DNA from: Candidatus Parcubacteria bacterium
GTDB taxonomy: Bacteria > Patescibacteriota > Minisyncoccia > Minisyncoccales > JAGLPU01
Length of the DNA stretch: 32,255 bases
NCBI GenBank assembly: GCA_023137175.1
Contig: JAGLPU010000003.1
Coordinates: forward strand, 1 to 32,255
Direction of reading: 5' to 3'
Of the stretch, positions 1 to 32,255 are shown piece by piece (position 1 is the first letter of the stretch; each line of letters begins with the position of its first letter). The position numbers and the translations under genes are program-made. Below the pieces are notes generated by a model. The model did no database searches, was not told the DNA's origin, and was given only the letters and a program-made list of their open reading frames with translations.

Positions 1-499
1 CTAAAATTGAATTAACGTAATGGCCGCAGATCTTAGCGTCGGCAATAGTGGATTGCGGATGAATTCTAATATACTTAGAGATCTTCACTTTAATAGCTCC
101 GTGGCCTCCCAAATAAGCGCCCCAAGGCCAAACAGCAATGGAAACATCAATCGGAGAACCTTCAAAATTTAACCCCATTATTCCATAGCCGCAAAAAACA
201 AGCGGCCTAATATAGCATGATTTCACCTCATTGACCCTTATGGTCTCTAGAATAGCTTGCTTAATTTCTTCTTGAGAAAAAGGTATATTTATTCCTAAAG
301 CGTCAGCGGAATAAAAAAGCCTTTCCACGTGTTCGGGCAAACGGAAAACAGCGGCTCCTTTATCCGTTTCATAAGCGCGAATTCCTTCAAAAACTCCGCT
401 GCCGTAATGGAGAGTATGGGTTAATATATGAATTTTTGCCTCTTTCCAGTCAGTTAATTCTCCATTAACCCAAATTTTTTTAAGCTCCGGGATTATCAT
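1..499 (-). CDS. ilvE: Branched-chain amino acid aminotransferase (3' end beyond window)
   Basis: The frame opens with ATG at 499 and runs off the window edge after about 166 codons, so only the N-terminal half is visible. It is a fold-type IV PLP aminotransferase: WVNGE near residue 10, the LHYGSGVFEGIRAY block at about 30-43, YIRPLVF at 96-102 and AVWPWGAYLG at 122-131 match bacterial IlvE. The PLP-binding lysine lies in the DAKICGHYVNS segment (Lys156), equivalent to the AKAGGNY motif of E. coli IlvE. The enzyme swaps amino groups between 2-oxoglutarate/glutamate and Val, Leu or Ile. It follows nadM after a 40-base gap that contains a TATAAT-like hexamer at 524-529 but no convincing -35. 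A D-amino acid transaminase is less likely because the WPWGAYLG block is IlvE-like. Confidence 0.9.
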   Translation of the reverse strand, partial: MIIPELKKIWVNGELTDWKEAKIHILTHTLHYGSGVFEGIRAYETDKGAAVFRLPEHVERLFYSADALGINIPFSQEEIKQAILETIRVNEVKSCYIRPLVFCGYGIMGLNFEGSPIDVSIAVWPWGAYLGGHGAIKVKISKYIRIHPQSTIADAKICGHYVNSIL

Positions 500-539
500 A
501 TTCTAATATCAACAATATTTTCTATTATAGTAAAAAAAT

Positions 540-1046
540 CTAATTTTGGGGAAATTTAACCCTTTTTTCTGCCTTAATTTTTTTGAAAAATAAAAATACC
601 GGTTCCGGCACTAAATTTTCCCACTCCTCCCCTTTATTTATTTTCTCCCTTACTTTTGTAGCAGACAACTTTTTAAAAAATAAAGGATGAGCTCGCACTT
701 CTACTCCGGCTGTATCAAAACATTTTTTGCTCCATGAATTTCTAGTAAAAACCACTGCATTTTTTGGTTCTAATCCGGCCACTTCTAAAACCTTTTTCGC
801 CCATAATAAATCATCATCCATATCAGGAACTCCATAAATTTTATAATTCTCAATCCCTAATTCCGCCAAGCATGTCTCAATCATCTCTCTCCTTTCAGAA
901 AAAGAAAAAGGATTATCCATGGTATCTGATTCCTGAGAACTTCCGATTATCAAAAAGACCCTATCAGCCCCTAAAGCGATCTTTTTTATTGATGCTAAGT
1001 GCCCCTTGTGGAAAGGTTGAAATCTGCCAATAAATAAAGCGTCCAT
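540..1046 (-). CDS. Archaeal-type nicotinamide-nucleotide adenylyltransferase (NadM-like)
   Basis: A 168-residue nucleotidyltransferase that would make NAD+ from NMN and ATP. The N-terminus MDALFIGRFQPFHKGHL holds the GRFQPxHxGH nucleotide-binding signature of the NadM/cytidylyltransferase superfamily, and LSATKVREKI near residue 130 is the (I/L)SxTxVR motif. Length fits archaeal NadM rather than NadD, which is usually longer and has a different pattern. The frame is open up to 1127, but the first 27 codons overlap the activase gene upstream and add nothing conserved, so the ATG at 1046 is the better start. That start lies 4 bases after the activase stop, so the two are probably co-transcribed. 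The exact substrate (NMN versus another small phosphate) is inferred from the motif pattern. Confidence 0.85.
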   Translation of the reverse strand: MDALFIGRFQPFHKGHLASIKKIALGADRVFLIIGSSQESDTMDNPFSFSERREMIETCLAELGIENYKIYGVPDMDDDLLWAKKVLEVAGLEPKNAVVFTRNSWSKKCFDTAGVEVRAHPLFFKKLSATKVREKINKGEEWENLVPEPVFLFFKKIKAEKRVKFPQN

Positions 1047-1050
1047 AATT

Positions 1051-2004
1051 CTATATAGCCATATTTGACCATTTTCCGCAACGGTCTCCCCAGCGGGCAA
1101 CCACCTTGTCCTCAATTCTGGCTTCAATCACTTCGCACTGATTGGGACAGCCTTTACACTGAAAAGAAGTGCATTTTATCTCTTTGTCAATAACTCCAAA
1201 TCCGGAAAATTTGGTTTTTTCCGGTGCCTGCTGCTTCACCAATAAAGCGGCTCCGAAAGCTCCCATCACCGTATTATACTCAGGAATAATTATTTCCTGT
1301 TCTAAAGCATCTTCAAACGCTTTTTTCATGCCCACATTCTCGGAGACACCTCCTTGAAAAATAATGGTTGGCTGAATATTCTTTCCTTTGCCGACATTGT
1401 TTAAAAAATTTCGAGCCATTCCTTGGCAAAGCCCAGCCACAATATCCTCAATCTTATGGCCAATTTGCTGTTTATGGATCATGTCTGACTCGGCAAATAC
1501 CGTGCATCTTGATCCTATGTTAGTGGGATTTTTTGACTTTAAAGCTAAATCGCCAAACTCCTCAATGGGAACCTTTAAACGGAAGGCTTGAGCATCAAGG
1601 AAAGCTCCAGTGCCGGCAGCGCAAATCAAATTCATGGCAAAATCAACAGCCACGCCGTTTTCCAGAATTATAATTTTAGAATCTTGTCCGCCGATTTCCA
1701 ACACCGTCTTTGCCTCCGGCACTAAAAAAGTTGCCGCTCTGGCATGGGTGGTAATTTCATTTTTGATTAAATCCGCTCCCGCGACCACTCCAGATAAATG
1801 GCGAGCCGAACCGGTTGTCCCCACTCCGGCAATTTCCGCATCGGCTGGAATTTTTTCTTTCAAAAGCTGGAGCCCTTTTTTGACTGCTCTGATAGGATCT
1901 CCTTCTGTGCGGATATAGAGGGAAAATAAAACCTGGTTGTTTCCGTCAATTAAAACTAGATTAGTGGAAACAGAGCCAACATCAATGCCAAGGTAAGTTT
2001 TCAT
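1051..2004 (-). CDS. BadF/BadG/HgdC-type Fe-S ATPase (acyl-CoA dehydratase activase family)
   Basis: A 317-residue ASKHA-fold ATPase. The phosphate-1 loop GIDVGSVSTN is at 6-15, a GVGTTGSAR loop at 60-68, EIGGQDSK at 103-110 and QGGVSENVG at 217-225. Cys128 in LICAAGTGAFLDAQ and Cys167 in GSRCTVFAESD match the two cysteines by which each subunit of the homodimeric HgdC activator holds a bridging [4Fe-4S] cluster. Family members couple ATP hydrolysis to injecting one low-potential electron into a partner dehydratase or reductase. Residues after about 270 form an extra segment with Cys278, 283, 286, 290 and 309 that the 260-residue HgdC lacks. It follows atpC by 8 bases. The likely partners lie on the far side of the ATP synthase operon (8047-10006). 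The physiological substrate is unknown. Confidence 0.9.
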   Translation of the reverse strand: MKTYLGIDVGSVSTNLVLIDGNNQVLFSLYIRTEGDPIRAVKKGLQLLKEKIPADAEIAGVGTTGSARHLSGVVAGADLIKNEITTHARAATFLVPEAKTVLEIGGQDSKIIILENGVAVDFAMNLICAAGTGAFLDAQAFRLKVPIEEFGDLALKSKNPTNIGSRCTVFAESDMIHKQQIGHKIEDIVAGLCQGMARNFLNNVGKGKNIQPTIIFQGGVSENVGMKKAFEDALEQEIIIPEYNTVMGAFGAALLVKQQAPEKTKFSGFGVIDKEIKCTSFQCKGCPNQCEVIEARIEDKVVARWGDRCGKWSNMAI

Positions 2005-2012
2005 AAAAAAAA

Positions 2013-2261
2013 TTATATTAGTTCACAGGAGACCAAAGCGCTTACTTCATCCGGCTGGACTTCCAGCAACCCTTTTTCAATTTCAAAAAAAAGTTCTTTG
2101 CCGCTTTGTTCTTTTACTTTTATCTTACCTTTAATTAAAGAAGTTATCAAAGGCAAATGATTAGGTAAAACAGTAAGCTCTCCTTTTATGCCAGGCAAAG
2201 TTATTGAGGAAACTTCTCCTTGGTAAATTATTCTATTTTCGGCAATAATATTAGCTTTCAT
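2013..2261 (-). CDS. atpC: F1Fo ATP synthase epsilon subunit, short form
   Basis: An 82-residue protein matching the N-terminal beta-sandwich of the epsilon subunit: IIAENRIIYQGEVSSITLPG and GELTVLPNHLPLITSLIKG are the conserved blocks that contact gamma and the c-ring. It ends at about residue 82, where the typical 130-140-residue epsilon continues into a helical hairpin that regulates ATP hydrolysis; that C-terminal domain is absent. The stop codon is clean and the next gene starts 8 bases later, so this looks like a natural short form and not a frameshift. It follows atpD after 6 bases and is the last gene of the atp operon proper. The core role, coupling gamma rotation to the c-ring, should be kept. 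Confidence 0.9.
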   Translation of the reverse strand: MKANIIAENRIIYQGEVSSITLPGIKGELTVLPNHLPLITSLIKGKIKVKEQSGKELFFEIEKGLLEVQPDEVSALVSCELI

Positions 2262-2267
2262 ATAATT

Positions 2268-4517
<2,250 letters not shown>

Positions 4518-4537
<20 letters not shown>

Positions 4538-6038
4538 AATTTCTTAAAACTTGCCTGGCTATTTTTTCCAGCTCTGTTTTTATATTTTCGTCTATTTCTT
4601 TTTGTTCTCTAATTTTAGTGAAAATTTCCGGCTTCTGGGCTTCAATCGCTTCAAATAATTCCGCTTCAAACTTTCTAACATCTTCCACTTTAATGTCATT
4701 AAAAAAGCTTCGTTCGCCAACATAAATAATTGCTACCTGTTTTTCAAAAGGAAGAGGAGCTAAATAATCTTGTTTTAAAATTTCTTTCATCCTTCTTCCC
4801 CGTTCAATCTTTTTTCTGGTTTCGGCATCCACTTCATCGGCAAATTCCAAAAAACTTTCCAGCTCCTGAAATTGAGCCAGTTCCAGCTTTAAAGTGGAAG
4901 CCACTTTTTTCATTGCTTTTGTCTGAGCGGAAGAACCCACGCGCGACACTGAAAGACCGATGTTCATTTCCGGACGCTGACCCTTTAAATAGAGAGAAGT
5001 ATCCATATAAATTTGACCGTCTGTAATGGAAATAACATTAGTGGGGATATATGCGGTAAGGTCCCCGGCTTGAGTTTCAACAATCGGCAAAGCCGTTAAA
5101 GAACCTCCCTCCTTCAAGTTTGCCGCTCTCTCTAATAATCTTGAATGCAAATAAAAAACATCTCCAGGGTAAGCCTCTCTGCCTGGCGATCTTTTTAAAA
5201 TTAATGATATCTGCCGCCAAGCCCAAGCATGTTTGGTTAAATCGTCAAAAATCACCAAGGCATGCTGGCCTTTTTCCATAAAATATTCTCCTAAAGCAGC
5301 ACCTGTGTAAGGGGCTAAAAATAAGAAGGAAGCAGGATCGCTGGCGGTCGCTGAAACCACAATAGTATATTCCATTGCTCCCTGTTTTTTTAAAGTATCT
5401 AAAATTCGAGCCAGTTCCGCCTTTCTTTTGCCAATGGCGACATAAATGCAAATTGGCCTGTTTGGCTCTTTTTTCTGATTTAAAATAGTATCAATAACTA
5501 AAGATGTTTTTTGAGTAATTCTATCCCCTAAAATCAATTCTCTCTGGCCTCTGCCAATAGGAACTAAAGCGTCAACAACTTTAATGCCAGTGTGGACAGG
5601 GGTGTCAACCGGTTTTCTGGATATTACTGAAGGCCCAATCTTTTCCAAAGGGTTAAATTTCTCTTCCTCTATTTTGCCTTTGCCATCCAAAGGTTTTCCC
5701 AAAGGATCAATTACTCTACCTATTAATTTTTCTCCTACCGGGCAAGAGAGAACTTTATTGGTTCTTTTCACAATATCCCCTTCTTTTATTGTGTCTGAAT
5801 CCCCTAAAACAACACTGCCGACTTCGTACTCTTCCAAGCTTAAAACCAAACCGTATACCGGTTCAGTGTTCTCTTTGTTAGAAGACTCAAATCTTACAAC
5901 CTCAAAACTCTCCACATTGCGTAGGCCCGAGATTCTGGCTGTGCCGTCTTTTACTTCAATGACCTCTCCGATTTCTTCTTGTTGAGACTTTAATTCTAAG
6001 CCCTCTATTTCTTTTTTAAGATAGTCTATAGTGTCCAT
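4518..6038 (-). CDS. atpA: F1Fo ATP synthase alpha subunit with altered P-loop
   Basis: The 506-residue non-catalytic alpha subunit. Conserved blocks include VKDGTARISGL near residue 30, PIGRGQRELILGDR at 160-173, PGREAYPGDVFYLHSRLLERAA and VISITDGQIY. The arginine finger region GLSVSRVGSSAQ is intact. The P-loop reads GDRITQKT at 171-178 where nearly all alpha subunits have GDRxTGKT; the codon for Gln176 is CAA at 5511-5513. The lysine and threonine that bind phosphate are kept. This site in alpha binds nucleotide without turning it over, so synthesis may continue but regulation by bound nucleotide may differ. The gene starts 7 bases after atpH and overlaps atpG by 20 bases. Confidence 0.97.
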
Positions 6039-6045
6039 AATAATA

Positions 6046-6426
6046 TTAACTTGCGCTTTTAAGCTTTAATTTCTCTAAAAGCCCTTTGATTGAAGCATCT
6101 ACTAAGTAATTATTGCTTTTGGCTTTAAAACCGCTAATAACACTTTCATCGGTTTCTAACTTGAATACGCATTCATCGCCAAAAACTTTCCTCAAGTCAT
6201 TTTTTACTTTTTCCAATAACTTCGGCTCTATTCTTCGAGATAAAGTCAGAACAACTTCGTTTTCTCGGGAATGTTTTTCAAACTCTCTCAGAATCTGATA
6301 AAGAAGATAAGTTCTTTTCTTCTTCTCTAAAATTTCTGCTAAATTTTTTACTATTTTTTGTTTCTCCTGTTCATTCTTTCCTTGAACGGCCAAAAATAAA
6401 GCTTTGCCTAATTTTTTAGCTTTCAT
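6046..6426 (-). CDS. atpH: F1Fo ATP synthase delta subunit, short
   Basis: A 126-residue protein in the place of delta, between b and alpha. The C-terminal part is recognisable: LEKVKNDLRKVFGDE followed by ESVISGFKAKSNNYLVDASIKGLLEKLK fits the delta pattern (I-x-G-x-x(V)...D-x-S-x-x-x-x-L-x-x-L). The normal length is about 175-180, so the N-terminal six-helix domain that grips the top of F1 through the alpha N-terminus appears reduced. Delta links the peripheral stalk to F1. The gene overlaps the 3' end of atpF by 11 bases. Position and C-terminal motif make the assignment firm despite weak N-terminal similarity. Confidence 0.87.
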   Translation of the reverse strand: MKAKKLGKALFLAVQGKNEQEKQKIVKNLAEILEKKKRTYLLYQILREFEKHSRENEVVLTLSRRIEPKLLEKVKNDLRKVFGDECVFKLETDESVISGFKAKSNNYLVDASIKGLLEKLKLKSAS

Positions 6427-6934
6427 TTTTTACAGTACTGTTAACTAAAAAATCACTGATAATTTCCTTGTCTTTTTTCGTGTCAATTTTTTCTTTTAGA
6501 ATCTTTTCAACCAGGCTTAAGCTAACATCCATTATTTTTTCATTCTGTTTTTCTTGCATTTTCTTTACTTCCGTTTCTCCACGTTGCTTGGCTCCGGACA
6601 AAATCTCCGCTTTTTGCTTTTGACCTTCGCTGATGATTTGGTCTGCTTTTATTTTTGCTCTTTCTTCATTCTCTTGCAATGTCTGAGCTGCTTTTTTCTG
6701 AGCATTGTTCAGAACTTTATCCCTTTGTATGTTAACCATTTTAATCCTTTTCTCAGCTTCTTCTGAGTTCTTAATTCCCTCGGCAATCTTTGTTTGCCGT
6801 TTATTCAAAACAGTTAAAAAAGGCTTATAAGCAAACCTTTTCAACACATACAAAACCACCAAAAAATTAATAATCTGGCCTAGTAAAATTCTCCAATCAA
6901 TGCCCAAATTTTCCAAAATTCCTGCTTCCTGCAT
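6416..6934 (-). CDS. atpF: F1Fo ATP synthase b subunit
   Basis: The 172-residue peripheral stalk subunit. One membrane helix near the N-terminus (about 15-33, WRILLGQIINFLVVLYVL) is followed by the typical FAYKPFLTVLNKRQTKIAEGIKNSEEAEKR block. The rest is a long charged heptad-like helix rich in Lys, Glu, Gln and Ala, with the EKILKEKIDTKKDKEIISDFL tail found in bacterial b subunits. It dimerises to form the stator that holds F1 to subunit a. It lies 47 bases after atpE and overlaps atpH by 11 bases. Only one b-type gene is present, so a b homodimer is expected. Confidence 0.94.
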   Translation of the reverse strand: MQEAGILENLGIDWRILLGQIINFLVVLYVLKRFAYKPFLTVLNKRQTKIAEGIKNSEEAEKRIKMVNIQRDKVLNNAQKKAAQTLQENEERAKIKADQIISEGQKQKAEILSGAKQRGETEVKKMQEKQNEKIMDVSLSLVEKILKEKIDTKKDKEIISDFLVNSTVKNES

Positions 6935-6981
6935 AAAATTTCCCTTTAATATTTTATGCCTGATATACAGGCATATTTAAA

Positions 6982-7209
6982 CTAAACAAATTTAACTAAA
7001 ATAGCGATAACTAAAACGTAAATAGCTGTTGCTTCGGCAAAAGCGATAGCTAAAATCATAGAAGTTTGAATCTTGGGAGCCGCTTCCGGATTCCTGCCAA
7101 TTGCTTTTACCGCTTCTCCTCCTATTCTACCGATAGCAAAAGCAGGAAGCGCCACTCCTAAAGCAATGGCTAATCCGGCTGCTATATTGTTGATTGCTGC
7201 TGCGTCCAT
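6982..7209 (-). CDS. atpE: F1Fo ATP synthase c subunit with unusual helix-1 motif
   Basis: A 75-residue hairpin of two membrane helices joined by the GRNPEA polar loop (38-43). The ion-carrying carboxylate is Glu59 in AFAEATAIYVL. Aligned by hand on the loop, the Gln of helix 1 in the Na+ ring of Ilyobacter tartaricus is Ile26 here and the Ser after Glu is Ala60, so proton coupling is more likely than Na+. The glycine ladder of helix 1 (GxGxGxG) is largely replaced: the positions equal to E. coli 23, 25, 27 and 29 read Leu21, Ala23, Ala25 and Gly27, and Pro22 sits in the same stretch. This motif sets helix packing and influences ring size. The gene lies 40 bases after atpB. Confidence 0.95.
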   Translation of the reverse strand: MDAAAINNIAAGLAIALGVALPAFAIGRIGGEAVKAIGRNPEAAPKIQTSMILAIAFAEATAIYVLVIAILVKFV

Positions 7210-7249
7210 ATTTTTTTATTTTTAAAATTTAATATTCTTCGACTTTTAA

Positions 7250-7954
7250 TTAATGTGAAGTTTCAATGGCCGTACTGTAAAAAATAATAATCAAACTGGA
7301 AAAAATCAAAGCTTGAATAAAACCGACTAAAATCTCCAGAAATAAAAATGGGATGGAAAGAAAATAGGAGAACAGTAAAGAGGTTACCAACAACAGCACT
7401 TCTCCGGCAAAAAGATTGCCAAACAGCCTGATGGCTAAAGAAAAAGCTCTGGTCACTTCCCCTACTGCTTCCAGTGTTCCCACAAAACCCATAACCGGAT
7501 TCTTGCTAACATATTTTTTTAAATAAGTGAATACTCCCAGTTTTCTAACGGCATAAAAATGAACAATAAGCATGGAAGCAAATCCCAAGCTTAAAGTAAA
7601 ATTAAGGTCAGAACTGGGAGAACGCAAAACTTCAAACACTCCCAAGCCTGGTACTAATTCCAAAAGATTGGAAAAAAGAATCAAGATAAACAGTGTTGCC
7701 GCCAAAGGAAATATCTCTTCTGTTTTCTTCCTGTCACAAGTAATATTGTCTATATAATCAAGAATATTTTCTAAAATCAATTCGGTAAAATTCTGTAATT
7801 TTTTAGGTAGAAGACTACCGTTTTTTGATCCTAAATAAAATAAAACTAAAACAAAGCCTCCCACCAACAAAGTCATTAAAAAAGTGTTAGTAACCGGAAA
7901 ACCTGCAATTTCAAACATTTTGTGAGCAGAAAATGAAATTTCGTCTATTCCCAT
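7250..7954 (-). CDS. atpB: F1Fo ATP synthase a subunit
   Basis: The 234-residue stator channel of Fo with about five to six membrane helices. The hallmark LAIRLFGNLFAGEVLL contains the essential arginine equal to E. coli Arg210, and the last helix has FIQALIFSSLIIIFYSTAIE, matching the C-terminal pattern of family members. FILILFSNLLELVPG is the conserved first core block. It is the first gene of the atp operon, about 55 bases downstream of a predicted transcription start near 8010. A six-codon reading frame (MKAIWE, stop) starts at 7965 and ends at 7945, overlapping this start codon out of frame, so upstream initiation could interfere with or couple to atpB translation. No atpI gene precedes it. 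Confidence 0.95.
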   Translation of the reverse strand: MGIDEISFSAHKMFEIAGFPVTNTFLMTLLVGGFVLVLFYLGSKNGSLLPKKLQNFTELILENILDYIDNITCDRKKTEEIFPLAATLFILILFSNLLELVPGLGVFEVLRSPSSDLNFTLSLGFASMLIVHFYAVRKLGVFTYLKKYVSKNPVMGFVGTLEAVGEVTRAFSLAIRLFGNLFAGEVLLLVTSLLFSYFLSIPFLFLEILVGFIQALIFSSLIIIFYSTAIETSH

Positions 7955-8016
7955 ATGGCTTTCATTAGCTTTTAAAAAAATATCCCTCTAATTTTATTTA
8001 GAGCCTTCAATGAAAA

Positions 8017-8045
8017 ATTATATTCCTTTAGAATGTTTTTGTCAA
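8017..8045 (-). promoter_or_regulatory. Consensus sigma70-type promoter of the atp operon
   Basis: On the - strand the sequence reads TTGACA (8045-8040), a 17-base spacer, then TATAAT (8022-8017), which matches the housekeeping consensus at all twelve positions. Transcription should begin near 8010, giving a leader of about 55 bases before atpB. The leader contains a weak 6-bp hairpin (CTCTAA/TTAGAG, 7986-8003) next to a GAGGGA stretch. The -35 box sits immediately after the stop codon of the upstream gene at 8047, so the atp genes can be transcribed independently of the metG group. Confidence 0.85.
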
Positions 8046-8046
8046 A

Positions 8047-9117
8047 TCAACTTTTCTCTTCTTTTCTGAAATAATGGTTCTTTACCACGTCCACAAACGC
8101 TTCAATCCTGGTAGCAATACCCGCTTCCGCCACTTGTTCATCTAGAGATAAAGATAGGAAAGGCATTCCTGTTTGCTTGTGCAGCTTTTCTAAAATCGGT
8201 CTGACAGTTGTTTCCGGCATACATCCAAATGGTAGTAAATGAACTATGCCGTCAAAGTTCTTTTCGCCGTAACCCAGCATCTCATAAATAGCGTCTCTGC
8301 CATTGCCTCCAACAGTTGATTTTAAATAAGGCATTATTTTTCTTTGCATAATCCAATCTTTACAGGGAAATAATATTTTCTTTAAATAATAGCTAATATT
8401 CATTTCTCGATGCACTTCTATCCCCTCTTCGCCTAATTTCTTTTCAATATCAAAATTTACCATATTGTCGGTTACGGTAAAAATCTCCCCGATAATACCG
8501 ACCCTAGGAACCTTTTTGTTCCTATCAATTTCAATTTCACGAATCTTTTGATATATTTCTTTTTCCAAAACTGAAATTGCTTTTAAATTATGCTTTTCAT
8601 CTAATTCCTGAAAGCTCCACTTTAAAACTTCATCTATTTCTCCTCTTATCTTCTCCCGAGGACGAATGTATTGAGCTTTTTTCTCCAGTCTTTCAATCAT
8701 TCTCAGTTTTTTTAAAAAAATACAGACGGCTTTAAAAATTGTCCAATTAGAAGCTTGAGAAATTTCTTTAATTTTCGAGTAAATATCTTTATAACTCTGA
8801 TTAAAGATAATAAAATCAACCTTATGCCCCGCTTCGGCCAAAGCCTTGTCTTCTATGGCCGCATAATAGCGCAAACGGCAAGAGCCGCTCAAACTGGTAA
8901 CCATAAGAACCGTATCTGCCCCCTTCCTAATAGAAGAAAGATAATTCCCCATATTAACTTTTAAGGGAAAACAATACATTGAGGGAGAAAGTTTTGCTCC
9001 TTCTTCTATAGTCGCAGTATTTGTTTTTTCTGGAGAAATAAAATCAACTCCCAGCGTGCGAAGTAAGGCAATAAAAGCGATAGTGTAATTTCCCCAATAA
9101 GCAAAAGTAAGTTTCAT
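8047..9117 (-). CDS. 2-hydroxyacyl-CoA dehydratase/DUF2229-type Fe-S protein, subunit 2
   Basis: A 356-residue protein of the HgdB / DUF2229 superfamily. Three cysteines lie in family-typical places: Cys49 in SPSMYCFPLKVNMGN, Cys80 in SGSCRLRYYAAIED and Cys299 in LLPFGCMPETTVRPIL, so one [4Fe-4S] or double-cubane cluster is plausible. The C-terminal block LDEQVAEAGIATRIEAFVD is shared with the upstream gene, showing that the two are paralogous subunits. The start lies 1 base after that gene's stop, so they form one unit with metG. Members receive electrons from a BadF/HgdC-type ATPase, and one such gene lies at 1051-2004. The substrate cannot be read from sequence, and no acyl-CoA pathway genes are nearby. 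No frameshift is seen. Confidence 0.8.
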   Translation of the reverse strand: MKLTFAYWGNYTIAFIALLRTLGVDFISPEKTNTATIEEGAKLSPSMYCFPLKVNMGNYLSSIRKGADTVLMVTSLSGSCRLRYYAAIEDKALAEAGHKVDFIIFNQSYKDIYSKIKEISQASNWTIFKAVCIFLKKLRMIERLEKKAQYIRPREKIRGEIDEVLKWSFQELDEKHNLKAISVLEKEIYQKIREIEIDRNKKVPRVGIIGEIFTVTDNMVNFDIEKKLGEEGIEVHREMNISYYLKKILFPCKDWIMQRKIMPYLKSTVGGNGRDAIYEMLGYGEKNFDGIVHLLPFGCMPETTVRPILEKLHKQTGMPFLSLSLDEQVAEAGIATRIEAFVDVVKNHYFRKEEKS

Positions 9118-9118
9118 A

Positions 9119-10006
9119 TTATTTTAAAGTGTCAACAAATGCCTCTAATCTAGTTTGCACTCCAGCGTCGCCGGATTGTTCGTCGATTATCAGATACAGG
9201 AATGGAATTTTGCTTTGTTTGAACCTCTTTTCCACAAACTCTTTTAATACAGCGTCGCAACCGCACTGAAAAGAAGAAATCTCAATAGCGCCGGCGATAT
9301 CATACCTTAAAACTTCCTCTGTTTTCTGCATTATCTCCCGGCCGAATTCCCAATGAAATTTAACTTCCGGACTAAACTTTAAACCCAAGTTAAGAGGAAT
9401 TTCGTCTATACAGATTGTCTCTATGCCCAAATCACCCAATTTTTTTCTAATTCCCACATTGATATAATCGTCATATAGATTATAGGGATGAGATACCAGG
9501 ACTATCTTTTTCTTCTCGGATTTGACTGTTTTATAAAAATCATGTTCTTCTTTGGCTTTTTTTTCTTTTTCACGAGCAAAAGCAGCAGCTATTGCTTTAC
9601 GAGTAGTTTTTTGGTCTTTGTTGAGTGTTTCGGCTATTTTTTCCAAAGTCTCCTCTATCGGTCTTTTCCTTTGATCAAAAGTTTCGGTTAAAATCGGAGT
9701 TTTAACCAATATTTTAGCTAAATCAGGAATGCCAAAAAATTTAGGACAATACTCAAGCTTATCTTTGTTGCTTTTCATAAGCGGAACAAATATATAGTCC
9801 ACTTTTCCTTCTAGCCAAAAAACATGGCCAAAAAACACTTTCATTGAAAAACAAGTTTCCGGATCAGATATTTTCGTTCCCTGTATGACAATTTCCTTAT
9901 TCGTTTCCGGAGACAAAATTACCTCTTCTCCCAGACTCTTAAAAAACTCTTCCCAGAGATAGGGATTTTTCCAATAAAAAAGCGCTCTAGGAATGCCAAT
10001 TTTCAT
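9119..10006 (-). CDS. DUF2229/activase-associated Fe-S protein, subunit 1
   Basis: A 295-residue protein starting MKIGIPRALFYWKNPYLWEEF, the characteristic opening of the DUF2229 family (acyl-CoA dehydratase activase-related). Candidate cluster ligands are Cys52 in SDPETCFSMKVFFGH, Cys87 in LEYCPKFFG and Cys248/Cys250 in SSFQCGCDAVLKEF. The C-terminus IDEQSGDAGVQTRLEAFVD matches its neighbour at 8047-9117. In many bacteria DUF2229 is fused behind two BadF domains in proteins over 1,000 residues long; here the parts are separate genes. It starts 4 bases after the metG stop. It probably forms a heterodimer with the next gene that accepts electrons from the BadF-type ATPase. The final substrate is unknown. 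Confidence 0.82.
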   Translation of the reverse strand: MKIGIPRALFYWKNPYLWEEFFKSLGEEVILSPETNKEIVIQGTKISDPETCFSMKVFFGHVFWLEGKVDYIFVPLMKSNKDKLEYCPKFFGIPDLAKILVKTPILTETFDQRKRPIEETLEKIAETLNKDQKTTRKAIAAAFAREKEKKAKEEHDFYKTVKSEKKKIVLVSHPYNLYDDYINVGIRKKLGDLGIETICIDEIPLNLGLKFSPEVKFHWEFGREIMQKTEEVLRYDIAGAIEISSFQCGCDAVLKEFVEKRFKQSKIPFLYLIIDEQSGDAGVQTRLEAFVDTLK

Positions 10007-10010
10007 AGTA

Positions 10011-11453
10011 TTATAGTTTAGGGAATAACAATTCCCCTCTTTTTATATTAAGCTTTTCTTTAGTTCCCATTTGCTGAAGAATCTTTTCTGAAGTCTCCGG
10101 CAAAAAAGGTTTTAACATTTTAGCAATATCAGCCAGAGCAAACAATAAATTGGATAATATTTTCTCTAATTCTTTGCCTTCGGATTTCCAAGGCTGTTGT
10201 TTTTCAATATATCTATCACAATAGCCGATCAAATCCCAAACAGCAATCAAAGCTTCGCTGAATTTAAAATCTTGTATTGCCTGGTAATAATCTTCCCATG
10301 TCTTGTCTGTTTCCTTGGAAAATTCTTTTTCCGGAGACATAGTCTTAATACCTTTTTTCTCCGCCATAGTCAAAATTCTAGCCGTTAAATTGCCCAACCC
10401 GGCAGCTAAATCTCCATTATATCTTTTTTCAAATTTTTCATAAGTAAAGTCCCCGTCCGCAGTTGTGGGGATTTCCCGCAAAAGAAAATAGCGTACTGCA
10501 TCGGTTCCATATTTATCAACCAATTCAAAAGGATCAATAACATTGCCTAGGCTCTTAGACATCTTCTGATTATTAACACCGATAAAACCATGAACAAGTA
10601 TTGATTTTGGCAGCGGCAAACCCAGAGAAAGAAGAATTCCGGGCCAAATTATAGCATGAAATCTTAAAATATCTTTGCCTACGCAATGGACATCAGCCGG
10701 CCAGAATTTCTTGAATTTATCGCTCTCTTGAGCATAGCCCAAAGCGGAAAGGTAATTGGTTAGAGCATCGGCCCAAACATAGATTGTTTGATCCTCATCA
10801 TCGGGAACCGGAATTCCCCATTGCAAATCTTTTCTCTGTCGTGAAAAACTAATATCCTTTAACCCCTTTTTAATAAAACTTAACATTTCGTTCTTGCGAA
10901 CTTGGGGAATGATTTTAAGCTTATCTGTTTCTATTGCCTCTTGAATTTCGTTTTCATATTTGGAAAGTTTAAAAAAATAATTCTCTTCTTTAATCATTTC
11001 TGGCTCTTTCTGATGCATAATACATTTGCCGTCCTTTAAATCTTTATTGGTGATAAAAGCCTCACAACCAACGCAATAAAGCCCTTCGTACTTCTTCTTG
11101 TAAATATCCTTTTGCAGCTCAGTCCAAACTTTACGCGCCGTAGGCCAATGCTTTTCCTGATCAGTAGTGCGGATGAAATCATCATTAGATAAAGACAGAG
11201 CTTGTTTTAAACTCCTGAATTTTGCTGAAATTTCATCAGTAAATTGTTTCGGGCTCTTCCCTGCTGCCTCAGCCGCTTTGGCAATTTTAGCTCCATGTTC
11301 ATCGGTACCGGTGAGAAAAAAGACTTCCTCATCTAAAATTCTATGGTATCTGGCTAGAACATCAGCTTGAATTATTTCCAAAGCAAAACCGCAATGAGGA
11401 GAAGCATTGGTATAGGCGATACTAGTTGTGATATAGAATTTTTTCTTAGCCAT
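10011..11453 (-). CDS. metG: Methionyl-tRNA synthetase
   Basis: A 480-residue class I synthetase that charges tRNA-Met. The first signature motif reads HCGF (residues 20-23, in NASPHCGFALEIIQADVLARY) where the consensus is HIGH. KMSKSLGNVIDPF is the intact second motif. A zinc knuckle of the form CVGC...CIMH lies around residues 125-145, and FLTGTDEHGAKIAKAAE and VWADALTNYLSALGY are MetRS-specific. The protein ends just after the anticodon-binding helical domain, with no C-terminal Trbp111-like tRNA-binding domain. It leads a tight group with the two DUF2229-type genes (gaps of 4 and 1 bases). The upstream gap of 57 bases contains no convincing promoter. Confidence 0.96.
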   Translation of the reverse strand: MAKKKFYITTSIAYTNASPHCGFALEIIQADVLARYHRILDEEVFFLTGTDEHGAKIAKAAEAAGKSPKQFTDEISAKFRSLKQALSLSNDDFIRTTDQEKHWPTARKVWTELQKDIYKKKYEGLYCVGCEAFITNKDLKDGKCIMHQKEPEMIKEENYFFKLSKYENEIQEAIETDKLKIIPQVRKNEMLSFIKKGLKDISFSRQRKDLQWGIPVPDDEDQTIYVWADALTNYLSALGYAQESDKFKKFWPADVHCVGKDILRFHAIIWPGILLSLGLPLPKSILVHGFIGVNNQKMSKSLGNVIDPFELVDKYGTDAVRYFLLREIPTTADGDFTYEKFEKRYNGDLAAGLGNLTARILTMAEKKGIKTMSPEKEFSKETDKTWEDYYQAIQDFKFSEALIAVWDLIGYCDRYIEKQQPWKSEGKELEKILSNLLFALADIAKMLKPFLPETSEKILQQMGTKEKLNIKRGELLFPKL

Positions 11454-11510
11454 AACTGCAGACTCTTAGTAAATTAAGTTCCAATTTTGCTGATGATAAT
11501 ATTGAAACAA

Positions 11511-12542
11511 TTAATTAATGTTTGCTGTTTCTTCCTCTTTCCTCTTTTTTAAGAAATCTCGAATAAACTCATATAAGATTCCTGTTAAAGGAATAACTAG
11601 AATTGCTCCCATTATTCCCCAAAGCGATCCCCCTATGGCTAGGGCGACCAGAACTAAAACCGGAGGTAGTCCGATAAACTTCTTGGTAAGAATCGGAGTG
11701 ATAATATTACCTTCCACTTGTTGGATGAGAATGAAGAAAAGTACGATAAATATAGCTTTAGCCACGCTATCCCCGCAAACTATTAAAAAAGCGAATGCGC
11801 CGGCAATAAAAGGTCCGACAATAGGAATAAAATCAAGAATGCCGGCCAGTAAAGCCAAGCTGAAAGGATATTTTACATTAAATAGCAAAAAAGCGATATA
11901 GCTGGCGACTCCGACAAAAATACAGCCTAGAACTTTCACTCCAAACCAGCCGCTTACTTTCTGCGCGCATCTCTCCCAAAGAGTTAAAACATATTCTTCG
12001 TATTTCTTGGGAGATAATAAACAAAGTATCCTTTCTATCATCTTTTCTTCCAAGGAAAGAAAAATAGCAATAGTAACCACAAAAAAAGTGGAAAAAATTC
12101 CGCCGAAAACGGCAAATAAAGCGCTAAAAATATTATCAGCCATCCCTTCTAAAGCCTTTCCCGTAGCGGCTATGAAAGTTTCCATATCTCTAAACGCTTC
12201 CATCCCCAGGCCGTTTAAGATTGGAGAAATCTTATCAAAATATTGAGGGAAAAACATAAAAAACTCCTTAATTTCCGTAATAAAGAATTGAATAATTAAT
12301 GAGAATGCAAAGGCCAACAATCCAAATATAAAAAAATAAATAAAAAGAGTTGCTATTGTCCGAGGAATTTTCCGTTTTTGCAAAAAATCAATTGCCGGAT
12401 CCAGTAAAAGAGAAATAACTAAAGCGAAAAGAAACAACAGCAAGAGATCCCTTACTAAATAAAGGACATAAAAACAAAGAAGTGTAAGCGAAACCTTTAA
12501 AATTGTTGACCAAGAAATATCTAAAACTCTTTCTTCATTCAT
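11511..12542 (-). CDS. AI-2E family (PerM-type) membrane transporter
   Basis: A 343-residue polytopic membrane protein of the AI-2 exporter-like / PerM family, with about seven to eight membrane helices. Typical blocks are LVISLLLDPAIDFLQKRKIPRTIATLFIY-like sequence after helix 2, a long amphipathic middle region, and the C-terminal signature FIPIVGPFIAGAFAFL followed by FIGLPPVLVLVALAIGGSLWG. The family includes exporters of autoinducer-2 and Na+/H+ antiporters, so the substrate cannot be assigned. It overlaps the M16 peptidase gene by four bases (ATGA), which implies translational coupling. Confidence 0.88.
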   Translation of the reverse strand: MNEERVLDISWSTILKVSLTLLCFYVLYLVRDLLLLFLFALVISLLLDPAIDFLQKRKIPRTIATLFIYFFIFGLLAFAFSLIIQFFITEIKEFFMFFPQYFDKISPILNGLGMEAFRDMETFIAATGKALEGMADNIFSALFAVFGGIFSTFFVVTIAIFLSLEEKMIERILCLLSPKKYEEYVLTLWERCAQKVSGWFGVKVLGCIFVGVASYIAFLLFNVKYPFSLALLAGILDFIPIVGPFIAGAFAFLIVCGDSVAKAIFIVLFFILIQQVEGNIITPILTKKFIGLPPVLVLVALAIGGSLWGIMGAILVIPLTGILYEFIRDFLKKRKEEETANIN

Positions 12543-13789
12543 ATTATTAACTTTGGTTTATCTTTAAGCGGACCTATTAAGGCTAAATTTAATTTTTCTG
12601 GACGGAAAATATCTTTAGCTACATTTATGATATCATTTGCAGTGACTTGGTCAATTCTTTTGAACTTTTCTTCCGGAGTTAAAACCTTGCCGGACAATAA
12701 TTCCTGTATAGCATAAAAAGATGCCTGAGTACTGGAAGACTCTAAAGACAAGGATAAACTTCCCTTTAAATAATCTTTTGCTTTTTGTAATTCCAGCCTG
12801 CCGACTTTTTTATCCCTTAAAGCCTTATACTCTTTTAGAATCAATGCTATCACTTCTTTTATTTTTCGATTATCCACTCCAACAGAAGTTACTAAATATC
12901 CGCTGTCGCTGTAGGTTTCACTGGTTGTGTTAATATAATAGGCTAAACCTTTATTCTCCCTGATTGAAACAAAAAGTCGAGAGCTCATATTTCCTCCTAG
13001 AATCGTGGCTAAAACTGTCTGGGCATACTTTTGGGGATGAAACAAATCATATCCTCTCACCCCTAAACAAAAATGAGTCTGGTCGGTCTTTTTAAAATGA
13101 ATTAAGCATTGTGGTTGAGATTGTTCTTCAATAACTTTTGCTTTTCCTAAAGGTAAATCCTTGTTTATGCTCCTAAAACACTTTTTAACTTTGGCTGTGG
13201 CTAATGCGGAATCAATATTTCCGGCGACACAAACAACTGTATTTTTTGCAGTATAATGTTTTTTAAAATAATCTAAAAACTGTTTTCTTTTCATGCTCCG
13301 CACAATTTCTTTACTGCCAAGAATAAGACGGCCTGCCGGCTGTTCTTTATAAAGTAATTTTTCCCAAATATCCGAGACATACATCATCGGAGTGTCTAAA
13401 TACATATTCATTTCTTCAATAATTACTCCCTTTTCTATTTCTATTTCTCGTTGAGGTATCTTGGAATTCGAAAAAATGTCTGAAACCCAGTCCAAGGCCA
13501 AATCAAAATGCTTTATATCAACCTTGGCAAAATATCCAGTGCATTCCTTGTCCGTAAAAGCATTATACATGCCTCCTACTTTGTCTAAGTCTTCTGCAAT
13601 TTCCAGTTTATTTCTCTTTTTGGTCCCTTTAAAAAACATATGCTCCAAAAAATGAGAAATGCCGTTTATTTCTTTAGCTTCATACTTTGAACCAGTCCCG
13701 ACCAAAACTAAGACCGTTACTGTTTGAGTATTTTTCATAGGAACGGTAATAACCCTTAAGCCGTTGGAAAGAATGGTTTTTTTAGGCAT
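12539..13789 (-). CDS. M16 family zinc metallopeptidase
   Basis: A 416-residue M16B-type peptidase (PqqL / mitochondrial processing peptidase-like). The inverted zinc motif HFLEH is at 46-50 and the third ligand Glu lies in VIIEEMNMYLDTP (about 125-126), so the active site is complete. RENKGLAYYINTTSETYSDSG near 290-310 is the C-terminal domain R-x-x-x-G-L-x-Y motif. A one-chain protein of this length usually works as a dimer that encloses peptides. There is no signal peptide, so a cytoplasmic role in peptide turnover is likely. It overlaps the 6-TM gene upstream by eight bases and the permease downstream by four. Confidence 0.93.
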   Translation of the reverse strand: MPKKTILSNGLRVITVPMKNTQTVTVLVLVGTGSKYEAKEINGISHFLEHMFFKGTKKRNKLEIAEDLDKVGGMYNAFTDKECTGYFAKVDIKHFDLALDWVSDIFSNSKIPQREIEIEKGVIIEEMNMYLDTPMMYVSDIWEKLLYKEQPAGRLILGSKEIVRSMKRKQFLDYFKKHYTAKNTVVCVAGNIDSALATAKVKKCFRSINKDLPLGKAKVIEEQSQPQCLIHFKKTDQTHFCLGVRGYDLFHPQKYAQTVLATILGGNMSSRLFVSIRENKGLAYYINTTSETYSDSGYLVTSVGVDNRKIKEVIALILKEYKALRDKKVGRLELQKAKDYLKGSLSLSLESSSTQASFYAIQELLSGKVLTPEEKFKRIDQVTANDIINVAKDIFRPEKLNLALIGPLKDKPKLII

Positions 13790-14834
13790 TTTTTTGTTTA
13801 AGTTTTATTTCTAACTCTTTTTTTTCTTTTTTGAGTAAAATCATTTTTAATTCTCTGCCGGCGATCAGTTTTTTCCATTTCTCTAATTCTTCTACTCTCT
13901 TTTTTAGTTCCGCCCTTGATTGTTCAATTTTCGTTCTCGAAGCATGAACTTCTTCAGCCGCTCTGTTGAGATCAACTGAGAAATCAATAAACTCCGGATT
14001 CAAGCTGCCAGTGGAAAATAATACTTTTTTGCTTTTGGGAAGCTTATTGGCAAAATCTTTAATCTCAGAAAAGGCGTGAAAAATGGAAAAAGACAACACT
14101 CTGCTTATCAAAGCAGACATGATTAAGCTGATAGCAAGAAAAACAATAATTTTTAAATTAAGCTGAAAAACAAAAGAAATTATTAAAACTGTAAAAATAG
14201 GAATAGTGAATGAAAGAGCTAATTTTGTTTTTAGGTCGCTAAGTATAAACCGAGGCTCTTTAACACCCACTCCTCTTTCAGATAAAAGTGTCCGGCACTC
14301 TTTAAGGGCGGAAGAAATAAAATCTTGGACAAAAAATATTGAAAATACTGACAATAAAAATAGGGCTGCAATCGCGCTGGCAAAGATAATAAAAAGATTG
14401 TCAGCCATTCCATTACTGGCTAGATATTCAACCAATAAAACAATAAACATTACTAAACAACCATTTCTAAAAGAAATTCTAAAACTGTCGCCAGGATGAC
14501 TGACAAGAGAATAAAATACTTTTTTTAAAGTTTTTGTGGAAATATCAGGAGAGATACGCCCGTCTCTTATGTTTTCATTTAAAACTTGAAATTTTTGATT
14601 TCCTTTCATCCCAAGCCCTCCATATTCAATAATAGCGGGCAATTCTCCAATAAAAAAAAGAATCAGCGGAAAACTAAAAACAAAAACCATTTTCGTCCCG
14701 GTCGCTTCAAAATCAGCCTGGCTGAGAATAAGGAAAAAACCTAAAGCAGCGCACAATAGAGCCCATAAAGCCATGAATAAAACTATTCTGACGGTATAAG
14801 GAAGATTAGGAAATTTTCTTAAAAAATAGTTCAT
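13782..14834 (-). CDS. Six-TM receptor-like protein with coiled-coil tail, copy 1
   Basis: A 350-residue membrane protein with six predicted helices (about 16-39, 48-66, 124-141, 147-170, 203-225, 227-248). A HAMP-like segment follows (about 248-300, ending FSVDLNRAAEEVHASR), then a charged coiled coil. The tail has EELEKWKKLIAGRELKMILLKKEKKELE. That tail matches the downstream-adjacent paralogue at 14841-15893 and the dCache-HAMP sensor at 23234-24484. No kinase, cyclase, GGDEF or methyl-accepting domain is present. I do not recognise a named family; the layout resembles the 6TM-HAMP module of some adenylate cyclases without the cyclase. It starts 6 bases after its paralogue's stop and overlaps the peptidase gene. 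Confidence 0.7.
   Translation of the reverse strand: MNYFLRKFPNLPYTVRIVLFMALWALLCAALGFFLILSQADFEATGTKMVFVFSFPLILFFIGELPAIIEYGGLGMKGNQKFQVLNENIRDGRISPDISTKTLKKVFYSLVSHPGDSFRISFRNGCLVMFIVLLVEYLASNGMADNLFIIFASAIAALFLLSVFSIFFVQDFISSALKECRTLLSERGVGVKEPRFILSDLKTKLALSFTIPIFTVLIISFVFQLNLKIIVFLAISLIMSALISRVLSFSIFHAFSEIKDFANKLPKSKKVLFSTGSLNPEFIDFSVDLNRAAEEVHASRTKIEQSRAELKKRVEELEKWKKLIAGRELKMILLKKEKKELEIKLKQKNA
14701..14732. repeat. 32-base block identical to 15760-15791
   Basis: This stretch starts GTCGCTTCAAAATCAGCC on the + strand and is identical over 32 bases to 15760-15791. It encodes the LSQADFEAT segment of the two tandem six-TM paralogues. Identity extends through third codon positions, unlike the surrounding genes. 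Confidence 0.9.
14795..14828. repeat. 34-base block identical to 15854-15887
   Basis: Starting TATAAGGAAGATTAGG on the + strand, this stretch is identical over 34 bases to 15854-15887. It encodes YFLRKFPNLPY at the N-terminus of each tandem paralogue. Confidence 0.9.
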
Positions 14835-14840
14835 GAATAA

Positions 14841-15893
14841 TTACTTTTTAAGTTTTTCTTTTAATTCAGTTATCTCTTTTTTAAGCTTTACCATTTCCAT
14901 CTCTCGACCAACAGTTGCATGATACCATGCTTCCAGTTCATCTATTCTTTGTTTAAGATCTCTGTTTGATTTTTCCACCTTTTTCTTAGCAGTGTAGACC
15001 TCTAGAGCCGCCTTATTAAGATTAGTGAACAAATTAATAATTCCTGGATCCATGCTGCCTGTAGAAAATAATATCTTTTTCCCTTTTGGCAATTCTTCGG
15101 CAAAATTCTTAACCTCTGAAAACGCCCGATAAACAGAAAAAGATAGTATCCTGCTTATTGAAACAGCCATTACTAAACTGATTAAGACAAACACCAAGAC
15201 ATTTAAGTTTATCTGAAAAATGAGAGAAACTATTAAAACTGCGAAAATTGGGATGGTAAGCGAAAGATTTAATTTTGTCCCCAGGTTATTAAATCTATAC
15301 CGAGGCTCTTTAAAGCCCACTCCTCTTTCAGCCAAAAGCGTCCGGCATCCTTTAAGGGTAGAAGAAATAAAATATTGGAGAAAGAAAAATATAAAAACCG
15401 TTAACATTAATATAACAACTGCTCCGCTAATGAAAATAACAAAAACATTAGTTATCATCCCGCCGCTAACCAAACATTCAGTGATAATGCTGAAAATTAT
15501 AACTAAGCTACTGCTCTTAAGGCCTATCTTAGCGCCATCTATCGGACGAGTGGAAAGATGGTAAAATACTTTTTTTAAAGCTTTCGTGGAAATATCAGGA
15601 GAAATATGGCCACCCTTGATGTTTTCATTTAAAATTTGAAATTTTTCTAGTTTTTCTCTTATCCCTATAATTCTGAAAGCCCCGTGTTCCGCCAAAGTAT
15701 GAATTTCGGCGATTAAAAGATAAAGCAAAAACGAAAAGATGAAAACTGTTCTCGTCCCAGTCGCTTCAAAATCAGCCTGGCTGAGAATAAGAAAATAAGC
15801 AAAACCAGCACATAGCAATGCCCAAGCTGCGCAATAAAGGACTAAAATTACGCTATAAGGAAGATTAGGAAATTTTCTTAAAAAATAATCCAT
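14841..15893 (-). CDS. Six-TM receptor-like protein with coiled-coil tail, copy 2
   Basis: A tandem paralogue of the gene at 13782-14834, about half identical along its whole length, with the same order of six membrane helices, HAMP-like segment and coiled coil. The tail reads DELEAWYHATVGREMEMVKLKKEITELKEKLKK. I start it at ATG 15893 because MDYFLRKFPNLPY aligns exactly with MNYFLRKFPNLPY of copy 1; the frame is open to a TTG at 15914 that would add seven residues. Short DNA stretches are identical between the copies, so the duplication is fairly recent or kept alike by gene conversion. No effector domain is visible. It follows the surface protein gene after 45 bases. Confidence 0.7.
   Translation of the reverse strand: MDYFLRKFPNLPYSVILVLYCAAWALLCAGFAYFLILSQADFEATGTRTVFIFSFLLYLLIAEIHTLAEHGAFRIIGIREKLEKFQILNENIKGGHISPDISTKALKKVFYHLSTRPIDGAKIGLKSSSLVIIFSIITECLVSGGMITNVFVIFISGAVVILMLTVFIFFFLQYFISSTLKGCRTLLAERGVGFKEPRYRFNNLGTKLNLSLTIPIFAVLIVSLIFQINLNVLVFVLISLVMAVSISRILSFSVYRAFSEVKNFAEELPKGKKILFSTGSMDPGIINLFTNLNKAALEVYTAKKKVEKSNRDLKQRIDELEAWYHATVGREMEMVKLKKEITELKEKLKK
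15760..15791. repeat. Second copy of the 32-base block
   Basis: Partner of 14701-14732, at the same codon positions of the second six-TM paralogue. Confidence 0.9.
15854..15887. repeat. Second copy of the 34-base block
   Basis: Partner of 14795-14828, at the 5' end of the second six-TM paralogue. It supports the choice of ATG 15893 as the start. Confidence 0.9.
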
Positions 15894-15938
15894 ATTAAAT
15901 TTTGACTTATCCAAAAATCTGTCTTGATGAAAGCAACT

Positions 15939-17612
15939 TTATTGGATAATTCCTTGCTCTATACTAATTGTTTCATCGTCCGGCAAAGTAGTATCAATCG
16001 CTTCCGCCGTAATGCTAATAATATGCTCTGTCCACTGGTCTTCTCCGAAAATTTCAACCTCATTCACTAGAATGGCTGTACTTCCTCTTTGGCTTTGTGT
16101 TGGAACTAAAGCAACTTGGAAGATACATGTCTTGTTCTGGCTGAAAACCCCGGCTCCTATTTCTAAATCATCCACCTGCCAAACAATTTCCCTTGATTGG
16201 GAATCAAAGGCAAAACTGGAAGATTCTTCTTCTGGAGAAATCTTGCCGGTCAATCTGACATTTTCCGGCAAAACAGCTTTAACTTTTACATTTTTTAATT
16301 CATTATGATAATTCTCGATCTGCCAAGTTATGGTATAGGTAGTAAGACTATCCACTTTAGGAGGAATGGGCCCGTTATTTCCAAAAACATCATCATTGAA
16401 ATATCCTTTCTGATTGATTACTAATTTTGAATTAATTTTAGTGGCAAACTCTTTGCGCGCTTGGCTCAAATAAATCTTATTTTTAACAAGCGGCTCTTTG
16501 TCTTGGATCGAGCCAACTCCCCATTCGTCTTTCAGGTTAATCCAAAATTCAACCTTTCCCTGTTCTTGCCCGTCTAAAAATCTAAGTTTAGGAATCTCGC
16601 TACCGTCCCAAATAATTGAATTATCTCCTAATTGAAATTTCCCCTCTGGCGCTTTTATTGAATAAAAATCAAAAGCTTCCCCTTCTAATTTTATAATCAT
16701 TGCCAAATCCATCATTGTCTCTTCGCCAATATTTCTAAAAGAAATTTCATAATGAAGCATATCTCCCGGATTGGCCACATACTCGGGATTGCCGTTGATC
16801 TGCTGGGATATATACAATGAAGGTTCAATAATCTCTACTCCCTTAGTAATTTCTTTTAATAGGATAAATTCTCCTTCCTGCCAAACTCCAAGTTTCGCCT
16901 TAAAGTTCTTCTGCTCTTTTAATTCTCCGGAAAGAGATCCCCAAATTTCAATTCTGCCTCCTTCGGCCCTATTTAGAAGAGGAATCTCCCATTCGGTTTG
17001 TTCCATTGACTCAGGAACTGATCTGGAAAATTCAAACCCGGAAGGATATTCAACGATACACCTTAAATCAGAAAGAGGATAATCAATATTGGAAGAATAA
17101 TTCAATCTGAATTGTATATTCTTACCTGATTCAATTTTAGAAGGAAGGTCAAACTCAAAAACCAAAGGAACTTTTTCAATAACAGTGCTAAAGGTGGTGT
17201 CTGATTCATAACGGGCAGTTAAATCCTTTGGTCGATAGCTCAACCATGCCTTAGCCTCTTTAATTTCACCTTCTTTTCCTAATAATCTTCCTTTAAAGCG
17301 AATAATTTTTTCTTCGCCTGGATAAATAGCTTCACCTAATTTTTCCGAACCAATTTCCTGGCGCAAAACTCCCCCTTCCACAAGAGAATACTTGGGATAT
17401 TCAAAAATCAATTTCGGCTCTTCTAGCCTGATATTGCCGTTGTTTTTATATTTGATAATGTATTCAACTTCCTGGGCAAGCTCAGCTTTGTCTGAACTCA
17501 AAATTTCCAGTTTCAGGGTATCCCGAGAATAAATGTTTTTTGAGTAATAATAGTAGCCCGTAATGCCCACTATAACTGATAAAAGAATGATAAAAATTAT
17601 AAGTTTTCTCAT
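15939..17612 (-). CDS. Membrane-anchored surface protein with Ig-like (DUF11/CARDB-type) domains
   Basis: A 557-residue protein with one N-terminal membrane helix (about 3-22, with a positively charged MRK start) that serves as an uncleaved anchor or signal. The rest is beta-rich and appears to repeat: KNNGNIRLEEPKLIFEYP near 55, RNIGEETMMDLAMIIKLEG near 293 and ENYHNELKNVKVKAVLPENV near 440 are N-terminal strands of DUF11/CARDB-like Ig folds, where a polar turn is followed by a hydrophobic strand. There is no sortase motif or C-terminal helix. It is probably exposed on the outer face of the membrane as a spacer or adhesion protein; no function is assigned. It lies 2 bases after recO and 45 bases before the tandem six-TM genes. 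Confidence 0.75.
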   Translation of the reverse strand: MRKLIIFIILLSVIVGITGYYYYSKNIYSRDTLKLEILSSDKAELAQEVEYIIKYKNNGNIRLEEPKLIFEYPKYSLVEGGVLRQEIGSEKLGEAIYPGEEKIIRFKGRLLGKEGEIKEAKAWLSYRPKDLTARYESDTTFSTVIEKVPLVFEFDLPSKIESGKNIQFRLNYSSNIDYPLSDLRCIVEYPSGFEFSRSVPESMEQTEWEIPLLNRAEGGRIEIWGSLSGELKEQKNFKAKLGVWQEGEFILLKEITKGVEIIEPSLYISQQINGNPEYVANPGDMLHYEISFRNIGEETMMDLAMIIKLEGEAFDFYSIKAPEGKFQLGDNSIIWDGSEIPKLRFLDGQEQGKVEFWINLKDEWGVGSIQDKEPLVKNKIYLSQARKEFATKINSKLVINQKGYFNDDVFGNNGPIPPKVDSLTTYTITWQIENYHNELKNVKVKAVLPENVRLTGKISPEEESSSFAFDSQSREIVWQVDDLEIGAGVFSQNKTCIFQVALVPTQSQRGSTAILVNEVEIFGEDQWTEHIISITAEAIDTTLPDDETISIEQGIIQ

Positions 17613-17614
17613 GG

Positions 17615-18319
17615 TTAAATTGTATTAGCTTTTAAAATATGAGCAAAATAATCTTCAGAAATAATAGCTAAAGATTTTTTATACTGATTATTTATTTTTA
17701 GTTTTGATAAAATTGTCCATCTTTTTTTAAAAAAGATTCGTAATATTTTTATAGTCTCCGGAGAAATTTCCTTGCCTGCTTTTTGCATAGTAAAACAATC
17801 TTTGCAAATCACTCCTCCTCTGCCTGAATCAAAATACAAGTTTAAGGGAATAAGCTTTTTTTGACAGGAGACACAATGCCAAACTTCAGGTTGATACCCC
17901 AATATTGTCAATAAATTCCAAAAAAAATAATAGTAAACAATTTCCCTATTGTGTTCTAGTCTTTCAAAGGTTTCTATTGCTAAATTCCAAATCTTTTTGT
18001 CTTCCTCTTCTCCTTTCACTAAATCGTCCAGCGCTCGCGTAATTTTATAAGCGATTTGCATCTGGGGCAAGCTTTTCCTAAATTTTCTGATTAAATCGGC
18101 ATCAGTTAAAATCTTATGAGTTTTTCCTTGAATAAATTCAATTTCAGAATAATAGAAAATCTCTGCACCTGATTTCAGCTTTGATTTAATCTTGCGGATG
18201 GCTTTAGCTGTAACTTTAAGTTTTCCAAAATCTTTAGTATAGACGGTAAAAACTTGATTTGTTTCCCCTTGATTGGTTTTTTTAAGAAACAGAGCTTTAG
18301 TCCTGTGGCGGGTAAACAT
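17615..18319 (-). CDS. recO: DNA repair protein RecO
   Basis: A 234-residue recombination mediator that, with RecR, loads RecA onto SSB-coated DNA and anneals strands. The N-terminal OB domain starts FTRHRTKALFLKKTNQGETNQVFTVYT, with the GETxxxxxxYTxxxGK pattern. A helical middle region follows. The CxxC...CxxC zinc site (WHCVSC ... VICKDC, about 145-175) is intact. Length is close to the usual 240. It lies between the phosphatase (3-base gap) and the surface protein (2-base gap). Confidence 0.93.
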   Translation of the reverse strand: MFTRHRTKALFLKKTNQGETNQVFTVYTKDFGKLKVTAKAIRKIKSKLKSGAEIFYYSEIEFIQGKTHKILTDADLIRKFRKSLPQMQIAYKITRALDDLVKGEEEDKKIWNLAIETFERLEHNREIVYYYFFWNLLTILGYQPEVWHCVSCQKKLIPLNLYFDSGRGGVICKDCFTMQKAGKEISPETIKILRIFFKKRWTILSKLKINNQYKKSLAIISEDYFAHILKANTI

Positions 18320-18322
18320 AAT

Positions 18323-18898
18323 TTATAATTTTCTAACTTCCCCCACCTTCATCATGCTTAATCTTTTTTCCAGCATCTCTTTCTTGCTTAATTCTTCCAA
18401 CAAACATTCCAAAAGCCATAAAGGATCCCCATGGCTGACAATCAAAATAGTCTTATTCTCATACTTATTATCTATTTCTTTTAAAAAATCTGTCATTCTT
18501 TTATAACAATCATTCCAACTCTCCCCTTCGGGCACGGCTTTATCAAATTTTTCCTCCATATTTTTAAAATAGGCCCAAGCTTCCTGTTTTGTTTTTCCTT
18601 GGAAAATACCCCAATTATCATCTCTTAATCTTTCGTCGTAATTAATTTCTTTTATCCTTAATCTCTCGGCCACTATTTCGGCGCTTTGGCGCGTTCTCAA
18701 AATATCAGAGGAAAAAATAAGGTCAATGTTTTCTGACGCCAGTTTTTCTGCCGAAGCTTTGATTTGTTCTATCCCCACTGAATCAAGAACACAAGGAGGA
18801 TCTTCGCTAATCCAATCGTAGACTATGTTTTCTTTCTCTGTTTGATGGATATTTCTTCCATGCCTCAGCATAAAATATGAATTTCGCAGCTTCTTCAT
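18323..18898 (-). CDS. Histidine phosphatase (phosphoglycerate mutase-like) superfamily protein
   Basis: A branch-1 histidine phosphatase. FMLRHGRN carries the RHG nucleophile motif, IFSSDILRTRQSAEIVAERL the second arginine, EGESWNDCYKRM the acid Glu region and VSHGDPLW the second catalytic histidine. About 191 residues result if translation begins at ATG 18898 (MKKLRNSYFML). The frame extends to a TTG at 18934, but that leaves twelve residues without conservation. Such enzymes act on small phosphates (2- or 3-phosphoglycerate, fructose-2,6-bisphosphate, alpha-ribazole phosphate) or proteins. The substrate is not determined here. It lies between argS and recO. Confidence 0.88.
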   Translation of the reverse strand: MKKLRNSYFMLRHGRNIHQTEKENIVYDWISEDPPCVLDSVGIEQIKASAEKLASENIDLIFSSDILRTRQSAEIVAERLRIKEINYDERLRDDNWGIFQGKTKQEAWAYFKNMEEKFDKAVPEGESWNDCYKRMTDFLKEIDNKYENKTILIVSHGDPLWLLECLLEELSKKEMLEKRLSMMKVGEVRKL

Positions 18899-18939
18899 TG
18901 TTATTAGAGTATCATTTTTGGAGCTACTTTTCAAATCAG

Positions 18940-20652
18940 CTACATTTTTTTAGGAATGGAAATTCCTAAAAGTTTGAGGCAACTTTTTAAAACCTGGCCT
19001 ACTGCCGCATTTAAGGCCAATCTGGTTTCTTTATTTTCAGATGACAAAATCGGACATTGATTATAGAAAAGATTGTATTTTTGAGCTAAATCGTGAGCGA
19101 AATTACAAATCAAGTTTGGTGAAAAATTATCAGCCGCTAATTGAATTATTTCCGGAAATTTGTAAATAGTCTTCAGAATATTCTTTTCTGCTTCGTTTAA
19201 GCCAGTCAAGTTTACTTCTAATTTTTTAGCTTTTGCCTTTTTTGCCACGCTTTGGCATCTGACAACCGTATATTGCAAATAAGGGCCGGAATTACCATCC
19301 ATACTTAATATTTTTTCCCAGCTAAAGATTATATCTCTGCTGTGATGCTGAGATAAATCATTGTATTTTATCGCTCCAATGCCAACTATCTCAGAAATTT
19401 CTTTTTTCTCTTTCTCTGAAAGCACGATATTCGCTTTTGCTGATTCAATAATTTTCATGGCTCTGGATATTGCTTCCTGCAAGACTTCTTCTAAATGAAT
19501 TGTCTGGCCCTTTCTGGTAGAAAATTTGCCGTGCTCCCAGCGAATCATTCCATGAGCGACATGGACAAGTTTTTGTTTTTTTACCCAGCCCAAGCTCTTA
19601 ACAGCTGAAAACAGCTGTTTCAAATGAAGATACTGGTCAGCGCCTATTTCATAAACAAAAATATCAGGACGCCAAGTCTTTAATCTATATTTAATTGTGG
19701 CTAAATCTCTGAGAAAATAAGTAGTGGCTTTGTCAGACTTCAGGATCATGGCCGGCGGCAATTCGTCATTGGCATATTTAATAACTATTGCCCCTTGGCT
19801 CTTAGCGCTAATTTTCTTTTTTGCCAATTCAGCAACAATTTTTTGCATTGGTTCTCCTCCATAAAAACTTTCTCCTAAAGCATAATCAATTTTTATTCCA
19901 AGCATCTTATAAATCCGATCAAATTCCTTTAAACTGGTGTCGACACAGGCTTGCCAGATTGTTTTAGCTTCCTTATCTCCTTTTTCCAGTTTTTTAAAAT
20001 AGCTTCTGGCTTCTTCCTCCATTTCCGGATAGGTTTCAGCTTCTTTATGAAATTCAACATAAAGCTTTTCTAGCTCGTTAATGCTCAGCTTTTTCCAATC
20101 TTTGGGCTTTATTTTCTTTTTTATCTGATAAATCAGCTTGCCGAATTGAGTTCCCCAATCCCCTAGATGATTGTCTCCGATGCATTTCCAGCCTAGAAAC
20201 TGATAAATATTATAGAGTGCCTGACCAATAATAGTGGAACGCAAATGTCCGATGCCGAAAGGTTTGGCAATATTGGGAGCGGAATAATCAATCACTACTG
20301 TTTTTTTGCTCTGCTGGGAACCGTATTTGTCTTTTTGCCGCAGAATTACAGAAATCTCCTGTTGAAAAAACTCCATAGAAAGATAGAAATTAATAAAGCC
20401 GGAAACTGCTTCTATTTTTTCTACTGCTTTAGAAGGTTTAATTTTTGCGCAAATAGCTTCGGCTATTTCTTGAGGGTTTTTCTTGACTGTTTTAGCCAGC
20501 TTAAGAGCGATATTAACGGAATAATCGCCATTATTCTGCTTGTCCGGATGCTCAACCAGAACTTCCGGAATAACAAATTCCGGAAAAACTTTCTCTTTTT
20601 GGAGAGTCTTTATTGCTTTTTCTACTAATTTCGCTATATTTTCTTTAACCAT
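18940..20652 (-). CDS. argS: Arginyl-tRNA synthetase
   Basis: A 570-residue class I synthetase. The N-terminal Add1 domain contains DYSVNIALKLAK and ends in GFINFYLS. The first signature is SAPNIAKPFGIGHLRSTIIG, with GIGH in place of HIGH; Bacillus ArgRS also varies at the first His. There is no canonical KMSKS and the loop reads GKFSTRKGQTIHLE, which is usual for the type lacking KMSKS. ATTYFLRDLATIKYR and YEIGADQYLHLKQLF are ArgRS-specific, and the DALR-type anticodon domain closes the protein (YNLFYNQCPIL). An AAGG Shine-Dalgarno-like stretch lies about 12 bases before the start. It heads the long - strand group and is divergent from smpB across only 36 bases. Confidence 0.96.
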   Translation of the reverse strand: MVKENIAKLVEKAIKTLQKEKVFPEFVIPEVLVEHPDKQNNGDYSVNIALKLAKTVKKNPQEIAEAICAKIKPSKAVEKIEAVSGFINFYLSMEFFQQEISVILRQKDKYGSQQSKKTVVIDYSAPNIAKPFGIGHLRSTIIGQALYNIYQFLGWKCIGDNHLGDWGTQFGKLIYQIKKKIKPKDWKKLSINELEKLYVEFHKEAETYPEMEEEARSYFKKLEKGDKEAKTIWQACVDTSLKEFDRIYKMLGIKIDYALGESFYGGEPMQKIVAELAKKKISAKSQGAIVIKYANDELPPAMILKSDKATTYFLRDLATIKYRLKTWRPDIFVYEIGADQYLHLKQLFSAVKSLGWVKKQKLVHVAHGMIRWEHGKFSTRKGQTIHLEEVLQEAISRAMKIIESAKANIVLSEKEKKEISEIVGIGAIKYNDLSQHHSRDIIFSWEKILSMDGNSGPYLQYTVVRCQSVAKKAKAKKLEVNLTGLNEAEKNILKTIYKFPEIIQLAADNFSPNLICNFAHDLAQKYNLFYNQCPILSSENKETRLALNAAVGQVLKSCLKLLGISIPKKM

Positions 20653-20673
20653 GTTTATATCTTACCTTAATAA

Positions 20674-20684
20674 TGCTATAAAAT
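20674..20684 (+). promoter_or_regulatory. Extended -10 promoter element of smpB
   Basis: TGC followed by TATAAAAT (20674-20684) fits an extended -10 (TGnTATAAT-like). Transcription would start at about 20689, the A of the smpB ATG, so the message would have almost no leader. There is no AGGAG-like sequence before the ATG. The gap to the divergent argS gene is only 36 bases, so any other promoter would have to lie inside argS. Confidence 0.5.
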
Positions 20685-20688
20685 AAAT

Positions 20689-21138
20689 ATGAAAGCCTTA
20701 TCTGAAAGCAAAAAAGCATATTTTGATTATCAAATCCTGGAAAAGTTCGAGGCTGGTTTGGTTTTGCTCGGCACGGAAGTAAAAGCAATTAAAACCGGAA
20801 AGATAAGCTTAAAAGGTTCATATATCATAATTGACAAAAATAATGAAGTTCAGCTGACTGGCTGCCATATCCCCCCTTACCAGCCCGGCAATGCCCCGCT
20901 TGATTATAATCCGGAAAGATTACGCAAGCTATTGTTAAAGAAAAAAGAAATCATGTATCTTATCGGAAAATCAAGAGAAAAAGGCTTGACTTTGGTCCCT
21001 TTAAGGGTATATAGTAAGAAAGGAAAAATAAAGATAGAATTCGGAATCGCTAAAGGAAAAAAGAAAGTGGACAAAAGAGAGGCAATCAAAAAGAAAGAAT
21101 TCAGACGAAAGAAAGACAGGCTGTTGAAAGAATCATAA
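20689..21138 (+). CDS. smpB: SsrA-binding protein SmpB
   Basis: The 149-residue partner of tmRNA in rescue of stalled ribosomes. The OB-fold core is clear: KKAYFDYQILEKFEAGLVLLGTEVKAI, then KISLKGSYIIIDKNNEVQLTGCHI, then KGLTLVPLRVYSKKGKIKIEFGIAKGKK. The tail RREAIKKKEFR-like (KREAIKKKEFRRKKDRLL) is the basic C-terminal helix that enters the mRNA channel. The stop TAA at 21136-21138 is followed after one base by the first base of tmRNA, so the two are in one transcript. No Shine-Dalgarno sequence precedes the ATG. Confidence 0.97.
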   Translation: MKALSESKKAYFDYQILEKFEAGLVLLGTEVKAIKTGKISLKGSYIIIDKNNEVQLTGCHIPPYQPGNAPLDYNPERLRKLLLKKKEIMYLIGKSREKGLTLVPLRVYSKKGKIKIEFGIAKGKKKVDKREAIKKKEFRRKKDRLLKES

Positions 21139-21139
21139 A

Positions 21140-21528
21140 GGGGGTGCCAGGCATCGACAGAAGTTCCTATTAAAATATGCAAGTCCAGCAATCTAAAATC
21201 TGGTAAAACTTTTAGAAACAAAATAAGTGCTAACTTATTTACAAAAGCTAAAAATACTGTTGTCAATGCTTTTGGCAGCGGCACGCTAGCTCCTGCTTGC
21301 GCCTAGCGCAGGCCATCTGCTTTATTGATTCTCAATAAATAAAACCAGGTGTCAAAACATTGAGATAGATAATTTCTGTTTCTCCGAAAATTATTGAAAA
21401 CTTTTAGAGGATAGGAATATTAAAATTTTGTCTGCTTCTTATTAATATTCCGAATTTCAAAACAGACTAAGCTTGTAGAAGTGTTTTAATGAAATTTTTG
21501 CACGCGAGTTCAATTCTCGCCATCTCCA
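21140..21528 (+). ncRNA. ssrA: Transfer-messenger RNA (tmRNA)
   Basis: The acceptor stem pairs GGGGGTG (21140-21146) with CATCTCC (21521-21527), with two G-U pairs, followed by discriminator A21528; the CCA end is not encoded. The 5' part continues GCATCGACAG. The T arm is GCGAG TTCAATT CTCGC (21504-21520). The tag frame most likely resumes at GCT 21229 and runs 25 codons to TAG 21304-21306. It begins ANLFTKAK and ends GTLAPACA. A hairpin (GCTTGCGC, loop CTA, GCGCAGGC) around the stop fits helix P5. RNase P must release the 5' end from the smpB message. A run of six T follows at 21531-21536 and may help termination. Confidence 0.95.
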
Positions 21529-21645
21529 CATTTTTTAGCTATCTTCTGTAAAATCAAGGCTTTCAAAAAAATCTTCAGCATAAAATAGCTGAGAAACAAT
21601 ATTTATTGTTCTTTTTTTAAAAAAACTTGCAATTTTCTTGTTTTT

Positions 21646-21675
21646 TTGATAACTTCTATCTATAAGCATTAATAT
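21646..21675 (+). promoter_or_regulatory. Probable promoter of infC-rpmI-rplT
   Basis: TTGATA (21646-21651), an 18-base spacer and TAATAT (21670-21675) resemble a housekeeping promoter. The start point would be near 21682, about 24 bases before the infC AUC start. It lies in the roughly 177-base gap between ssrA and infC, which otherwise holds only AT-rich DNA with no credible gene. Confidence 0.45.
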
Positions 21676-21705
21676 ATTAAAACAAACATTTTCAAAAGGA
21701 CATTT

Positions 21706-22200
21706 ATCAATAATCAAATAAGGGCAAAGGAAGTCAGGTTGATTGACGAAGAAGGAGAGCAAAAAGGCGTTATTGCATTGGGAGAAGCCCTGCAAATGGC
21801 TCAAGAACGCGGTTTGGATTTAATCCAAGTGACAGATAAAGTAGACCCTCCAGTTTGTAAAATAACAGACCATGGAAAATACCTTTATTCCCAGAAGAAG
21901 AAAGAGAGAAAGGCAAATAGCAAACAAAAAGTGAGCGAATTAAAAGTAGTAAGACTGACATTTAATATTTCTCAGCACGATATGGAAACCAGAGTGAGAC
22001 AAGCGGAAAAATTTCTTACTAAAGGAGACAAAGTAAGGATAGAAATGAAGCTTAGAGGACGGGAAAGAGCATTAAAACAATTCGCCGAAGAAAAAATAAA
22101 TAAATACTTAGAAGTTCTACGAGGTCTTGTTCCGATAAAAATTGAACAAGGATTAAAAAAACAGCCAAGAGGACTGACTATGATAGTCGCCAAAGAATAA
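21706..22200 (+). CDS. infC: Translation initiation factor IF-3 with AUC start
   Basis: A 164-residue IF-3 that binds the 30S subunit and checks the start codon. The conserved N-terminus INNQIRAKEVRLIDEEGEQ is encoded in frame from ATC 21706, and no ATG, GTG or TTG precedes it in frame after the stop at 21670. AAAAGGA (21694-21700) lies 5 bases upstream of the ATC as a ribosome-binding site. A TTG at 21739 would remove eleven highly conserved residues. The C-terminal domain has FNISQHDMETRVRQAEKFLTKGDKVRIEM and ends PRGLTMIVAKE. E. coli infC starts at AUU and is autoregulated because IF-3 discriminates against such starts; the same logic probably applies. rpmI follows after 3 bases. Confidence 0.96.
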   Translation: MNNQIRAKEVRLIDEEGEQKGVIALGEALQMAQERGLDLIQVTDKVDPPVCKITDHGKYLYSQKKKERKANSKQKVSELKVVRLTFNISQHDMETRVRQAEKFLTKGDKVRIEMKLRGRERALKQFAEEKINKYLEVLRGLVPIKIEQGLKKQPRGLTMIVAKE

Positions 22201-22203
22201 ATT

Positions 22204-22392
22204 ATGAAAACCCGCAAATCAATAACAAAACGATTCAAAATTACCAGAACCGGAAAAGTTCTGCGCCGACTTTGCGGCCAGGACCACTGTTTAGCTAAAA
22301 AAACAGGCAACAGAAGAAGATTAGCGAGAAAATTAGTTTTGGTATCTAAAGCAGAAGCAAAAAAAATTAAGAAACTATTACCAGGCTTATGA
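22204..22392 (+). CDS. rpmI: 50S ribosomal protein L35
   Basis: A 62-residue basic protein. KTRKSITKRFKITRTGKVLRR at the N-terminus and HCLAKKTGNRRRLARK in the middle are the L35 pattern, and it ends KKIKKLLPGL. It lies in the standard infC-rpmI-rplT order, 3 bases after infC, and overlaps rplT by four bases (ATGA). Confidence 0.97.
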   Translation: MKTRKSITKRFKITRTGKVLRRLCGQDHCLAKKTGNRRRLARKLVLVSKAEAKKIKKLLPGL

Positions 22393-22736
22393 CACGAGTA
22401 AAACGAGGAACAATTGCAAATAAAAGAAGAAAAAATGTTTTAAAACACACTAAGGGTTTTTGCTGGGGACGAAAATCAAAGTTTAAGGCAGCCAAAGAAG
22501 CTTTACTCCATGCATGGACTTATGCTTATCGGGATCGAAAAGTAAAGAAAAGAACATTCCGCCAGCTTTGGCAGATTAGAATTAATGCTGCTTGCCGAGA
22601 ACAAGGAATCACTTACAGCAGATTTATTGAAGCCTTGAAGAAAAATAAAATTGATATAGATAGAAAAGTATTATCCGAACTGGCAAAAGACCATCCGGAA
22701 ATATTCACGAAAATAGTGGAAAAAGCAAAAGCCTAA
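22389..22736 (+). CDS. rplT: 50S ribosomal protein L20
   Basis: A 115-residue 23S-binding assembly protein. The extended basic N-terminus TRVKRGTIANKRRKNVLKHTKGFCWGRKSKF and the block YAYRDRKVKKRTFRQLWQIRINAA are characteristic of L20, followed by GITYSRFIEALKK. Length is normal. Start and rpmI stop overlap in ATGA. In E. coli L20 represses this operon; no leader structure for this could be recognised here. A strong terminator follows 10 bases after the stop. Confidence 0.97.
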   Translation: MTRVKRGTIANKRRKNVLKHTKGFCWGRKSKFKAAKEALLHAWTYAYRDRKVKKRTFRQLWQIRINAACREQGITYSRFIEALKKNKIDIDRKVLSELAKDHPEIFTKIVEKAKA

Positions 22737-22746
22737 TAAAAAAAAG

Positions 22747-22780
22747 AAAACTCCGTCCCGCTTAGCGGGACGGAGTTTTT
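22747..22780. terminator. Bidirectional intrinsic terminator after rplT
   Basis: AAAACTCCGTCCCGC pairs perfectly with GCGGGACGGAGTTTT across a TTA loop (about 15 bp). A T-tract follows on the + strand, and the A-rich 5' flank gives a T-rich tract on the - strand. It lies between the converging rplT and Nudix genes, so it can stop both. Confidence 0.95.
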
Positions 22781-22789
22781 AATTCTTAG

Positions 22790-23230
22790 TTATTCCTTGT
22801 TTAAAGAGACCTCCTCATCAGCTTTTTTAAGAATTGTTTTGGCATTGTCAAAAGTTAGTTGTTCTTGAGCTTCCTCGTAAGGAAGCCATTGATAACCAGT
22901 ATGCTCAAAAGAAATCTTTATTTCTTTTGTTTTTGTTTCTGCTAAATAAAAAACAACTGTTTTAAAAACTATTTCTCCTTTTAATTTGAAAAAATACTTT
23001 ATTTGTTCTTTAAAGCCAGAAATGAATTCTAATTCTTTAAGTCCGGTTTCCTCCTCAGCTTCCCTGCTAGCTGTTTCTATCGCCTCTTCCCCTTTTTCCA
23101 TGTGGCCCTTGGAAAAATCCCAGTAATCTTTACTTGCTCGGGAGCTGGAGGGATAATGCAAAAGAAGATAATAAATATTATCTTCTTCCTTTCTAAAAAT
23201 TATAACTCCAGCGGATTTTTCTGTAGGCAT
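22790..23230 (-). CDS. Nudix hydrolase (Ap4A hydrolase-like)
   Basis: A 146-residue Nudix protein. The Nudix box is complete as GHMEKGEEAIETASREAEEETG (G-x5-E-x7-REUxEExG), and the N-terminus SAGVIIFRKEEDNIYYLLLHYPSS with YWDFSKGHMEKGE is typical of bis(5'-nucleosyl)-tetraphosphatases, as is TGYQWLPYEEAQEQLTFDNAK near the end. It would hydrolyse Ap4A or similar nucleoside polyphosphates. It lies 3 bases after the sensor gene and ends just before the shared terminator, so it is the last gene of that operon. The precise substrate is inferred from overall resemblance. Confidence 0.88.
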   Translation of the reverse strand: MPTEKSAGVIIFRKEEDNIYYLLLHYPSSSRASKDYWDFSKGHMEKGEEAIETASREAEEETGLKELEFISGFKEQIKYFFKLKGEIVFKTVVFYLAETKTKEIKISFEHTGYQWLPYEEAQEQLTFDNAKTILKKADEEVSLNKE

Positions 23231-23233
23231 AAA

Positions 23234-24484
23234 TTATTTCTTAAAAGGATTTTTTAATTTTTCTTCCATTTTTTTTAGTTCTTCTTTTAATTCTATCATT
23301 TTTAATTCCCTGCCGACTGTAAGTTTATACCACTTATTTAATTCTCTTATCCTCTCTTGAAGCTCTTCTGTTTTTATTTCCAGCTGAGTTGTTTTGGCGT
23401 TTAGCCGCCTCAACATTTGATTAAAAGATGTTGCCAGTTTTTCTATCTCGTCTCCGGTTTTAACGACAATTTCAGTGTCTGTGCCTTGTTTAACTCCTAT
23501 CTCTGACACTTTTTCAGTTAATTTTTTTAAAGGAGTGGTAATTTTCCCGGATAAAGAAAAGGCAGCCAATATAACAGAAATAATAATTAATAATAATAGA
23601 AGTAAAAATTGATTCCTGATACTTAAAGGAGCGGCTAAAACTTCAGGCAAAGACTGGTTAGACACCACTATCCAATCTATCGTTCCTAAAGAAGAATAAA
23701 CAATGATCCTGTCTGGATTTTCCGGAGGATGAAAAATAACTCCATGGGAATATTTTTGTTTTAAAAGCTCTGCTGACATTTTCTCTTCAATATTTTGAAA
23801 CTGCAGGATTAACTCCTTTTCCGGATGAGTGACAATAATCCCTTTTCTATTGATAGTAAAAAAGCTGTTTGTTCCTTCCATTTTTATTTGATTGGTCAAC
23901 TGAAGAATTCCCTCTAATTTTATATCCGCTTTAACAATAAAAGATACTTCTCCTTGCTCGTCAAACACAGGCACAGCGATTATTATCACAGGTTCTCCGG
24001 TAGATTCAGATATTGAAATATCCGAAGAAAAAAAAGTTTTTTTCTTTTGAATAACTTCTTGAAAAAAAAGCTGATCGAAATAATCATACCCTAAATAATC
24101 TTCTTCTAACGGATAAATTGTTTTGACTGATCCTTTATCACTTAAAACAGTAAATGCTTCAAAGGGACTAGCTTCAAAAATAGTATCCAGCCCATCGTAA
24201 TAAATAGTATAATTTGCATAATAAGAATCGAGTAATAAATCTATTCTTTCTTTGTCGAAATCAACCATTTCCGGAAGCGATGCTAGGGATTCCATAGATT
24301 TCAAAATAGTCTCAAAATAAGTATCTATTTGCCAGCCTATTTGTCTGGTCGAGGAAATACTCTCTTCTAAGGCCGCTTCTCTAACAATATCAAAAATTTT
24401 GTTTACTATAAAAACACCGAAAGCGGTTATCGGAACTACACTGACTAATAAAAAACTTGCTATAATTTTCTTAAATAAGCTCAT
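23234..24484 (-). CDS. dCache-HAMP sensor protein lacking an output domain
   Basis: A 416-residue receptor. Membrane helix 1 is at about 7-29. An extracellular dCache-like sensor follows to about 285, containing FEASPFEAFTVLSDKGSVKTIYP and ISESTGEPVIIIAVPVFDEQGE. Helix 2 is at about 287-310, then a clear HAMP (PLKKLTEKVSEIGVKQGTDTE and TGDEIEKLATSFNQMLRRL), then a coiled coil. The tail ELNKWYKLTVGRELKMIELK repeats the signature of the two six-TM proteins. No histidine kinase or methyl-accepting domain follows; the stop lies just after the coiled coil. It overlaps the MFS gene by four bases. It probably signals by contact with a separately encoded partner that is not in this window. Confidence 0.85.
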   Translation of the reverse strand: MSLFKKIIASFLLVSVVPITAFGVFIVNKIFDIVREAALEESISSTRQIGWQIDTYFETILKSMESLASLPEMVDFDKERIDLLLDSYYANYTIYYDGLDTIFEASPFEAFTVLSDKGSVKTIYPLEEDYLGYDYFDQLFFQEVIQKKKTFFSSDISISESTGEPVIIIAVPVFDEQGEVSFIVKADIKLEGILQLTNQIKMEGTNSFFTINRKGIIVTHPEKELILQFQNIEEKMSAELLKQKYSHGVIFHPPENPDRIIVYSSLGTIDWIVVSNQSLPEVLAAPLSIRNQFLLLLLLIIISVILAAFSLSGKITTPLKKLTEKVSEIGVKQGTDTEIVVKTGDEIEKLATSFNQMLRRLNAKTTQLEIKTEELQERIRELNKWYKLTVGRELKMIELKEELKKMEEKLKNPFKK

Positions 24485-25122
24485 TCTTCTTTTTCTTTTT
24501 CAAAAATCTCTTTAAAGTCCATATCTAAACCATTGTCAAAAACTCCCTTAATGTCGTTCTTTAAACATAAAAGGAGGAAAACGCTGACCAAGCCCAATGA
24601 AGAAACTGACGCAAAAACAACTTGAAAACCAAATTGCGTGGCTGCCCATCCGCCTAAGGCTCCTGATATTCCCATACCAACACCGACTGAAGTAGCGTCA
24701 AGCCCCCATTCTGTCGCTTCTTTCCCTTTATCTATATGGCGGGTAAAAATTGCAGACCAACCAGACAGCGATATTGCCATTGCTAGAGCGTGAACTGCCT
24801 GAATAACATAAATGTGCCAAGGAACTTTGGCAAAAATGAAAGCAAGCGGAGTAAGGGCGGCAATAAAAAGCCCGGCAGTCAAAAATAAATAATCATCCCT
24901 TTCCGCCGGATGGCGGTCCAGAAATATCCCGATCGGAATTCTAAAAGCAGATCTTAAAATCCAATAAACAGCAGCTGCCATTCCTGCTACAAAAATCGTT
25001 CCTCCGTCAATTTTTTCTATAATAAAAATAGAGAAAATCGGCGTGATTAATCCCCAACCTGCCCAGAATAACAAGTCGCTTAAAACCAGATATTTAATAA
25101 TACGATTAGGTTTAAATTTCAT
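24481..25122 (-). CDS. Half-size major facilitator superfamily (MFS) protein
   Basis: A 213-residue protein with about six membrane helices, which equals only one half of a normal 12-helix MFS carrier. AVYWILRSAFRIPIGIFLDRHPAERDD holds the helix 2-3 loop motif (R-x-P-x-G-x-x-x-D-R). LALAMAISLSGWSAIFTRHI-type sequence follows, and GLDATSVGVGMGISGALGGWAATQFGF is motif C-like. The C-terminal 25 residues are acidic and hydrophilic (DMDFKEIFEKEKEE). Both ends overlap neighbouring genes by four bases, so the short length is the natural reading frame and not a frameshift. It could dimerise or serve the adjacent sensor. The substrate is unknown. Confidence 0.82.
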   Translation of the reverse strand: MKFKPNRIIKYLVLSDLLFWAGWGLITPIFSIFIIEKIDGGTIFVAGMAAAVYWILRSAFRIPIGIFLDRHPAERDDYLFLTAGLFIAALTPLAFIFAKVPWHIYVIQAVHALAMAISLSGWSAIFTRHIDKGKEATEWGLDATSVGVGMGISGALGGWAATQFGFQVVFASVSSLGLVSVFLLLCLKNDIKGVFDNGLDMDFKEIFEKEKEE

Positions 25123-26096
25123 TTGCGATTATTTTTAAATAAAGTATTTTTTAACAATTCCAATCCCGCATGGAATAAAACAATAATACCGACCAAGGCA
25201 ATAGCAAGCTCTGCTCCCCTTATAATCATAGTAAAAGCAGCTGCTGTTCCTGTTTTTAGTCCAAAACTATTAAAAGCAAAAATTTGAACCAATTCATGGC
25301 TCCCTAAAGATGCGGGGATAGGGATCATTACAGCTAAATAAGAAAACCCGAGAATAGACAATGCTGGCAAAAACTTTATGCCCTCAACTAAAAACAATAT
25401 CAACAGCCAAGTCCTAAAAAGCATAACTCCTCCCCTAAGAAAAGAAAGAAAAAGCCCTCTCCACATAGGAATTTCTCTTGGTTTGAAATAATTGAAAATC
25501 TCCCTTTCCATCTCCAAAGCCTGGCCATTCTTTATTTTTAAAAGATTTTTTACTACGCTTTCCTTTTTAAAAGTTTTAAAATAGAAAAAAGATATCGTTA
25601 TGATAAAAAATAAAAATGTTGCGCCTAAAATTATTGCTAAGTTTCTTGGTGGCAGGCCTATTTTGAAAAGAAAAAAACCAAGGCCGAAAAAAATAACTAT
25701 TAAATTCACTGTCCATTCTAAAATTCTGTCTATGACCACTGAAGCCATTCCTTTGGACCAAGGAATGTCATTCTTTTTTTTGAGAAAATAGCTTCGAAAA
25801 ATCTCCCCTCCGAAAACTACCATAGGGAAAAGATACATCATGGAAAAACCAAGAAGGTAGGGCTTAAAGAGCTTTCTAAAAGGAATATTTGCTCCCTGAC
25901 TTTTTAAAATATCCTTCCACTTCCAAGTGCCAATTACGGCCATTAAAAGCGTCAGTCCCAAAATCAGAACACCTTGCCAGCCAGTGAAATCCAAGAAGCC
26001 CTCTTTAATTTGATCCCAGCCGACAACTTTGGTAGTTTCAATAAAAAGGCCGGATCCAATTAAAAGCAAAACTAGGAAAAGAATAATTTTCTTCAT
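25119..26096 (-). CDS. Lysylphosphatidylglycerol synthase TM region-like (UPF0104) flippase-like protein
   Basis: A 325-residue polytopic protein with about eight helices. Family blocks are PFRKLFKPYLLGFSMMYLFP, then FGGEIFRSYFLKKKNDIPWSKGMASVVIDRILEW, and the C-terminal MIPIPASLGSHELVQIFAF. Related domains in MprF flip or anchor lipids, and stand-alone copies are common but mostly unassigned. There is no synthase domain. It starts 27 bases after the DUF72 gene and overlaps the half-MFS gene by four bases. A role in membrane lipid or glycolipid handling is inference. Confidence 0.85.
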   Translation of the reverse strand: MKKIILFLVLLLIGSGLFIETTKVVGWDQIKEGFLDFTGWQGVLILGLTLLMAVIGTWKWKDILKSQGANIPFRKLFKPYLLGFSMMYLFPMVVFGGEIFRSYFLKKKNDIPWSKGMASVVIDRILEWTVNLIVIFFGLGFFLFKIGLPPRNLAIILGATFLFFIITISFFYFKTFKKESVVKNLLKIKNGQALEMEREIFNYFKPREIPMWRGLFLSFLRGGVMLFRTWLLILFLVEGIKFLPALSILGFSYLAVMIPIPASLGSHELVQIFAFNSFGLKTGTAAAFTMIIRGAELAIALVGIIVLFHAGLELLKNTLFKNNRK

Positions 26097-26123
26097 TGTT
26101 TTAAATTATACCCTATTTAAAAT

Positions 26124-26837
26124 TTATTCACAAAGTTTAATTAATTCTTTTGCATTACTAACGGCACGCCCTTGAGCGTCATTGTTAAAATAAACATAAA
26201 CATCCTTGTTTGTTTTAAGCCATTTCTTTATTTTTCCGGCCAGTTTTTTTAATTCTTCTTTTGTGTACTTTGAGGTAAATAAAACTTGCGAACCATGTTC
26301 CCTAAGATAAACAAAATCTGCTGTAACAGCTTCTATCTTCGGATAGGAGGGAGAATCAGCAATAACCCATGCAGAATTATATTTTTCCAACAAGCAATAA
26401 ATTTCTTTATCTGCCCAAGATTCGTGCCTAAATTCAAAAGCGCCTTTGGCAAACTTTAAAAAATCTTCCAATCTTGTTTTGTTTTCTGCCGTAGCCTTAA
26501 AGGAAGCTGGAAACTGGAATAAAATCGGTCCTAGTTTTTCTTTGAGATTCAGGGCATTTTTAACGAATTGCTGCCAAGCATCTTTTACATTCTTAAGCCT
26601 TTTAACATGGGTAATATAACGGGAAGCCTTAAGAGAAAATAAAAAACCCTTAGGGGTTTGTTGATGCCAATTGCTATAAGTTTGAGGTGAAGGCAAACGA
26701 TAAAAAGAATAATTTACTTCTGCAGTCTTAAATTGCTGGGAAAAATATTTCAGTCTGTCTTTATCGGGCAAGCCAGTTGGGTAAAAAATATCATTCCAGT
26801 GTTTATAGGCCCAGCCCGATGTTCCAATATAGAGCAT
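26124..26837 (-). CDS. DUF72 (YecE-like) family protein
   Basis: A 237-residue TIM-barrel-like protein of unknown biochemical role. The opening IGTSGWAYKHWNDIFYPTGL and the blocks TAEVNYSFYRLPSPQTYSNWHQQTPKGFLFSLKASRYITH, PILFQFPASF, FEFRHESW and VYVYFNNDAQGRAVSNA are the standard DUF72 motifs. Length is normal. Its ATG overlaps the tyrS stop by one base (TAATG), so it is translated behind tyrS. Confidence 0.92.
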   Translation of the reverse strand: MLYIGTSGWAYKHWNDIFYPTGLPDKDRLKYFSQQFKTAEVNYSFYRLPSPQTYSNWHQQTPKGFLFSLKASRYITHVKRLKNVKDAWQQFVKNALNLKEKLGPILFQFPASFKATAENKTRLEDFLKFAKGAFEFRHESWADKEIYCLLEKYNSAWVIADSPSYPKIEAVTADFVYLREHGSQVLFTSKYTKEELKKLAGKIKKWLKTNKDVYVYFNNDAQGRAVSNAKELIKLCE

Positions 26838-28012
26838 TAAACTCTTTGAATTTTTATAAATCTTCTTTTGCCGACTTGAACAATCATTCCTTCATGCAGC
26901 TCAATATCCTGCTTTGAATCTCCGCAAATCTTATCGTTGATCTTCACTCCTTTTTGGACAACCAATCTTCTCCCTTCTGATTTTGAAGAAGCTAATCCGG
27001 CTAGTTTCAACAAATCAAGAATATTAAGTTTGTCCTGAGAAATTTTTAAAGTCGGCATTTGTCCAGGAACCTTCTTTTCTTGAAAAACTCTGGCAAATTC
27101 TTTAGCCGCTTTTCCTGCCGCGCTTTCTCCATAATATAATCTGACAATTTCTTTAGCTAGTCTAACTTTGATGTCTCTGGGATTTTCTGTTCCTATTTTC
27201 TCTAAAGGCAACAGGGTGGCCATCTCAAAATATTGCGGCATTTGTTCGTCCTTCATCGACATTACTTTCCCATACATATCTTCCGGTTTATCAATAATAT
27301 TAATAACATTGCCCCAACTAGTTGACATTTTCCTGCCGTCCAGCCCGTCAAGCATCTTCAAGGTCATAATATCTTGAGGTTTCTGCTTAAGCATTTTTTG
27401 CATTTCCCGTCCAATCTCTAAATTGAATAGCTGGTCAGAACCTCCCAGCTCGACATCAGCTTTTATCGCCACTGAATCATAACCCTGGAATAAAGGATAA
27501 AATAATTCATGAAGGCCGATAGGCTTATTCTGGTCCCAGCGTTCTTTAAAATTTCTGCGCTGAATCATTTGTTGGGCGGTAAAACTCATAGCTAATTTAA
27601 TCAAATCTTCAATTCTTAATTTAGCCAGCCATTCACTATTATAGTGCAGCTCCACTTTATCCATATCCAAAATCTTGCCGATTTGTTTGGCATAATCTTT
27701 CATGTTTCTTTTAATTTCCTGACCGGTTAAAACAGGACGCAAAGATTGTTTATCAGAAGCATCGCCGATACGAGCTGTAAAATCGCCGATAATCAAAACA
27801 ATTTGGTGTCCCATCTCTTGGAACGCTCTCAACTTCCAAAGCTGAGAAGCCCGGCCTATATGAATTCTAGGCCCGGTAGGATCAATCCCGTGCTTAATCC
27901 TTAACTTTTTGCCCGACCTTAATTTTTCCGCAAGGCTGTCCTTAAGAGAAATTCCTTCCACTCCCCTTTCCAATAATTCTTTTATTTTTTCTAAATCAGT
28001 ATTAATTTTCAT
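26837..28012 (-). CDS. tyrS: Tyrosyl-tRNA synthetase
   Basis: A 391-residue class I synthetase with a C-terminal S4 RNA-binding domain (LLKLAGLASSKSEGRRLVVQKGVKIND). HGIDPTGPRIHIGRASQL contains HIGR at 51-54 instead of HIGH, and GRKMSTSWGNVI has KMSTS instead of KMSKS. LGGSDQLFNLEIGREMQK is the tyrosine-binding block with GGxDQ. The length and the S4 domain fit the TyrZ-like bacterial subgroup. It lies 28 bases after endonuclease Q. A tryptophanyl enzyme is excluded by the S4 domain and the GGSDQ block. Confidence 0.95.
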   Translation of the reverse strand: MKINTDLEKIKELLERGVEGISLKDSLAEKLRSGKKLRIKHGIDPTGPRIHIGRASQLWKLRAFQEMGHQIVLIIGDFTARIGDASDKQSLRPVLTGQEIKRNMKDYAKQIGKILDMDKVELHYNSEWLAKLRIEDLIKLAMSFTAQQMIQRRNFKERWDQNKPIGLHELFYPLFQGYDSVAIKADVELGGSDQLFNLEIGREMQKMLKQKPQDIMTLKMLDGLDGRKMSTSWGNVINIIDKPEDMYGKVMSMKDEQMPQYFEMATLLPLEKIGTENPRDIKVRLAKEIVRLYYGESAAGKAAKEFARVFQEKKVPGQMPTLKISQDKLNILDLLKLAGLASSKSEGRRLVVQKGVKINDKICGDSKQDIELHEGMIVQVGKRRFIKIQRV

Positions 28013-28040
28013 AGTAGTTTTATCCTAATACTTTTTAAAA

Positions 28041-29285
28041 TTAAAATAAAGCCTTTTGCTTAATGTGCTTTTCTCTTTCCGCCTCAGAAAAGATTTTTAT
28101 TTTTCCAAAAACTCCATCATAGCCAGGCTCAATACGTACTTTACCCTCTCTGACCCTTATGATTGCTTCTGCAATTTCCGGTAAAGTAAAGTTTTTTAGT
28201 TCTCCTAAAGGAATTTCCAATAAAATCTTGAATTCTGAGCCAAGATTTTTGATTAAATTTTGATACTCCTTATTTACTCCTTTAGTGTTTACTCCTAAAC
28301 CTAAAGATTCGGCAATTATTTCCGACAAAGGAACCAAGCTTTTAAAAGGTATCGCCCCTTTGGGCTTAAATCCTTTTTTTCTATCTGCCAAGTCTTCAAT
28401 CCTATTTAAAACTCCAATAACCAAAGATCTTCCGCAAACAGGACAAATATTGTTGTATTTTTTTGATTCTTGCGGCGTTAAGCAAATATCGCAATCTCTG
28501 TGCCCGTCATAATGATATTTTCCTTCTTCAGGATAAAATTCAATCGTGGAAACTAATTTAGTTTTTCCCGGCTCTCTTTTTATGGCACTGACAATTGACT
28601 TATAATTCATTTCGCCTTCAAAAATATTAGCTTCCCTTCCTATTTTCGGCAATGAATGAGCGTCTGAATTGCTGATTAAAGTCATTTTGTCTAAGTTTGA
28701 ATTCCTCCAGCTCATTGGAGGGTCCGAGGATAAACCGGTCTCGCCGGCAAAAATATATTTTGTGTAGTTTTCAAAACATTCTTCAATTGAATCAAATCCA
28801 GAGCGTGAACCAAAAAGAGAAAACCAGGGAGTATAAATATGGGCCGGAACAATCAAGCAATCTTCTGAAACATCAAGCGCAATCTTAGCCAGTTCCTTGG
28901 CATCAAGCCCCAGTATCGGCCGGCCGTCTGCTTTTAAATTCCCAATCTTGGCTAACTGACCATTGATCTTTTTAACAACCTCAAAACTTGGAGCAAAAAT
29001 CACAATATGAATTTTCCTGACTTTGCCTCCCTTAGAATAAATACAACTGATTTCAGTGGTAAGAATAAATCTGGTCTCGCTTCCATTCAACCTATATAGT
29101 CCCTGTTCGGCTGGTTCTAGTTTTTCCCTTAATTCCGCAAACCATTCAGGATGGGTAAAATCAGCGGCAGTCAAAACTTCTATCCCTTTGATTTTTGCCC
29201 ATTCGTCCATATGTTCCAAATCCATATTTTTGGAAGTCGCTCGGGAGTATTTGCTATGAAGATGGAAATCGCCAATAAATCGCAT
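28041..29285 (-). CDS. Endonuclease Q (PHP-domain DNA repair nuclease)
   Basis: A 414-residue protein. An N-terminal PHP domain opens GDFHLHSKYSRATSKNMD with metal ligands His8 and His10, and LISNSDAHSLPKIGREAN carries the later Asp-His ligands. A zinc finger lies at about 270-295 (DCDICLTPQESKKYNNICPVCGRSL, four cysteines). This order matches endonuclease Q of Thermococcales and Bacillus, which nicks 5' of deaminated bases (uracil, hypoxanthine, xanthine) and abasic sites. Length fits the family. It starts a transcription unit: the upstream gene ends in its own terminator only 36 bases before this ATG. It leads tyrS, DUF72 and probably the genes to 22790. Confidence 0.87.
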   Translation of the reverse strand: MRFIGDFHLHSKYSRATSKNMDLEHMDEWAKIKGIEVLTAADFTHPEWFAELREKLEPAEQGLYRLNGSETRFILTTEISCIYSKGGKVRKIHIVIFAPSFEVVKKINGQLAKIGNLKADGRPILGLDAKELAKIALDVSEDCLIVPAHIYTPWFSLFGSRSGFDSIEECFENYTKYIFAGETGLSSDPPMSWRNSNLDKMTLISNSDAHSLPKIGREANIFEGEMNYKSIVSAIKREPGKTKLVSTIEFYPEEGKYHYDGHRDCDICLTPQESKKYNNICPVCGRSLVIGVLNRIEDLADRKKGFKPKGAIPFKSLVPLSEIIAESLGLGVNTKGVNKEYQNLIKNLGSEFKILLEIPLGELKNFTLPEIAEAIIRVREGKVRIEPGYDGVFGKIKIFSEAEREKHIKQKALF

Positions 29286-29292
29286 ATATTTT

Positions 29293-29301
29293 ATTTTATC
29301 A
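29293..29301 (-). promoter_or_regulatory. Probable extended -10 of the endonuclease Q operon
   Basis: On the - strand TGA-TAAAAT (29301-29293) fits an extended -10, with seven bases before the ATG at 29285. The upstream terminator T-tract ends near 29321, leaving little room for any other promoter. Transcription would start at or next to the ATG, giving a leaderless or nearly leaderless message. Confidence 0.45.
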
Positions 29302-29320
29302 TTTTTTATTTAAAAAGCCT

Positions 29321-29344
29321 AAAAAAAGAGGGCTAATTGCCCTC
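29321..29344 (-). terminator. Intrinsic terminator containing a stop codon in its loop
   Basis: On the - strand GAGGGC, loop AATTA, GCCCTC is followed by seven T. The 6-bp GC-rich stem starts inside the last codons of the gene at 29333-29983, and its TAG stop spans the loop and stem (29335-29333). Confidence 0.88.
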
Positions 29345-29983
29345 AAGAATACATTTTTTGATTTCTTCCAGGTTGTTACCTTCTATATAATGATTTGGCT
29401 CCGGAAGCGTTCTGACTTCTCCAAAAGTCTCTATTTCTTCAACAATCTTCTTTGTATATTCTGTTCTCCCATCTTGCCGTATACGAAGCTTATTCTCTGG
29501 AGGAAGAAAGAAAATCATCTTAGTTCCGTTTTTCTTATGTTCCATAAGCCCATACCAAATTTTGTGCCAGAAGTTTTTGCTTTCCAATTCCGCAAACCCC
29601 GGAAAATGTACAGGATCTGCTAAAAACTGTGTCTCATTCTCTCTGTATACAACTGTCCCATGCCCAAATACCGGGGCATAGAAAATTATTGTGTCAAAAT
29701 TTAGTTCTTCTGACAATTGTGACACCACAGGTAGCCCATAGCTATATACAAAAGCGTTGCTTCTTGCTCTTAGCTTTTTCGCCTTTATAATTACTCTCGC
29801 CTCTTCAACGGCTTTGTCTAAATTCCATCCGATAAGAGATTTTTCAGCTATTACTTTCGCTAAATAATCAATAATATCAAAATTGATATTATTCTTATGT
29901 AGAAAAGGAAACAATCCTCCTAATCTTTTCTCTGGAGTTTCCATAGAAAACCCAGGAACCAAAACTAAATTTCTTTCTTGCAT
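29333..29983 (-). CDS. Alpha/beta-hydrolase-like protein, unassigned
   Basis: A 216-residue protein that I cannot place in a named family. It has the pattern of a small alpha/beta hydrolase: an early strand with an oxyanion-type turn (LVLVPGFS, 6-13), a nucleophile elbow VYSYG at 79-83 with Ser81, the strand DTIIFYAPVFGHG, the strand TKMIFFLPPENKL with acid candidate Glu163, and NHYIEGN with His198. A Ser-Glu-His triad is therefore plausible. No signal peptide is seen. It forms its own transcription unit with a good promoter at 30032-30059 and a terminator at its 3' end. Its ATG at 29983 overlaps an out-of-frame ATG at 29987, with GGTGGT just upstream. Confidence 0.6.
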   Translation of the reverse strand: MQERNLVLVPGFSMETPEKRLGGLFPFLHKNNINFDIIDYLAKVIAEKSLIGWNLDKAVEEARVIIKAKKLRARSNAFVYSYGLPVVSQLSEELNFDTIIFYAPVFGHGTVVYRENETQFLADPVHFPGFAELESKNFWHKIWYGLMEHKKNGTKMIFFLPPENKLRIRQDGRTEYTKKIVEEIETFGEVRTLPEPNHYIEGNNLEEIKKCILEGN

Positions 29984-30031
29984 TCATACCACCATCCATA
30001 TATATTTTAAAGTTGCAATGTTTGTATCTAA

Positions 30032-30059
30032 ACAATAGCACAAACAAACTATTTGTCAA
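30032..30059 (-). promoter_or_regulatory. Promoter of the alpha/beta-hydrolase-like gene
   Basis: On the - strand TTGACA (30059-30054), a 16-base spacer ending TGC, and TATTGT (30037-30032) form a consensus -35 with an extended -10. The start point would be about 30025, a 42-base leader. The element begins just after the permease stop codon at 30063. Confidence 0.75.
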
Positions 30060-30062
30060 TTT

Positions 30063-31091
30063 TTATTTCACCCAAAGAAAATAGAAAACCTCTAAACCAA
30101 TTCCTAAAATAAAAACCAAGCCGGCTAAATATATCAAAGGATTCATCGTTTGAGAGCGCTTCTGTCGCAAAAACTTCCGATAAAGAAAGATAATTATCAT
30201 TCCATCTATCCCAATAGTCAAGGCGCCAACAAAACCAATAATATCAATAAACTCTTTGAAACCGATTAAAAACAAACCTAAAGGAACAAAACAAGTAATA
30301 ACTCCGAAAAGAAAACCAAAGACAAGAGTTCCATTTCCAACCACATCAATAAACCCTCCCATTCCCGTTTTAGAAGTATTGGGTCCGGAGACTCCCAAAA
30401 CAATAATAATAAAAAGCAAATAAATAAAAACAGAAAGCAAGGTTCCCGTGGCGATAACTTTTTTAAGTTCTCTCTGCTTCCCTTTCAACATCTCTTTGAT
30501 TTCTGGAATAATAGACATTCCCCATAAGGAAAAAAGTATTACTCCGTAAGGAAGGGCAGCAAATTCCCAGTTTGTGTCGCTAAAATAATCTGTGTTGATA
30601 AAAGGGACCGCTCTAAAGGAAAATAAAGCCAAAATAGCGAAAAGAACCAGTGAAAGAACAAATTCTATTTGAGATATGCTTTTAATCCCCCTAAAAACAA
30701 AATAGGCTCCCAAACTAAAAAAAATTAAGGTATAAAGCAAGGAATCTCCGCCAAAAAAAGGAGAGAAAAAAAACTGGAGGAATTCTCCGCCCACAATCAG
30801 ATAAGCCAATAAGGATCCACATATTCCTATGCTACCTGTTAACAAAGTTACTCTTTTCCAAAAAGAACCAAAATATCTCCCCACATAACCAGGAAAACGA
30901 TGTTCTCCTTTGGTTGCCAAACAAATTTCAGCGAAAAGAAAATGGATCAAAACAGCAATCCCGGCCATTAACAGAAAATAGAACAAGACAATAGAAAAAC
31001 CTGTCTTATAAGCAACATAAGGCAGGCCGAAAATTCCCACTCCAATCACGGTACCGATAAAAACAGACAGCGCTTTTAAAAAATCGGACAT
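30063..31091 (-). CDS. Amino acid permease, aromatic amino acid (Trp/Tyr) type
   Basis: A 342-residue APC-superfamily transporter with about ten membrane helices. The N-terminus FIGTVIGVGIFGLPYVAYKTGF is the unwound helix 1 motif (G-x-G-I-F-x-L-P) seen in the tryptophan/tyrosine permease group. LPYGVILFSLWGMSIIPEIKEML matches the helix 6 region. It is shorter than the usual 400 residues, having lost about one to two C-terminal helices. It probably imports amino acids, which suits an organism with limited biosynthesis. It starts 8 bases after the small membrane protein gene. Exact substrate is inferred from family resemblance only. Confidence 0.82.
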   Translation of the reverse strand: MSDFLKALSVFIGTVIGVGIFGLPYVAYKTGFSIVLFYFLLMAGIAVLIHFLFAEICLATKGEHRFPGYVGRYFGSFWKRVTLLTGSIGICGSLLAYLIVGGEFLQFFFSPFFGGDSLLYTLIFFSLGAYFVFRGIKSISQIEFVLSLVLFAILALFSFRAVPFINTDYFSDTNWEFAALPYGVILFSLWGMSIIPEIKEMLKGKQRELKKVIATGTLLSVFIYLLFIIIVLGVSGPNTSKTGMGGFIDVVGNGTLVFGFLFGVITCFVPLGLFLIGFKEFIDIIGFVGALTIGIDGMIIIFLYRKFLRQKRSQTMNPLIYLAGLVFILGIGLEVFYFLWVK

Positions 31092-31099
31092 ATTACGCG

Positions 31100-31456
31100 C
31101 TAATTTTTAATCAGCTTAATGCCAATGCCTGATACATGAGTTCCGCCAAAAATCAAAATCGTGGCAAAAATTGACCAAGAAATCAAATTCATAAGCCGAG
31201 GAATAAAATCGCTTGGAAACATTTCCCCTATTTGCTCTTTCATTGTTTCCTCCATCTGGCTCTGGATATCCTCCATGCTGGTTGCGACACTCACTTCCCC
31301 ACCAGATTCCTCCACCACAGTTTCCGGAATTGTAAAAATCTCCGGCACTTCAGTTTTAGCGGTAAAAATATTATAACTGGAATAAAGGGCATAAAATATT
31401 ATTATTACACCGATAAATAATAAAAGAAAGCCAATAATTTTTGTTGTTGATTTCAT
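31100..31456 (-). CDS. Small two-helix membrane protein, unknown
   Basis: A 118-residue protein with a membrane helix at about 7-27 and another at about 91-110. Between them is an outside-facing acidic and Ser/Glu/Met-rich loop (about 35-85). I do not recognise a family. Its start overlaps the 96-residue gene by four bases (ATGA), and the permease follows 8 bases later, so these three are translated together and may form one membrane complex. Confidence 0.65.
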   Translation of the reverse strand: MKSTTKIIGFLLLFIGVIIIFYALYSSYNIFTAKTEVPEIFTIPETVVEESGGEVSVATSMEDIQSQMEETMKEQIGEMFPSDFIPRLMNLISWSIFATILIFGGTHVSGIGIKLIKN

Positions 31457-31743
31457 TTTTGAGGTTTTTTAATAATAATTTTGTAAAGATTCTCCAAAAA
31501 ATCACCGCCGGCATAACCGACAATAAAAGATAATGCCGGAGTAACTTCGCTTATTCCAAAATCAATTCCAGCTCCTTTCACGGCTACGGCACACAAAAGT
31601 CCGATTATGCCGGAAAGAAATACCATTGTAGAAAAATAAGGAAGGTTAAAGCCGACATTCTTATAGGAATATTGGTGTTTGATAAAACCCACCAAACCCC
31701 TGACCGCTCCTCCACCGAATCCGGCAATTAAAAAATAATACAT
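31453..31743 (-). CDS. Small glycine-rich membrane protein, unknown
   Basis: A 96-residue protein with about three membrane helices. The N-terminal helix is glycine-rich (IAGFGGGAVRGLVGFIKHQ), followed by a polar SYKNVGFNLPYF segment, a helix at about 38-57 and one at about 66-80, ending in a basic tail (KIIIKKPQK). No family is recognised. It overlaps the two-helix protein by four bases and starts 3 bases after the EF-Tu-domain-like gene. Confidence 0.62.
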   Translation of the reverse strand: MYYFLIAGFGGGAVRGLVGFIKHQYSYKNVGFNLPYFSTMVFLSGIIGLLCAVAVKGAGIDFGISEVTPALSFIVGYAGGDFLENLYKIIIKKPQK

Positions 31744-31746
31744 AAA

Positions 31747-32025
31747 TTATATTTTATAAACCTTATATCCTTCCCTAACTTTCTTTTTTACTTTTAAACC
31801 AATAGCAGCTTTGGCCTTTGCTTTGGCAATTTTTTCATGCTCTGATTCCATTGACTTTACCGGCTGTTTAAAATCAGTGTCTTCACCTCCGATAATGCGA
31901 ATTTCATCCCCTGCCTTTAATGGCTTAGAAAGCTTAATCACCGCTACTTTCACTTTGCTAAAATAATGGATAACTTTTCCAATAAGCTGTTTTTTATTAG
32001 GAAGGATTTCTTTTATTTTTGCCAT
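31747..32025 (-). CDS. EF-Tu domain II-like small protein (translation elongation factor-like)
   Basis: A 92-residue beta-barrel protein resembling domain II of translational GTPases: IGKVIHYFSKVKVAVIKLSKPLKAGDEIRIIGGEDTDF carries the V-x-x-Y(F)-x-x-x-x-V-A-x-I and L-K-x-G-D-x-I pattern, then PVKSMESEHEKIAKAKA and a final GLKVKKKVREGYKVYKI. Stand-alone copies occur in archaea and CPR bacteria, and a similar domain ends some U32 peptidases. There is no GTPase domain, so it is not itself an elongation factor. The role is unknown. It starts 5 bases after the SLOG gene. Confidence 0.8.
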   Translation of the reverse strand: MAKIKEILPNKKQLIGKVIHYFSKVKVAVIKLSKPLKAGDEIRIIGGEDTDFKQPVKSMESEHEKIAKAKAKAAIGLKVKKKVREGYKVYKI

Positions 32026-32030
32026 ATTGT

Positions 32031-32255
32031 CTAATCCTTGTTTTTTGCTTTTATTAAATTAACCAAACGCTTAACTAATCTTTGCGGATTTGTATCATAA
32101 ATAATCCTTTTTTTTCCTTTCAAGGGACCCGCTGTCACCATTCTTATCTTATCCGCTATTCCTCCTGAACCTTCTAATATCCCGATTGGCTTTTTGTCTT
32201 CAAAAGCAACGCTAAATTCATTTAAAGTGCCCATTCTTCCGCAAATAATAATTAC
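32031..32255 (-). CDS. SLOG/LOG-like (TIGR00725-type) nucleotide-binding protein, N-terminus beyond window
   Basis: The C-terminal 74 codons of a gene that enters from beyond the window edge. The visible part VIIICGRMGTLNEFSVAFEDKKPIG contains the GRxGTLxE signature of the SLOG fold that binds nucleotide ligands, followed by a Rossmann-type strand (PIGILEGSG) and a final helix. The ATG at 32234 lies inside the signature and is an internal methionine, because the frame continues seven codons to the edge without a stop. The family includes LOG phosphoribohydrolases and ligand-binding proteins of unknown role. It is the first visible gene of the - strand group ending at 30063. Confidence 0.75.
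   Translation of the reverse strand, partial: VIIICGRMGTLNEFSVAFEDKKPIGILEGSGGIADKIRMVTAGPLKGKKRIIYDTNPQRLVKRLVNLIKAKNKD

Follow-up and report, generated by a model that had tools for sequence, protein, structure and literature searches.

A long tmRNA tag ending in Ala-Cys-Ala in a Parcubacteria genome in which no ClpX was found

The stretch of DNA analyzed here (the window) comprises 32,255 nucleotides of contig JAGLPU010000003.1 from a Candidatus Parcubacteria bacterium. It carries a one-piece tmRNA gene (ssrA) directly preceded, on the same strand, by smpB, the stop codon of which lies one base before the RNA. ARAGORN and Rfam RF00023 agreed on the tmRNA at 21140-21529/21531 (+), and the RF00023 match was full length (model positions 1-374) and scored 134.3 bits (gathering score 47, E 1.1e-52). 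The sequence of the RNA reads CUCCAC-AU at its 3' end, so that CCA is not encoded, and a G3-U70-type pair, the alanine identity pair, is present in the acceptor stem as paired from the sequence. The profile matches of the upstream gene show that the SmpB partner of the tmRNA is encoded in the same genome. The features are as follows.

20689..21138 (+): smpB, 149 aa (NF003843, 176.7 bits; TIGR00086, 158.1 bits)
21140..21529 (+): ssrA (tmRNA), one-piece (ARAGORN, RF00023)
21229..21306 (+): tag reading frame, ANLFTKAKNTVVNAFGSGTLAPACA (ARAGORN, RF00023, sister genome)
21229..21276 (+): N-terminal half of the tag, ANLFTKAKNTVVNAFG (periodicity test)
21286..21303 (+): C-terminal LAPACA, presumed degron end (identity between the two genomes of the genus, tag list)
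21295..21313 (+): predicted 8-bp stem, GCUUGCGC / GCGCAGGC, with loop CUA (position of the RF00023 helix, pairing, fold)

Downstream of ssrA, at 21739-22736 and likewise on the plus strand, lie the genes for IF3 (Pfam IF3_N and IF3_C) and for ribosomal protein L20.

The tag is read from a GCU resume codon at 21229 to a UAG stop at 21304-21306 and has 25 residues. The initial annotation had proposed this frame, with its Ala-Cys-Ala ending, and had named a covariance model as the means to contest it. When aligned, the model put GCU AAC (21229) on the resume GCA AAC of the family with high posterior, and the frame stands as claimed. The sister species, the only other genome of the genus compared (G001), encodes the tag ANLFTKAKTAFANAFSGATLAPACA in the same frame, and a wrong frame can thus be ruled out. 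The tags of the two species are identical at both ends and differ in the middle (NTVVNAFGSG in the window's genome, G000, versus TAFANAFSGA), a pattern that would be expected of a selected peptide. Moreover, many tags of the order share the context AATAAGT|GCN AAC TTA, which spans the resume codon and the bases ahead of it. The tag ends in ACA and not in the C-terminal LAA of tags read by ClpXP.

To place this ending, tags were collected from the order and from the phylum. In the order, 247 genomes were searched, 221 had a tmRNA, and 112 tags, covering some but not all of 47 families, were read from the better-scoring matches among those listed. A further 108 tags were read in other orders and were drawn from the 248 genomes of the phylum sample that had a match (five of which belong to the window's own order). 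The 220 tags were obtained with ARAGORN (135), with a regular expression (31), by eye with a translation check (52), or were added from the regular-expression output (2, G015 and G017); the tags read by eye may favour hydrophobic ends, and the ARAGORN frames outside the order were mostly unchecked. The common form in the order resembles ANLFxKPALAYA. None of the 112 order tags ends in AA; the penultimate residue is most often Tyr (60 tags), with Phe at this place in 13 and Cys in 5, one of Y/F/L/I/V/C is penultimate in 105, and the final residue is Ala in 98. The tag of the window is therefore odd beside those of model bacteria, but ordinary within its order. Two tags apparently end in Cys itself, ANEPSLALAYC (L075, G042) and ANLQPQTVEVC (L173, G267), in frames read by eye and checked by translation.

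The initial annotation had taken the Cys near the end of the tag as the mark of a different protease preference. On a SmpB tree (a quick method, 108 rows, 48/105 inner branches weak), G033 was grouped with the window's genome and that of its sister (SH-aLRT 92) within a seven-member group of genomes with long tags (91), both values lying below the mark of 95 set by the tool. The other four members have Tyr where the Cys sits. Cys appears to replace Tyr, and the penultimate Cys requires at least three changes on this tree. The predicted stem, at a position where a helix is also found in the Rfam model, contains the Cys codon UGC (21298-21300) together with part of the stop codon UAG. All five penultimate Cys codons of the order are UGC, and the G of each is paired within a 7- or 8-bp helix, as G.U in G033, G043, and G096 and as G-C in the window's genome and its sister. 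Eleven of the 60 Tyr codons lie inside a helix of at least 6 bp, a count in which A pairs only with U by construction, so that finding A-U pairs at Tyr codons carries no weight by itself. From the pairing pattern, and from that pattern only since the fold of the stem at the 3' end of the tag was no more stable than that of shuffled sequences (z -0.09), we infer that an A to G substitution, with G.U as the intermediate pair, may have turned Tyr into Cys. The Cys itself, outnumbered by Tyr and Phe in the order and encoded by a UGC held in a stem with three G.U pairs, did not prove to be a sign of another preference. It is also very improbable that the Cys is functional, its thiol giving a redox-dependent recognition of the tag or a covalent attachment. 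Such a role would fit the recurrence of penultimate Cys through three changes and the two tags that end in Cys, but the Tyr found at the same place in the rest of the long-tag group and the paired UGC codons fit a tolerated A to G change.

Trans-translation is close to universal, and most descriptions present its tag as a signal for ClpXP. ClpX was searched for with TIGR00382 (cut-off 370.75 bits), which 10 of 14 control genomes passed in each search. No ClpX exceeded the cut-off in any of 30 relatives, including the window's own assembly, which is about 90% complete, and the best score was 33.9 bits. Across the phylum, only three of 286 sampled genomes had a ClpX above the cut-off. They belong to one family, have larger genomes (1.4-2.0 Mb), and are all three of the genomes searched in their order. 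Their tags, AETTPLAIAA, ADNTGLRALPLAA, and ADNQSLRALPLAA, have the endings LAA, LAA, and IAA. An (L/I)AA ending was thus found in 3/3 ClpX-bearing genomes versus 3/217 tags of ClpX-less genomes (Fisher 1.1e-5, the three ClpX-bearing genomes being one clade). This contrast is strong, but because the ClpX-bearing genomes form a single clade, it is one event and not a replicated correlation. In addition, 20 of the 105 ClpX-less tags from outside the order still end in AA, three of them in (L/I)AA, and the loss of ClpX therefore does not force a change.

These results suggest that the protease set, through the loss of ClpX, is the likely reason why the tag lacks LAA. The different protease preference proposed initially is thus borne out in one part, in that the ending is not LAA and neither the assembly nor its relatives yielded a ClpX, and not in the other, the Cys as its mark. 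With no ClpX found, the tag is probably read by something other than ClpXP, by way of the loss of ClpX rather than the Cys. An extensive group of bacteria with small genomes that retains tmRNA, SmpB, and ClpP but not ClpX, next to a single clade in which ClpX and (L/I)AA tags persist together, would offer a natural test of degron-reader coevolution. In open PubMed Central text, nothing on point was found on ClpX, tmRNA, or tags in Patescibacteria, Parcubacteria, or candidate phyla. In the one paper that concerns Patescibacteria and ClpX (PMC10768705), clpX carries APY09 locus tags, and we take this gene to belong to the host.

Alternatively, the tag may no longer serve degradation, with only ribosome rescue under selection and an ending left to drift. 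The ends of ClpX-less tags do vary (YLG, YAS, and EVC, for example), but the endings within the order are non-random in both their penultimate and final residues, and the two species of the window's genus share identical tag ends around a variable middle. We consider this explanation improbable.

Candidate readers were then sought among the other proteases. ClpP was found in the window's own genome (C4; TIGR00493, 323.8 bits, over the cut-off) and, counting this one, in 232 of the 247 order genomes, which rules out the loss of ClpP as an explanation. Lon was likewise ruled out as a reader in this genome, as Lon_C (PF05362) at 0.001 had no match in it or in its sister. Lon_C matches were present in 124 of 243 order genomes; among the matches listed, most fell in frames of ~505-545 aa, which we take to be RadA-like. 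A strong Lon_C match (240 bits) was observed in G044 (L156), a genome with a long tag, while weaker ones were seen in frames of 834 to 899 aa in the also long-tagged G244 (66 bits in the 899-aa frame) and in a long frame in G045.

A match to the Hsp100 lid was found in 268 of the 286 phylum-sample genomes. The Hsp100 of the window's genome (L305 449-3130, on C8; 893 aa) scored, as a whole, 1208.9 bits as ClpB (TIGR03346, just missing the cut-off of 1232.1) and 770.7 as ClpA; compared with solved structures, a copy without its first 88 residues scored 900 bits with ClpB and 765 with ClpC. This protein has SLGF between TSNIG and FRPEF, the interval that holds the ClpP-docking loop in ClpA and ClpC. 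Three more of the fetched loci come from the order, and they have MGF, LGF, and IGF at this position; the triplet [LIVM]G[FLY], common to these three, was found in 13 of the 26 loops read from 30 sampled loci. ClpB proper is not known to partner with ClpP. A second Hsp100-lid match exists in the genome, and it may correspond to a separate ClpB or ClpC. FtsH is also encoded (C5; TIGR01241, 773 bits), and Peptidase_M41, its domain, was matched in 270 of the 286 phylum-sample genomes. The score of the Hsp100, close to the ClpB cut-off, lowers our confidence in ClpP with Hsp100 as the reader and raises that in FtsH.

We thus consider it somewhat more probable than its contrary that the locus is an ordinary smpB-ssrA module, the tag of which changed in a lineage without ClpX and is now most likely read by ClpP with Hsp100. 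Trans-translation through SmpB and alanyl-tmRNA is a known mechanism. By homology, SmpB and the alanyl-tmRNA would enter the stalled ribosome, translation would resume at GCU, and the 25-residue tag would be added. This tag would consist of two parts, an N-terminal half resembling an amphipathic helix and a hydrophobic, proline-containing end (LAPACA). Without ClpX, the end would no longer be held at LAA and would have shifted to a hydrophobic residue with Ala after it, a Cys in place of Tyr being one of the tolerated substitutions. The reader would most likely be ClpP together with the genome's own Hsp100, ClpB-like in sequence and with an LGF loop, and less likely the membrane protease FtsH. 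Against this reading, the Hsp100 scores best as ClpB, 13 of the 26 loops lack the triplet, and certain genomes lacking a ClpP match (G002, G036, and G107) keep the same tags, although their assemblies may be incomplete.

That the length of the tag is special, as had been suggested, was likewise not borne out, since 76 of the 105 ClpX-less tags from outside the order have at least 18 residues (ANTFISRVKTAFAGMTFAPAFA, for example). Within the order, 12 of 112 tags reach this length, all with a KAK-like basic motif, and the other 100 are under 18 residues. The first 18 residues of the window's tag displayed an alpha-helical amphipathic periodicity (p 0.044 versus shuffles). Taken singly, only 2 of the 12 long order tags gave p<0.05. 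For 88 long tags, 28/88 gave p<0.05 and, on repeat, 25/88 at 100 degrees, against 5 at 160 and 4 at 60 degrees. With one tag per family, the N-terminal 18 residues gave p<0.05 versus shuffles in 22 of 67 families at 100 degrees, the alpha-helical angle, in 13 at 90 degrees, and in 0-5 at the eight other angles tested. The C-terminal 18 residues of the same 67 families showed no peak at 100 degrees (3/67 there; 1-8 at all angles). The long tags of the phylum thus look bipartite, with an amphipathic, alpha-helix-like start followed by a hydrophobic end. No paper on an amphipathic tmRNA tag was found in open PubMed Central text. The amphipathic half suggests that the tag may have a function beyond offering its C-terminus.

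In a rival reading, the amphipathic N-terminal half would send tagged proteins to the membrane, where FtsH, as the main reader, would pull on the non-polar C-terminus. FtsH is encoded in the genome and almost throughout the phylum sample, and helical amphipathicity is common among long tags. According to PMC9382460, E. coli FtsH has a low affinity for the ssrA tag. Nevertheless, the tags of the window's own order are mostly short, the helix test having covered long tags, and some tmRNA-bearing genomes (G313 and G355, for example) lack an M41 match at the threshold used. FtsH as the main reader is rather unlikely. In a broader and still tentative reading, nearly the whole sampled phylum may have rewired tmRNA tagging after the loss of ClpX, the tags of many families being bipartite degrons, made of an encoded amphipathic helix and an FAPAxA-like end, that would be read by a ClpB-like Hsp100 with a gained or kept ClpP-docking loop, or by FtsH.

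Gur and Sauer (2008) and Ge and Karzai (2009) are reportedly the studies cited for the Lon-read tmRNA tags of Mollicutes. The canonical E. coli ssrA tag, AANDENYALAA, has 10 encoded residues. It shares with the tag of the window the RNA family, an Ala resume codon, an SmpB partner, and a hydrophobic end closing on Ala, whereas the tag of the window has 25 encoded residues and no LAA, in a genome where no ClpX was found. As described in PMC9382460, Mollicutes have no active ClpXP, and their tmRNA tags, which end in NYAFA, are read by Lon. On that account, they resemble the window's genome in the absence of active ClpXP, in longer tags, and in an ending other than LAA, and the precedent shows that tags can follow their readers. 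Unlike them, the window's genome keeps ClpP, only ClpX is gone, and Lon had no match; its tag ends in APACA, with an amphipathic, KAK-type N-terminal half. The aromatic-Ala ending of the NYAFA type is also absent, the Cys occupying the aromatic position, where many relatives have Y or F. ClpAP and ClpC1 act on ssrA-tagged proteins, according to PMC6274998, and so provide a precedent for the recognition of ssrA tags by double-ring Hsp100 unfoldases that partner with ClpP; the Hsp100 of the window's genome, known here from its sequence, differs in being ClpB-like overall, with an LGF loop.

Although the covariance model matched them strongly, 50 of the 112 order loci (among loci L001, L009, and L021-L130) received no tmRNA or tag call from ARAGORN, and several further ARAGORN frames are, by our reading, wrong, as they disagree with the conserved resume context. 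Annotators should thus treat its tag output for loci of this order with caution. The genome collection, which may not include the window's own genome, was also scanned with a pattern for long tags with Cys, limited to a single resume context and gap range. Of the 15 stretches obtained, ARAGORN found a tmRNA in two, L135 and L142, the tags of which are those of G033 and of the sister species, respectively.

Finally, in 108 of the 112 order loci, smpB closely precedes ssrA in the same orientation. The two genes overlap by 8 nt in 32 of the 104 loci with a located RNA start, and the smpB stop is then the UGA within the first bases of the RNA, GGGG(G/A)UGA. In these overlapping loci, 5' processing of the transcript would cut the smpB mRNA ahead of its stop.
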